From positions 276,219 through 340,218 of the forward strand of contig JALWWO010000020.1 of the NCBI GenBank assembly GCA_027078745.1: 64,000 bases of DNA, given 5' to 3'. This document shows positions 1 through 64,000 of this stretch, piece by piece. The DNA is from Chromatiaceae bacterium. GTDB lineage: Bacteria > Pseudomonadota > Gammaproteobacteria > Chromatiales > Chromatiaceae. Positions within the stretch are counted from its first letter, which is position 1. Each line of letters begins with the position of its first letter. A program made the position numbers and the translations under genes. A model generated the notes under the pieces. It had not been told where the DNA came from, searched no databases, and saw only the letters and a program-made list of their open reading frames with translations.

Positions 1-159
1 CGGAGACTCATCGGGAAAGACATTATGAACACCTGTATAGCAGAAGATTATTCCTAGTTGAGAATTATTATCGTTTCATACCCTCTGCAAAGAACACCTT
101 TTTCTGTGCTGGTTTTCTTGTGCGAATACAGGGCATTTCCGGCAGCTACCAGCTTCGCG
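1..159. other. window edge, no gene seen
   Basis: Short AT-richer stretch downstream of the phoR stop. I see no convincing coding frame, tRNA or strong terminator hairpin. Open frames crossing it on either strand are antisense or frame-shifted shadows of phoR. Confidence 0.5.
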
Positions 160-1452
160 TCAAAGCTGCACCGCCGCTTCCGGCGGAAAGCGGCACTGAA
201 ACACGGACCCTTGCCCCAGCTCGCTGGCGATGAGCAACCGAGCGTCGTGGCGCTGCAAGATGTGATTGACGATGGCAAGGCCGAGCCCCGTGCCTCCCGA
301 AGCGCGGGACCGGGCTTTGTCCACCCGATAGAATCGTTCGGTCAACCGAGGGATGTGCTCTGGTGGGATGCCCTCCCCGTTGTCCGCCACCGTGAACACG
401 GGTGCACCCTCTTCCCGATGCCAGCGGATTTGAATCCGGGTGCCCGGCGGCGTGTGAATCACCGCATTGAAGATCAGATTGGAAAAAGCGCTGCGGATTT
501 CCCCAGGATTGGCCAACAGCCCGAGCCTCTCATCCAGTTCCCAATGCAGGGCATGACGGCCTCTGCTCAACACTTCCGCTTCCTGGGCGATCGCACGGAT
601 TGCTTCAGGCACTGGCACTCGAACCAGATCCTCCGATCGGTCTTCCATCTCCAGACGGGACAGAGTGAGCAGGTCTTCCACGATGGCCCGCATCCGTTCC
701 GCCTGATTGCTCATGAGCTGCAAGGGGCGTTGATGGGCGGCGGGGGTTTGGGGGGAATCGCTCAGGGTCTCCAGAAAGCCGGTGAGCACGGTCAGGGGCG
801 TCCGCAGTTCATGGGAAGCGTTGGCGATGAAATCCCGGCGAATGCGGTTGAGGTGATAGACCGCTGTGCGATCCCGCGCCACGATCAGGCGCTGCCGCTT
901 CCGTTCGCCGAAGGGGTTAACCCGCAGGGAAAGCATCAGGGCGCGGTTGTGGTTGGGCAAGAGGTCCAAGGGACGGTTGAATTCTCCAGTGTCTAGGAAA
1001 GCCTTCAGCTGGGGATGGTCAAAGCAGTCCGTGAACCGGCGCCCCTCATCCTCCGGCCAATGGATATTCAACAGTTCTCGGGCAGCGGGATTCGCCCATT
1101 CGATCCGCTGCCGCTTGTCCAACACCACCAGGGCATCGGGGATGGAATGGGCTGCTTCCCGAAATCGGCGCTGAAACCGGAGCTGGCGTTTCCGGCGCTT
1201 CCGATTGCCTTGCTGGTAGCGGGCGATGGTCCGATAGAGTTCCCCCCACAGCCCCCAGGGAAAGGGGGGGCTGAGGTAATGACGGCGGCGGAGCAGGCGG
1301 ATCAAGCGCACGAGCTGGAACAGATGGCGGAGAAGGCATGCTCCCATGCCCAGAGCCAATGCCCAGGCCCAGGAGAAGCCGAAGGCTTGGAGAAGCAGCA
1401 CCAGCCCAGCGCAGGCGACGAGGCAAGAACCCTCTACCTGAGATGGGCGCAT
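160..1452 (-). CDS. phoR: phosphate regulon sensor histidine kinase PhoR
   Basis: A 430-residue membrane sensor kinase. It should autophosphorylate and pass phosphate to the PhoB regulator encoded 12 bp upstream. Two hydrophobic stretches lie within about residues 10-55, with almost no periplasmic loop, as is usual for PhoR. A PAS-like segment covers about 100-195. The H-box HELRTPLT puts the phospho-accepting His at 214. The N box (around N329), the G1 box DNGEGI (357-362) and the G2 box GGTGLGLAI (386-394) complete an intact ATPase domain. Length and architecture match E. coli PhoR (431 aa). No pst or phoU genes are visible beside it, so the phosphate role rests on family similarity and on the adjacent PhoB-like protein. 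Confidence 0.9.
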   Translation of the reverse strand: MRPSQVEGSCLVACAGLVLLLQAFGFSWAWALALGMGACLLRHLFQLVRLIRLLRRRHYLSPPFPWGLWGELYRTIARYQQGNRKRRKRQLRFQRRFREAAHSIPDALVVLDKRQRIEWANPAARELLNIHWPEDEGRRFTDCFDHPQLKAFLDTGEFNRPLDLLPNHNRALMLSLRVNPFGERKRQRLIVARDRTAVYHLNRIRRDFIANASHELRTPLTVLTGFLETLSDSPQTPAAHQRPLQLMSNQAERMRAIVEDLLTLSRLEMEDRSEDLVRVPVPEAIRAIAQEAEVLSRGRHALHWELDERLGLLANPGEIRSAFSNLIFNAVIHTPPGTRIQIRWHREEGAPVFTVADNGEGIPPEHIPRLTERFYRVDKARSRASGGTGLGLAIVNHILQRHDARLLIASELGQGSVFQCRFPPEAAVQL

Positions 1453-1464
1453 CTCGGTTCGGAA

Positions 1465-2154
1465 TCAGTCCTTATCGGAAAAGCGATAGCCCAGACCGCG
1501 AACGGTTTGTAGCAAGCGGTCGTGTCCGGTAGGTGCCAGGGCTTTGCGCAGGCGGCGGATGTGCACATCCACCGTGCGTTCCTCCACATAGACTTGATCG
1601 CCCCACACTTGATCCAAGAGTTGGGCGCGGCTGAAAGCGCGATCTCGGTGCGTCATGAAGAAATAAAGCAATCGGTATTCCGTGGGGGCCACATGGATGG
1701 GCTGGCCATTGGCGCTCACCCGATGGCTTCGATGATCGATGCACAGCCCATCGATTTCTACCCATTCCGAAGATTCTTCCGAGCGCGATCGGCGCAGCAC
1801 TGCTTGGACCCGAGCCACCATTTCCCGCGGGGAAAAGGGCTTGGCGATGTAATCATCCATGCCGCTCTCCAACCCCCGAATTCGGTCCTCTTCCTCGCCC
1901 TTCGCACTGATCATAATGATGGGCAAGGCTCGGGTCTTAGGATTCTGCTTCAACTGCTGCGCAAAGGTGAGACCGGAACGCCCGGGAAGCATCCAGTCGA
2001 GCAACAGCAAATCCACAGACTTCCGCTGGAGGATCCGATAGGCCTCATCTGCATAACCTGCTTCCAATACCTGAAACCCGGCTCCTTCCAAGGCAAATCG
2101 GATGACCTCGCGGATATCCGGTTCATCATCGACGACGAGCAAGGTAGCGGTCAT
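1465..2154 (-). CDS. phoB: phosphate regulon response regulator PhoB
   Basis: A 229-residue OmpR/PhoB-type response regulator, the same length as E. coli PhoB. The receiver domain has the acidic pair D9-D10, the phospho-acceptor D53 in LLLLDWMLPG, and the conserved Lys in ISAKGEEEDR. The C-terminal half is a winged helix with the typical RTVDVHIRRLRKAL recognition region. It is expected to bind pho boxes and activate phosphate-starvation genes once PhoR phosphorylates it. It lies 12 bp before phoR in the same direction, so the two are almost certainly co-transcribed. It begins 29 bp after the putP stop, so read-through from putP is possible. Confidence 0.93.
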   Translation of the reverse strand: MTATLLVVDDEPDIREVIRFALEGAGFQVLEAGYADEAYRILQRKSVDLLLLDWMLPGRSGLTFAQQLKQNPKTRALPIIMISAKGEEEDRIRGLESGMDDYIAKPFSPREMVARVQAVLRRSRSEESSEWVEIDGLCIDHRSHRVSANGQPIHVAPTEYRLLYFFMTHRDRAFSRAQLLDQVWGDQVYVEERTVDVHIRRLRKALAPTGHDRLLQTVRGLGYRFSDKD

Positions 2155-2183
2155 GGCATAGGCTCCTGATTCAAAAGGCCCGA

Positions 2184-3647
2184 TCAGTCCGGCGGCAGTC
2201 GCAGGGTTACCCGATCGAACTCCACGGACAGCGCTTCCGATTCCCGGTCGAACTCGCTGACGACCAAGATAGCGAGCATGGCGATCAGAAATCCGGGGAT
2301 GATTTCGTAGAGATCGAAAATACCCCCTGCTAACTGCTTCCAGAGCACCACAGTCAGGCCGCCGCTGAGAATACCCGCTAGGGCGCCCCGATAAGTCATC
2401 CTCGGCCAGTAGAGGGAGAAGAGCAGCACCGGACCAAAGGCCGCCCCGAAGCCCGCCCAGGCATAGCCCACCAGATCCAACACTGAGGTGTTGGGATCCA
2501 ATGCCATGAGGAAGGCAAGCCCTGCCAAGGACACCACCGAGAGTCGACCCGCAGCGACCAGCTCCTCTGGCCCCGCGCGGCGGCGCAGGAAGGTGCGGTA
2601 AAAATCTTCTGTGAAGATCGCCGAAGCGATCAGCAACTGGGAATCCGCCGTGCTCATGATGGCGGACAGGATGGCTGCCAACAGAACGCCCGCGATGAGG
2701 GGATGGAAGAGCAGCTGAATCAGCACGATAAAGACTCGTTCCCGCTGGGCCAAGGGCGGATCAATGATCAAAACCCCTGCCAGGCCTGCTAACACCGCCC
2801 CCGCTAAACCGAGACCCACCCAGAGCAGGGCGATGCGGCGAGCGCGGGCTACGGACTCACTGCCCTCGATGGCCTGAAAGCGGGCCAAAATGTGCGGTTG
2901 ACCGAAGTAGCCCAGGCCCCAGGCGAGTAAGGAAACAATGCCCAGAAAGCCGAGGGGCTTGCCATCTCCAGCGATCAGAGGATTGAGCAGCTCAGGTCGC
3001 AGGCGATGGAGTGAATCTCCATCGATCCATAAAACCGCGTAGAGCGGCACGGCGAGCAGGGCGAGCAACATCAGCAGCCCTTGCAATACGTCTGTCCAAG
3101 AGACCGCGAGGAAACCGCCCACCGTGGTATAGAGCAGGATGGTCAGGGCACCCAGGGCCACAGCGGAAGAATAGGGGAGGTCGAACACGGATTCGAAAAG
3201 CTTGCCGCCGGCAGCCAGTCCGGAAGCCGTGTAGAGCAAGAAGAAAAACAGGATGAACAGGGCGGAGATCGCCCGCAACCAGCCTTTCTGATCCTGAAAC
3301 CGGTTGGCCAGGTATTCGGGCAGGGTCAGGGCATCCCCGTAGGCTTCGGAGAACACCCGCAGGCGCTTGGCCATGAGCGTCCAGTTCAACCAGGTGCCCA
3401 GCAGCAGCCCCCCCGCCATCCACAAAGCATTCAGGCCCACCGCATAGGCGAACCCGGGTAACCCCAGCAGCAACCAGCCGCTCATGTCCGACGCGCTGGC
3501 GCTGAGGGCAGCCACGCCGCTGCTCAGCCGCCGCCCGCCCAGAATGAAATCGGAAAGATTTTGGGTGCGGCGGTAGGCATACCAGCCGATGCCCAGCAGC
3601 AAGATGAGATAGAGGGCAAAGGTGAGAGTAGAAGCGTTTGATGCCAC
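2184..3647 (-). CDS. putP: sodium/proline symporter (SSS family)
   Basis: A 487-residue polytopic membrane protein of the sodium:solute symporter family, with about 12-13 hydrophobic segments. Features typical of PutP are the N-terminal SASASDMSGWLLLGLPG segment, the GGFLAVSWTDVLQG loop and the AILSAIMSTADSQLLIASA region, which in this family contributes to sodium and substrate binding. It should import proline, or a related solute, with Na+. Substrate specificity cannot be proved from the sequence. It lies directly upstream of phoB on the same strand. A divergent Nudix gene starts 91 bp away, so that gap probably carries both promoters. Confidence 0.85.
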   Translation of the reverse strand: MASNASTLTFALYLILLLGIGWYAYRRTQNLSDFILGGRRLSSGVAALSASASDMSGWLLLGLPGFAYAVGLNALWMAGGLLLGTWLNWTLMAKRLRVFSEAYGDALTLPEYLANRFQDQKGWLRAISALFILFFFLLYTASGLAAGGKLFESVFDLPYSSAVALGALTILLYTTVGGFLAVSWTDVLQGLLMLLALLAVPLYAVLWIDGDSLHRLRPELLNPLIAGDGKPLGFLGIVSLLAWGLGYFGQPHILARFQAIEGSESVARARRIALLWVGLGLAGAVLAGLAGVLIIDPPLAQRERVFIVLIQLLFHPLIAGVLLAAILSAIMSTADSQLLIASAIFTEDFYRTFLRRRAGPEELVAAGRLSVVSLAGLAFLMALDPNTSVLDLVGYAWAGFGAAFGPVLLFSLYWPRMTYRGALAGILSGGLTVVLWKQLAGGIFDLYEIIPGFLIAMLAILVVSEFDRESEALSVEFDRVTLRLPPD

Positions 3648-3738
3648 GGCTTGAATCCATTGCCCATAGCAGGCTTGCCGATTTCCCGGAAAATGCGTAG
3701 TTTAAGCAGTTTTATAGCATGCTTCCAGTGAGGCTTCG

Positions 3739-4257
3739 ATGTCGGTCCCAAAAACCCTGGTTTTTCAGGGGAAGATTGTAGATCTACTCTTAGAACGGGT
3801 CCAGCTGCCCAACGGACAGCAAGCAGAACTGGAAATCGTGCAGCACCCAGGCGGCGCAGCGGTAGTGGCTTTGGATGCCCAAAAGCAGGTTTGTCTGCTC
3901 CGCCAGTACCGACCGGTGGTGGGCGCTTGGCTCTGGGAACTGCCGGCGGGGAAGATCGATGATCGGGAAGATCCCTTGGTCACGGCTCGTCGAGAACTGC
4001 GAGAAGAGGCAGGGATGCAAGCCCAGCGCTGGGAAGCCCTCGGCCAGATGTACAGCTCCCCGGGGATCTGCACGGAAGTCGTCTACCTCTATCTCGCCCA
4101 AGACCTGACCCCCGTGCCGACCCAGCAGGAAGCGCTGGAAATCATGGAGATCCACTGGATCCCCTGGAAAGAAGCCCTGGCTTGGTGCCAGGATGGCACC
4201 ATCACCGATGCGAAAACCTTGATCGGATTGCGCCAAACTGCCGTTCGTTTTCTCTAA
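3739..4257 (+). CDS. Nudix hydrolase, ADP-ribose pyrophosphatase type
   Basis: A 172-residue Nudix protein. The Nudix box occupies residues 71-93 and fits G-x5-E-x7-REUxEExGU, with G71, E77 and the REL-REEAGM core. The upstream segment LRQYRPVVGAWLWELPAGK is typical of ADP-ribose/NDP-sugar pyrophosphatases of the NudF/YffH/NrtA-like group. It probably hydrolyses ADP-ribose to AMP and ribose-5-phosphate in housekeeping or NAD turnover. The exact substrate is not determined by these motifs. The ATG follows a modest GTGAGG ribosome-binding site. The next gene starts 10 bp downstream. Confidence 0.85.
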   Translation: MSVPKTLVFQGKIVDLLLERVQLPNGQQAELEIVQHPGGAAVVALDAQKQVCLLRQYRPVVGAWLWELPAGKIDDREDPLVTARRELREEAGMQAQRWEALGQMYSSPGICTEVVYLYLAQDLTPVPTQQEALEIMEIHWIPWKEALAWCQDGTITDAKTLIGLRQTAVRFL

Positions 4258-4267
4258 ACGCCTTTGA

Positions 4268-4966
4268 ATGCTTATGCAAATCCTCTGCTTACAGCATGTG
4301 CCCTTTGAAGGGCCGGGCGCTTTTCTGCACTGGGCGGAAGCGCGCCAATATCCTTTAGAAATCTTCCCCCTCTATGCGGGCAAACCCCTGCCGCCCACAT
4401 CCACCTTCGATTGCCTCCTGATGATGGGAGGGCCCATGGGGGTAGCCGATGAGCCCGCGTATCCCTGGATGGGTCCGGAAAAACGTCTGCTGCGGGAAAC
4501 GATCGCTGCGGGAAAACCTGTCATCGGCATCTGCCTGGGTGCCCAACTGCTGGCGGAGGCCCTGGGCAGTCGCGTGTATCCCGGGGAACAGAAGGAAATC
4601 GGCTGGTTTCCCATTCAGTTCCACCCAACCGCTGCCGAACGCTTTTCCCTACCCGCTGCGCTGCGCGTGTTCCATTGGCACGGAGAAACCTTCGATCTGC
4701 CGGAGGGGGCGCAGCTCTTAGCCTCCAGCGGTCTGTATCCGCATCAGGGCTTCCTCGCTCAAGATCGTTTCCTGGCCTTGCAGTTCCACATGGAGGTGAC
4801 GCCAAAGAGTTTGGAATCGATGATTCAGCACGGGGAAGCGGAGATCGCCGCCGGGGGGGATTGGGTGCAATCCGCCCAAGAGATGCGGGCGGTTTCCCCG
4901 GAAATCTTCGCAAGCCTCCATCAGACCCTGTTTCAACTCCTGGACGGATTGCTTGAGAAAAACTAG
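4268..4966 (+). CDS. class I glutamine amidotransferase
   Basis: A 232-residue stand-alone class I glutamine amidotransferase resembling the GuaA-like amidotransferase proteins (YfeJ/GMP synthase glutaminase-like). The nucleophile is C89 in GICLGAQ. The other triad members are H174 and E176 in FHMEV. The oxyanion motif MMGGPMG lies near residues 52-58. No synthetase domain is attached, and the real substrate of this family is generally unknown. A second in-frame ATG six bases later is an equally possible start. It is the middle member of a plus-strand run from the Nudix gene to the cytochrome gene. Confidence 0.85.
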   Translation: MLMQILCLQHVPFEGPGAFLHWAEARQYPLEIFPLYAGKPLPPTSTFDCLLMMGGPMGVADEPAYPWMGPEKRLLRETIAAGKPVIGICLGAQLLAEALGSRVYPGEQKEIGWFPIQFHPTAAERFSLPAALRVFHWHGETFDLPEGAQLLASSGLYPHQGFLAQDRFLALQFHMEVTPKSLESMIQHGEAEIAAGGDWVQSAQEMRAVSPEIFASLHQTLFQLLDGLLEKN

Positions 4967-4969
4967 GCT

Positions 4970-5734
4970 ATGGGTAAAAACCATTGCAATCTCAGATCCC
5001 ACGACCCAGTGAATCGGCGTTCTTTCCGGTCCCTCGATCGAATCTTTCAAAAGCTCTCCGTCGTTCTGATCGCTCTGTCGATCACAACGCCCGCTTGGGC
5101 TGAGCTGGTAAAGATCGAGGAGCCCGAAAACAAAGGGCTGGTGCTGACGGAACAGGATCGGGCGATCCGGAAGAAATTAGCCGAGCAGATCGAGCGGATG
5201 ATGCAGGAACCGCAGCTTGCGGAAAAGATCCGCCAAGTTGGGGAACGCCGCACCATATTTTGCCGAATCTGCCACGGCAAAGACGGCAACGCAGTGCGGC
5301 CCGGCGTGCCCAATCTGGCGGGGCAAAATCCTGTGTATCTGCTGGATCAATTCCAGCGCTTCAGCGACGGGCGGCGCTATGACTACACTATGACCAGCCT
5401 CGCTTCCGCTTTCTCCACCGAAGAGAAAATCTATCTCGCCCTGTACTTCTCACAGATGACCCCGAAACCAGCGGAAAACGTGGATGCCGCGCAGTGGGCG
5501 CGGGGCAAAGTCATCTATGAAACCGCCTGCATGCAGTGCCATGGCAAGACGGGCCGCGGGGAAAAGGGCTATGCCCGCCTCGCCGCTCAGAAGGCGGATT
5601 ACATCGTCAAGATGCTCAAGGAATTCCGGCGTTACACAGGCCGCCGCTCCAATCCCTATATGAGCGCCGTGGCCATCCGCATGACGGATCAGGAAATGGC
5701 CGATGTGGCCGCCTATCTTTCCGCCATGAAATAG
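4970..5734 (+). CDS. exported diheme cytochrome c (c4-like)
   Basis: A 254-residue periplasmic or membrane-anchored cytochrome. The hydrophobic segment at about 30-41 followed by PAWA gives a likely signal peptidase site after residue 44. The n-region is unusually long and contains NRRSFRS, which is only loosely Tat-like. Two heme motifs are present: FCRICH (C98, C101, H102) and CMQCH (C187, C190, H191). Candidate axial Met residues are M141 and M231. The two similar halves suggest a c4-type electron carrier between a quinol oxidoreductase and terminal oxidases. A charged amphipathic segment (about 60-95) separates the signal peptide from heme 1. It starts 3 bp after the amidotransferase stop. 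Confidence 0.85.
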   Translation: MGKNHCNLRSHDPVNRRSFRSLDRIFQKLSVVLIALSITTPAWAELVKIEEPENKGLVLTEQDRAIRKKLAEQIERMMQEPQLAEKIRQVGERRTIFCRICHGKDGNAVRPGVPNLAGQNPVYLLDQFQRFSDGRRYDYTMTSLASAFSTEEKIYLALYFSQMTPKPAENVDAAQWARGKVIYETACMQCHGKTGRGEKGYARLAAQKADYIVKMLKEFRRYTGRRSNPYMSAVAIRMTDQEMADVAAYLSAMK

Positions 5735-5762
5735 GGATTTCCGCCCCTTCGGATCGATTCCC

Positions 5763-7127
5763 TTGTATGGATTGCCCCAGCCCGAAGCGGCAACGCGATG
5801 GTTCGCTGAACGCCTGAAGAAGCTGGCTGCGGAAGCCGCTCTGCGAAACGCCTCTGATCCGCTCAGCATCTTCTTACTCTATCCCTTTCCCTTACCAATC
5901 CCCCAGTTGGGGTCAGTGGATTTCTTTTGGTCGTATCCCGCAGCGAGGCACCGCCTTTTGGGACAGGGGTGCGTTTGGAAGCAGTGGGTTGGGGGAACCC
6001 AGCGCTTCCCCAAGCTTTCCCACGCGCTCCGCCAGCTGCAGCGCACTTGGCATCGGATCGATCCCGAGGGGACTCAGATTCCCCCGAGCCTCTTCCTGAC
6101 CCTCGCCTTCGATGCGCAAGACCGGATGCGGGGGATCTGGACGGGCTTTCCCAACAGTCTGTTGGCCTTGCCCGAACTCCTGATTCACCAGCAGGATGCC
6201 CGCACAGTGCTGGTGCTGAGCACCCGAAATCCAAGGGATTGGCCTCGCCAATGCCGGCGTTGGATGAGATGTTTTCAGCGCATCTTTGAGCGCCCTTTGT
6301 CGGCGGGCGGGACGGAGGCCTCCGCAGAACAACAGGTGCAGTCGTCTCAGCAGACCTGCTGGATGGCTTCCGCCCAGCAGGCCCTACGGGAAATTCGACA
6401 GGGTTCCTTTCGAAAGCTCGTGCTAGCCCGTCGCGTCCCTCGTCCCATCGCGGGCGGCGCCGTCGAGCAGCTGCTCGCCCGACTGGAACAGCGCTTTCCC
6501 GATTGTCGAATCTTTGCCATTCGGCAGAACAGCGCGCGGTTCGTCTCTGCCAGCCCGGAACGCTTGCTCCAAAAGGTCGGCGATCAGGTGCGATCGGATG
6601 CCCTGGCAGGGACGCTGGGATTGGGAAATGGAGCTGCACAGCAACTCTTATCCCAAGAAAAATTGCGGAAGGAACAAGCGTTGGTAGCTGAACACATTCG
6701 ATCAACGCTAAAGCCCTTCTGCAAAGCTCTCAGCCCAGAGGTCGGGCCCAAAGTGCGCCGATTGCATAATCTCCAGCATCTCTGGTGTGAGATCCAGGGT
6801 ACCTTGGCAGCGCCCTGGGATCTGTGGCTGCTTGCCCAGCGACTGCATCCCACACCCGCTGTGGCAGGTACACCGACCGACCAGGCGTTAGGTTGGCTTC
6901 GGCGCTGGGATCCCTTGGAGCGGGGTTGGTACAGCGGCATCGGCGGTTGGATCGATCCTCAGGGCGATGGGGAATTGGACGTGCTTTTGCGCTGCGCCCT
7001 GGTGCGGGATCATCGAGCAGATTTCTTTGCGGGCGCCGGTTTGACAGCGGATTCCGAACCAGAAGTGGAATGGGCGGAAACGGAACTCAAGCTGAGAGCC
7101 CTTTGGGATCTCTTCGATGCACCATGA
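5763..7127 (+). CDS. menF: isochorismate synthase (menaquinone)
   Basis: A 454-residue chorismate-utilising enzyme that should convert chorismate to isochorismate, the first step of menaquinone synthesis. The C-terminal catalytic domain shows FVSASPERLL, DALAGT, and the closing AGAGLTADSEPEVEWAETE block with the acidic residues that bind Mg2+ in this family. Placement next to menD favours MenF over EntC-type siderophore enzymes. The start shown is a TTG with no obvious Shine-Dalgarno site, so the N-terminus is uncertain. Its TGA overlaps the menD ATG (ATGA), which implies translational coupling. Confidence 0.88.
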   Translation: MYGLPQPEAATRWFAERLKKLAAEAALRNASDPLSIFLLYPFPLPIPQLGSVDFFWSYPAARHRLLGQGCVWKQWVGGTQRFPKLSHALRQLQRTWHRIDPEGTQIPPSLFLTLAFDAQDRMRGIWTGFPNSLLALPELLIHQQDARTVLVLSTRNPRDWPRQCRRWMRCFQRIFERPLSAGGTEASAEQQVQSSQQTCWMASAQQALREIRQGSFRKLVLARRVPRPIAGGAVEQLLARLEQRFPDCRIFAIRQNSARFVSASPERLLQKVGDQVRSDALAGTLGLGNGAAQQLLSQEKLRKEQALVAEHIRSTLKPFCKALSPEVGPKVRRLHNLQHLWCEIQGTLAAPWDLWLLAQRLHPTPAVAGTPTDQALGWLRRWDPLERGWYSGIGGWIDPQGDGELDVLLRCALVRDHRADFFAGAGLTADSEPEVEWAETELKLRALWDLFDAP

Positions 7128-8767
7128 AAGATTTAGGCTTGACAAACCTGCGCTGGGCCTATGGGCTGGTGGACGGTCTCACCCAAGGGGGACTTCGGCA
7201 TGCGGTGATCTCCCCAGGCTCCCGCTCCACCCCCTTGGTGCTCGCCTGTAGGCAGCATCCTCGGATACAAACGCGGGTGCATCTGGACGAACGGGCGGCG
7301 GCCTTCTTGGCGCTGGGCTTGGCTCGCGGCCGAAATGAACCCGTCGCCCTGATCGCTACCTCCGGCAGCGCCCCGGCTCACTGGTTTCCCGCCGTGCTGG
7401 AAGCGTCCGCCAGCCAGGTACCCCTGCTATTGCTCTCCGCCGACCGACCGCCGGAGCTACAGGACTGGGGCGCCAATCAAACCCTGGATCAGAGCCGGTT
7501 GTTCGGGGTGCATGTGCGGGCCTTTTTTCAAGCGGGCCTGCCGGAGGAAGACCCGGATTTGATCCGTCAGATCCAACGCTTGGGCGCCAAAGCGGTGGCG
7601 CGGGCCTGCTGGCCTCTGCCTGGCCCCGTGCATCTGAATCTGCCCTTTCGGGAACCCCTCGTACCCCAGGCACCTGCGGATGCTTGGCCTCGGGAAAGCC
7701 CTGATCCGGTGGCGGTGCAGCAGCCCCGGCTGATGCCCCAGGCTACCGCAGTCCGGCAGCTTGCAGACCTCCTGAACACCGGTCCCGGACTGCTGATCTG
7801 CGGGCCGGACACCTATGCACCAGATTTTCCCCAGGCCTTGCTGGACTTGTCCGCTCGATCGGGTGCGCCGGTCTTCGCGGATCCCCTGTCCAATCTGCGC
7901 TTCGGCCCTTGGCCCAAGGATCGGGTACTCAGCCGCTACGATCGCTTCTTGCGCCGAGCAGCGGATGCCCTGCCGAAACCCGCTTGGGTGCTGCGGTTCG
8001 GAGCTGCGCCGATTTCCAAAGCCTTGTGCCAGTATCTGGCAGCGCAGGCAGTGCCCCAAATCCTCGTAGATCCCTGGGGAAGATGGCGAGATCCCAGCCA
8101 TCGGAGCCACCTAGTGCAGGCCGATCCCGCGTTGCTCTGTGCCCAATTGCGCCCCCAGCTCAGATCTCGGGCGCGGGACTGGCACCAGCCTTTTTGGGAA
8201 GCGGAATCTCGGGCGCAGCCTCAGGAAGCTGAGTCAGACCGCATCCACCCCAGCCGATGGATTCCCGAACTGATCGACCAGTTGCCGGAGGACAGTTGGT
8301 TGCTGAGCGGCAATTCCCTGGCGATCCGCTATCTGGACGCTTGGTCCGGCTGCGGAGAAAAGCGGCTCCGCATCTTTTGCAACCGAGGCACCAGCGGCAT
8401 CGATGGCACGGTTTCCACCCTCATGGGTTTATCGATTGCCAAGGGGGAAAAGGTGGTGGGACTGTTGGGAGATGTGAGCCTCGCTCATGATCTCAACGGC
8501 TTCTGGAATGCAGCAGATCGGGAAGTGGTAGTGATCGTGTTGGACAACGGGGGCGGGGGGATCTTCCGCCAGCTACCCCAAGCGCAGCTGCCGGATTTTG
8601 AGCCCTATTGGTGCACGCCTCCAAACTTGGATCTGGCCCAGGTGGCCGCCCTCTTCTGCCTGGGCTTTCAGCGGGTAACGACGGCTTCTGAATTCCGACC
8701 CGCCTTGCAACGGGCTTTAGCAACGAAGGGCGCGCAGTTGATCGCCCTTTCCCTGGATTCAGCCTGA
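7124..8767 (+). CDS. menD: SEPHCHC synthase MenD
   Basis: A 547-residue thiamine-diphosphate enzyme that condenses isochorismate with 2-oxoglutarate in menaquinone biosynthesis. The N-terminus has the MenD signature AVISPGSRSTPLVLA and DERAAAFLALGLARG, with the conserved ThDP-activating Glu. The C-terminal ThDP/Mg2+ site is GDVSLAHDLNG followed by VLDNGGGGIF. The start is the ATG overlapping the menF stop. Other men genes (menB, C, E, A) are not in the window. The last 9 bp overlap the convergent exoribonuclease gene. Confidence 0.93.
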   Translation: MKDLGLTNLRWAYGLVDGLTQGGLRHAVISPGSRSTPLVLACRQHPRIQTRVHLDERAAAFLALGLARGRNEPVALIATSGSAPAHWFPAVLEASASQVPLLLLSADRPPELQDWGANQTLDQSRLFGVHVRAFFQAGLPEEDPDLIRQIQRLGAKAVARACWPLPGPVHLNLPFREPLVPQAPADAWPRESPDPVAVQQPRLMPQATAVRQLADLLNTGPGLLICGPDTYAPDFPQALLDLSARSGAPVFADPLSNLRFGPWPKDRVLSRYDRFLRRAADALPKPAWVLRFGAAPISKALCQYLAAQAVPQILVDPWGRWRDPSHRSHLVQADPALLCAQLRPQLRSRARDWHQPFWEAESRAQPQEAESDRIHPSRWIPELIDQLPEDSWLLSGNSLAIRYLDAWSGCGEKRLRIFCNRGTSGIDGTVSTLMGLSIAKGEKVVGLLGDVSLAHDLNGFWNAADREVVVIVLDNGGGGIFRQLPQAQLPDFEPYWCTPPNLDLAQVAALFCLGFQRVTTASEFRPALQRALATKGAQLIALSLDSA

Positions 8768-10591
8768 GGACTGGGCTTGAAACCAGCACAAGAGATCCGG
8801 CACATCTACCCCTCGCAGTCGAAGTTGCAGGCGGCGATTCCGATCGGGCACCGATCGCAGGCGCAAGCGGGTTTCTAAAGCTAATTCCGGGATGAGCACT
8901 ACCGTCTTTTGGTCTTCTTGATCCACCACCACCCCTTCGCCCTGCCAGTTGGGATGGGCTTTGAGAAAGAGCAGCTTCCAATGCTGGTTGGAAAGGCGTT
9001 CCACCCGCCGCACTGCTGCGGCGGCCTCTTCCGCTTCTCCCAGCCGAGCGCTGATCTGTTCCTCGGAAAGCAAAGGTTCTCCCCGCAATTGGGCGCGGAT
9101 CTGCTGATGCACTAACAGATCCGAATAGCGGCGCAGCGGGCTGGTAGCCCTGGTGTACAGCGATAACCCCAAACCCGCATGTGGTCCCGCTGCCAAACTG
9201 ACCCGAGAGGGCTTGAGCTGGCGGCGATAGGCATACATACCCGCCAGATCCTGGGGCTGGGCTGGCTGCTCCGGCGGGGCTTGGGTGACATAGGGGATGG
9301 GCATCTGCCGTTCCTGACACCAGCGTGCCGCTGCTTCCCCGGCCATGAGCATGGCATCCATGACCAGGGCACGGCTCTGCAGGATGGGCAAGGGGCGGAT
9401 TTGGATCTCGTCTCCCCGAACCCGAACGCTCACCTCGGGCAACTGAATCCGGGCGGCACCCTGGACAAAACGGCGCTGGCGGAAGGGGGCGATATAGTCG
9501 GCGATCTCCCGAAAGGGGCTTTCTTGTAAGCAGGCTTCCGCCGATTCATAGCTCAGCCGCTGCACCCGCACCCAGGTGCGATGAACGTCCACTTGCACAA
9601 GCGCGCCCTGGGCATCGTACGTGCAAGCGAAAGAGAGGGCCGGGGAAATCTCCTGCAGTCCGAGGCCCAAGCGATGCGTGATGGCTGGGGGCAGCATATT
9701 GACCGTAGCTTCCGGCCGGTATTGATTGCAGCCTCTGGCTCGGGCCTCCCGATCCAAATCGCTGTCTGGAGGTACCAGGGCGGCCACATCGGCTACATGG
9801 ATCCAGAGGCGTTCCCCATCGAAACTCAGGGCATCATCGGGATCTTCATTGCCCGCATCATCGATGGCATAGGCGGGCAATTGGGTGAGATCCAAGCGGG
9901 GTTCTTCGGGCAAATCCCCTACAGGAAGGTCCGGTGCGCGATCGGGCAGCCCCGCGCGCCCGGGATAGGGATTGTGTTGGGGAGCCCAATAGCCCACTTG
10001 AATCAGGGCCCGATGGGCATTTTCGGGTGTTTCCTGATGGCCCAGGGCTTGCAGGATGCGGCTGCGCTCGGTTTGTCCCAGGGCCAACCGCTCCACTTCT
10101 TTCAGGCGTTCCCCATCTTCGGGCGCTGCCTTGCCCGCTGCCATGCGGCGGAGGAAGGCTTGCCAGTCCTGTTCCGCCGCTGCTTTGGCCTGCCGTTTGG
10201 CCCGTTCCTGTTCGACCTGTTCCTTAGAAACGACTCGGATGGCCTGTGGGCTGCCCTGAAACAAAAGCCCGTCTGCCACCTGTTGCCATGCGGCCCAAGC
10301 GGTGGCTGGGCTGTATTCCCCAAAGATCAGTTCCGCCAGTTCGGGCAGGTCGGTTTCCGTGCCCGCCAACAGTTCCCAGGCCGCTTCTAACTCCCCTTCT
10401 GGGGGCTGAAGCTGGGAAAAGTCTGTGAAGGGCCCCGGATGGAGAAGTTGGATATCCTTGGGACGGACCCGTTTCTTCTGCCCAGTTTCCAGCAAAATTT
10501 CGATCTTCTCCCCGATAGCTAACACCCGAGCGGGACGACTTTTGTAGAGGACCAAGCTATCCGCTTGGGGGGGAGCAGTGGGGATGGACAA
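8759..10591 (-). CDS. RNase II-family (RNB) 3'-5' exoribonuclease
   Basis: An RNB-domain exoribonuclease of about 610 residues that should degrade RNA processively from the 3' end. The catalytic RNB block near residues 243-254 reads AIDDAGNEDPDDA and carries the metal-binding Asp cluster. The second signature, RATSPLRRYSDLLVHQ, lies near residue 500. The region before RNB is divergent and the C-terminal S1-like part is short, more like the RNase II homologues of some gammaproteobacteria and cyanobacteria than E. coli Rnb or Rnr. The open frame continues upstream into the neighbouring gene, so I place the start at TTG 10591, 8 nt after that gene's stop. Another TTG about 36 nt downstream is possible. 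Confidence 0.82.
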   Translation of the reverse strand: MSIPTAPPQADSLVLYKSRPARVLAIGEKIEILLETGQKKRVRPKDIQLLHPGPFTDFSQLQPPEGELEAAWELLAGTETDLPELAELIFGEYSPATAWAAWQQVADGLLFQGSPQAIRVVSKEQVEQERAKRQAKAAAEQDWQAFLRRMAAGKAAPEDGERLKEVERLALGQTERSRILQALGHQETPENAHRALIQVGYWAPQHNPYPGRAGLPDRAPDLPVGDLPEEPRLDLTQLPAYAIDDAGNEDPDDALSFDGERLWIHVADVAALVPPDSDLDREARARGCNQYRPEATVNMLPPAITHRLGLGLQEISPALSFACTYDAQGALVQVDVHRTWVRVQRLSYESAEACLQESPFREIADYIAPFRQRRFVQGAARIQLPEVSVRVRGDEIQIRPLPILQSRALVMDAMLMAGEAAARWCQERQMPIPYVTQAPPEQPAQPQDLAGMYAYRRQLKPSRVSLAAGPHAGLGLSLYTRATSPLRRYSDLLVHQQIRAQLRGEPLLSEEQISARLGEAEEAAAAVRRVERLSNQHWKLLFLKAHPNWQGEGVVVDQEDQKTVVLIPELALETRLRLRSVPDRNRRLQLRLRGVDVPDLLCWFQAQSSG

Positions 10592-10599
10592 GGGCAGGC

Positions 10600-11241
10600 T
10601 CAGTATTTGTCCAAGGGGCGAAAGACCGGCGCAGCACCCCAGCTGGAGGGATCTGTAGTCCAAGTAGAAGAATCTGTATTGGTTTGGGTGTCCCAACTCG
10701 GCGCAGCTTGTGCCTCTGCTGCCTTTTGCGAGCGGTTCCACGCTTGCGAACTGCTGTCCCACGTGCGTGCTGCGCTGTCTTCTGCCCAACGATCTTTGGG
10801 CGATGTCCAGGGCTCGGGGGGCGGCGTGTAGCTGGATCGCCGTTGCTGCGCTTCCAACTCCTCGATGCGCCGCTTCAAGGCCTCGATCTCCGCCGATTTG
10901 ACGTTGTAGGAACGGGAGGATTCTTCAGAAACGCTGGGCGGTGTGCCGCGAAATCCCGGGGGACCCGGGTAATAATAAGGCGTGCCATAGCCATAGCCGT
11001 AGGGAATGCCATAGCCCGGCGGGGGCGCATAGGGGACTCCGTAAGGAGCCACCCCAGGTGGGGGCCCATAAGGCCCTGGCCCGTAGTCGTACCAATCATC
11101 TTCATATTTGCCGCCGCCCAGCCATTTGCTCGGGTTCAGGAAGTCGCTGAAGAAGTCAAAAGACTGGGCTGTGTGCATAGGGATCAAACCCAGGGTGATG
11201 GACAGTAAAGCAGTGCGCAACGGATTCTTAGGGAGTAGCAC
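10600..11241 (-). CDS. exported Tyr/Gly/Pro-rich low-complexity protein
   Basis: A 213-residue protein of unknown function. The N-terminus is a Sec signal peptide with predicted cleavage near residue 27, after HTAQS. It is followed by an aromatic/acidic patch (FDFFSDFLNPSKWLGG), then about 50 residues of Tyr-Gly-Pro repeats, then a short heptad-like helix (about 110-135: EIEALKRRIEELEAQQRR) and a Ser/Trp/Gln-rich tail. Gly/Tyr/Pro-rich exported proteins of this look include sulfur globule envelope proteins and some outer-membrane-associated proteins, but similarity in composition is not proof of homology. It is immediately upstream of the RNB gene and divergent from the RDD gene. Confidence 0.7.
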   Translation of the reverse strand: MLLPKNPLRTALLSITLGLIPMHTAQSFDFFSDFLNPSKWLGGGKYEDDWYDYGPGPYGPPPGVAPYGVPYAPPPGYGIPYGYGYGTPYYYPGPPGFRGTPPSVSEESSRSYNVKSAEIEALKRRIEELEAQQRRSSYTPPPEPWTSPKDRWAEDSAARTWDSSSQAWNRSQKAAEAQAAPSWDTQTNTDSSTWTTDPSSWGAAPVFRPLDKY

Positions 11242-11310
11242 GGCATAGGATCCTCATAAGGGATGGCTGAACGCTCCGATCATTTGGAACCAACCCATTT
11301 AGCTGAAAAG

Positions 11311-11316
11311 TATAAT
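11311..11316 (+). promoter_or_regulatory. probable -10 box for the RDD gene
   Basis: A perfect TATAAT lies 33 bp before the RDD start codon. No good -35 hexamer sits 16-18 bp upstream; the nearest candidate, TTGGAA, is 21 bp away. Treat this as a weak or activator-dependent promoter. Confidence 0.4.
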
Positions 11317-11348
11317 CGATTCCTCAGCCTGCGGGAAAAGGGGAAGCG

Positions 11349-12056
11349 ATGAAGATACCCTTCGAACCCATCGATACGAGAAGAATCATCGAGATCCCCG
11401 AAGGCGTGGCCTTGCAGCTGCCCTGTGCGGGGCCGGCGGTGCGCGCCACTGCCCTAGTCATTGATACCCTCATCAAGGGAACGCTCTATCTCCTCCTGTT
11501 GCCGTTACTCACCTTCTCTGATTTTGGATGGGGCGTGCTGTTATTAGGTGTTTTCCTAGTGGAATGGTTCTATCCGGTGTTCTTTGAGCTGCGCACCGGT
11601 GCCACCCCCGGGAAACGCATCATGGGGCTATTAGTGGTCACACAGGATGGTACCGCCATCCGTCCCGCCGCTTCTCTGCTGCGCAATCTGCTGCGGGCAG
11701 CGGATTTTCTTCCCTTCGCCTATGGGGTCGGGCTGGTCGCTACCCTGATGGATCGGGATTTCCGGCGCATCGGCGATTTGGCGGCGGGTACTTTGGTAGT
11801 GCACAGGCCCCCAGCGCGATCCCATCGAAAATTACCTCAGGTACCCGCTCAGGTCCCCCCCCAGCCGCTGTCCTTAGATCTGCAGGAAGCCCTCTTGGAC
11901 TTTGCTGAGCGCAGTCCCCAGCTTTCCCGCGCTCGTCGGGTAGAACTCGCCGAACGCTTGACTTCGATCACAGGCCATCGGGGAGAAAGGGCGGTGCAAA
12001 CCCTATTGGGCTATGCTAATTGGATCGCGCGAGGTCGCTTGGGAGATGATCGCTAG
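11349..12056 (+). CDS. RDD family membrane protein
   Basis: A 235-residue integral membrane protein with an RDD domain covering about residues 28-155. Signs of the family are R32-x6-D39 in the first helix, the GATPGKRIMGLLVV loop, and DFRRIGDLAAGTLVV near the end of the domain. About three to four hydrophobic helices are visible. The C-terminal 80 residues are soluble. RDD proteins are poorly understood; some have been linked to ion exchange or membrane stress. Here it sits 11 bp before clcA in the same direction, so a shared transcript and a link with ion transport are plausible. Confidence 0.8.
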   Translation: MKIPFEPIDTRRIIEIPEGVALQLPCAGPAVRATALVIDTLIKGTLYLLLLPLLTFSDFGWGVLLLGVFLVEWFYPVFFELRTGATPGKRIMGLLVVTQDGTAIRPAASLLRNLLRAADFLPFAYGVGLVATLMDRDFRRIGDLAAGTLVVHRPPARSHRKLPQVPAQVPPQPLSLDLQEALLDFAERSPQLSRARRVELAERLTSITGHRGERAVQTLLGYANWIARGRLGDDR

Positions 12057-12067
12057 GTAGAGAAGCC

Positions 12068-13375
12068 ATGTCTCGCAGACAGTGGCAGCGCACGAAGCGA
12101 CAGTTTCGTTCTCCAACTGTGTGGTGGCTGCGCTTCCTGTTTTGGGGCAGTACCCTATTGGTTGGGTTGGTAGCGACGGGGCTCGCCCTCCTCAGCGATG
12201 CAGCTGGTTATTTCTTTCAAGAGCTCGTCTCGCAGCATCCCTGGCTGCCCTTTCTCCTCACGCCCCTGGGATTGTTGAGCATCGCTTGGCTGACGAGGCG
12301 TTATTTTCCCGCTGCGGAGGGCAGCGGCATTCCCCAAGCCATTGCCATTCTCGAAGTCAAGGATGAACAGCGGCGGCAAGAAGTCTTAGGATTGGGCACG
12401 GCTCTATTCAAGGGGGCGATGATCGTGCTGGGACTGGCCTGCGGCGCTTCCATCGGGCGTGAAGGGCCTACGGTGCACATCTCCGCTGCCATCACCTATT
12501 CCCTCTCGAAGCTCGGCCGCTTTCCCTACCATATCCGCACTAGAGGACTGGTGCTGGTGGGAGCAGCTGCCGGATTGTCCGCCGCCTTCAACACCCCTTT
12601 AGCGGGGATCGTGTTTGCCATCGAGGAGATGAGCCGCAGCTTCGAAACTCGCACCATTAACGTCATCTTTCTCGGCGTGGTGGTGGCGGGCATGACCGCT
12701 CTCGCCCTGCAGGGCAATTACAGCTATTTCGGCACGGTCGAGGCCAAACTAGAACCTTCCGCTAGCCTGGCTGCGATCTTCCTCTGCGGTTCGATGGGGG
12801 GGTTGCTGGGAGGGGGGTTCAGCAGGCTGTTGCTCTATGGCGGCGCACGCCTGGGAAAGCTGCGCCGCGCAAGGCCCTATGGTTTCGCCCTCGCTTGTGG
12901 GCTGCTGTTGGCAGGGATCGGCTACATCTCTCATGGGGCGACCTATGGCACCGGCTACGAACAGGCGGTCCAGGTGTTGGAGGGTACAGCAGGGGAAGCG
13001 CCCTTTTATCCCTTGCTCAAGCTCGTGGCCACGGTGATTTCCTACCTCAGCGGCATTCCGGGCGGCATCTTTGCCCCTTCCCTTTCCATCGGCGCTTCCC
13101 TAGGTGCAGAGCTCGCACCGCTCGTGCCTTCCGCCCCCGTGGCTGCGATGGCTCTCTTGGGCATGGGCGCTTATTTTGCCGGTGTGGTTCAATCCCCCAT
13201 CACCGCTGTGGTCATCGTGATGGAAATGACAAATGAACAGGACCTGCTGCTTCCCTTGATGGCCACAGCCCTGCTCGCTCAGGGGGTTTCCAAGCATATC
13301 TCCCCCAAAGCGCTCTACATGGCGTTGGCGGAAGAATTCCTCCGCCAGTGGAAGGGCGCGGCGCAGCCTACTTGA
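12068..13375 (+). CDS. clcA: ClC-type chloride/proton antiporter
   Basis: A 435-residue ClC family channel or exchanger. The chloride-binding motifs are all present: GSGIPQ, GREGPTVH with the external gating Glu, GIPGGIFAPS, and a conserved Tyr in KALYMAL that matches E. coli Tyr445. The pair IEEM matches the E202/E203 region of E. coli ClcA, where E203 is the internal proton gate. This supports a Cl-/H+ exchanger rather than a channel. No C-terminal CBS domains are attached. The last 8 bp overlap the convergent exported-protein gene. Confidence 0.9.
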   Translation: MSRRQWQRTKRQFRSPTVWWLRFLFWGSTLLVGLVATGLALLSDAAGYFFQELVSQHPWLPFLLTPLGLLSIAWLTRRYFPAAEGSGIPQAIAILEVKDEQRRQEVLGLGTALFKGAMIVLGLACGASIGREGPTVHISAAITYSLSKLGRFPYHIRTRGLVLVGAAAGLSAAFNTPLAGIVFAIEEMSRSFETRTINVIFLGVVVAGMTALALQGNYSYFGTVEAKLEPSASLAAIFLCGSMGGLLGGGFSRLLLYGGARLGKLRRARPYGFALACGLLLAGIGYISHGATYGTGYEQAVQVLEGTAGEAPFYPLLKLVATVISYLSGIPGGIFAPSLSIGASLGAELAPLVPSAPVAAMALLGMGAYFAGVVQSPITAVVIVMEMTNEQDLLLPLMATALLAQGVSKHISPKALYMALAEEFLRQWKGAAQPT

Positions 13376-13796
13376 TGGGCTCAGGTTCTGCGATCACAGG
13401 CACGATCGTGCCGTTGAACATGACGGCCACATAGCGCGCTTTGATTCGTTCCCCTTCCCGTTTCCGCAGCTGGAACAAAAAATACCAGCGATCTTCCTGC
13501 TCGTGCTCATGGATGGGCTTGAGTTCGATTTCATGCACCTGCGCACCCTGATAGCGGGGGTCCTTGGTCATCCAAGCGTTGAGAAGCCTGATAGCCTCGG
13601 CGATGGTCATGGGCGGTTGGGCCTGCTCGGCAGGTCGCCAAGCTGGACTGGCAGCGATGTCCGCATCCCTGAGAAAGAGCACCAATCGTTGGCCGTCCAT
13701 GGCATCGATGATCTCATGGGGCCAAAGATTTATGTCGGTTCTAGCCGAAGCATTGATACAGAGCAGGCCGCTGAGGAGGAGGGAAAGTTTGCGCAT
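13368..13796 (-). CDS. small exported protein, unknown
   Basis: A 142-residue protein whose start is set at the ATG before KLSLLLSGLLCINASA, a clear signal peptide cleaved near residue 18-20. A longer reading frame exists upstream but would bury the signal sequence. The mature part is mixed alpha/beta with no Cys or catalytic pattern that I recognise. It lies 23 bp downstream of the SulP transporter stop on the same strand, so it may be co-transcribed and act in the periplasm with that transporter. Its 3' end overlaps clcA by 8 bp. Confidence 0.6.
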   Translation of the reverse strand: MRKLSLLLSGLLCINASARTDINLWPHEIIDAMDGQRLVLFLRDADIAASPAWRPAEQAQPPMTIAEAIRLLNAWMTKDPRYQGAQVHEIELKPIHEHEQEDRWYFLFQLRKREGERIKARYVAVMFNGTIVPVIAEPEPIK

Positions 13797-13819
13797 TTTG
13801 ACCTCTGAGAAAATGGGGA

Positions 13820-15613
13820 TTAAGGCTTGGATTGTTCCGGTAGGCCGAATTCTTCTTGGCATTCCAAGAAGATGCGCTGCTGGCAGCGGGCGCAGCGCGC
13901 CTTGTCCAGTTTCTGATAGACCGCATGAATGGCTGCAGTCTTCCCCTGGAACACATGTTCCGGCCCGATCTCATCCAGACAGCCGCAGCGATCCAGGGTA
14001 TCCCAAAGCCCCTGCTTCACATTGATGAGATAGAGATCGCCCCCCGCTGCCTTGCGCCGCTTTGCCTCTTCTACCAGGGCTTCCCCGCCCTGCAAATCCA
14101 CGAAGTTGATTCCCTGACAGGCGATGGCCAGGTGCTTCTGCTCCGGCTGTTCCGCTCGGATGCGGTCAAAGGCCTCCTGCACATGGTTCACCGAACCGAA
14201 GAAGAGGGAACCATCGATGCGGATGATCTTGAATTGGGGACATTCGGGAAGGTCGGGATTGGTCACCAAGGGACGTTTGGGAAGGGAAGGATCGGGCACC
14301 CGAGATCGGATCGCCGGTTTGGAAACCCGGTCCAGATAGAGCACTAGGGAGAGCAACACGCCGGCGAAGATGGCGAATTCCAGTTCTAGGAACAGGGCGC
14401 TCAGCAGAGTGACCAGCAATACGCTGGTTTCTCGTCGGGAAGCTTGGAAGATATGGGCGATCTGTCCGAAATCGATGAGCCCCCAAGCCACTATGAACAG
14501 CACGCCCGCCATGGCTGCCTTCGGCAGATAGGCGGCTAAGGGAGCGATCAGCACCACGATGAAAATGAGCAGCAGGCCAGCGAACATGGCGGCCAGGGGG
14601 GTGCGGGCGCCTGCTTCATAGTTGAGTCCAGACCGGTTGAAGGAGCCCGTGGCCACATAGCCAGAGAAGAAGCTGCCCGCAATGTTGGATAGACCTTGGC
14701 CGATGAATTCCTGATTGCCGTCGATGCGATAGCCCCCTCGGGCCGCGAGGGAACGACCGATGGAAACTGCCTCCGTGAGGGCGAACAGAGTAACCGCTAG
14801 GGCGGTAGGGGCCAATGCCTTGATGTGGTCGAGGTTAAAGTCAGGATGGGACAGAGGGGGCAAACCGGCGGGCAGCGCACCCACTTGGGCAATATGGGTG
14901 ACCGTCTCCCCGAACAGGAGATTGAGCCCATAGGCTACCAAACCGCCGAAGATCATGCAGAGGATGAGATAGGGCAGTTTGGGAAACCAGCGTTTGATGG
15001 CGATGCCGCTCAGCAAAGTCGCCAGTGCGACGATGGTTGCGAAGGGGTTGATGTCCAGGATATGGCTGCCGAAATTTAACAAAATATCGTGGAGATGACC
15101 GCTGGAATCGATCTCCACGCCGAAGAAATGCTTGAGCTGTTTTGCGGCGATGAGTACAGCAGCACCGGCGGTAAAACCGACAATCACCGAATGAGAGATA
15201 AAGTTGACCAAGGCGCCCAAGCGGGCCAGGCCCAGAGCCAGTTCTAACAAACCCACCATGAGGGTCAGGGTGAGGGCCAGCCCCACATATTCTTGGGAGC
15301 CTGGTGTGGCCAGCAAGGAAAGGGCGGAGAAGAGGACGATGGAAGCGGCGGTGGTAGGGCCGGAGACCAGGTGACGCGAGGAACCGAACAGGGCAGCGAC
15401 CATAGCAGGGATCATGCCCGCATAGAGCCCGTATTCCGGCGGCATGCCGGCGATGGTGGCGAACGCAACCCCCTGGGGAAGTACCACGATGGCCCCCGCC
15501 AAGCCCGCCATGAAATCCACCTTGATATCTTCCTTGGTTACCTGGGGCAACCACCGCAAGAAGGGAACGAACTGAGAGACCCAAGGGGAATCGAGCAGTT
15601 TTGCGGTATTCAC
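13820..15613 (-). CDS. SulP family anion transporter with STAS domain
   Basis: A 597-residue transporter. The N-terminal membrane part (about 30-430) carries SulP signatures such as LPQGVAFATIAGMPPEYGLYA and ATGSFNRSGLNYEAGARTP. A STAS domain follows at about 455-560. The family moves sulfate, bicarbonate, chloride or other anions; the substrate cannot be fixed here. After the STAS domain there is a short Cys-containing tail, CARCQQRIFLEC (C-x2-C-x7-C), preceded by DRCGC. The start codon is GTG. Together with clcA and the RDD gene it makes an anion-transport neighbourhood, although it is convergent with clcA. Confidence 0.87.
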   Translation of the reverse strand: MNTAKLLDSPWVSQFVPFLRWLPQVTKEDIKVDFMAGLAGAIVVLPQGVAFATIAGMPPEYGLYAGMIPAMVAALFGSSRHLVSGPTTAASIVLFSALSLLATPGSQEYVGLALTLTLMVGLLELALGLARLGALVNFISHSVIVGFTAGAAVLIAAKQLKHFFGVEIDSSGHLHDILLNFGSHILDINPFATIVALATLLSGIAIKRWFPKLPYLILCMIFGGLVAYGLNLLFGETVTHIAQVGALPAGLPPLSHPDFNLDHIKALAPTALAVTLFALTEAVSIGRSLAARGGYRIDGNQEFIGQGLSNIAGSFFSGYVATGSFNRSGLNYEAGARTPLAAMFAGLLLIFIVVLIAPLAAYLPKAAMAGVLFIVAWGLIDFGQIAHIFQASRRETSVLLVTLLSALFLELEFAIFAGVLLSLVLYLDRVSKPAIRSRVPDPSLPKRPLVTNPDLPECPQFKIIRIDGSLFFGSVNHVQEAFDRIRAEQPEQKHLAIACQGINFVDLQGGEALVEEAKRRKAAGGDLYLINVKQGLWDTLDRCGCLDEIGPEHVFQGKTAAIHAVYQKLDKARCARCQQRIFLECQEEFGLPEQSKP

Positions 15614-15720
15614 GGGATATCCCTGATCATAAGCAACTGATGCGTCGATACGAAAAAAACTTTACTAGTTTAAGGTATCTAGGCCAGCAATGTCCAATTT
15701 CTCCCTAGAATTGGAATCGA

Positions 15721-16968
15721 TTAAAGGAAGATGCCGGCGACTGCGCCGGTCATGAGGGTGGCTAAGGTACCCGCCAGTATGGACTTCATGCCCAGAGCCA
15801 TGATCTCTTCCCGGCGTTCGGGCACCATGCACCCTAGACCGCCGGTGAGGATGGCTAGGCTTCCAAAATTTGCAAATCCGCAGAGGGCATAGAGCAGAAT
15901 CAGGCGGCTGCGTTCGCTGAGGGCTTCTGGGGGCAGAGCAGCGAGCTCCAAGTAGGCGATCAGCTCGTTAAGCACGGTTTTAATACCCATGAGACTGCCG
16001 GCGGTCTGCGCCTCTTCCCAAGGAATGCCGATGAGCCAAACCACAGGTGCCATCACCCAGCCCAACAGGCGCTGAAGCGTCAGGGCTTCCCCTCCAATCT
16101 GAGGCAAAAAGCTGAGGAGGCTGTTTACCAGGCTCACCAGGGCGATGAACACGATGAGCAGGGCGATGATATGGAGAAACAAGGGGATGGCTTCCAAGGT
16201 GCCTCGGGTCAGAGCCTCCATGGCGGTCTGATCCTGTTGGGGGAGAGCAAAAGGATTTTCTTCTCCGAGGGTTCTTTCTGTTTCCGGCACTAGAATGCCT
16301 GAGATCAAGAGGGCAGCGGGTGCAGAAATCAGGGAAGCGCTGAGAACCTGGCCCAAAGCGCCCGGAACGCTGTCTTCTAGAATGCTCGCATAGAGCACCA
16401 TCACGGTGCCGGCAACCGTGGCCATACCGCAGGTCATGAGGGCAAACAGCTCGCTTCGGGAGAGGTGGCGAAGATAGGGACGGATCAACAAGGGGGATTC
16501 CACCATACCCACGAAGATATTCGCGGCTGCTGCGAAGCCTAAAGCCCCACCGATGCCTAGGGTTCTACGCAGCATCCAGGCAAACCCCTGGATCAGCAGG
16601 GGCAGGACGCGCCAATAGAACAGCAAGGCGGATAGGGCACTTACCACCAGCAACAGGGGCAGAGCTTGGAAGGCGAGGATAAAGCGGTGTTGGGGATAGG
16701 GGATTTCAAAAGGGGCGGTGCCGCCGCCGAGATAGCCGAAGACAAAGGCAGTGCCCGTTTGCGTGGCCTCCTGCAGGCTCACCACCGCTTGATTCAGCCC
16801 TAGGAAGAACGCCTGCGCGCTGGGAAAACCCAACAGCAATCCTGCAAACAGAAATTGTAACCCGAGACCGGAAAGCACCAGCCGAGGGGAAATGGCTTGA
16901 CGCTGTTCGCTGAGGGCCCACGCCAGAACGAGCAATGCCGCGATGCCCACAAACCCTTGAACATGCAT
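15721..16968 (-). CDS. concentrative nucleoside transporter (NupC/CNT family)
   Basis: A 415-residue membrane protein of the CNT family, which moves nucleosides with Na+ or H+. Recognisable blocks are the N-terminal G-x-ALLVLAWALSEQR segment, QTGTAFVFGYLGGG, the VGMVESPLLIRPYL motif and MATVAGTVMVLYAS, followed by SLMGIKTVLNELIAYLEL. Its ATG overlaps the stop of the upstream SAM-hydrolysing gene by one base (TGATG), so the two are translationally coupled. That pairing suggests adenosine as the relevant substrate. Direction of transport in the cell is not shown by sequence. Confidence 0.88.
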   Translation of the reverse strand: MHVQGFVGIAALLVLAWALSEQRQAISPRLVLSGLGLQFLFAGLLLGFPSAQAFFLGLNQAVVSLQEATQTGTAFVFGYLGGGTAPFEIPYPQHRFILAFQALPLLLVVSALSALLFYWRVLPLLIQGFAWMLRRTLGIGGALGFAAAANIFVGMVESPLLIRPYLRHLSRSELFALMTCGMATVAGTVMVLYASILEDSVPGALGQVLSASLISAPAALLISGILVPETERTLGEENPFALPQQDQTAMEALTRGTLEAIPLFLHIIALLIVFIALVSLVNSLLSFLPQIGGEALTLQRLLGWVMAPVVWLIGIPWEEAQTAGSLMGIKTVLNELIAYLELAALPPEALSERSRLILLYALCGFANFGSLAILTGGLGCMVPERREEIMALGMKSILAGTLATLMTGAVAGIFL

Positions 16969-17702
16969 CAGCCTGAGAGGGAAAAGACATCGCCCGTGCG
17001 AACGCCCAACACCTGATCCGCTCGGCCCTGATTGACGGCCAGTTCCACGAGGCCAAATGAATTCTTATACCAGAAACCCTGTCCCACGGGAACTTCGCAG
17101 AAGGTTCGCGCGAAGCGCAGCTGATGGGCTTTGATTTGGATCTGGATTGCGGAATCGAGCTGGCTCGCCCGCAGTCCGGTCATCAAATTGCCATAGCGAT
17201 CGCTATAAATAATTCTCTGGCAGTCTTCCGGCCAGTCCGCGCCCACGATCTGAGACCGATCGATTTCCGCAGTTTCCAAGGCCTCCCCCAGCAAGAGCTT
17301 TGCCGCGATGGGTGCAAAGAGATCTCGACCGTGAAAACTGGCGGAAAGCCGCGCCGGACGCCAATGTACGACGTGCAGCCGAGCATCGGGGAATGCCCTT
17401 GCGACCAAGGTGAGCAAGCCATTGTCCGGGCCGATGAAAGTGCCCTTCTCTGTCTGCAAGATCAGCGCTTGCCGATCCCCACCCACGCCGGGATCGACCA
17501 CGCAGAGATAGAGGGTATCCGAAGGCAAATCTCGGATCAGGGCAGGCAATAGATAGGCGGCGAATTCCGGATGGAAGGGGGGTAAATCTGAGATCAGATC
17601 GATGACGGGTATTGCAGGCACTAGGTTATGAAGCACTGCCCTCAGCTGCCCCACATAGGGTCCCGTACCCCCGAAATCGGTTACCAGCGCAATGCGTTTC
17701 AT
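16968..17702 (-). CDS. SAM hydrolase / S-adenosyl-L-methionine hydroxide adenosyltransferase (DUF62)
   Basis: A 244-residue member of the DUF62 family, related to fluorinase and chlorinase but in most bacteria splitting SAM to adenosine and methionine with hydroxide. Family landmarks are LVTDFGGTGPYVG at the N-terminus, D70 and R77 in VVDPGVGGDRQAL, and H124 in FHGRD. These match the reported Asp-Arg-His catalytic set. The C-terminal domain holds YSDRYGNLMTG and the GxFWYKNSFGLVELA substrate-pocket block. The C-terminal stop is fused to the start of a nucleoside carrier gene, which fits adenosine as product. Confidence 0.88.
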   Translation of the reverse strand: MKRIALVTDFGGTGPYVGQLRAVLHNLVPAIPVIDLISDLPPFHPEFAAYLLPALIRDLPSDTLYLCVVDPGVGGDRQALILQTEKGTFIGPDNGLLTLVARAFPDARLHVVHWRPARLSASFHGRDLFAPIAAKLLLGEALETAEIDRSQIVGADWPEDCQRIIYSDRYGNLMTGLRASQLDSAIQIQIKAHQLRFARTFCEVPVGQGFWYKNSFGLVELAVNQGRADQVLGVRTGDVFSLSG

Positions 17703-17749
17703 AGCAGCTGATTTGCTGGACTACCCGTATTGCAAGGTCGGTCCCCCGA

Positions 17750-17781
17750 AAAAGAAAAAACCGGATACATGAATCCGGTTT
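17750..17781 (-). terminator. rho-independent terminator after rplQ
   Basis: A perfect 9-bp stem (AAACCGGAT/ATCCGGTTT, 6-nt loop) is followed on the minus strand by a T-rich tract (TTTTTTCTTTTTC). It lies 23 bp beyond the rplQ stop and closes the ribosomal block before the DUF62 gene. Confidence 0.88.
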
Positions 17782-17803
17782 CTCCTGGGACCGTGGCAGA
17801 AGC

Positions 17804-18211
17804 TTATTCTTCCGCCTCTTCCGAAGGGGACATCGGCCGGTCCACGAGTTCCACATAGGCCATGGGGGCTGCATCGCCCGCGCGATATCCACACTTGAGG
17901 ATGCGCAGATAACCGCCTCCTCCCTTGGGATATTTACGGTCCCGTTCTCGATACCGAGGACCCAGTTCAGAAAACAGTTTTCCGACCACTTCCTTATCTC
18001 GGAGGCGTGCAAAGGCGAGACGGCGTGCGTGCACAGAGTCCTGCTTAGCTAGGGTGATGAGGGGCTCCGCCACTCGGCGCAGCTCTTTGGCCTTCGGCAG
18101 CGTGGTTTTGATCAACTCATGGCGAAATAACGCGTTGGTCATGTTCTGAAACATGGCCTTGCGATGGGCGCTCGTCCGATTGAGATGTCTTCCTGATTTA
18201 CGATGACGCAT
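17804..18211 (-). CDS. rplQ: 50S ribosomal protein L17
   Basis: A 135-residue L17 with the hallmark N-terminus [20 protein letters not shown] and the C-terminal [16 protein letters not shown] block. It is the last gene of the alpha cluster, 36 bp after rpoA, and is followed by a clear intrinsic terminator. L17 sits near the peptide exit tunnel of the large subunit. Confidence 0.97.
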
Positions 18212-18247
18212 GATGAGATTCCAAAAACCTTAGCAAGAAGGCGAGTG

Positions 18248-19261
18248 CTACGATTTGACAGTCAGTTCCTCGATGTTATCCGGTGGCCAGTTCTCCAGGC
18301 GCATTCCCAAGGATAAGCCGCGGGTTGCGAGCACGTCCTTGATCTCCGTAAGGGATTTCTTTCCGAGGTTCGGTGTTTTCAATAGCTCCACTTCCGTGCG
18401 CTGGATGAGGTCCCCGATGAGGTAAATATTTTCCGCCTTCAAGCAGTTCGCTGCCCGTACAGTGAGATCCAGATCGTCCACAGGGCGCAGTAAGAGGGGA
18501 TCGAATCCTTGATCCTTGGGCGGTTGGGTGGCGGTTTTCGATTCCTCTTGTTCCGTTCCTTCCAGCACCACAAAGCTGCTCAGTTGATCGCGAAGAATAG
18601 TGGCTGCCTGCTCAACGGCGCTTCTGGGATCCACGGTGCCGTTGGTTTCCAAATCAATGATAAGGCGATCTAAATCCGTCTGTTGAGCCACGCGGGCTGA
18701 TTGCACGTCGATAGCTACGCGGCGAATTGGACTATAGGAAGCATCGACCAACAGCTTTCCGATGGATCGCTCCGCCTCTAACTGCCGTTGCGTCACCGGC
18801 TCATATCCTCGTCCTCGACGCACGGTGATCGTCATAGAGAGCTTGGCTTTTCCCGTGATATGAGCGATGACTAGATCAGGGTTGGCGATTTCTGCGCTGT
18901 GATCGATAGCGATATCGGCAGCGGTCACTTCCCCTGGGCCCGTTTTGGTCAGGGCGAAGGTAGCTTCGTCCTTTCCATGTAGGCGGATGGCCAGCTCCTT
19001 AAGATTTAGCAGAATCTCTAACACATCCTCACGCACCCCTTCCAGGGTTGTGAACTCGTGCAAAACGCCCTGGATCTCCACCTCGGTGACCGCACAGCCG
19101 GAGATAGAAGAGAGCAAGATGCGGCGCAAGGCATTTCCCAAGGTGTGTCCGAAACCACGTTCCAGGGGTTCCAGAGAGATGCGCGCACGATTGCGGCTTC
19201 CACCGACAGACTCGACCTTGACAATTCGCGGCTTCAGGAAACCGCTAACAACATCGGCCAT
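18248..19261 (-). CDS. rpoA: RNA polymerase alpha subunit
   Basis: A 337-residue alpha subunit. The N-terminal assembly domain has [20 protein letters not shown] and the C-terminal domain has [17 protein letters not shown], with the Arg that contacts UP elements. I chose the second of two nearby ATGs. It places the GGAGG site 9 nt upstream and gives [12 protein letters not shown], matching the spacing before FLKPR in E. coli. The first ATG (9 nt upstream) abuts the ribosome-binding site. An acidic linker with a short insertion makes it slightly longer than E. coli (329 aa). Confidence 0.96.
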
Positions 19262-19282
19262 GCCAGGCATCCTCCCCTCAAA

Positions 19283-19903
19283 TTACTTGGAATACAGCTC
19301 GACGATCAGGGATTCGTTGATATCTGCTGGCAAGTCAGCGCGATCGGGAACCCGTTTAAATACACCGGAAAGGGTCTGGACATCCACCTCTACCCAATCC
19401 ACAAAACCGTATTGCTTGGCCAAGGCCAGGGCATTCTGAACGCGAGCTTGCTTTTTCGCCTTTTCCCGCACCTCGATCTTATCTTCTTCCTGCACGGAAT
19501 AAGACGGAATGTTGACGACCCTCCCGTTTACCAAAATGCCCTTATGGCTTACGAGCTGCCGCGCCTCTGCACGAGTAGCGCCGAAGCCCATGCGGTAAAC
19601 CACGTTGTCCAGGCGCTGCTCCAGAAGACGTAAGAGATTTTCACCCGTCGCCCCTCGCGCAGCTGCAGCCTTCTTGTAGTAGTTGCGAAACTGCCTCTCC
19701 ATGATCCCATAGATCCGGCGTACCTTTTGCTTCTCCCGCAGCTGCAAACCGTAGCCCGATACACGGCGGCGGTGATCGACGGCTTGTCCAGGTGCCCGCC
19801 CCAACTTGCATTTCGTATCCAGGGCGCGGGCGCGGCTCTTCAGGGAAAGATCTGTTCCTTCTCGCCGTGCGAGTTTGCAAGTGGGACCGATGTACCTTGC
19901 CAT
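19283..19903 (-). CDS. rpsD: 30S ribosomal protein S4
   Basis: A 206-residue S4, the same length as in E. coli, beginning [19 protein letters not shown]. The S4 RNA-binding fold is centred on [20 protein letters not shown]. It is a primary 16S rRNA binder and, in many proteobacteria, the translational repressor of this operon. No N-terminal Cys4 zinc site is present. It sits between rpsK and rpoA. Confidence 0.97.
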
Positions 19904-19921
19904 ATCTCTTAACCTATGGGT

Positions 19922-20308
19922 TTAAACACGCCGTTTTTTCGGGGGGCGACATCCGTTATGGGGGATGGGAGTAACATCTGTGATGCTCATGATCTTGAAC
20001 CCCGCATTGTTCAGAGCCCGCACTGCAGATTCTCGGCCTGGCCCGGGTCCCTTCACGGTGACGTCTAAATTCTTAACGCCGAATTCCTTCGCTGCCTGTC
20101 CTGCCCGATCCGCTGCCACCTGGGCTGCAAAGGGTGTGCTCTTGCGAGAACCTCGGAAACCAGAGCCTCCGGAAGTTGCCCAAACCAGGGTATTGCCCTG
20201 ACGATCGGTGATCGTGATGATGGTGTTGTTAAAGGAAGCGTGAATATGGGCGACCCCATCGGCCACCTGCTTCTTAACCTTCTTTTTAGTACGAGTTGGT
20301 TTTGCCAT
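19922..20308 (-). CDS. rpsK: 30S ribosomal protein S11
   Basis: A 128-residue S11 with the basic start [14 protein letters not shown] and the conserved [15 protein letters not shown] and [18 protein letters not shown] blocks. It is part of the platform of the small subunit. It starts 30 bp after rpsM. Confidence 0.97.
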
Positions 20309-20338
20309 GAATGGGTTCTAGGTACGAGCAAAGATCGG

Positions 20339-20695
20339 TTACTTTTTGATGGGACGCCGCGGACCCTTTCGGGTGCGGGCGTTGGTACGAGTGCGTTGCC
20401 CCCGAACGGGCAGACCGCGACGGTGCCGGATACCCCGATTGCAACCCAGATCCATGAGCCGCTTGATATTCATGGAAACTTCTCGTCGGAGATCGCCCTC
20501 GACGGTGAACTTCGCTACCTCAGCACGCAGCTGATCGATTTCCTCTTCCGTCAGATCGCGAATCTTTGTGCTGGGCGCAACGCCCGCCGCACCGCAGATC
20601 TGCATAGCGCGGGTGGGCCCGATACCATAGATCGCTTGCAATGCGATGACGGCATGCTTCCTATCGGGAATATTGACACCGGCAATACGTGCCAT
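20339..20695 (-). CDS. rpsM: 30S ribosomal protein S13
   Basis: A 118-residue S13 beginning [19 protein letters not shown], with a basic C-terminal tail [18 protein letters not shown] that contacts P-site tRNA. It follows rpmJ after an 82-bp gap, which is the position of the alpha-operon leader in E. coli. I could not confirm the S4-binding pseudoknot by eye. Confidence 0.97.
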
Positions 20696-20777
20696 CTCTC
20701 TTGGTCTCCAAATCCTGTCGCGCTCTATGCACGTGAATTTTTTATTCTAACAAGACGTCTGGACAAGTCAACCGAGA

Positions 20778-20891
20778 TTACCCCTGCCGCTGCTTGTGCC
20801 TGAGATTCTTACAGATCACTCGGACAACCCCATTGCGCTTGATGATCCGGCAATTGTGGCATCTCTTTTTGACTGAGGCTCTGACCTTCAT
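20778..20891 (-). CDS. rpmJ: 50S ribosomal protein L36 (zinc type)
   Basis: A 37-codon gene read directly from the minus strand. The protein begins [20 protein letters not shown] and ends NLRHKQRQG. The zinc-binding residues C11, C14, C27 and H32 are intact, so this is the zinc-containing C+ form. It lies between secY and rpsM, its usual place, 22 bp after secY. Confidence 0.96.
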
Positions 20892-20913
20892 CGCTTTCCT
20901 CCTAACTCTCTGA

Positions 20914-22266
20914 TCAGCGGATCAATCCCCCACCGGGCGCTTTTAAATTTGCCTTTTTCATCAACCCTTCGTATTGATGAGACATGAGATGGGCCTGTAC
21001 CTGTGCCATGAAATCCATCACCACGACTACGACGATGAGCAGGGAAGTCCCGCCGAAATAGAAGGGCACGTTCCAGCCCACGATGAGAAACTCCGGCAGC
21101 AAGCAAACTGCTGTGATATACAGAGCGCCCGCCGCTGTGAGGCGAGTCATCACGGTATCGATGTAACGGGCTGTTTGCTCCCCTGGCCGAATGCCTGGGA
21201 TGAAGGCTCCGGAACGCTTCAAGTTGTCGGCGGTTTCCTTGGCATTGAATACCAGCGCTGTATAGAAGAAACAGAAGAAAATGATCGCTACCGCATAGGC
21301 GAACACATACACTGGCTCGCCCGGAGAAAGTTTGCTCGTGATATCCGCGATCCAGCGCCAGTTTTCCGATTGTCCAAACCACTGTCCCAACGTACCAGGG
21401 AACAGAATGATGCTTGAAGCGAAGATCGGTGGAATCACGCCTGCCATATTGAGTTTTAGGGGCAGATGAGTGCTCTGGGCGGCCAGTACCCGCCTGCCCT
21501 GCTGGCGGCGGGCATAATTCACTGTGATCCGCCGCTGACCTCGCTCCACGAAGACCACGAAGGCGGTTACAGCCAGGGCTAAGAAGAAGAGGGCGAGCAC
21601 TGCCAAAGCGTTCATCTCACCGGTTCGCACCAGTTCCAAGGTACCTCCGATCGCAGAGGGCAAGCCGGCGACGATACCAGCAAAGATGATGAGGGAGATC
21701 CCATTCCCGATCCCTCGCTCCGTGATCTGTTCCCCTAACCACATGAGGAACATCGTGCCTGTTACCAGGGACACGGTTGCAGTGAGCACGAATCCGAAGC
21801 CCGTCTGCACCACGATGGAAGAACCGCCGACAGATTGCCCTTGAAGGGCGATGGAAATGCCCACTGCTTGGAAGGTGGCTAGCACAACGGTGCCGTAGCG
21901 CGTGTACTGGGTGATCTTCCTGCGCCCTTGTTCCCCTTCCTTTTTCAGTTGTTCGAGCTGGGGAATGACGGAGGTCATCAGCTGAAGAATGATGGATGCG
22001 GAAATATAGGGCATAATGCCCAGGGCGAAGAGGCTTGCCCGCTTCAAGGCGCCCCCAGAGAACATGTTGAACATGTCCAGGATAGAGCCTTGTTGCTGGG
22101 CGAAGAGGGCAGCGAGGGCTTCAGGGTTCACCCCGGGAACCGGAATGAAAGTGCCGATGCGATAGATGAGCAGTGCGCCGAGCACGAACAGCAGCCGTTG
22201 GCGCAGCTCGGTGAGCCGTCCGAGGCCGCCGAGGGCGTCGCTCATCGAAGACAGGTTTTTTGCCAT
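20914..22266 (-). CDS. secY: protein translocase subunit SecY
   Basis: A 450-residue channel subunit of the SecYEG translocon with ten predicted membrane helices. Clear SecY blocks are [20 protein letters not shown] at helix 1, the [25 protein letters not shown] region before helix 5, and the loop ARRQQGRR that contacts SecA and ribosomes. It is encoded at the end of the spc cluster after rplO. SecE is encoded in the same superoperon 23 kb upstream. Confidence 0.97.
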
Positions 22267-22284
22267 TCCCCGGGGATCCTCTGC

Positions 22285-22719
22285 TTAGGATTCGACGGTG
22301 CCGCCAGCGGATTCGATCGCCGCCCGCGCGCCCTTAGTGATGCCAACGCCTTGCACTCGAAAGGCACGCGCGGGCGTGCCGGACGCGATGATCTTCACCC
22401 GTTTGACCCGCGCCCCGATGAGACCGGCTTTCCGCAAGGACGCCAGATTGACCAGATCTCCGGAAATGCGATGAAGCTCATTCAAGCGGATTTCGTCGGT
22501 CTGCAGGGCTTTGCGGGAACGAAAACCCACCTTGGGCAGGCGGCGCTGCAAGGGCATCTGTCCCCCTTCGAAACCCACCTTATGAAAGCCACCGGAGCGA
22601 GATTTCTGTCCCTTGTGTCCGCGCCCTGCGGTCTTACCAAAACCACTGCCGATGCCGCGACCTACCCGCTTTGCAGGCCGTCGAGAGCCTGGCGCTGGAT
22701 GGAGATCATTGAGCCGCAT
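22285..22719 (-). CDS. rplO: 50S ribosomal protein L15
   Basis: A 144-residue L15, the same length as in E. coli, with the glycine-rich [20 protein letters not shown] start and the [14 protein letters not shown] end. Of two ATGs six bases apart I chose the second: it has GGAGG at 6-nt spacing and gives MRLNDL as in E. coli. The gene overlaps the end of rpmD by 14 bp. Confidence 0.95.
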
Positions 22720-22909
22720 CCGCATCCTCCAGTATTTTGACCATATAGGAAACCTTGTTCACCATGCCCCGTGTGGCCGGGGTATCTTCCACTTCTACGA
22801 CCTGATGCATCCGCCGGAGTCCTAAGCCTCGAACGCACGCCTGATGTTTTTTCAAGCGCCCGTGCTTGCTGCGCACCAGCGTGACCTTCATCATCTTTTT
22901 ATCCGCCAT
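22706..22909 (-). CDS. rpmD: 50S ribosomal protein L30
   Basis: A 67-residue L30 with the [23 protein letters not shown] core. It starts 3 bp after rpsE and overlaps rplO slightly. E. coli L30 is 59 residues; the extra residues are at both ends. Confidence 0.95.
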
Positions 22910-22912
22910 GGC

Positions 22913-23422
22913 TTACCCCAGGATCTCTTCCACCGTCTTGCCGCGCTTAGCAGCAACGCTTTCCGCATCGCTCATCTGCTTCAATCCGTTGATTGTGGCG
23001 CGAACCACATTCATGGGATTGTTGGTACCGATGCATTTGGCGAGTACGTTCTGCACTCCTAGCACCTCGAACACCGCACGCATAGTGCTACCTGCGATGA
23101 TCCCAGTACCCTCGGATGCAGGCTGCATGAAGACCTTGGCAGCACCGTGATGGCCGACCGTGGGGTATTGAAGCGTGGTACCTTTGAGTTTGATTGATAC
23201 TAAGTTTTTTCGGGCGTTCTCCATGGCCTTCTGGATCGCGATAGGTACCTCGCGGGCTTTTCCCGTACCGAAGCCCACCTGTCCCTTGCCATCGCCGACA
23301 ACGGTCAAAGCGGAGAATCCGAATTGACGCCCTCCTTTGACCACTTTGGCCACCCGATTGACGGCGACCAGCTTTTCGAGGAATTCGTCTCCTCCTTCCG
23401 ATTTCGCGTTGTAATTCGACAT
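22913..23422 (-). CDS. rpsE: 30S ribosomal protein S5
   Basis: A 169-residue S5. The start is the ATG giving [11 protein letters not shown], 10 bp after rplR; the longer open frame runs back into rplR. The S5 domain is clear from [20 protein letters not shown]5 helps form the mRNA entry tunnel and affects decoding accuracy. Confidence 0.96.
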
Positions 23423-23432
23423 ATCTTCGCCC

Positions 23433-23789
23433 CTAGAATTGCAATCCGTGTTCCCGGGCCGCTTCTGCCAGAGCTTTGACCCGTCCATGGTACCGGAATC
23501 CAGAACGATCAAATGCCACTCGTTCTATGCCCGCCGACTTCGCCCGCTCGGCAATCGCTTTTCCCACGACTGCAGCCGCTGCGACGTTTCCTGTATAGCC
23601 ATCAATGCGTTCCCGCAGGTTTTTTTCCAATGTAGAAGCACTGGCTACCACCCGATCCCCACTGGGCGCGATGATCTGGGCGTACATATGTTTCGGCGTG
23701 CGGAAGACACACAAGCGAAAAGCTCCTAGCTCACGAATCTTCGCCCGCGCCCGCATGGAACGGCGAATACGCGCTCGTTTCTTTTTCAT
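23433..23789 (-). CDS. rplR: 50S ribosomal protein L18
   Basis: A 118-residue 5S rRNA-binding protein. The start is set at [17 protein letters not shown]. An open extension upstream is an Arg-rich shadow of the end of rplF. The [20 protein letters not shown] and [20 protein letters not shown] blocks are characteristic. Confidence 0.95.
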
Positions 23790-23799
23790 CTGGTTCCCC

Positions 23800-24339
23800 C
23801 TATTTCGCCTTCTTCTTCGCCTCTTTGCGCGCCACATATTCATCCGCGTAGCGAATCCCCTTTCCCTTGTAGGGTTCTGGCGGGCGGAAGTTGCGGATTT
23901 CCGCCGCGACCTGCCCCACGCGTTGTTTGTCGGAACCCGCTACGACAATCTCCGTAGGACTCGGGGTGGTGATCTGAATATCCTCGGGAATGGAGTAGTG
24001 CACGGGATGGGAAAATCCGAGATTGAGATTCAGCGTATTTCCCTGGACCTGGGCCCGATACCCTACCCCCACCAGAGACATTTTCTTCTCAAAACCTCGG
24101 GTGCAGCCCACCACCATATTGTTGAGTAGTGCGCGCGTCGTGCCTGCCTGGGCCCAGCTGTCCCTATTCTCCTGATTGGGCATAATTCGAAGTGCTCCGC
24201 TCTCCTGGACAACAGAGACTGCGGGATGAACGCGCCAAAAGAGCGTCGCTTTGGGCCCCTTGACTTGCACTGCCTGGCCCTCAATGGTCACCGTAACCCC
24301 TTCCGGGATGGGAACCGGCGTCTTCGCGATTCGAGACAT
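23800..24339 (-). CDS. rplF: 50S ribosomal protein L6
   Basis: A 179-residue L6 with the N-terminal [15 protein letters not shown] and C-terminal [20 protein letters not shown] signature, close to E. coli length (177). It binds domain VI of 23S rRNA near the sarcin-ricin loop. Confidence 0.97.
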
Positions 24340-24350
24340 GATGCTACCCT

Positions 24351-24746
24351 CTAGGCCACATAGGCTAAGACTTCACCACCGTACCCCGCCTTTCTCGCAG
24401 CACGGTCGCTCATCAAGCCCTTGGAGGTCGATATGATGGCTACACCGAGCCCTCCCCACACCTGCGGTAATTCATCCTTCCCCCGATAAATGCGCAGGCC
24501 AGGACGAGATACCCGTTTCAGATACTCGATCACCGGTTTCCCTCGGTAATACTTCAGTTTAAGTACCAACTGGGCCTTCGCCCCCTCGCCTTCTACGGAA
24601 ACTTCCGCAAGATAGCCTTCTTCCTTCAAGAGGTTAGCGATCGCTAATTTCAGCTTGGAAGAAGGCATGGTGATGGTGATCTTGCCTCGCATCTGACCAT
24701 TGCGGATGCGAGTCAGCATGTCCGCAATCGGATCTGACATACTCAT
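24351..24746 (-). CDS. rpsH: 30S ribosomal protein S8
   Basis: A 131-residue S8 starting [17 protein letters not shown] and ending [21 protein letters not shown]8 is a primary 16S rRNA binder and represses the spc operon in enteric bacteria. It is separated from rpsN by 104 bp, the longest gap within the spc cluster here. Confidence 0.97.
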
Positions 24747-24850
24747 AAAGGACTCCTAGGGTCAGGCCACCCTGTGGGCGCGATACCCATGGGCTAATGT
24801 TCTGGACTTCGGCGCGGATGGACCAAAACCGCCGATGATAGGAAAACTTT

Positions 24851-25156
24851 CTACCAGCTCGCCTTGACGAGCCCGGGCACATCGCCGCGCATCGCCGCTT
24901 CGCGCAACATGTTGCGGCTCAATCCAAACTTGCGGTAGACGGCATGGGGGCGGCCGCTGATCCGGCAGCGGCGTTGCCGGCGGGAAGGGCTGGCATCCCG
25001 GGGCAGCTTCTGCAACTTCAGTAAGGCTGCATCGATTTCCTCCGGTGTCGCCTTGCGATTGTTGATCACCGCCTTCAGCGCAGCCCGCTTAGCTGCATAT
25101 TTCTCAACCATCCGTGCCCGCTTGCGGTCACGCGCGATCATGCTCTTCTTTGCCAT
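24851..25156 (-). CDS. rpsN: 30S ribosomal protein S14 (zinc-independent)
   Basis: A 101-residue S14 of the long, C-minus type: it lacks the CxxC zinc ribbon of the short form. The start is the ATG giving [15 protein letters not shown]; upstream codons belong to the rplE overlap. The core [20 protein letters not shown] is diagnostic. Confidence 0.96.
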
Positions 25157-25163
25157 CAGTGCC

Positions 25164-25703
25164 TCAGTTTCTAAATGGAAATCGGAAAGCCTCCAATAGG
25201 GCGCGCCCCTCCTCATCTGTGGGCGCGCTGGTAGTAATCGTGATATCTAATCCCCGCAAAGTATCGATCTTGTCGTAATCGATTTCTGGGAAGATGATCT
25301 GTTCCTTGACCCCGAGGCTGTAATTACCCCGTCCATCAAAGGCCTTAGTGCTGAGCCCACGAAAATCCCGAATGCGAGGGATAGCGATGTTGATCAACCG
25401 ATCTAAAAACTCGTACATGCGTTCGCGCCGTAGCGTTACTTTGCATCCGATGGGCCAGCCTTCCCGAATCTTAAAGGCAGCGACCGATTTGCGGGCCCGG
25501 GTGATGATGGGCTTCTGACCGGAGATCGCAGCGAGATCCCGCATAGCATATTCCATCACCTTCTTATCTGCGACGGCCTTCCCCACGCCCATATTGAGGG
25601 TAATTTTCTGAATGCGGGGCACTTGCATCACTGTCGAATACCCGAAGCGCTTCATGAGTTGGCCGACAATCTTTTCCCGATATTCCTTTTGTAATCTAGA
25701 CAT
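25164..25703 (-). CDS. rplE: 50S ribosomal protein L5
   Basis: A 179-residue L5, the same length as in E. coli. I use ATG 25703 ([11 protein letters not shown]), not the TTG 15 bases upstream that overlaps rplX. It carries the [14 protein letters not shown] and [19 protein letters not shown] blocks. It binds 5S rRNA and contacts the P-site tRNA. Confidence 0.95.
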
Positions 25704-25714
25704 GATTCGAATGC

Positions 25715-26035
25715 TCAAACGTCGACGACTTCACCGTTGGATTTGAATACACGCACTTTTCGGCCGTCTTCCAGGATTTTGAATCCCACGCGATCTGGAC
25801 CTTCCTTTGTCGGGTTGTACAGCGCCACGTTGGAGATAGCTAGGGGCATTTCCTTTTCTAAGATCCCGCCGGCGATGCCCCGCTGCGGATTGGGTTTTTG
25901 ATGTTTCTTCACCATGTTGACGTTTTCCACAATCACCCGCCGACCATCCTCGATCACCCGCAGCACGATGCCCCGCTTCCCCTTGTCCTTCCCGGCGAGC
26001 ACCACCACATCATCGCCTTTCCTGATCTTGCGCAT
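25715..26035 (-). CDS. rplX: 50S ribosomal protein L24
   Basis: A 106-residue L24 with the KOW motif [20 protein letters not shown] at the N-terminus and [20 protein letters not shown]. It is an assembly initiator of the large subunit, encoded 13 bp after rplN. Confidence 0.96.
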
Positions 26036-26048
26036 AAGTCGTTTCCCC

Positions 26049-26417
26049 CTACAGCACTTCCGGTGCCAGCGAGATGATTTTCATAAACCTCTCGGTGCGC
26101 AGTTCCCTAGTAACCGGCCCGAAGATACGGGTTCCGATGGGCTGTAGCTGTTTGTTTAAGAGCACTGCCGCGTTCCCGTCGAAGCGGATCAAGGAACCAT
26201 CCGGCCGCCGCACTCCCTTCTTGGTGCGCACGACGACTGCATCGAACACATCCCCTTTCTTCACTTTGCCCCGAGGAATCGCATCCTTTACAGTAACCTT
26301 AATGATGTCGCCGATCCCCGCATAACGCCGACGGGGACCACCGAGCACCTTGATGCACTGCACGCGCTTTGCACCGCTGTTATCAGCAACGCTCAGGTTG
26401 GTCTGCATCTGAATCAT
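26049..26417 (-). CDS. rplN: 50S ribosomal protein L14
   Basis: A 122-residue L14 starting [20 protein letters not shown], with the conserved [11 protein letters not shown]-like region and C-terminal [11 protein letters not shown]. It forms intersubunit bridges with 16S rRNA. A 46-bp gap separates it from rpsQ. Confidence 0.97.
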
Positions 26418-26463
26418 ATCTACGGCCCTATCTCAGTGGATACTCAGTTCCCTTCGCACAGTC

Positions 26464-26727
26464 TTAGCGCGCCTTTTCTAGAATCTCAACCAGACGCCAG
26501 GTCTTGGTCTTGGATAGGGGACGGCACTGTTCTACCTTGACCACGTCCCCCCGGTTACAGGCGTTTTCTTCATCGTGCGCATGAATCTTAGTGGATCGAC
26601 GGATGAATTTTCCGTACAGGGGATGTTTTACCCGACGTTCCACAAGCACTGTGATAGTCTTATCCATGGCTGCGCTCAGCACGCGACCCGTCAGGGTGCG
26701 ATTAGTTTTTTTGGATGCCTCGCTCAT
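26464..26727 (-). CDS. rpsQ: 30S ribosomal protein S17
   Basis: An 87-residue OB-fold S17 with [20 protein letters not shown] and the [20 protein letters not shown] end. It binds 16S rRNA early in assembly. It starts 3 bp after rpmC. Confidence 0.96.
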
Positions 26728-26730
26728 CCC

Positions 26731-26931
26731 TCAGCCCTCGCCTGCTTTTTTTTCGGTGAGAATAGTCTTGATCCGGGCGATATCACGCCGAATGGCCCTC
26801 ATTTGAGCAGGATTTGCTAACTGTCCGACCCCTTGTTGCATGCGCAGATTGAATTGTTCTTTAAGCAGTTCGTGAAGCTGGGTTTGCAGCTCTTCCACCG
26901 TCTTAGTTCTCAGTTCCGCTGCCTTCATCAC
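26731..26931 (-). CDS. rpmC: 50S ribosomal protein L29
   Basis: A 66-residue coiled-coil L29 with [20 protein letters not shown] and the [14 protein letters not shown] helix. Two ATGs stand in tandem; either start overlaps the rplP stop (ATGA-type coupling). It lies at the exit tunnel near the SRP and trigger factor docking site. Confidence 0.95.
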
Positions 26932-27341
26932 ATCACCGTCCGCTTCGAAAAAATGGTCCGAACGGGCAGCTTGGCGGAGGCTAGCGAGAAAGCCTCCCGT
27001 GCCAAGGCTTCTGGCACACCCTCGATCTCATAGAGCATCCGACCTGGCTGCACCTGAGCGACCCAGTACTCCACATTGCCCTTCCCCTTTCCCATGCGCA
27101 CTTCCAAGGGTTTCTTGGAGATGGGCTTGTCGGGAAACACACGAATCCACAGCTTGCCACCGCGCTTCACCTTGCGAGTGATGGTCCGACGCGCTGCTTC
27201 GATCTGACGTGCAGTGAGGCGGCCCCGAGAGATTGCTTTGAGTCCGAATTCCCCAAAGCTCACCCGATTGCCGGATTGTGCAAGTCCCCGATTGCGACCC
27301 TTCTGTTGTTTGCGAAATTTGGTTCGTTTCGGCTGCAGCAT
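26928..27341 (-). CDS. rplP: 50S ribosomal protein L16
   Basis: A 137-residue L16 with [19 protein letters not shown] at the start and the [20 protein letters not shown] loop near the peptidyl-transferase centre. It begins at the base right after the rpsC stop and overlaps rpmC. Confidence 0.97.
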
Positions 27342-28034
27342 CTATCTGCTCCCTCTTCCTGCTGTTTTCCCAGCCTGTTTCTTGACCGGCTCTTCCTGTT
27401 CCTGATCCGGGAATACTTCACCCTTGAAGATCCAGACTTTTACCCCGAGCACCCCATAGGTTGTGCGCGCCTCTGCAAAGCCATAATCGATATCCGCCCG
27501 CAAAGTATGCAAAGGCACCCGACCCTCTCGATACCATTCGTTCCGAGCAATCTCAGCTCCGTTCAAACGCCCGCCGATATTGACCTTGATACCCTGTGCG
27601 CCCAAGCGCATGGCATTTTGGACCGCTCGTTTCATAGCGCGGCGGAACATGATGCGCCTTTCCAGCTGCTGAGCGATATTCTCCGCTACCAACTGCGCAT
27701 CCAATTCTGGCTTGCGGATCTCCTCGATCTTGATGTGGACGGGAATCCCCATCATGGCGGAGACCTCCTTGCGGAGCCGGTCGATATCCTCACCTTTCTT
27801 TCCGATGACCACCCCTGGACGGGCGGTGTGAATGGTGATGTGGGCGTTGTTAGCTGGCCGATCGATCTGAATTCGGCTGACGGAGGCCTGGGAAAGCTTC
27901 TTCTTCAGGAACTTCCGCACCTGAAGATCTGTGTTCAGCAAATCGGCATACCCTTTAGAATCGGCATACCATTTGGAAGTCCAGTCTTTTACGATCCCCA
28001 AGCGGAATCCGATCGGATGAACTTTTTGACCCAT
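27342..28034 (-). CDS. rpsC: 30S ribosomal protein S3
   Basis: A 230-residue S3. The start is ATG 28034 ([15 protein letters not shown]); upstream codons in the open frame overlap rplV. The KH domain contains the [14 protein letters not shown]-type motif (here [20 protein letters not shown]), followed by the [20 protein letters not shown] block. S3 forms part of the mRNA entry helicase. Confidence 0.96.
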
Positions 28035-28056
28035 ACTCGCTTTCCTTAATTCCGCT

Positions 28057-28389
28057 TTAGGCTTCCGCAACGGTCACGCGGATATGACTGCTCCGCTTTA
28101 GAATCCTGTTCGCGCGCCCCTTGGCTCTGGCGCGAATGCGCTTCATGGTCGGTCCTTCATCCACCTGGATGACAGCGACCTTTAACAGATCGATATCCGC
28201 GCCCTCGTTGTTCTCCGCATTGGCCACCGCAGATTCCAGGACCTTTTTCAGGATCGCAGCGCCTTTCTTCGTGCTGAAGGTTAGGATATTGAGGGCTTCC
28301 TCCACCCCCAATCCTCGCACCTGATCCGCTACGAGGCGTGCTTTCTGCGCGGAAATACGCGCGTATTTCAGTGTTGCTGTAGCCTGCAT
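28057..28389 (-). CDS. rplV: 50S ribosomal protein L22
   Basis: A 110-residue L22, E. coli length, with [20 protein letters not shown] and the exit-tunnel beta-hairpin around [20 protein letters not shown]. The hairpin looks intact, with no macrolide-resistance type insertion or deletion visible. Confidence 0.97.
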
Positions 28390-28398
28390 GGATAGATC

Positions 28399-28674
28399 CT
28401 ATTTCTTTGCCTTCTTATCAGCTGCATGGCCCCGATAGGTTCGCGTGAGCGCGAACTCCCCGAGCTTGTGCCCGACCATGTTTTCATTGATGAGAATTGG
28501 CACATGTTGGCGACCGTTATGCACAGCGATCGTGAGGCCTACCATTTCCGGTACAATCATAGAGCGCCGAGACCAGGTTTTGATCGGACGCTTGCTGTTT
28601 TGCGCGACCGCTGCTTCCACCTTCTTCGCGAGGTGATGATCTACGAAGGGTCCTTTCCGAATCGAACGTGGCAC
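28399..28674 (-). CDS. rpsS: 30S ribosomal protein S19
   Basis: A 91-residue S19 starting [20 protein letters not shown], with the [20 protein letters not shown] block. It lies in the head of the small subunit. A 56-bp gap separates it from rplB. Confidence 0.97.
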
Positions 28675-28730
28675 TTGTTAACCTCGATGGATGCTTGCGT
28701 ATTGGCTCCGAGGCCAAAGGGAATACAGAA

Positions 28731-29558
28731 CTACTTGTGTCCGCGGCGGCGCACGATCATCTTGTCCGTGCGCTTGTTGGATCGCGTCTTGTGCCCCTTG
28801 GTAGGCACCCCCCAGGGGGTTACAGGATGCCGCCCCCCAGAGGTCCGACCCTCACCACCGCCGTGGGGATGGTCTACCGGGTTCATCGCCACCCCCCGCA
28901 CCGTCGGTCGAATACCTCGCCAGCGGTTTGCGCCTGCTTTCCCCAGTTTACGCAGGTTATGCTCTGCGTTGCCCACCTCGCCGATCACAGCTCGGCATTC
29001 CACATCCACTTTGCGCACTTCACCGGACCGCAGGCGAATGGTGGCGTAGTGCCCTTCCCGAGCGATGAGCTGCGCGGATGCGCCCGCAGCCCGCGCAAGC
29101 TGTGCGCCCTTGCCCGGCCGCAGCTCGATGCAATGGATCAAGGTGCCCAAAGGAATGTTGCGCAGGGGCAGGCAGTTTCCCGGAGCGATGGGAGCTTCCT
29201 CGGAGGCGAGGACCTGCGCACCGGCTTGCAGGCCTTTGGGCGCGATGATATAGGCCCACGCCCCGTCTGCATATTTGAGCAGGGCGAGATGGGCGGTGCG
29301 GTTGGGATCATATTCAAGCCGCACCACCGTAGCGGGAACGCCGGTCTTCTTGCGCTTGAAGTCCACGCGGCGATAGCGCTGCTTATGGCCACCGCCCCGA
29401 TGGCGCACACTGATGCGCCCCTGATTGTTGCGCCCGCCGGACTTTACCTTCTTTTCCAGCAGGGGTTCATAGGGAGCGCCCTTATGAAGTTCTGGAGAGA
29501 CCACCTTGACGACAAAGCGCCGTCCAGGAGAAGTGGGATTTGCTTTTACAATAGCCAT
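28731..29558 (-). CDS. rplB: 50S ribosomal protein L2
   Basis: A 275-residue L2 (E. coli 273) with the [19 protein letters not shown]-terminal block and the conserved [16 protein letters not shown] loop, which holds the His near the peptidyl-transferase centre. It is a primary 23S rRNA binder needed for subunit joining. Confidence 0.98.
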
Positions 29559-29573
29559 GCGCGAACCCGATCC

Positions 29574-29870
29574 CTATATGTCGCCGCCGAAATCGATGTC
29601 CTGGCCGGGCAACAGGCGGACATACGCTTTCTTCCAATTCTTTCGCTTCCCGATCCGATTGCCCAGACGCTTTTTCTTACCCTTCATATTCAGCACGCGC
29701 ACCTGGCTCACCTTCACCTCGAAGAGCATTTCCACTGCGCGAGCGATCTCTTGTTTAGTCGCATCCGACGCAACACGAAAAGCATATTGGCCATACAGAT
29801 CTGCCAAAGAGGCTGCCTTCTCCGATACGATGGGCCCGAGCAATACTTTCAACAACCGTTCCTGATTCAT
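29574..29870 (-). CDS. rplW: 50S ribosomal protein L23
   Basis: A 98-residue L23 with [16 protein letters not shown] and a short internal loop [20 protein letters not shown]. It is the docking site for trigger factor and SRP at the tunnel exit. The start overlaps the rplD stop by 4 bp (ATGA). Confidence 0.96.
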
Positions 29871-30478
29871 CCCAGGCGCTCCTCTAGCTTGCGGATCGCC
29901 CCTTCGGTAACCAGGACGTGTTCATAGGCGATCAGACTAACTGGATTGACTCCCCGTTCTAAAAGCACGTCTACCTTGGGAAGATTGCGCGCTGCCAGAA
30001 ATAAATTCTGATCTTCCTGATCCAGCAGGATGAGCACATCTTTTTCCCACCCCAATTCCCGCAGCTTGGCTAACAGCAGTTTAGTTTTCGGCGCCTCCAA
30101 AGCGATTTCCGGCAGTGCGACCATCCGTTCCTGACGAACCAGTTCGGAAAGGATGGACCGCAGAGCCCCTCGGTACATCTTGCGGTTGATCTTTTGGCTG
30201 TAATCCCGCGGTTTCGCTGCGAAGATCTTGCCACCACCCCGCCACAGGGGGCTGCGAATGGTCCCCGCTCGAGCGCGCCCAGTGCCCTTTTGGCGGAAGG
30301 GTTTTGCCCCGCCGCCGGATACTTCGGAGCGATTCTTCTGGGCCTTCGTGCCTGCGCGCGAACTCGCAAGGTAAGCGGTGACCACCTGATGAATCAGCGC
30401 TTCATTGTAGGGCACGCCGAACACCGCGTCCGAAACCTGAATACTCGGTGTTCCGCTTTGCGATTGGATTTCCGCCAT
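29867..30478 (-). CDS. rplD: 50S ribosomal protein L4
   Basis: A 203-residue L4 with the tunnel-lining loop [20 protein letters not shown] and [20 protein letters not shown]. In enteric bacteria L4 also represses the S10 operon. Here rpsJ follows tuf1 with only 5 bp between them, so no S10 leader precedes the cluster and that feedback site is probably absent. Confidence 0.96.
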
Positions 30479-30482
30479 GTGC

Positions 30483-31133
30483 TCATCCCTTATGCTTTTG
30501 CTTGACCGAGGGCAGGACGATCAATCGACCGCCCCTGGGACCTGGCACACCCCCTCGCACCAAGAGCAGGTTTCTCTTTTCGTCGATGCCCACGACTTCT
30601 AGATTCTGTTGCACACGCTGCACGTGCCCCATATGCCCTGCCATCCGCTTACCCTTAAACACCCGTCCCGGGGTTTGACATTGACCGATGGAACCTGGAG
30701 CGCGGTGAGAGAGGGAATTGCCATGGGTGCTGTCCTGGCTTCGAAAATTATGCCGGCGAATGTTCCCCGCAAAGCCCCGTCCCTTGGTCAGCCCCCGCAC
30801 ATCTACCTTTTGGCCCACAGAAAAAATGGAAACCCGGATCTCATCGCCTGGTGCGAGATCCGTTTCTTCTCCCTCGTGCAGCCGGAATTCCCGCAGGACA
30901 TCTCCCGCGTTTACCTTGGCTTTCTTGAAATGGCCCGCCATGGGTTTGGTAACTCGGGATGCTTTGCGGGTACCGCTGGTAACCTGGACCGCACGATAGC
31001 CATCCCTTTCCTGGGTTTTAATTTGGGTCACCCGATTGGGCGTCACTTCGATCACCGTGACTGGAATGCTGCTCCCATCCTCGGTGAAGATCCGAGTCAT
31101 CCCTGCTTTTCGGCCGATTACCCCTATGCTCAT
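30483..31133 (-). CDS. rplC: 50S ribosomal protein L3
   Basis: A 216-residue L3 beginning [20 protein letters not shown], with the loop [20 protein letters not shown] that reaches toward the peptidyl-transferase centre. The Gln in that loop is the position methylated by PrmB in E. coli. It is encoded 13 bp after rpsJ. Confidence 0.97.
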
Positions 31134-31146
31134 CTCCCCGTTCCCC

Positions 31147-31458
31147 TTAGCTCAGCTTGATCTGAACATCTACACCGGCGGCCAGGTCTAATTTCATCAG
31201 CGCATCTACTGTCTTGTCCGTGGGATCGACGATGTCCATCAAACGCTTGTGGGTGCGCAGCTCGTATTGATCTCGCGCATCCTTGTTGACATGGGGAGAA
31301 ATCAGGATGGTGAAGCGCTCCTTCTTCGAAGGGAGTGGAACCGGTCCCCGCACTTGGGCACCGGTCCGCTTTGCCGTCTCCACGATCTCTCGCGCGGATT
31401 GGTCGATGAGCCGATGATCAAAGGCCTTCAGACGAATGCGGATTCTCTGACTTGCCAT
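31147..31458 (-). CDS. rpsJ: 30S ribosomal protein S10 / NusE
   Basis: A 103-residue S10, E. coli length, starting [21 protein letters not shown] set the start at ATG 31458; the longer frame runs back into tuf1 in another frame. S10 is also NusE, partner of NusB in antitermination, and both nusB and nusG are in this window. Only 5 bp separate it from the tuf1 stop. Confidence 0.97.
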
Positions 31459-31463
31459 AGTGT

Positions 31464-32654
31464 TTACTCGATGATCTTGGAGACGACGCCGGCGCCGACA
31501 GTGCGTCCGCCCTCGCGAATGGCGAATCGCAAGCCTTCCTCCATGGCGATGGGAGCGATGAGCTGTACAGTCATCTTGATATTGTCCCCGGGCATGACCA
31601 TCTCCACGCCCTCGGGGAGCTCGCAGGTGCCGGTCACATCTGTGGTGCGGAAATAGAACTGAGGCCGATACCCCTTGAAGAAGGGGGTATGCCGGCCCCC
31701 TTCCTCCTTGCTCAGCACATAGACTTCGCATTCGAAATGGGTGTGAGGGGTGATGGTGCCTGGCTTGGCCAACACCTGGCCCCGCTCCACCTCATCCCGC
31801 TTGGTGCCTCGGAGCAAGACCCCGATGTTGTCCCCTGCCCGCCCCTGATCCAGGAGCTTCCGGAACATCTCTACACCCGTGCAGGTAGTCTTCTTGGTCT
31901 CCCGAAGCCCCACGATCTCCACCTCGTCGCCTACCTCGATCACACCTCGTTCCACTCGGCCGGTCACCACAGTACCTCGACCCGAGATGGAGAACACATC
32001 CTCGATGGGCATGAGGAAGGGTTGATCGATGTCTCGCTCCGGCTCGGGAATGTATTCGTCCATGGCCTCCACGAGCCGCACGATGGATTCCGCGCCCAGC
32101 GGGCCCGGATCCCCCTCCAGGGCCTTCAGGGCGGAGCCGGTGATGATGGGGGTGTCATCCCCTGGGAAGTCATACTTGTCCAACAGCTCCCGGACTTCCA
32201 TTTCCACCAGTTCCAAGAGCTCCTCATCGTCCACCATGTCCGCCTTGTTCAGGTAGACCACAATGTAGGGCACGCCCACTTGACGGGATAGCAGGATGTG
32301 TTCCCGCGTCTGGGGCATGGGCCCGTCCGCTGCGGAAACCACCAGAATCGCCCCATCCATCTGGGCGGCTCCTGTGATCATATTCTTCACATAGTCCGCA
32401 TGCCCCGGACAGTCCACATGCGCATAATGCCGCTTCGCGCTCTCGTATTCCACGTGCGCCGTCGCGATCGTGATTCCTCGCGCTTTCTCCTCCGGCGCAT
32501 TGTCGATCTGGTCGAATGCCTTGACCTCCCCCCCATACTTCTCTGCCATCACCTTCGTGATCGCCGCTGTCAGCGTTGTCTTTCCGTGATCCACATGCCC
32601 GATCGTGCCTACATTCACATGGGGTTTTGTTCTCTCGAATTTGCTCTTGGACAT
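31464..32654 (-). CDS. tuf: elongation factor Tu, copy 1
   Basis: A 396-residue EF-Tu. The GTPase motifs are GHVDHGKT (19-26), DCPGHADY (81-88) and NKAD (136-139); domains 2 and 3 are complete. It delivers aminoacyl-tRNA to the ribosome. It begins 20 bp after rpsG, where fusA would be expected, and ends 5 bp before rpsJ. The protein is identical to copy 2 at 46050-47240. Open frames on the opposite strand are also the same in both copies, so the DNA is identical or nearly so across the coding region. Confidence 0.98.
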
Positions 32655-32674
32655 TCGACCTAACCTCTAACTTT

Positions 32675-33572
<898 letters not shown>

Positions 33573-33868
33573 GCAAACGCTCTCCAACGGCGCTCTTCAC
33601 GCCTTCTCCGTACTCGAAGTAAAGAATGCTAGCCTTCCCGTCCGAGGAGGATGTTGACCCTTTTGAAGCGGTGATCTCCTGAAAAAGGCAAGGATCATCC
33701 GCAAGCAGATCGCTCTGTCCCTGCCATCCACGGCGGGACACACAGAGCTGCCTTGGGTACCGAAAACATCCGGCTTATGGAAGAATCAAGCCGGCAGCAA
33801 TGCCGGCTTGATTAAGGAGGCGAAGTATAGGGGGGATCCTTTTCCCTGTCAACTACATATGATTCCGC
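33573..33868. other. rpoC-rpsL intergenic region
   Basis: A 296-bp gap with no convincing gene. It holds the hairpin described separately and probably the promoter and leader of the str cluster. I see no clear TTGACA/TATAAT pair. Confidence 0.5.
33784..33813 (-). terminator. strong hairpin after rpoC
   Basis: A perfect inverted repeat AATCAAGCCGGC / GCCGGCTTGATT with one further A-T pair, closing a 4-nt loop. It lies 55 bp beyond the rpoC stop. On the minus strand only a weak pyrimidine stretch (CTTCC) follows, so termination may be partial or the stem may serve as an RNA 3' end or processing site. Confidence 0.55.
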
Positions 33869-36800
33869 TCAATGCCGTTCAGAGGTCTTGAGCTGTTGCT
33901 TAAGGGCCTGTTCCGCTTCTTCCTTGGAGATTTCCCCTGTAGCCTTCTTCTCCGCAGCGTTTGCCTTTTCTTCCTGCCGACGACGGCGGCGTTCTTTGTG
34001 GTAGGAAAGGCCGGTGCCCGCTGGAATCAGGCGCCCGACGATCACGTTTTCCTTGAGACCGACTAAATAATCTGTGAGCCCGCGCACCGCTGCATCCGTA
34101 AGCACGCGGGTTGTTTCTTGGAAGGAAGCGGCGGAGATAAAGGATTCCGTGGCGAGCGCTGCTTTGGTGATGCCGAGCAAGATGGGTTCGTATCGAGCCG
34201 GATGCTTGCCCTGCGCTTGAACTCGTTCATTTTCTTCCAGAACATGGACGAGCTCCACCTGTTCTCCCCGAAGCAATTTGGTATCTCCCGCATCAGTGAT
34301 CTGCACCTTGCGCAGCATTTGGCGCACGATGACTTCGATATGCTTATCGTTGATCTTGACCCCCTGATGTCGATAGACATCCTGGATCTCTTTTACCAGA
34401 TATTCGGCCAAGGCAGTTACCCCCTTGAGCCGCAGGATGTCATGGGGGTTGAGCTCTCCGCTGGAGATGATTTCGCCCCGTTCGACTCGCTCTCCCTCGA
34501 ACACGTTTACATGGCGCCATTTAGGGATGAGTTCCTCCACGACCTCCCCGTCATCCGTGGTGATGATCAGCCGCTGTTTTCCCTTGGTATCCTTGCCGAA
34601 GCTGACGGTGCCCGAGGCAGCGGCGAGCAATGCCGCTTCCTTGGGCTTTCGAGCTTCGAAAAGTTCCACCACACGGGGAAGACCGCCAGTGATGTCATGC
34701 ACGCTGCTCAGTTTCTGGGGAATGCGTGCGAGCACATCACCGACCACTACTTCGGCACCATCCGACACATTGATGATGGCACCAGGGGGGAGGAAATAGC
34801 GGGCGGGCAGGTTGGTGCCTGCGATGTTCAATTCATTGCCCGCTTCATCCAAGAGCTGGATCATGGGCCGAAGATCCTTCCCGGCAGGGGGCCGCTTTTT
34901 GGGATCGATGATGATCCAGGAAGTGCGATAAGTGGATTCATCCGTTTCCTTTTTGACCGTGACCCCCTCGATAAAGGCATCGAAGCGCACACGGCCCGCG
35001 ACTTCCGTGATGATGGGATGGGTGTAGGGATCCCAGGTAGCGACCACTTCCCCCCCTTGTACAGAATCCCCGTCCTCCACCTGTAAGGTGGCTCCATAGG
35101 GCAGCTTATAGCGCCCTTTCTCCAGTCCCATGCTGTCGACGACAGCCAGTTCACCGGAGCGGGACACGGCGACCAGATGACCATCCTTATGCCGAACTGT
35201 CTTGATGTTGTGCAACCGGATCGTGCCCTTGGACTTGATCTCAATGCTGTTTGCTGCGGTCGTTCGGGAAGCAGCGCCCCCAATGTGGAAGGTCCGCATG
35301 GTAAGTTGAGTGCCGGGTTCCCCGATGGATTGGGCTGCGATCACCCCCACCGCTTCTCCTTGATTGATGCGGTGCCCTCGGGCGAGGTCCCGACCATAGC
35401 ATTGGGCACAGACCCCCGACCGAGATTCACAAGTGATGGGGGAACGGACAAGCACCTGATCGATGCCCGCATCCTCTAAGCGAGCTACCCAGTTTTCATC
35501 CAATAGAGTACCTGCCTTGCAGATCAGCTGATCTGTGCCCGGGCGATAGAGATCTTGGGCATTCACACGGCCGAGGATCCGTTCCCGCAGTGGTTCAATC
35601 ACCTTGCCCCCCTCGATGATGGGGATCATCAGCAGCCCTTTTTCTGTGCCGCAATCCTCTTCCAGCACCACCATGTCTTGGGCCACGTCCACCAAGCGGC
35701 GGGTGAGATAACCGGAGTTCGAGGTCTTCAAAGCAGTGTCTGCCAGTCCCTTGCGCGCGCCGTGCGTGGAGATAAAGTATTGGATGACGTTCAGTCCTTC
35801 TCGGAAACTCGCAGTGATGGGCGTCTCGATAATGGAACCATCGGGTTTCGTCATGAGCCCCCGCATGCCCGCCAGCTGGCGAATCTGACTCGAAGAACCG
35901 CGCGCGCCGGAATCCGCCATCATATAGATGGAATTAAAGGAGTCCTGTTCTACTTCTTTGCCCGACCGATCGATCACCTTTTCCTTGCCCAACCGCGCCA
36001 TCATGGCCTTAGCTACCTGCTCGTTGGTGTGGGTCCAGAGATCCACCATCTTGTTATAGCGTTCATCCTTGGTGATCGCGCCGAAGGTATATTCCTCTTC
36101 TACCGCCTTCACCTGGGCTTCTGCCTCCCGCAAGATCTGGGCTTTCTCTTCGGGCACTGCCATATCTTCCAGGCCGATGGAGATGCCGGCTCGGGTAGCC
36201 ATGCGGAAGCCTAGGTACATGAGCTGATCCGCGAAAATCACCGTATCTTTCAAGCCCAGCACTCGATAGCACTGGTTGATCAGATGAGAGACCTGCTTCT
36301 TGCCCATGGGCCGATCGACCAGATCAAAGGACAGGCCTTCCGGCAGGATATCGAAGAGCAGGGCCCGGCCTAACACCGTGTCCTTGATGGAAGAGACCTC
36401 CCGCCGGTCGCCCTTCTCATCTAATAGCACTTCCCGAATGCGCACTTTGACACGAGCCTGCAGTGCCGCATGACCGGTTTCATAGGCACGTTTGGCCTCC
36501 GCGATATTGCTGAAGCAGCTGTCTTCTCCTCGGGCACCGATGCGTTCTCGGGTCATATAGTAGAGCCCCAAGACCACATCCTGAGAGGGCACGATGATGG
36601 GCTCTCCGTTGGCAGGGGAGAGGATGTTGTTCGAAGACATCATCAAAGCCCGGGCTTCCAGCTGAGCCTCTAGAGAGAGGGGCACGTGCACGGCCATTTG
36701 ATCGCCATCGAAATCCGCATTGAAGGCCGTGCAGACGAGGGGATGGAGTTGAATAGCCTTGCCCTCGATGAGCACGGGTTCAAAAGCCTGAATGCCTAGG

Positions 36801-38092
36801 CGGTGGAGGGTAGGTGCTCGGTTGAGCAGGACCGGATGTTCCCGGATCACTTCTTCCAAGATATCCCAAACCTCCGCATCGCCCCGCTCCACCATTCGTT
36901 TCGCCGCCTTGATGGTGGTGGCCAAACCACGCGATTGGAGCTTGCTAAAGATGAAAGGTTTGAACAGTTCCAGGGCCATGCGTTTAGGCAAGCCGCACTG
37001 ATGCAGCTTGAGGGTGGGCCCCACCACGATGACGGAACGGCCGGAGTAATCCACCCGCTTTCCGAGCAGATTTTGCCGGAAACGCCCCTGCTTTCCCTTG
37101 ATCATATCCGCTAAGGATTTGAGGGGGCGTTTGTTCGTTCCGGTAAGCTCCCGCTTTTGCCGGCCGTTGTCCAGCAAAGCATCTACAGCTTCTTGCAGCA
37201 TGCGCTTCTCGTTGCGCACGATGATATCCGGTGCGACGAGATCCAAAAGGCGATTCAAGCGGTTGTTGCGATTGATGACCCGCCGGTAGAGATCGTTGAG
37301 ATCCGAAGTAGCAAAGCGTCCGCCATCCAGGGCCACCAGAGGACGCAGATCTGGGGGCAACACAGGCAGCACGGTGAGAATCATCCATTCCGGCCGATTC
37401 CCCGAAGCCTCCAGGGATTCCATCAGCTTAAGGCGCTTGCTGAGCTTTTTGATTTTCGTTTCGGAATTGGTGCTCTCGATTTCCTCCCGCATCTGGCGGA
37501 TTTCCTTGGGCAAGTCCAGGGTGCTCAGGAGTTTATAGATCGCCTCGGCACCCATGTCAGCAATGAACTCATCCCCGTTTTCTTCAACGGCTTCCAAATA
37601 TTCCTCATCGGTCAGCAGCTGTCCCCGCTCCAGCTCTGTCATACCCGGGTCGATGACTACGAAGGATTCGAAATAGAGGATGCGTTCGAGCTCCTTCAAG
37701 GTCATGTCGAGCAGCAGCCCGATGCGGGAAGGCAGAGACTTGAGAAACCAGATGTGGGCGACTGGGCTGGCTAACTTGATGTGCCCCATGCGCTCTCGGC
37801 GCACTCTGGCCAGGGTAACTTCTACCCCGCACTTCTCACAGATCACCCCGCGGTGCTTCATGCGCTTGTACTTACCGCACAGGCATTCATAATCGTGGAT
37901 AGGCCCAAAAATTTTGGCGCAGAAGAGACCATCCCGTTCCGGTTTATGGGTCCGATAATTGATGGTTTCCGGCTTCTTGACCTCACCATAAGACCAGGAG
38001 CGGATTTTTTCTGGGGAAGCCAGACCGATCTTGATGCGATCGAATTCCAGCGTTTGTCTCGGTTGCTGCAGGGTCTTGAGAAAATCTTTCAA
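33869..38092 (-). CDS. rpoC: RNA polymerase beta' subunit
   Basis: A 1407-residue beta' subunit, the same length as in E. coli. The N-terminal zinc site [19 protein letters not shown] lies near residue 70. The catalytic Mg2+ motif [12 protein letters not shown] is near residue 455-465, and the second zinc cluster [19 protein letters not shown] is in the second half. It follows rpoB after 63 bp. No internal disruption is seen. Confidence 0.98.
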
Positions 38093-38155
38093 TGGTATTC
38101 CTCCACCATGGAGTGGGCTGGAAGCAGCCCAGGAAGAAGGGGCGTGAAACCTGGT

Positions 38156-42328
<4,173 letters not shown>

Positions 42329-42491
42329 ACTACCTTTCCTCAGGGTACTGAATAACCGATTGGCAGCGGTCTAAGACGCGGCGAGGATGAGACCTCGATC
42401 TTGCTGCCCGATCATGCGCTGCACATTTCCCATCTTCTCGCAGGGAACACGAAGAGAGGATGCGGCAGAAGGATGCTTAAAGAAACGGCAA

Positions 42492-42520
42492 AAGGCCGGC
42501 GGCCTTGGGCCACCAGCCTT
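42492..42520 (-). terminator. rplL-rpoB attenuator-like hairpin
   Basis: A 13-bp stem with two G-U wobbles (minus-strand arms AAGGCTGGTGGCC and GGCCGCCGGCCTT, 3-nt loop). It is followed on the minus strand by TTGCCGTTTCTTT. It lies 33 bp beyond the rplL stop, the same location as the partial terminator of the E. coli rplKAJL-rpoBC operon that lowers rpoBC expression relative to L7/L12. Confidence 0.75.
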
Positions 42521-42552
42521 CCGCATCTCGGGCGGAATTTCCAGAAAGGGGA

Positions 42553-42933
42553 CTATTTGATTTCGACCGTTGCGCCCGCTTCCTCCAACACCTTCTTGGC
42601 TTCTTCTGCCTCCTCTTTGGAGACGCCTTCCTTGATGGCCTTGGGCGCACCCTCCACCGCTGCTTTGGCTTCCTTCAAGCCGAGACCGGTGAGGGCGCGC
42701 ACTGCCTTGATGACGGGCACCTTGTTGCTGCCGAATGAAGTCAGCACTACATCGAATTCCGTCTTCTCCTCTTCCTGTGCGCTCTCTGCGCCGTCCCCTG
42801 CCACTGGTACGGCAGCCACCGCCGCAGCTGCCGTCACGCCGAACTTTTCCTCCATGGCACTGATCAGCTCCACTACCTCCATGACACTCATGTTGGCAAT
42901 GGCTTCTAGGATGTCATCTTTTGAAATAGACAT
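42553..42933 (-). CDS. rplL: 50S ribosomal protein L7/L12
   Basis: A 126-residue stalk protein with an N-terminal dimerisation helix, an Ala-rich hinge ([12 protein letters not shown]) and the C-terminal [20 protein letters not shown] domain that recruits GTPase factors. It is encoded 51 bp after rplJ. Confidence 0.97.
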
Positions 42934-42984
42934 GGATTTCTCCTGATACCTGAATCACTTGTGGGTTTCGTATCGTTGCAGGAC

Positions 42985-43512
42985 CTAAGCAGCTTCCTTG
43001 GCATCGCGGATCGCCGCGAGGGTGCGCACCAGCTTGCCGGGCACCTCGTTGAGGGTCATGGCCAGCTTTTGCACCGGTGCCTTTAGCAGCGCCATGAGTT
43101 GACTGATCGCCTCGTCATAGGTGGGCATCTTCGCTAGGGTGCTCAGCTCGGATGGGTCGAGGAGATTGCCGCCGAGGGCGATCAACCGGACCTGCAGTTG
43201 GTCATGGTCTTTGGCAAAGGCTTCTAGGATGCGCGCCGCCGAGCTCGGATCTTCTAAGGAGAAAGCAAGGACCAGTGGGCCGCGAAGCGATTCCTGAATG
43301 CAGGCAAACTCTGTGCCCGCCACGGCTCGTTTTGCCAACGTATTCTTGATGACCCGCAGATAAACGCCGGATTTACGGGCCTCCACCCGCAGGGCACGCA
43401 TCTGCTCTACGGTCAGCCCGCGATATTCCGCACCGACGACCGAATAAGCCTTTTTGGCAACCTCGGAAACCTCCGCAACGATGGCTTCTTTTTGGGCAAA
43501 GCTCAATGCCAC
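42985..43512 (-). CDS. rplJ: 50S ribosomal protein L10
   Basis: A 175-residue L10 that anchors L7/L12 dimers to 23S rRNA. I start it at GTG 43512, giving (M)[20 protein letters not shown], which aligns with the E. coli start [20 protein letters not shown]. An ATG 51 bp upstream in frame would add a 17-residue basic tail that the family lacks. The upstream leader carries an L10-binding-type structure, which supports autoregulation. Confidence 0.94.
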   Translation of the reverse strand: [175 protein letters not shown]

Positions 43513-43652
43513 TTTCGTCACCCCTTGATTAGGGTCAGCCGGGATCTTTCCTTTTCTCCTCATGCCGACCGGACCAGCTTTCGCCGATCCCCTTGGTTCT
43601 GTGCACCCTTCGCCTAGCGACCGTCCCGCGAGGAACAGACCCGAAGCGATTC

Positions 43653-43708
43653 AGGAGCACCGTTTGCGCAGGCACACGAAGAATTAAGCCGGATTGGCCT
43701 GCGCTCCT
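43653..43708 (-). promoter_or_regulatory. L10 leader (autoregulatory RNA structure)
   Basis: In the 270-bp rplA-rplJ gap the minus strand carries AGGAGC-GCAGG, which can pair with CCTGC...GCTCCT across an asymmetric internal loop GCAAACGGT. The strand CCTGCGCAAACGGTG is nearly identical to the E. coli L10 leader segment CCTGCGTAGACGGTG. This is the expected binding site for the L10-L7/L12 complex that represses rplJL translation. Confidence 0.75.
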
Positions 43709-43743
43709 TGCAGACCCACCCAACACCTGCGGTCTCTAACGGC

Positions 43744-43760
43744 TGTCGGCTTCGCCGACA
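43744..43760 (-). other. hairpin after rplA
   Basis: A compact 7-bp stem TGTCGGC/GCCGACA with a 3-nt loop, 22 bp beyond the rplA stop and at the start of the rplJ leader. No T-tract follows, so a structural or processing role is more likely than termination. Confidence 0.45.
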
Positions 43761-43782
43761 TCCCGAAGATTCTGATCCTGAT

Positions 43783-44478
43783 CTACAGGGAAAGAGATTG
43801 ATGATCGATAACAAGGCCCGGCCCCATGGTGCTGGAAACCGTGACCTTGCGCATATAGACGCCCTTAGCAGCGCTGGGCTTGGCTTTGTTTAACTGGACG
43901 AGCAAAGCTTCCAAATTTTCCCGCAGCGCTTTCGGGGAGAAATCCAGCTTGCCCAGCGGGCAATGGATGATGCCTGTCTTATCTGTGCGATAGTGCACCT
44001 GCCCTGCCTTCGCATTCTTCACCGCTTCAGCTACATTCGGCGTTACTGTCCCCACCTTGGGGTTGGGCATCAGCCCACGGGGACCGAGAATCCGGCCGAG
44101 TTGACCTACAATCTTCATGGCATCGGGGGAGGCGATGACTACATCGAAATCCAAATTCCCCCCCTTGATCTCCTCTGCCAGGTCCTCCATGCCAACGCGA
44201 TCTGCACCGGCCTCCTGGGCAGCTGCTGCATTGGGCCCCTGGGTGAATACGGCCACTTTCACCTGCTTCCCCGTTCCGTTGGGCAGCACCGTGGCACCGC
44301 GCACTACCTGATCAGATTTCCGGGGATCCACACCCAGGTTCACCGCCACATCCACACTTTCCAAGAACTTGACACTAGAAAGCGATTTCAGGAGCTCGAA
44401 GGCTTCTTCCGGTGCATAGAGCTTGTCCTTCTGCACCTTTTCTCGGATCGCCCGCATTCGTCTCGACAGCTTTGCCAT
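43783..44478 (-). CDS. rplA: 50S ribosomal protein L1
   Basis: A 231-residue L1 with [20 protein letters not shown], the [20 protein letters not shown] block and a complete second domain. It forms the mobile L1 stalk and in E. coli represses rplKA. The ATG overlaps the rplK stop by one base (TAATG). Confidence 0.97.
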
Positions 44479-44912
44479 TACTCCATCCCCTCCACAGTCA
44501 AGCCCATAGCACGAGCACTTCCTGCGATGGTGCGCACCGCCGCTTCCAAATCTGAGGCCGTCAGATCCGGCATCTTCATGGTCGCGATTTCTTCGAGCTG
44601 CGCTCGAGTGATGGTACCCACTTTAGTGGTATTGGGAGTACTGCTTCCCTTGGAAATACCCGCCGCCTTTTTTAACAGGAAGGAAGCGGGGGGAGTCTTT
44701 GTAATAAAGGTAAAGCTCCGATCCCCGTACACGGTGATGATGACGGGAATAGGCATTCCCCTCTCCATGTTCTGCGTCTGGGCGTTGAAAGCCTTGCAGA
44801 ACTCCATAATGTTCAACCCGTGCTGACCTAACACAGGGCCTACCGGCGGGCTGGGATTAGCTTCTCCTGCCTTGACCTGAAGCTTGATATAGGCGGTGAT
44901 TTTCTTTGCCAT
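44478..44912 (-). CDS. rplK: 50S ribosomal protein L11
   Basis: A 144-residue L11 with the N-terminal [20 protein letters not shown] region, target of thiopeptide antibiotics and contact for release factors and RelA. The C-terminal rRNA-binding domain ends in [16 protein letters not shown]. It follows nusG after a 63-bp gap. Confidence 0.97.
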
Positions 44913-44940
44913 GGCTGACCTCGGCTAGTTGGGTACGAGC

Positions 44941-44958
44941 GCCTGACAGTGGTCAGGC
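44941..44958 (-). other. small hairpin in the nusG-rplK gap
   Basis: A perfect 7-bp stem GCCTGAC/GTCAGGC with a 4-nt loop, located between the nusG stop and rplK. No T-run follows. It may be part of the L1-responsive leader of rplKA or a processing site. Confidence 0.35.
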
Positions 44959-44975
44959 TCCCCAGAAGAAAAAAT

Positions 44976-45509
44976 CTAACCCTTCTCGATCTGTCCGAAT
45001 TCCAGATCCACCGGGGTGGGCCGTCCAAAGATCAATACGGATACTTTCAGACGGCTTTTTTCATAGTCCACCTCTTCCACGACCCCGTTGAAATCGGTGA
45101 AGGGTCCGTCGATCACCCGCACCATCTCCCCGGGCTCGTACAGCACCTTAGGACGGGGCTTTTCTACACCTTCCTGCACCCGTTGCAGGATGGCTTCCGC
45201 TTGCTTATCGGGAATCGGGGCGGGGCGCTCTCCAGTGCCGCCGATGAACCCCATGACTTTGGGTACATCCCTGACCAGGTGCCAGGTCTCATCGTTCATC
45301 TCCATGTGCACGAGCACATAGCCCGGGAAAAACTTTCGCTCGCTCTTGCGCTGCTTACCCCCGCGCATCTCGATCACTTCTTCCGTAGGCACCAGGACCT
45401 CGCCGAACAGGTCCTCTTTCCCCATTCGCCTAATGCGTTCTTCTAGAGAACGTTTGACCTGGTTTTCAAACCCGGAATAGGCGTGGATCACATACCAGCG
45501 CTTAGCCAT
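44976..45509 (-). CDS. nusG: transcription factor NusG
   Basis: A 177-residue NusG. The start is ATG 45509 ([20 protein letters not shown]), sharing one base with the secE stop; the longer frame is a secE shadow. The NGN domain contains [20 protein letters not shown] and the KOW domain contains [20 protein letters not shown]. It supports processive transcription, Rho termination and coupling to the ribosome. Confidence 0.97.
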
Positions 45510-45886
45510 TAGCCCCCCTGACCAGTTAGGAATCGCAAGATTGTCATCAGGACCATGTCGAACAGCCAGAGGATAATCCCGAGGACCAGGACCATGACCA
45601 CCACAACCAAAGTTGTCTGCAAGGTCTCCTGACGAGTAGGCCAAACGACCTTCCGCACCTCTGTGCGCACCTCCCCTGCGAACAGCCAGAACCTGCGGCC
45701 CGGCTCAGTTTGCAGGGCAAGAGCGGCAGCTAGCCCAGTGATAACCAAGAGACCCAGAACGCGGAACAGGGTGGAATAGGCGGCGAAGTAATAGAACGCA
45801 TAGATGCCCCCTACCAACAGGAGAATGGCACCGATCAGCTTTATCCTATCCAAACCGGTGGAACCGGTTTCTACGCGTGCGTTCAT
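45509..45886 (-). CDS. secE: protein translocase subunit SecE
   Basis: A 125-residue SecE of the three-helix enteric type. Two N-terminal helices (about 15-60) are followed by the essential amphipathic and membrane region [20 protein letters not shown] plus a final helix. It clamps SecY. It lies between tRNA-Trp and nusG, exactly as in E. coli. Confidence 0.96.
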
Positions 45887-45917
45887 GGAATCGCGTGCAG
45901 CTTTATGCGGAGAACAA

Positions 45918-45993
<76 letters not shown>

Positions 45994-46049
45994 AGAAAAT
46001 TGAATCGGGGAGATCCAGCCGTGATCATGGCCTCCCCCGTGAATGGCGC

Positions 46050-47240
46050 TTACTCGATGATCTTGGAGACGACGCCGGCGCCGACAGTGCGTCCGCCCTC
46101 GCGAATGGCGAATCGCAAGCCTTCCTCCATGGCGATGGGAGCGATGAGCTGTACAGTCATCTTGATATTGTCCCCGGGCATGACCATCTCCACGCCCTCG
46201 GGGAGCTCGCAGGTGCCGGTCACATCTGTGGTGCGGAAATAGAACTGAGGCCGATACCCCTTGAAGAAGGGGGTATGCCGGCCCCCTTCCTCCTTGCTCA
46301 GCACATAGACTTCGCATTCGAAATGGGTGTGAGGGGTGATGGTGCCTGGCTTGGCCAACACCTGGCCCCGCTCCACCTCATCCCGCTTGGTGCCTCGGAG
46401 CAAGACCCCGATGTTGTCCCCTGCCCGCCCCTGATCCAGGAGCTTCCGGAACATCTCTACACCCGTGCAGGTAGTCTTCTTGGTCTCCCGAAGCCCCACG
46501 ATCTCCACCTCGTCGCCTACCTCGATCACACCTCGTTCCACTCGGCCGGTCACCACAGTACCTCGACCCGAGATGGAGAACACATCCTCGATGGGCATGA
46601 GGAAGGGTTGATCGATGTCTCGCTCCGGCTCGGGAATGTATTCGTCCATGGCCTCCACGAGCCGCACGATGGATTCCGCGCCCAGCGGGCCCGGATCCCC
46701 CTCCAGGGCCTTCAGGGCGGAGCCGGTGATGATGGGGGTGTCATCCCCTGGGAAGTCATACTTGTCCAACAGCTCCCGGACTTCCATTTCCACCAGTTCC
46801 AAGAGCTCCTCATCGTCCACCATGTCCGCCTTGTTCAGGTAGACCACAATGTAGGGCACGCCCACTTGACGGGATAGCAGGATGTGTTCCCGCGTCTGGG
46901 GCATGGGCCCGTCCGCTGCGGAAACCACCAGAATCGCCCCATCCATCTGGGCGGCTCCTGTGATCATATTCTTCACATAGTCCGCATGCCCCGGACAGTC
47001 CACATGCGCATAATGCCGCTTCGCGCTCTCGTATTCCACGTGCGCCGTCGCGATCGTGATTCCTCGCGCTTTCTCCTCCGGCGCATTGTCGATCTGGTCG
47101 AATGCCTTGACCTCCCCCCCATACTTCTCTGCCATCACCTTCGTGATCGCCGCTGTCAGCGTTGTCTTTCCGTGATCCACATGCCCGATCGTGCCTACAT
47201 TCACATGGGGTTTTGTTCTCTCGAATTTGCTCTTGGACAT
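46050..47240 (-). CDS. tuf: elongation factor Tu, copy 2
   Basis: A 396-residue EF-Tu identical in protein sequence to copy 1, with the same GTPase motifs. It sits in the tRNA-linked position (tufB of E. coli), after tRNA-Tyr, Gly and Thr and before tRNA-Trp. Sequence identity with copy 1 stops at the start codon on one side and at the stop codon on the other; flanks differ entirely. This is the pattern left by ongoing gene conversion between duplicate tuf genes. Confidence 0.98.
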
Positions 47241-47305
47241 GGACTCTTTCCCGCAGGATATTCTGGGTTTCGGCTAAAGGGCGCGACCGCGCGTATTCTC
47301 TTATT

Positions 47306-47381
47306 TGGAGCCCATGACCGGAATCGAACCGGTGACCTCACCCTTACCAAGGGTGTGCTCTACCAACTGAGCTACATGGGC
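47306..47381 (-). tRNA. tRNA-Thr (GGT anticodon)
   Basis: A 76-nt cloverleaf. The acceptor is GCCCATG/CATGGGC with encoded CCA, the anticodon loop is TTGGTAA (GGT), and the T-arm contains GGTTCGATTCC. It is the last of three tRNAs before tuf2. Confidence 0.97.
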
Positions 47382-47402
47382 GGCCCTGCACCACAGGGGG
47401 TT

Positions 47403-47476
47403 TGGAGCGGGTGATGGGAGTCGAACCCACGCCATCAGCTTGGAAGGCTGAGGTTCTACCGTTGAACTACACCCGC
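47403..47476 (-). tRNA. tRNA-Gly (TCC anticodon)
   Basis: A 74-nt cloverleaf. The acceptor is GCGGGTG/CACCCGC with encoded CCA, the anticodon loop is CTTCCAA (TCC), and the T-arm contains GGTTCGACTCC. It lies between tRNA-Tyr and tRNA-Thr. Confidence 0.97.
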
Positions 47477-47481
47477 ACAAC

Positions 47482-47566
47482 TGGTGGAGGGGGGAGGATT
47501 CGAACCTCCGAAGGCGGAGCCGACAGATTTACAGTCTGTTCCCTTTGACCACTCGGGAACCCCTCC
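47482..47566 (-). tRNA. tRNA-Tyr (GTA anticodon)
   Basis: An 85-nt class II tRNA with a long variable arm. The acceptor is GGAGGGG/CCCCTCC with encoded CCA, and the anticodon loop is CTGTAAA (GTA). It is first in the tRNA-tuf2 transcript, only a few bases after the predicted start point. Confidence 0.97.
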
Positions 47567-47579
47567 AAAAGAGCTGTTA

Positions 47580-47608
47580 ATAATAGGTACTCCATAGCGG
47601 ACTGTCAA
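47580..47608 (-). promoter_or_regulatory. sigma-70 promoter of the tRNA-tuf2 unit
   Basis: On the minus strand there is a TTGACA -35 box (47603-47608), exactly 17 bp, then a TATTAT -10 box (47580-47585). The predicted start falls about 7 bases before tRNA-Tyr. This is a near-consensus strong promoter, as expected for a stable-RNA operon. Confidence 0.85.
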
Positions 47609-47633
47609 CCTGCTTTCCTGGCCTGGAACCTGC

Positions 47634-47963
47634 TTAGCTGAGTGCTGATTTCGCCTTCGACAAGCTTTTTTCTACCTGTAAGAAAGAAAGCAGCCCGCTC
47701 ACTGCGAAGATTTCCAGGATGACATCTTCCATGCCGCACAGTACCAGATGGCCTTGGGAACCGTTGAGCCGTTTGGCTACTTTTAAAATCACCCGCAACC
47801 CCGCTGAGGAAATATAATCCAGTTTGGAAAAGTCGAAGATGAGGCGCTCTCCGTCCCCTATCTGTTCTAAAAACCGATCTAGCACCGGTGCATTAAGACT
47901 GTCGAGCCGCCCCTGTACCCGGATGATCCGTATATCGTCCTCCCACTGCGCTTCAATTTCCAT
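47634..47963 (-). CDS. STAS-domain anti-sigma factor antagonist
   Basis: A 109-residue single STAS domain of the SpoIIAA/RsbV type. The loop DYISSAGLRVIL (S52-S53) carries the serine that a partner kinase would phosphorylate; S53 aligns with the phospho-site. It overlaps by 11 bp the gene for an anti-sigma-type kinase upstream, so the two are coupled. Together they form a partner-switch core, but no sigma factor or phosphatase lies next to them. Confidence 0.85.
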   Translation of the reverse strand: MEIEAQWEDDIRIIRVQGRLDSLNAPVLDRFLEQIGDGERLIFDFSKLDYISSAGLRVILKVAKRLNGSQGHLVLCGMEDVILEIFAVSGLLSFLQVEKSLSKAKSALS

Positions 47964-48387
47964 GGTCAGTTCCCATGCCAGGTTTGCTTCCCAGGTGTTT
48001 TTTTAACGTGATCCGGTTTCCTCCGGCCAAACGGGTATAGCGGATCTCATCGCAGAAATGCCGTAAGAAAAAGATGCCGAGCCCTCCAACTCGCTCAGCC
48101 GGCGGCGCTCGACGGTTGATCTCCGGTGCCTCTCGGAGCGGGTCGAAAGGTATCGCATCATCAGTAATCTCCACGAGCAACGCAGGGCCCCCGCGCAGAA
48201 TGATCCGGATCTTGCCCCGTTGCCCTGCGGGATAACCATAGCGGATGGTGTTGACGAGGAGTTCTTCCAGGCAAAGTCTCATCACAAATCGCATGTTCCG
48301 GGCAACGCCCCGTTGTTTCAAATAGGTTTCCAGGTGTTCCAAGCAGGAGGCGATCGCATCGAGCCGGTTTTCGATCTCAATTTTCAT
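47953..48387 (-). CDS. anti-sigma regulatory factor, HATPase (RsbW-like) kinase
   Basis: A 144-residue HATPase_c protein. The N box CLEELLVNTIRYGY, an acidic motif DDAIPFDP and the GGLGIFFLRHF loop define the ATP pocket, with no H-box or sensor domain. This matches small serine kinases of the RsbW/SpoIIAB/BtrW group that bind a sigma or other target and phosphorylate an STAS partner. The next gene supplies that partner. The target is not visible in the window. Confidence 0.85.
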   Translation of the reverse strand: MKIEIENRLDAIASCLEHLETYLKQRGVARNMRFVMRLCLEELLVNTIRYGYPAGQRGKIRIILRGGPALLVEITDDAIPFDPLREAPEINRRAPPAERVGGLGIFFLRHFCDEIRYTRLAGGNRITLKKHLGSKPGMGTDHGN

Positions 48388-48422
48388 CCCACGCCTTCGC
48401 CTATGCTAAGATTTCTTAGCTT

Positions 48423-48509
48423 GCGGGAATGGTGGAATCGGTAGACACACAAGACTTAAAATCTTGCGGCAGCGATGCCGTGCGGGTTCAAGTCCCGCTT
48501 CCCGCACCA
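48423..48509 (+). tRNA. tRNA-Leu (TAA anticodon)
   Basis: An 87-nt class II tRNA. The acceptor is GCGGGAA/TTCCCGC with encoded CCA, the anticodon loop is CTTAAAA (TAA), the variable arm is long, and the T-arm contains GGTTCAAGTCC. Its 3' end is only 5 bp from the convergent mnmE stop. Confidence 0.97.
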
Positions 48510-48514
48510 ACACC

Positions 48515-49846
48515 CTATTTTCCGATGCAGAAGCTCGCGAAGATCCGCCCGAGCAACGCATCCGAACTCACGGCTCCTGTGATCTCTCCCAACGCCTGCT
48601 GGGCTTGGCGCAGTTCCTCTGCAGCGAGTTCCAGGGGGTCGTTCTTTGCTAACAGGGTCTGCCCTTTTTCCGCAGCGCGCAGCGCCCGTTCCAGCGCATC
48701 CAGATGGCGGCGGCGGGCTAGGAACTGTCCTCCCTCCGGCTCCCGATAACCGGCCATGCGCTTGAGTTCTGCCCGGAGCAGGTCCAAACCTGTTCCCTCC
48801 CGTGCGGAGAGGGCGATTTCTACACCTCCTTCCCGTTCGACCCGGCGGGGTAACTGATCCAATAGATCGATCTTGTTGCGAATCCAGAGAATTTGGGTGC
48901 TCGCTGATACCTCGGGCAAGTTTTCCAGCGAAGGTTCCTGCGTTTGGGTACCGTCGAATACCCAGAGCAGCCCATCCGCGCGGGCGATTTGATCTCGAGC
49001 GCGCCGGATGCCCTCCCGTTCTATGGGATCCTGAGCCGCCCGCAATCCCGCAGTGTCCACCAGATGAATGGGCAATCCATCGATCTGCATTTCCCGATGG
49101 AGCAGATCCCTTGTAGTGCCGGGCACTTCGGTAACAATCGCCGCATCCTGCCCCGAAAGCGCATTGAGCAGACTGGATTTCCCCGCATTGGGCGGACCTG
49201 CGATGACCAGATGCAGGCCTTCCCGGACTAGATAGCCCTGATGCGCTTGAGCTAGCAGCGCTCGCAATGCATGGATCCAATCCGCTAGAGCTTCCCGCAC
49301 CACGCCATCGAGGAAATCGATCTCTTCCTCCGGAAAGTCCAAGGCCCCTTCTACCTGAACGCGCAGTTGGGTCAAGTCCTCCACCAGCGCGTTGATCTGT
49401 CGGGAGAAGGCGCCTTGCAGACTGTTCGCCGCCAGCCGCGCAGCGGTTTCCGTGCTGCTCTCGATGAGATCGGCGATGGCTTCCGCTTGAACGAGATCCA
49501 GTTTCCCATTGAGAAAAGCCCGCTCGCTGAACTCGCCGGGTCGCGCCAACCGCACCCCCAAGCGGCTCAGTGCGTTCAGTACTTGATCCAGGACGACGGG
49601 GCTGCCGTGGCATTGGAGCTCCAGCACATCTTCGCCGGTAAAGGAACGGGGTTTGGGAAAGAAGAGCGCGATGCCCTCATCCAAGAGCGCTTGATCTACT
49701 CGGAGCCAGATCCGTTCCGCCATCCTAGGCTTGGGCAGCTTGCCCAGCAGCTGCACGGCGATCTCGGGTACTGCTGGACCCGATACCCGAATCACACCGA
49801 TGCCCCCGAATCCCGGAGGGGTGGCGATGGCGGCGATGGTATCCAA
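48515..49846 (-). CDS. mnmE: tRNA modification GTPase MnmE
   Basis: A 443-residue GTPase that works with MnmG to make 5-carboxymethylaminomethyl-type uridine at tRNA wobble position 34. The N-terminal folate-binding domain begins DTIAAIATPPGFGGIGVIRV. The G domain has GPPNAGKSS at about residue 215-223. The C-terminus ends in the catalytic FCIGK with its essential Cys. The partner mnmG is 14 kb away in this window rather than adjacent. Confidence 0.96.
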   Translation of the reverse strand: MDTIAAIATPPGFGGIGVIRVSGPAVPEIAVQLLGKLPKPRMAERIWLRVDQALLDEGIALFFPKPRSFTGEDVLELQCHGSPVVLDQVLNALSRLGVRLARPGEFSERAFLNGKLDLVQAEAIADLIESSTETAARLAANSLQGAFSRQINALVEDLTQLRVQVEGALDFPEEEIDFLDGVVREALADWIHALRALLAQAHQGYLVREGLHLVIAGPPNAGKSSLLNALSGQDAAIVTEVPGTTRDLLHREMQIDGLPIHLVDTAGLRAAQDPIEREGIRRARDQIARADGLLWVFDGTQTQEPSLENLPEVSASTQILWIRNKIDLLDQLPRRVEREGGVEIALSAREGTGLDLLRAELKRMAGYREPEGGQFLARRRHLDALERALRAAEKGQTLLAKNDPLELAAEELRQAQQALGEITGAVSSDALLGRIFASFCIGK

Positions 49847-49867
49847 GGCAAATTCCCAATGCTGGGC

Positions 49868-51565
49868 TCAATCCTTTGAGCGCCGTGCTTCGGCACTGCG
49901 CGGCTTCGCAGGCGTTGTGCTCTCGATCTTCCGGGTGATGTACCACTGTTGCGCGATGGAGAGCAGATTGTTCACCACCCAGTAGAGCACGAGCCCCGAT
50001 GGGAAGAAGGCGAAGAATATAGTGAAGAGGAAGGGCAAGCTCATCATGACCTTGGCTTGAATGGGATCGGGAGGGGCGGGGTTCAGCTTCTGCTGCACGA
50101 ACATAGAGATGCCCATGAGGAGGGGCAGCACGAAATAGGGATCTGGGGCGGAGAGATTATCGATCCAGAGAGCGAAGGGAGCTTGGCGCAGCTCCACGCT
50201 TTCCAATAGCACCCAGTACAGGGCGATGAACACGGGAATCTGGACCAGCACGGGCAGGCACCCCCCTAAGGGATTGATTTTCTCCTTCCTGTAGAGCTCC
50301 ATCATGGCCTGATTGAGCCGTTCTCTGTCCTCCCCATACCGATCCCTGAGGGCCTGCAAACGGGGGGTCAGCTTGCGCATGTTGGCCATGGAACGGTAGC
50401 TGGTTTCCGAGAGCTTGTAGAAGGCCAGCTTGATGAGGAGGGTGAGCAGGATGATGGACCAACCCCAGTTGCCCACCCAGGCATGGATGTGCGCCAACAA
50501 CCAGAAGATGGGCTGAGCGATGACGGTCAGCCAGCCATAATCCACCACTAAATCCAGCCCGGGCGCGATGGAAGCCAGGGTATCCTGGAGTTTCGGCCCG
50601 ATGTAGAGGCGGTCTTGAAACCGCAGGGTATCGCCAGCGGGTACGATTTTGGCCTCTGTATAGCTCCCGATCAGATAACGATCCCCAGGCAGCACACTGG
50701 TGAAGAAGGTTTGGGGTTCCGTCTGGGGTGGGAGCCAAGCGGCGAGGAAATAATGCTGGATCATGGCGATCCAGCCGCCCTGGGTTCGTACGGAAAGGGG
50801 TTCTTCCTTCATCTCCTCGAAGGAAACCTTCTGATATTTCTCCTCTGGGGTGTAGTACACCCCACCCGTGTAGGTATACACAAAGCGGGGGGCGTTGGGA
50901 TCTTGAAGCTCCGTCCGCTGGAGCTGGGCATAGGCACGCACCGCCAGGGGTTGATCTGTGTCGTTCTGGATTTCCTGAACGCTATCGATGACATAGCTGT
51001 CCCGCTGGAAACGATAGCGTTTGTGCAGGCGGAGACCGGTGGGGCTGCGCCAGGTCAACACCACTTCCAAATGATCCTGATGCTCGCCCAGCACATAGCG
51101 TTCCTGCTCAGTGGTGAACAGAAGTGTTCGAGTATCCGCGGGCAGCGGGCCGGAATCAGGGCCTCGCAGTCCAGATTCCGCGATGAAGAGATTTGGGGGA
51201 TCGGGTTTGAGCAATCGAACTTTGGTTTCCGGGTCTTTCGGGCTGACCGGATAGTCCTTCAGCCAGGCACTGAGGATCGTACCCCCGCGAGGGGAGATCT
51301 CCAGGCGCAGCAGATCGGTTTCCACCCGAATGGGTGGGGCGCTGTCCGGCGGGACTTCGGCTTCCGGGATCGCTGCACTATCCATTCGAGCTTCGGGAAC
51401 CAGGGCAGCTGCCGATTGGCCCGGATTCGTCGCCTGTGCAGTGGGCGGAGCAGCTTGCTGGGAGGGGCCAGTGCCGATGGGGCCATAGTCCTGAATCCAG
51501 GCTTGATAGAGCAGCAGCAGGACGAGGGCGAGGGAAAAGAAGAGGATGAGGCGCAGATTATCCAT
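49868..51565 (-). CDS. yidC: membrane protein insertase YidC
   Basis: A 565-residue insertase of the Gram-negative type. An N-terminal helix ([18 protein letters not shown]) is followed by a large periplasmic domain with a variable Ala/Pro-rich linker (about 35-80). The conserved membrane core contains [20 protein letters not shown] and the C1-loop region [21 protein letters not shown] start it at ATG 51565; the longer frame overlaps yidD. It is 21 bp before mnmE. Confidence 0.95.
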
Positions 51566-51803
51566 GGGAATGGGAACGATGAGCAGAGCCGGTTTTCGGC
51601 ACGGGATCATAGCCGCCCTCATGCCAGGGATGGCATTTGGACAGCCGCCGCAGGGTGAGCCAAAGCCCTTTGGCCGCGCCGTGGGCTTCGATGGCCTCTA
51701 GGGCATAGGCAGAACAGCTGGGAAAAAACCGACAGTGCGGCCCGAGCAAGGGGCTGATGAGAGAGCGATAACCGCGAATCAGGAGGAGGAGCAGTCGGCG
51801 CAT
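51558..51803 (-). CDS. yidD: membrane protein insertion efficiency factor YidD
   Basis: An 81-residue YidD with an amphipathic N-terminus ([18 protein letters not shown]) and the signature [15 protein letters not shown], ending in [14 protein letters not shown]. It assists YidC-dependent insertion. It overlaps yidC by 8 bp and rnpA by about 25 bp, giving a tightly packed unit. Confidence 0.93.
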
Positions 51804-52147
51804 GGCGAGTGGCGAATCCTATTCCAATGATGATCGAGGGATTGCATCAGCTGCCGGTTGCTAGCATGGACTGCCGCTCGGCGACAGAGCACTACCAGAT
51901 CCAAATTCCCGAGCATTCGGCGCTGTTGGCGAAACCGTTCTCGCACCAAGCGCTTGAGCCGATTTCGATCCACCGCGCGAGGTGCACATTTCCTAGAGAT
52001 CGCCAAACCCAAGCGCGCCCCCTGCCCGCTGTTTCTGCGGGCAAGGACAGTGAAAAACCGATCGGAAGACCGGTAGGGATCGGAAAATACCCGTCGAAAC
52101 TGGGCTGATGTGGTCAGACGGGCTTGGCGTGGAAATCGGGCATCCAG
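51779..52147 (-). CDS. rnpA: ribonuclease P protein component, non-canonical start
   Basis: Conserved RnpA of about 122 residues, beginning near (M)[20 protein letters not shown], with the RNR helix [15 protein letters not shown]. It binds the RNase P RNA for tRNA 5' maturation. Between the rpmH stop and this conserved start there is no ATG, GTG or TTG in frame. I place the start at CTG 52147, which has AGGA 7 nt upstream and aligns with E. coli RnpA. The same frame is open back through all of rpmH to an ATG at 52369, so a Thermus-style nested, N-extended protein (196 aa) cannot be excluded, nor can a one-base error. Confidence 0.8.
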
Positions 52148-52170
52148 AACGGAGTCCTGATGAGCAGCGG

Positions 52171-52305
52171 TCAGGGAATTAGCCGGGTGCGCCCTTTGGC
52201 ACGGCGGGCCTTGAGGACCTTGCGTCCATTGCGAGTGGACATGCGCGCCCGGAAACCATGGGTGCGAGCGCGTTTCAGGCGGCTGGGTTGAAAAGTTCGT
52301 TTCAT
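52171..52305 (-). CDS. rpmH: 50S ribosomal protein L34
   Basis: A 44-residue L34 with [20 protein letters not shown] and ending [13 protein letters not shown]. The start is ATG 52305, with GGAGG 6 nt upstream. It heads the rpmH-rnpA-yidD-yidC-mnmE unit. In most proteobacteria dnaA and oriC lie beyond it; here ribB is found instead. Confidence 0.96.
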
Positions 52306-52415
52306 GGGAAAACCTCCGTGCTGAAATCCCCCGATCTCGGACAGAGGAAGCATGAGAAGAAAACTGCATCCTGAGGCCCGAGCGTCGGGGAGAAGCCCAC
52401 TGAAAAAGATTTTGA

Positions 52416-52444
52416 ATCGTACATTAGCACCTGAAATGCGTCAA
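52416..52444 (-). promoter_or_regulatory. sigma-70 promoter for rpmH
   Basis: The minus strand reads TTGACG (52439-52444), 17 bp, TACGAT (52416-52421), placing transcription start about 100 bp before the rpmH ATG. The leader between them holds no obvious second gene. Confidence 0.65.
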
Positions 52445-52525
52445 TTGATTCGATCTGCTACAAGCCAGTGAACGCTGCGTGGTTTTGATACACTGTCTGT
52501 ACGTCAGGCGTCGTCGGTTGTTCCC

Positions 52526-53656
52526 ATGGACCTGAACACTACTGAAGAGATTATCGAAGAACTGCGGGCGGGCAGGATGGTGATCATCATGGATGATGAG
52601 GACCGGGAGAATGAAGGAGATCTACTCCTGGCCGCCGACCGAGTTACGCCGGAGGCCATCAATTTTATGGCCAAATATGGGCGCGGCCTCATCTGTCTCA
52701 CCCTGACCAAGGAACGCTGCGAGCGGCTCAAGCTTCCCCTGATGGTCCATGAAAACAACGCCCTTCATGCCACTGCCTTTACCGTCTCGATCGAAGCGGC
52801 GAAAGGTGTGACCACCGGGATCTCCGCCGCTGATCGGGCTACCACCATTCGGGCCGCAGTGGCACCCGATGCAAAACCGCAAGATCTGGTGCAGCCCGGC
52901 CATGTTTTCCCGCTGATGGCCCAGCCCGGGGGAGTACTGGTGCGGGCTGGTCACACGGAGGCGGGCTGCGATCTGGCGCGCCTCGCCGGTCTAGAGCCCG
53001 CCGCAGTCATCGTGGAGATCCTCAACGAGGACGGCACCATGGCCCGCCGACCGGATTTAGAACGGTTCGCACAAACCCATGGGCTGAAGATTGGCACCAT
53101 CGCTGATCTCATCCATTATCGGGTGCGCCACGAGAAGGCCGTTCATCGGGAATATGCCTGTACTCTGCCCACAGAGTTCGGCACCTTTCAGGTGATCGCC
53201 TATCGGGATGCCATCGATCACGAGCTGCACCTCGCATTGGTTCGGGGAGAAATTCGGGCAGAGCAGCCGATTTTGGTGCGGGTGCACCTTCAGAACACCT
53301 TGTGCGACCTCTTCGGCACCCAGCACAGCGGTTGCGGTTGGCCCCTGCGGGATGTGATGCGGCGCATCGCAGCGGAGGGGGTCGGGGTGATCGTGGTCCT
53401 GCGCAATCGAGATCGGCCGGAAGATCTGCTCGCGAAGCTCAAGGATTTCGATTTCCACGATGCGGAGGATCGGATTCCCCTCCGCCGTTCGGATCGGAAT
53501 GCGCTGCGTACCTATGGCATCGGGGCCCAGATTCTGGCGGATCTGGGGGTGCGCAAAATGCGCGTCATGAGCGCTCCTCTAGCGATGCACGGAATTTCCG
53601 GTTTCGATCTGGAAGTAGTGGAGTACGTGGGCGGCGAAACGGAACCTGGTCGTTGA
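52526..53656 (+). CDS. ribB: 3,4-dihydroxy-2-butanone-4-phosphate synthase with degenerate GTP cyclohydrolase II domain
   Basis: A 376-residue RibB-RibA-like fusion. The RibB half (about 1-200) is complete: [14 protein letters not shown] holds the acidic metal site and RAGHTEAG the substrate loop. It makes the four-carbon unit of riboflavin from ribulose-5-phosphate. In the RibA half the zinc motif is broken: the usual three Cys of VHSECLTGD...CDCG become N, S and one surviving C in [22 protein letters not shown] cyclohydrolase II activity is therefore unlikely, matching the known RibBX class. ribH follows 36 bp later. I saw no FMN riboswitch upstream. Confidence 0.88.
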
Positions 53657-53692
53657 GCTATCCGAACCACAAAATCTATTCAGGAAATTGCT

Positions 53693-54163
53693 ATGGTCGT
53701 TCGTACGATTGAAGGAGATCTATGCGCAAGCGATGCGCGGTTCTGTCTGGTAGTCTCTCGATTCAACAGTTTCGTCGTGGAACATTTGGTATCGGGCGCG
53801 CTGGATGCTTTGCGGCGCCACGGCGTGGACGCGGGCGCCATCACCTTGGTGCGGGTGCCCGGAGCTTTCGAGATGCCCTTGGCCATCGAACGCATCGCTC
53901 GAAAAGGAGGTTATGATGCCATCATCGCTCTGGGGGCGGTGATTCGGGGAGGCACGCCCCATTTCGATTATGTGGCGGGGGAATGCGTCAAGGGGATGGC
54001 CCAGATGAGTTTGCAGCATAGCATTCCCGTAGCCTTCGGGGTCCTCACCGTGGATACCATCGAACAGGCCATCGAGCGGGCGGGCACCAAGGCGGGGAAC
54101 AAGGGAGCAGAAGCGGCCCTTTCTGCGCTCGAGATGGTCAATCTGCTGAGAAAATTAGATTGA
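53693..54163 (+). CDS. ribH: 6,7-dimethyl-8-ribityllumazine synthase
   Basis: A 156-residue lumazine synthase. Landmarks are [13 protein letters not shown], the [15 protein letters not shown] block, [17 protein letters not shown] with the catalytic His, and [20 protein letters not shown]. It condenses the RibB product with the pyrimidine intermediate. It is followed 1 bp later by nusB, a common ribH-nusB-thiL arrangement. Confidence 0.96.
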
Positions 54164-54164
54164 A

Positions 54165-54659
54165 ATGGCGGGACCGCGGAGTCAAGCGCGCCGCTATGCC
54201 GTGCTCGCGCTCTATCAGTGGCAGATGGCAGGCACGTCACCAGCAGAGATCCAGGGGCACTTTCTCGAGGATTCCGATTGGATGGAGGCCATCGCTGACA
54301 CCTTGGAGAAGCCGAGAGCCAGGGGAAAAAAGAAGAAAAAGCCCAAAGCACCGGACTGGGCTCTCTTTCAACAGCTGCTGAACGGCGTTCCCGAGCAATG
54401 CAAAAAGCTAGATGCCCAGCTCGCTTCGGTCCTTGATCGTCCCCTCGCCCAGATCACACCAGTAGATCTCGCCGTGCTGCGCCTTGCCCTCTATGAATTG
54501 CTCAACAGCCCGAGCATTCACAGCCGGGTGATTTTGAACGAAGCCATCGAGCTGGCTAAAGAGTTCGGGAGCACTGAGGAGAGTTACCGCTATGTCAACG
54601 GTGTGCTGAACAAGATCGCCCGTCACCTGCGGCCTGCCGAGTTGGGGAACCCTCCGTAG
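54165..54659 (+). CDS. nusB: transcription antitermination factor NusB
   Basis: A 164-residue NusB with the N-terminal RSQARRYAVLALYQWQMAG helix and C-terminal VILNEAIELAKEFGSTEESY. It binds boxA RNA together with S10/NusE in rRNA antitermination. A Lys-rich insertion (about 45-65, ARGKKKKKPKAPD) distinguishes it from the shorter E. coli protein (139 aa). Confidence 0.95.
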   Translation: MAGPRSQARRYAVLALYQWQMAGTSPAEIQGHFLEDSDWMEAIADTLEKPRARGKKKKKPKAPDWALFQQLLNGVPEQCKKLDAQLASVLDRPLAQITPVDLAVLRLALYELLNSPSIHSRVILNEAIELAKEFGSTEESYRYVNGVLNKIARHLRPAELGNPP

Positions 54660-54707
54660 CGAGGAAAATACCGTGCCGGAAAGCCTGTCTCTCCCAGGGA
54701 GCTGCCT

Positions 54708-55664
54708 TTGTCCGAATTCCGCCTGATCCGAGAGTATTTTTCTGACATCGGCGCAGATCGTGTGGACGTGGCGCTAGGAGTGGGGGATGACTGCGCCTTG
54801 CTGCAGATCCCAGCCGGAAATCGCTTGGCTGTGAGCATCGATACCTTGGTTTCTGGCGTGCACTTTTCTCCGGAAACCGATCCCCAAAATCTAGGCCATA
54901 AGGCCCTGGCGGTGGGGCTGAGCGACCTCGCGGCCATGGGGGCAGAGCCCGCTTGGGCAACCCTCGCCTTGACGCTGCCAGCCGCTGATCCTCTCTGGCT
55001 GCGGGCCTTTTCCGCCGGTTTTGCCAATCTCGCCGTGGAACAGGGCGTCAGCTTGGTGGGCGGGGACATGACCCGAGGCCCCCTCAGCATCAGTGTTCAA
55101 GTGCATGGCTTCGTCCCCTTGGGTCAGGAGCTGCGGCGGCGAGGGGCTCACCCCGGGGATCTGATCTTTGTGAGCGGTACCCTGGGGGATGCAGGACTTG
55201 CGCTGCATCATCTCCAACGGAGCAGGCCCCTATCCCCTAATCTTCGCCTTGCCCTAGAACGGCCGAATCCTCGGGTAGAATTGGGGCTTGCCCTCCGGGG
55301 ATTGGCCAGTGCGGTCATCGATCTTTCAGATGGGTTGGTGTCCGATCTCGGCCACATCCTGGAAGCGAGCGGTGTGGCAGCCGATCTGTTCCTGCAGGAT
55401 CTTCCCCTTTCTCCCGAAGTAGCGGACTATGTGGCTGCTACGGACGATTGGTACATTCCCCTGACGAGCGGCGATGATTACGAACTCTGTTTCACCCTGC
55501 CGCCCCAACGGATTTCTGACATGGGCCGCGTGGCCAAGCAGCTGAAGGATTGCCCCCTGCGGGTGGTGGGGCGCATTGGCTACGGCAAAGAACTCCGCTG
55601 TTTTCTGCCCAACGGGCGCTTTTGGAAACCGTTACAGGGGGGATTCGACCATTTCCCAAGCTAA
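54708..55664 (+). CDS. thiL: thiamine-monophosphate kinase
   Basis: A 318-residue ThiL that phosphorylates thiamine monophosphate to the active cofactor. The N-terminus has IREYF, VGDDCALLQIP and SIDTLVSGVHF, followed by GHKALAVGLSDLAAMGAEP and the GDMTRGPLSIS metal site. The start is TTG 54708, preceded by AGGGAG at 6-nt spacing. MenD in this window is one ThDP enzyme that would use the product. Confidence 0.95.
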   Translation: MSEFRLIREYFSDIGADRVDVALGVGDDCALLQIPAGNRLAVSIDTLVSGVHFSPETDPQNLGHKALAVGLSDLAAMGAEPAWATLALTLPAADPLWLRAFSAGFANLAVEQGVSLVGGDMTRGPLSISVQVHGFVPLGQELRRRGAHPGDLIFVSGTLGDAGLALHHLQRSRPLSPNLRLALERPNPRVELGLALRGLASAVIDLSDGLVSDLGHILEASGVAADLFLQDLPLSPEVADYVAATDDWYIPLTSGDDYELCFTLPPQRISDMGRVAKQLKDCPLRVVGRIGYGKELRCFLPNGRFWKPLQGGFDHFPS

Positions 55665-57627
55665 TGCAGGGCCCTGGATCGGCATCGATACCGGCGGCAC
55701 CTTTACGGATTTCGTCTGCTGGCATTCGGGACAATTGCAGGTTCATAAGGTGCTTTCCACGCCAGAGGCACCGGAACAAGCGATCTTGCAGGGCCTCGAA
55801 GCCTTGGGTTTCGGCTCCCAAGGTTTGCACATCATCCACGGATCCACCGTCGCCACCAATGCCTTGCTGGAAGGTAAAGGGGTGCAGGTCGCCTATCTCA
55901 CCAATCGAGGGTTCGGAGATGTGCTGCGTATCGGCCGCCAGACCCGTCGAAATCTCTACGATCTTCAACCCCCGGAGCCGGTCCCACCGGTACCAGAAGC
56001 CTACTGCTTGGAAACCGGCGGGCGACTCGGTGCGGATGGCCGCTGCCTCGAACCCCTGACGGATCGAGATCGCGCAGCCTTGCGGAACCGTATCCAGGCC
56101 CTAGCACCGCAAGCCGTGGCCGTAAACCTGCTCTTTTCCTATCTCGATGACCGATGGGAACGAGAGATTGCACAATGCCTGCCCCCGGGTCTGTTCGTCT
56201 CTTGCTCTTCCCAAGTATTGCCCTTGGTCGGGGAGTACGAGCGGGGCATCGCCACCTGGCTCAACGCCTATGTGGGCCCCATTGTGCAAGGTTATCTTCG
56301 GCGGCTCTGCCGCAAGCTGCCAGGGGCGCGGGTGGGCGTCATGCAGTCCAGCGGCGAGGTCATCGCTGCGGAACAGGCTTCAGCGCAGGCGGTGCGCCTG
56401 TTGCTCTCTGGGCCTGCGGGAGGGCTCATGGGGGCGGGTTGGGTCGGCGAACAGGCGGGGGCAGCGGGCTTGCTCAGCTTCGACATGGGGGGCACCTCCA
56501 CCGATGTGGCGCTGATCGAGGACAAACCCCGATTGACCACCGCCGGCCAGATTGCCGGTTATCCCGTGGCGGTGCCCATGGTAGATCTGCACACCATCGG
56601 TGCTGGCGGGGGTTCCATCGCTCGGTTGGACGCGGGGGGCGCGTTGTTGGTGGGGCCGGAATCCGCTGGGGCAGATCCGGGCCCCGCCTGCTATGGACGG
56701 GGCGGGCGGGAACCCACAGTGACCGATGCCCATGTGGTGCTGGGTCATCTGCCGCCTCAAGTGCGTCTCGGGGGCCATCTTCCCCTAAAACCGGAACGCG
56801 CCCGCGCAGCGGTGGGGCGGCTCGCCCAGGCCATGGGCCTTTCCCCGGAAGTCGCTGCGGAAGGGATCCTGCGGCTAGCGAACGAACACATGGCCCAAGC
56901 CCTGCGGGTGATCTCTGTGCAGCGGGGGTTGGATCCGAGAAACTATATATTGACTGCCTTCGGCGGGGCGGGCGGCCTGCACGTCTGCGCCCTCGCGGAT
57001 GCCTTGGGGATGTCGCGGGCCCTGGTGCCCCTGCATGCGGGGGTGCTCTCCGCCCTGGGAATGCTCGCCGCCCCTCCGGGGCGACAGCTCATCCACAGCT
57101 GGCAAGTGCCTCTCTCCTCGTTGTCTGACCGGACGGTCGATCAGCGTCTTCAAGTCCTGGCGGATCAGGGGCGGGCCGCCCTAGTTCGAGAAGGCTGGTC
57201 TGCCCAAGTCTTGACCCTGCAATGCTCGGTAGATCTGCGGTATCGGGGCCAATCCCACAGCTTCCAACTACCTTGGCGAGGGGTAAGGAATACTCAGCAA
57301 GCCTTTCATGCCGCCCATGAAGCCCGTTACGGCCATGCCCTATCGGTGCCCGTGGAGCTGGTGAATCTGCGGGTGCAGATCACCGCACCGCCGCCGACCT
57401 TGACCCTGCCGGAACGCACCGTGCAGGAAACCGCACCCCAGTGCGCAACCGTGGTGGGCTTCGATCAGCCTGTGCCCCTGCTGCACCGCCAAGCCTTGTC
57501 TCCGGAAACGGTTTGTCGAGGCCCCGCCATCCTCTTAGATCCCGTGGCCACCACCTGGTTGGCGCCGGGTTGGACTGCGCGGCAGGATGCCCGGGGAACG
57601 CTGCATCTTTTCAAGGGGAAATCTTGA
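55651..57627 (+). CDS. hydantoinase/oxoprolinase family protein (HyuA-like), start unclear
   Basis: A protein of about 658 residues with the hydantoinase A/5-oxoprolinase ATP-binding fold. Landmarks are GIDTGGTFTDFV at the N-terminus, HGSTVATNALLEGKG, LLSGPAGGLMGAGWV, FDMGGTSTDVALI and TIGAGGGSIARLD. The family hydrolyses cyclic amides with ATP. The usual B subunit (HyuB) is not adjacent, so the substrate is unknown. No ATG, GTG or TTG lies in the expected place. ATT 55651 has AGGGGGG 8 nt upstream; a TTG at 55576 would overlap thiL by 89 bp; and a TAATG at the thiL stop is one base out of frame. Confidence 0.8.
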   Translation: MSQANAGPWIGIDTGGTFTDFVCWHSGQLQVHKVLSTPEAPEQAILQGLEALGFGSQGLHIIHGSTVATNALLEGKGVQVAYLTNRGFGDVLRIGRQTRRNLYDLQPPEPVPPVPEAYCLETGGRLGADGRCLEPLTDRDRAALRNRIQALAPQAVAVNLLFSYLDDRWEREIAQCLPPGLFVSCSSQVLPLVGEYERGIATWLNAYVGPIVQGYLRRLCRKLPGARVGVMQSSGEVIAAEQASAQAVRLLLSGPAGGLMGAGWVGEQAGAAGLLSFDMGGTSTDVALIEDKPRLTTAGQIAGYPVAVPMVDLHTIGAGGGSIARLDAGGALLVGPESAGADPGPACYGRGGREPTVTDAHVVLGHLPPQVRLGGHLPLKPERARAAVGRLAQAMGLSPEVAAEGILRLANEHMAQALRVISVQRGLDPRNYILTAFGGAGGLHVCALADALGMSRALVPLHAGVLSALGMLAAPPGRQLIHSWQVPLSSLSDRTVDQRLQVLADQGRAALVREGWSAQVLTLQCSVDLRYRGQSHSFQLPWRGVRNTQQAFHAAHEARYGHALSVPVELVNLRVQITAPPPTLTLPERTVQETAPQCATVVGFDQPVPLLHRQALSPETVCRGPAILLDPVATTWLAPGWTARQDARGTLHLFKGKS

Positions 57628-57702
57628 CGAAACTGGCCGAGATCGGTTCTGCTAGCTTGCCATCGCAGGGAGCTAGGGCTCCGGAATCGGGAATATTCCT
57701 TT

Positions 57703-60012
57703 ATGAAGCTGGTCGTCGTCGAATCGCCTGCCAAGGCGAAAACCATTAAGAAATACCTGGGCCCAGACTTCGAGGTAGTCGCCTCCTATGGTCATGTGCG
57801 GGATCTGGTACCTAAAGAGGGCGCTGTAGATCCCAACCGTGGGTTCGCCATGCAATACCAGGTGATTGAACGCAATGCGCGGCACCTGAACACCATCGCA
57901 AAGAAGCTCAGAAACGCGGAAGCCCTCTATCTCGCCACCGATCCAGACCGAGAAGGGGAAGCCATCTCCTGGCATCTTTATGAATGGCTGAAACAGGGGC
58001 GGAAACTGGGGAAGCGGCCGGTCCATCGGGTCGTGTTCAACGAGATCACCCAGCGGGCGGTGCAGGAGGCCATCGCCCATCCCCGATCCCTGTCCCAGGA
58101 TCTGATCAATGCCCAGCAAGCCCGGCGCGCCCTGGATTATCTGGTAGGGTTCAACCTCTCTCCCCTGCTCTGGAAGAAGATCCGCCGAGGGCTATCTGCC
58201 GGACGGGTACAGAGTCCGGCCCTGCGGTTGATCGTGGAGCGGGAGCAGGAGATCGAAGCCTTCCAGCAACGGGAATATTGGACGCTCAGCGCGGACACGC
58301 AGAAGGAAGAAAAACCCTTTTCCGCCAAGCTCACCCACTTCGCCGGGGAAAAGCTGGAAACCTACCAGATCGCTGACGAGCAGCAAGCCCATGCCATGGA
58401 GCAGCGCATCGCGCGCGAGGCCCAAGGGCGTCTGCTCGTGGAAAAGGTGGAGCACAAGCAGCGACGCCGCAATCCGGCCCCTCCCTTCATCACCTCCACC
58501 TTGCAGCAGGAAGCCGCCCGCAAGCTGGGCTTCAGCGCCCAGCGCACCATGCGGGTGGCCCAGCAGCTCTATGAAGGGGTGGAGATCGATGGCAGCGCGA
58601 TCGGATTGATCACCTATATGCGCACGGATTCTGTCCATCTCGCCCCAGAAGCGGTGGCGGAGATCCGGGACTATGTGGCCGAGCGCTACGGGAAAACAAT
58701 GCTGCCCCCTCGACCCCGTCAGTTCAAGACGAAGTCCAAAAATGCCCAGGAAGCCCATGAAGCCATCCGGCCCACCGCCATTCACCGGACGCCGGAAGCC
58801 CTCCGGGCAGACCTGACCCAAGACCAAGCCCGCCTCTACGAACTCATCTGGAAGCGGGCCCTCGCCTGTCAGATGGCGCCGGCCCGCATCGATCAAGTGG
58901 CGGTGGATCTGCGCGCCGGAGCAGACCACCGCTTCCGGGCCACGGGCTCCACCATCGCCTTCCCGGGCTTCATGCAGGTCTATCTGGAAGGACGGGACGA
59001 TGCGGAACCCGATGATCGGGAGGAGCGCAGATTGCCCCCCCTGCAAGAAGGGGAGGTCTTGCCCCTGCTGGCCCTGCGCTCGGAACAACACTTCACCGAA
59101 CCGCCCCCTCGGTATTCGGAAGCTACTCTGGTCAAGGCCCTGGAAGAACTGGGCATCGGCCGCCCCTCCACCTATGCCAGCATCATTTCCACCCTACAAG
59201 ATCGGGGCTATGTGGAACTGGAAAAGAAGCGCTTCCGCCCCACGGACATCGGCCGGGTAGTGAATCGCTTTCTCACGGAATACTTTCAATCCTATGTGGA
59301 CTACGATTTCACCGCGCGGTTGGAAGATGAACTCGATGCGGTGGCCCGGGGGGAGGAAGATTGGATTCCCCTGCTGGAACAGTTCTGGCAGCCCTTTCGG
59401 GCGCGCATCGAGCACACGGAATCGAATGTCAAGCGCAGCGAGATCGTCCATGAAGCCCTGGACGAATCCTGCCCGAAATGCGGTGCACCCCTGTCCATCC
59501 GCTTGGGTCGCCACGGGCGTTTCATCGGCTGCACCCGCTATCCGGATTGCGATTACACCCGGAATCTTCAGGAAGACGGGGAAGAGCAATCCGCACCCCT
59601 TGTGACCGACCGCAGTTGCCCGAAATGCGGTGCCCCCCTGCACCTCAAGCAGGGGCGCTATGGAAAATTCATCGGTTGCAGCAATTATCCCCGATGCCGG
59701 CACATCGAACCCTTGGAACGGCCTGAGGATACGGGCATTCCGTGCCCGAAATGCCAGCAAGGCACCTTGGTGAAGAAGAAGTCCCGCCGCGGCAAGGTTT
59801 TCTATTCCTGCTCCACCTATCCCAAATGCGATTATGCCCTCTGGGACCCGCCCAGGGCGGGGCCCTGCCCCCAGTGCGGCTGGCCCATCCTCACCACCAA
59901 GACCACCCGAGCCCGCGGCATGGAGCGGGTTTGCCCGCAGAAAGATTGCGACTTCCGGGAAGCCCTCGATCCGGAATCAGAAAAAGAACTTCCTGTCCAG
60001 GCGAAGCCCTAA
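57703..60012 (+). CDS. topA: DNA topoisomerase I
   Basis: A 769-residue type IA topoisomerase. The TOPRIM domain starts MKLVVVESPAKAKTIKKYLG and has ATDPDREGE. The active-site Tyr is Y305 in GLITYMRTDS. After the core there are four C-terminal zinc ribbons of Cys4 type (CPKCGAP..., CPKCGAP..., CPKCQQG..., CPQCGWP...). It relaxes negative supercoils. Its TAA overlaps the tsaC ATG (TAATG). Confidence 0.97.
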   Translation: MKLVVVESPAKAKTIKKYLGPDFEVVASYGHVRDLVPKEGAVDPNRGFAMQYQVIERNARHLNTIAKKLRNAEALYLATDPDREGEAISWHLYEWLKQGRKLGKRPVHRVVFNEITQRAVQEAIAHPRSLSQDLINAQQARRALDYLVGFNLSPLLWKKIRRGLSAGRVQSPALRLIVEREQEIEAFQQREYWTLSADTQKEEKPFSAKLTHFAGEKLETYQIADEQQAHAMEQRIAREAQGRLLVEKVEHKQRRRNPAPPFITSTLQQEAARKLGFSAQRTMRVAQQLYEGVEIDGSAIGLITYMRTDSVHLAPEAVAEIRDYVAERYGKTMLPPRPRQFKTKSKNAQEAHEAIRPTAIHRTPEALRADLTQDQARLYELIWKRALACQMAPARIDQVAVDLRAGADHRFRATGSTIAFPGFMQVYLEGRDDAEPDDREERRLPPLQEGEVLPLLALRSEQHFTEPPPRYSEATLVKALEELGIGRPSTYASIISTLQDRGYVELEKKRFRPTDIGRVVNRFLTEYFQSYVDYDFTARLEDELDAVARGEEDWIPLLEQFWQPFRARIEHTESNVKRSEIVHEALDESCPKCGAPLSIRLGRHGRFIGCTRYPDCDYTRNLQEDGEEQSAPLVTDRSCPKCGAPLHLKQGRYGKFIGCSNYPRCRHIEPLERPEDTGIPCPKCQQGTLVKKKSRRGKVFYSCSTYPKCDYALWDPPRAGPCPQCGWPILTTKTTRARGMERVCPQKDCDFREALDPESEKELPVQAKP

Positions 60013-60587
60013 TGGTACCCGCCGTGCACCCGATCATTCCTCAGCATCGATTGCGCCTTGCGGCCCATTGGATCGCGCGGGGCGGACTGGTGGTTTATCC
60101 CACAGAAGCCGTGTATGGGCTCGGCTGCCATCCCCAGGACGAGGAAGCAGTACAGCGGGTGATTCGGTGCAAGGCGCGCCCTCCCCAAAAAGGACTCATC
60201 CTCATCGCGGCGGACTGGCAGCAGCTGTTGCCCTTTGTGGAACCCTTATCGGCAGCCCAGATGCAACCCCTCTTCGCCTCCTGGCCAGGTCCGCACACCT
60301 GGTTGTTGCCTGCTCGGCCCGAAGTGTCCCGATGGCTTCGGGGCGACCATGAAACCCTAGCGGTGCGTATCACCGCCCATCCCCTAGCCAGCGCCCTGTG
60401 CCGCGCTTCGGGCACCGCTCTGGTTTCCACCAGCGCCAACCGCACCGGCCGCCCCCCCGCCCGCACGGCCTTGCAGGTCCGGCGGCGGCTCTCCGGCTGG
60501 GATTATTTGCTCGCCGGCTCCTGTGGGGGACGGGATCGTTGTTCTTCCATCCGAGATGGGCGCACCGGCGAATTGCTGCGCCCTTGA
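60012..60587 (+). CDS. tsaC: L-threonylcarbamoyladenylate synthase (TsaC/YrdC)
   Basis: A 191-residue YrdC-fold protein that makes threonylcarbamoyl-AMP for t6A37 in ANN-decoding tRNAs. Typical motifs are GGLVVYPTEAVYGLGCHP, the KARPPQKGLILIA loop, and ALVSTSANRTGRPPA. Its length fits the short TsaC type rather than Sua5. The ATG shares a base with the topA stop, so the two are translationally coupled. Confidence 0.93.
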   Translation: MVPAVHPIIPQHRLRLAAHWIARGGLVVYPTEAVYGLGCHPQDEEAVQRVIRCKARPPQKGLILIAADWQQLLPFVEPLSAAQMQPLFASWPGPHTWLLPARPEVSRWLRGDHETLAVRITAHPLASALCRASGTALVSTSANRTGRPPARTALQVRRRLSGWDYLLAGSCGGRDRCSSIRDGRTGELLRP

Positions 60588-60596
60588 GAAAACACC

Positions 60597-61619
60597 ATGC
60601 AGGGTTCCAGATGGTCCGATTTCGCCCGGTCCTTCCGGCATTTTCTCTGCCGGCAGGGGAATCCCCTTGCTGAAAGCCCCGCTGCAGATTGCGCCTTCGC
60701 CTTCGGTCATCTGGAACGGCCGTCCCGAGGACCCGTGTTCATCGGGGGTACCGGTCGTTCCGGCACTACGGTGCTCGCTCGGCTCTTGGGCCAGCATCCT
60801 CGGATCTTCGTGTACCGTTGGGAAACTCAACTCATCGCAGCGCCCGGCGGCCTGATCGATCTGCTGCGCAATCTGCACGATGTCGGAGCCCGAAAAAGAT
60901 TCTCCCAGCAGATGCGGGGACCCTGGTTCCAACGGGTGCTCTACGCAGGACAGCCTGAGGAATACAAGGCGGGGCTCTGTGCAGATCTGTCTTGGGAAGA
61001 AATAGAACCCGTGCTCGCTATCTTCGAGAACCTCGTTAAGCTCGGCGGCGATCAGATCCACCCCTTCCGGTTGGGGGCGGAATTCTTAGATGTGCTGAGC
61101 AGGCCCGCGGTGCGGCGGGCGAAGGCGCATCGCTGGGGGGAAAAGACCCCCCGCAATATTTTCTACATCGCTCAGCTACGGCAGCTCTTCCCCAACCTGC
61201 GGTTCGTGCACATCTTGCGGGATGGGCGGGATGTGGTAGCCAGCATGCTGGAGAACGGGTTCTGGCCCATCGCCCCGAGCCCAGAATATCCCGGCACCCT
61301 GCGCTTCCGGGGGAAGATGAGTTTTGAAAAGGCGGTGGACTATTGGGTTGAAATGCTGAAGATCGCCCGGCACTCCGCTGCCCAGGTGCCGCCGGAGAAC
61401 TATTTGGAAATCCGGTTGGAAGATCTGGCGAAAGATCCCGCCGCCAGCCTGAAACGACTCATGGATTTCCTGGACGAACCCCTGACGGAAGAATTGTTGC
61501 AATTCGATCTCAGCCGCGCCCGAGCGGGACGATGGAGAAGAGATCTCAGCGCCGCCCAGATCCGCTATTTCCATCGGCACGCAGGGGAAGTGCTGGAACG
61601 GGAAGGCTATGCGGTCTGA
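60597..61619 (+). CDS. sulfotransferase-fold protein
   Basis: A 340-residue protein of the PAPS-dependent sulfotransferase superfamily. The 5'-phosphosulfate-binding P-loop-like motif is GGTGRSGTT (50-58), and the 3'-phosphate region is RDGRDVVAS (208-216). GEKTP (181-185) lies between them, as in bacterial sulfotransferase_3-type enzymes. It should transfer sulfate from PAPS to a sugar, peptide or small molecule, but the acceptor is unknown. It starts 9 bp after tsaC with no functional link that I can see. Confidence 0.8.
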   Translation: MQGSRWSDFARSFRHFLCRQGNPLAESPAADCAFAFGHLERPSRGPVFIGGTGRSGTTVLARLLGQHPRIFVYRWETQLIAAPGGLIDLLRNLHDVGARKRFSQQMRGPWFQRVLYAGQPEEYKAGLCADLSWEEIEPVLAIFENLVKLGGDQIHPFRLGAEFLDVLSRPAVRRAKAHRWGEKTPRNIFYIAQLRQLFPNLRFVHILRDGRDVVASMLENGFWPIAPSPEYPGTLRFRGKMSFEKAVDYWVEMLKIARHSAAQVPPENYLEIRLEDLAKDPAASLKRLMDFLDEPLTEELLQFDLSRARAGRWRRDLSAAQIRYFHRHAGEVLEREGYAV

Positions 61620-61684
61620 TCGGCGGCAATCCCCGGAGCGACTGCATCCGCTATGCTTAGAAAGTGCCTAGGGGGAGAATTGCC

Positions 61685-62089
61685 ATGATTCGCATCCATC
61701 GCCGTCTCGATACCCTGGAACAGCTGCCACCGCTGTTTGAGGAAATCCGCCATCATCTGCAATTCCACACGGAATCGGGCTTCAGCATCGAGGAAGCCAA
61801 CGGTTACGCCCAGCAGTTGGAAGAGGTGGAAAAGATCCTGCTGCCCCTGTGGAAGGCGCGGCTTGGGGAGGAACCCTATGCGGTGCAGGTAGATGCAGCG
61901 CTCGGGCTCCATGGCTTCATTCGCATTCAGATCCTCCGAGAAGGGAAGGAGTCGGTGACCGTGTTCAGTGAGTCCTACGGTCATTTCAATGCGGAGATGT
62001 GCGACGGTTCCTTCTACCAGTTCGTCTATCAACGGGTGCTCTGCTATCGGGATGGTTTGGCATCGGGCCGGATCGATCTCGGATCCTGA
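61685..62089 (+). CDS. conserved hypothetical protein
   Basis: A 134-residue cytoplasmic protein without signal peptide or membrane segment. I use ATG 61685, with a GGGGGAG ribosome-binding site 7 nt upstream, rather than a GTG 21 bp earlier. It has a charged helical N-terminus, a beta-rich centre ([20 protein letters not shown]) and a C-terminal [20 protein letters not shown] stretch. I do not recognise the family. The last 46 bp overlap the convergent mnmG gene. Confidence 0.6.
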
Positions 62090-63957
62090 GACCAGCGCTT
62101 GAGATAGAGGAGCAACAGGGAGATGGCGGCGGGGGTCACGCCAGGAATGCGCTTAGCCTGACCGATGGTGCGAGGGCGGACCCGGTCGAGCTGTTCCCGC
62201 ACCTCGATGGACAAACCCCGCACCGCCTGAAAGTCGAACCCCTCGGGGATCACCTGATCTTCCAACGCCCGCTGCCGTTCGATTTCCCGCTGCTGGCGCT
62301 CGATATAGCCGGCATATTTGGCTTGGATCTCCAATTGCTCGATGACCTGGGGATCTGCCACGCTCGGGCCTAGATCGGGCAGTGCGACGAGATCTGCATA
62401 GGTGATCCTGGGCCAGGCGAGCAGATCCAAGGCCCGAACCTCCCGCCGCAAGGGATCGCCCAGCTTGGCTTGCAGCGCTGCCGCAGCGCCGGTGCCCGGT
62501 CGGATCCAGGTTTCCCGCAGTCGCTGTTGCTCTCGCGCCAAGGTCTCCCGCTTGCGCGCGTAGGCTGCCCAGCGGGCATCTGAGACCAAACCCAGCTTCC
62601 TGCCCAGTTCCGTCAAGCGCAGGTCCGCGTTGTCCTCTCGCAGCAGCAACCGATATTCCGCCCGACTGGTGAACATGCGATAGGGTTCTCGAGTGCCCTG
62701 GGTGGTGAGGTCATCCACTAACACCCCCAGATAGGCTTCCTCCCGACGGGGAAACCAGAGCTCCCGTTCCAACGCCCGCAGAGCTGCGTTGGCGCCTGCC
62801 AGCAGGCCTTGAGCGGCCGCCTCTTCATAGCCCGTGGTCCCGTTGATCTGGCCGGCCAGGAAGAGATTTTCCAGGTGCTGGCTCTCCAAGCTAGGCTGCA
62901 GATCCCGAGGATCGAAGAAGTCGTATTCAATGGCATAGCCCGGGCGGGTGATCCGGGCGTTTTCAAAACCTCGGATGCTCCGGACCAGCGCTTCCTGTAC
63001 CTCATAGGGCAGGCTGGTGGAGATGCCGTTGGGATAGACTTCCGCTGTATCCAATCCCTCGGGTTCCACGAAGATTTGATGGGAATCTTTCTGGGCGAAG
63101 CGCACGATCTTATCTTCGATGGAAGGGCAATAGCGGGGTCCTACCCCTTCGATGACGCCGGCATAAAGGGGGGAGCGAGAGAGACCCGCCCGGATGATCT
63201 CATGGGTGCGAGGGTTGGTGCGGGCGAGATAGCAGTTGACCTGGGGGGGGTGTTCCTCCGGCTTGCCCAGAAAGGAGAAGACGGGCACCGGCTGATCGCC
63301 AGGTTGGGCCTGAAGCACGGAATAGTCAATGGTGCGCCCATCGATGCGGGGCGGTGTGCCGGTCTTCAGCCGCGCCACCCGAAGGGGCAGATCCCGCAGG
63401 CATTCGGCCAAGCGGTTTGCCGGCGGGTCTCCCGCTCGTCCGCCGGAAGATTGGTTGAGTCCGATATGAATCCGCCCCCCTAAAAAGGTGCCCACCGTCA
63501 GCACCACGCATTGGGCGGAGAATACTAAGCCCAATTGGGTGCGCACCCCCATCACCCGCTGACCGGTCAACACCAGCGATTCCACCGCCTGTTGGCAGAT
63601 GTGCAGGTTTGGGGCAGCTTCCAACGCTTTGCGCACGGCGGTCTTGTAGCGCAAGCGATCCGCCTGGGCACGGGTGGCGCGCACTGCCGGGCCCTTGCGG
63701 CGGTTGAGGATGCGAAATTGGATGCCGCTCTGGTCGGCTGCGCGGGCCATGAGTCCGTCCAACGCGTCGATTTCCTTGACCAGATGCCCCTTGCCGATGC
63801 CTCCGATGGCCGGGTTACAGCTCATCTGTCCCAGGGTGTCGATATTCTGGGTGAGCAATAGGGTTTTCACCCCCAAACGCGAACAAGCCAGGGCGGCTTC
63901 CGTGCCCGCATGGCCGCCCCCCACTATGATGACCTGATAGGCCGCTTTTCTAGACAT
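62044..63957 (-). CDS. mnmG: tRNA uridine 5-carboxymethylaminomethyl modification enzyme MnmG
   Basis: A 637-residue FAD protein that pairs with MnmE. The N-terminal dinucleotide fold is [20 protein letters not shown], followed by [20 protein letters not shown] and [20 protein letters not shown]. The conserved Cys in [13 protein letters not shown] is present, and the C-terminal helical domain has [18 protein letters not shown]. In many bacteria it follows mnmE; here nine genes separate them and the strand is the same. Its tail overlaps the small unknown gene. Confidence 0.96.
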
Positions 63958-64000
63958 GATTGCCGAAGACTCGGTAGGGTGATTTCTTCTCTGTGCAGGG
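63958..64000. other. window edge upstream of mnmG
   Basis: 43 bases before the mnmG start, with no recognisable gene or promoter motif. Confidence 0.4.

Follow-up and report, generated by a model that had tools for sequence, protein, structure and literature searches.

Does a SAM hydrolase gene that runs directly into a nucleoside transporter gene mark a dedicated unit for controlling SAM and recovering adenosine, as an earlier note on this DNA suggested, or did two genes of separate standing come to lie side by side? The question is raised by a stretch of 64,000 nucleotides from a Chromatiaceae contig (hereafter, the window), in which rpoA, rplQ, a DUF62 gene and a CNT gene follow one another in that order on the minus strand. 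The two ribosomal-block reading frames were named from their sequence and we take them to be rpoA and rplQ.

18248..19270, minus strand: rpoA (RNA polymerase alpha), upstream of rplQ
17804..18211, minus strand: rplQ (ribosomal protein L17), the recurring upstream neighbour of DUF62
17749..17785, minus strand: intrinsic terminator in the rplQ–DUF62 gap, a hairpin (17754..17785) with a T-run
16968..17702, minus strand: DUF62 (SAM_HAT) protein of 244 amino acids, a predicted adenosine-forming SAM hydrolase (open reading frame and Pfam)
16966..16970, minus strand: TGATG junction, one A common to the DUF62 stop (TGA) and the CNT start (ATG)
15721..16968, minus strand: CNT (NupC-like) nucleoside transporter of 415 amino acids (open reading frame and Pfam)

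The TGATG junction described in the earlier note was confirmed, with one base common to the two genes and a full-length CNT. The overlap alone is weak evidence, because overlaps of one or four bases occur in two of the 40 same-strand neighbour pairs that a greedy caller of open reading frames gave for the window, DUF62–CNT being one of them. No clear Shine-Dalgarno sequence was seen by eye before the ATG of either DUF62 or CNT. The two genes are probably carried on one transcript, with translation coupled through the stop/start overlap. Elsewhere on the minus strand, an open reading frame of 164 amino acids (13368..13862) overlaps the end of a SulP/STAS transporter gene by 43 nt and matches no Pfam or NCBIfam family.

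The DUF62 protein exceeded the Pfam cut-offs for both of its domains (SAM_HAT_N, 148 vs 26.3 bits; SAM_HAT_C, 77.7 vs 25.5 bits). In the alignment with the solved proteins PH0463 and MJ1651, its D70, R77 and H124 stand opposite their Asp, Arg and His, so the claim of a DUF62 enzyme with the catalytic set intact holds. These two SAM hydroxide adenosyltransferases, which share with the window enzyme the SAM_HAT domains, the Asp-Arg-His set and a similar length, are together with 2zbu and 2cw5 its closest solved structures (E 5e-32 to 2e-23); for the CNT family, too, solved structures gave clear alignments. The SalL chlorinase (2q6i, E 3e-17) and the fluorinase (1rqp, E 2e-5) belong to the same superfamily and matched more weakly. 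According to a passage in a review, the His-Arg-Asp triad activates water and the halogenases are without it (PMC10491745), whereas the window enzyme has the triad, and a SAM-dependent halogenase was ruled out on this ground.

A simple triad motif was found in 79 of 80 named DUF62 relatives (the best 80 of at least 585 confirmed), a count to be read with the fact that these loci were partly chosen by a pattern containing the His motif. The window enzyme differs from known DUF62 proteins in being followed by a CNT gene and in falling below the cut-offs of the NCBIfam (R)-SAM hydrolase equivalogs (NF058624, 166.7 vs 350 bits; NF053629, 102.1 vs 470 bits). Its family and triad support the release of adenosine and methionine from SAM that the earlier note had given as the family chemistry: the Asp-Arg-His set would most likely activate a water molecule that attacks C5' of SAM. 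Two side observations concern the family searches. Chain A of PDB 7ccg is labelled 'DNA-directed RNA polymerase subunit delta', but over its length it resembles the SAM hydrolase/chlorinase family (E 4e-14), so that the label looks like a naming slip, and the Escherichia coli control genome gave a PF01887 match above the cut-off.

The transporter scored above each Pfam curated cut-off (Nucleos_tra2_N, 72.4; Gate, 52.9; Nucleos_tra2_C, 238.4 bits) and below that of the NupC subfamily TIGR00804 (351 vs 442 bits). The structures of vcCNT (3TIJ) and 5L26 matched it from end to end (E about 2e-77 to 2e-76), and when the CNT alignment was used as a profile, the search returned the same nine structures as the direct structure search. 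It is shorter than human CNT2, to judge from the match to human CNT3, in which the first 133 or so residues of the human chain are left unmatched. The vcCNT ligand residues Glu156, Glu332, Phe366, Asn368 and Ser371 correspond to E157, E335, F365, N367 and S370, so that the Glu, Phe, Asn and Ser ligands are common to vcCNT, 5L26 and the window CNT. The neighbouring positions differ: the HP1 motif reads G-M-V-E in the window CNT and G-Q-T-E in vcCNT and 5L26, with Met155 and Val156 where vcCNT has Gln154 and Thr155, and the later two selectivity positions read T-V rather than G-V. In the published account of vcCNT, Gln154 touches the base directly, and Thr155 and Glu156 do so via water (PMC4139061); a Gln at the position of Gln154 is also listed for hCNT3, hCNT1 and NupC (PMC5465479, Table 3).

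At the four selectivity positions, mapped via the vcCNT alignment and published numbering rather than by direct alignment to hCNT2, the window CNT has G154, M155, T188 and V189 (window 16402..16509). These are the same four letters as the changes S319G/Q320M/S353T/L354V, which are reported to make hCNT1 hCNT2-like, S319G/Q320M alone making it broad (PMC7440666). Adenosine is therefore a plausible substrate, and the protein is most likely a cation-coupled importer of purine nucleosides, in line with the nucleoside carrier proposed earlier. A preference for purines is plausible here, though uncertain. The binding residues of vcCNT are described as those of the broadly selective hCNT3, and its affinity for adenosine is given as ~13-fold weaker than for uridine (470 vs 36 uM; PMC7440666, PMC4139061); given this weak adenosine binding, the human rule may not carry over to bacteria.

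The same residues recur among bacterial CNTs. Read from tblastn columns, 51 CNT rows including that of the window gave 27 GMTV, 18 GMTM, one each of GQSV, GQGV, GQAV and GMST, and two uncovered; among the rows are pieces of a single gene and several from a single genome, and 29 are best matches of a phylum-wide search, more distant CNTs lying outside the 51. A bacterial subfamily with G/M/T/(V or M) thus accounts for 45 of the 51 rows (loci L031-L052 and L179-L207), some of them from one gene. Apart from the window's own locus, no DUF62 gene was found in the short flanks of the CNT loci read for these motifs. Three genomes have the CNT gene split over two frames, by an internal stop or over two contigs (L044/L050 in G028, L046/L051 in G013, L045/L049 in G004), which suggests decay or assembly errors in some relatives.

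If the two genes form a conserved module, they should be found together elsewhere, and the survey of DUF62 neighbourhoods for adjacent CNT genes that the earlier note had proposed was run at several depths. The window's own genome (2.18 Mb, 24 contigs) and 54 relatives made up a first set of 55, with DUF62 in 36 and CNT in 18; the CNT genes of the relatives are located elsewhere, away from DUF62. At three of these CNT loci the neighbours are unrelated to one another: among six nearby proteins were FabA, a solute-binding protein, a cation efflux protein and a fusion of an aldolase with a short-chain dehydrogenase. An order-level sample of 195 genomes, again including the window's, was searched with PF01887 for DUF62 (158 genomes) and PF07662 for CNT (85 genomes), and 75 had both; four DUF62 places in CNT-bearing genomes of this sample were located by a separate look-up. 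The two genes were adjacent in the window's genome only. None of the other 74 had them adjacent: in 15 they shared a contig, the nearest pair 105 kb apart, and in 59 they were on different contigs. Co-occurrence was weakly positive (CNT in 75/158 genomes with DUF62 vs 10/37 without, p 0.03, kinship ignored).

A phylum-level sample of 397 genomes, including the window's, had DUF62 in 38, CNT in 163 and both in 15, a co-occurrence at chance level (15.6 expected, p 0.86). Adjacency was again confined to the window's genome; in the other 14, none had the genes adjacent, two having them about 228 and 356 kb apart on one contig and 12 on different contigs. Three CNT places in this sample were located by a separate look-up, and their positions were compared with DUF62 by eye. 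Likewise, no CNT gene was near any of the 80 named DUF62 loci (the best 80 of at least 585 confirmed), with flanks of up to 6 kb, some of them shortened by contig ends. The best-matching named loci, among the matches listed, come from Candidatus Thiosymbion, Thiocystis, Thiocapsa and others; we take these three to be Chromatiaceae and kin, which by itself would make that family the most likely origin of the window. In the open-licence PMC literature we found no paper joining SAM hydrolase, nucleoside transporter and operon, and among the papers listed, titles and abstract beginnings gave nothing on the pairing; for SAM epimer repair a single paper came up, and it was irrelevant.

These counts, with adjacency in 0/74 other order-level genomes, 0/14 other phylum-level genomes and 0/80 named loci (best 80 of at least 585), lead us to reject a conserved DUF62–CNT module. 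They also leave the suggested dedicated SAM and adenosine module unsupported, since the earlier note had itself named absence of the pairing in relatives as grounds for refuting it. Most of the comparison genomes are drafts in which the two genes fall on separate contigs, so that in any one of them the break may lie exactly between the genes. As no second genome of the window's genus occurs among the relatives or in the order sample, the absence applies to relatives beyond the genus, and the pairing may be private to it. With one genome of the genus compared, recent fixation of a useful pair and chance would look the same.

What recurs is the gene upstream. In 42 of the 80 named loci (best 80 of at least 585 confirmed), rplQ precedes DUF62 in the same orientation at a distance of less than 600 nt. 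The 38 loci of this set without the link comprise 27 alphaproteobacteria (by title and genus), two labelled only Proteobacteria and nine gammaproteobacteria, three of which have less than 1 kb of upstream sequence. Greedy gene calling on 30 DUF62 regions of relatives placed rplQ directly upstream in 16; it missed rplQ or DUF62 in some of these regions, and because it dropped real genes in this way we base the rplQ counts on the 80 named loci. A few of these regions, L081 and L087 of the window's own family among them, have DUF62 without rplQ upstream. A same-strand downstream gene was present in 39 of the 80 named loci (best 80 of at least 585), and the two largest clusters of recurring neighbours in this set have 10 and 8 members. 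Ten same-strand downstream neighbours assigned with Pfam were four DUF533, three isocitrate/isopropylmalate dehydrogenases, one DapB, one ERCC4-type nuclease and one without a match. The place of DUF62 behind rplQ thus recurs, whereas the genes that follow DUF62 vary and none of them is a constant partner. In the open-licence PMC literature we found no paper on DUF62 and rplQ together.

The terminator placed earlier between the ribosomal block and the pair is real, with a strong hairpin and a T-run after rplQ: folding of the 71 nt concerned gave -32.7 kcal/mol (z -4.3), a stability that none of 200 shuffles reached. A simple terminator scanner did not list it. Among the 42 rplQ-linked loci (from the best 80 of at least 585), a terminator-like hairpin was found in 37, compared with 4/42 single mononucleotide shuffles. 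The DUF62 start was called as early as possible in each locus; 29 of these 37 hairpins (among the 80 named loci L093-L172, best 80 of at least 585) end short of it and eight extend beyond it. The gap in the window (17702..17804) leaves 46 nt between T-run and DUF62 ATG, where a scan for sigma-70-like sites listed no promoter. For this reason the separate transcription of the pair asserted in the earlier note is possible, and read-through from the ribosomal block has an equal claim. The recurring order of rplQ, terminator and DUF62 suggests that DUF62 is expressed by attenuated read-through.

As to why SAM should be hydrolysed at all, the closest published guide is StDUF62, which we liken to the window enzyme from its description in the literature rather than by sequence alignment. 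StDUF62 is reported to favour the (R,S) epimer of SAM, in agreement with earlier work cited in the same paper, and to act on (S,S)-SAM once that epimer is exhausted (PMC12120602). This preference is the reason that removal of the epimer has been proposed as the role of such enzymes. The same paper reports strong inhibition by 150-300 mM salt; its authors regard SAM hydrolysis as energetically inefficient, doubt that it is the true role, and propose another, unknown role for at least some DUF62 enzymes (PMC12120602). The earlier note called the reason for hydrolysis unresolved; a purpose had already been put forward, though one group doubts it. By analogy with this distant family member, the window enzyme probably acts for the most part on the (R,S) epimer, which forms spontaneously; we infer this preference only, since the enzyme falls below the (R)-SAM hydrolase cut-offs.

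One way to read the pair is as a salvage unit: SAM, or its damaged epimer, would be cleared by the enzyme, leaked adenosine would be taken back up by the CNT, and translational coupling would hold the two proteins in a fixed ratio. The one-base stop/start overlap, the purine-type G/M/T/V residues and the weak order-level co-occurrence (p 0.03) fit such a unit. So does the wider genome, where four PfkB-family hits were obtained and the three scanned (the fourth is weak) included no adenosine kinase, so that, as regards this one route of adenosine use, adenosine might leak. However, the adjacency was seen in no other genome checked. A CNT brings nucleosides in, but the adenosine that the enzyme releases is already within the cell, and CNTs whose short flanks show no DUF62 have these selectivity residues too. 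Nor would DUF62 be the sole internal source of adenosine, since the genome encodes adenosylhomocysteinase (AhcY; TIGR00936, 650.8 vs cut-off 497.6 bits). It also encodes an S-methyl-5'-thioinosine phosphorylase rather than an MTA phosphorylase (NF006599, 326.2 vs 223 bits; G000:C6:103402-104124, L174), implying a deamination step in MTA recycling. We regard a dedicated salvage unit as improbable.

The upstream context points to a different unit, rpoA-rplQ-terminator-DUF62, in which attenuated read-through would couple repair of the SAM epimer to growth and the downstream gene, here CNT, would ride along. The rplQ link in 42 of the 80 named loci and the hairpins in 37 of those 42 against 4/42 shuffles (best 80 of at least 585) speak for this, as does the short gap in the window, where no promoter was listed. 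Against it, ten of the 42 linked loci (from the best 80 of at least 585) have 118 to 492 nt after rplQ, room enough for a promoter, and the link is absent from 38 of the 80 (best 80 of at least 585) and from some genomes of the same family; moreover, unrelated genes are often found linked behind conserved blocks. We regard this as a tentative possibility. A version in which the purine importer has in addition been bolted on in a coupled ratio, retaining freed or scavenged adenosine, seems to us improbable. It is also rather unlikely that the enzyme does something other than hydrolyse SAM in the living cell, in a role of the kind proposed for at least some DUF62 proteins. The salt inhibition and energetic cost described for StDUF62 (PMC12120602) and the missed (R)-SAM hydrolase cut-offs would agree with another role, but the triad is kept in the window enzyme and its motif in 79/80 relatives (best 80 of at least 585, partly picked by the His motif).

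The pair looks like a local rearrangement because its adjacency is absent in the relatives examined, and we consider it likely that a housekeeping DUF62 hydrolase and a purine-type CNT importer were adjoined in one lineage and do not form a conserved functional unit. On this view the hydrolase gene, commonly just behind the rpoA-rplQ block in the family, would have gained the transporter gene as its neighbour through a rearrangement. Any metabolic link between the two would then be the shared adenosine pool.

The purpose of SAM hydrolysis in cells is still disputed in the literature, as the passages cited from PMC12120602 illustrate, and this locus gives no answer through the transporter link because just one genome showed it. 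The context signal for DUF62 is instead its position after rplQ and its terminator, which recurs in many loci from gammaproteobacteria. For the transporters, the G/M/T/(V or M) residues lead to the prediction that this bacterial CNT subfamily would be purine-selective through the same residues as human CNT2.
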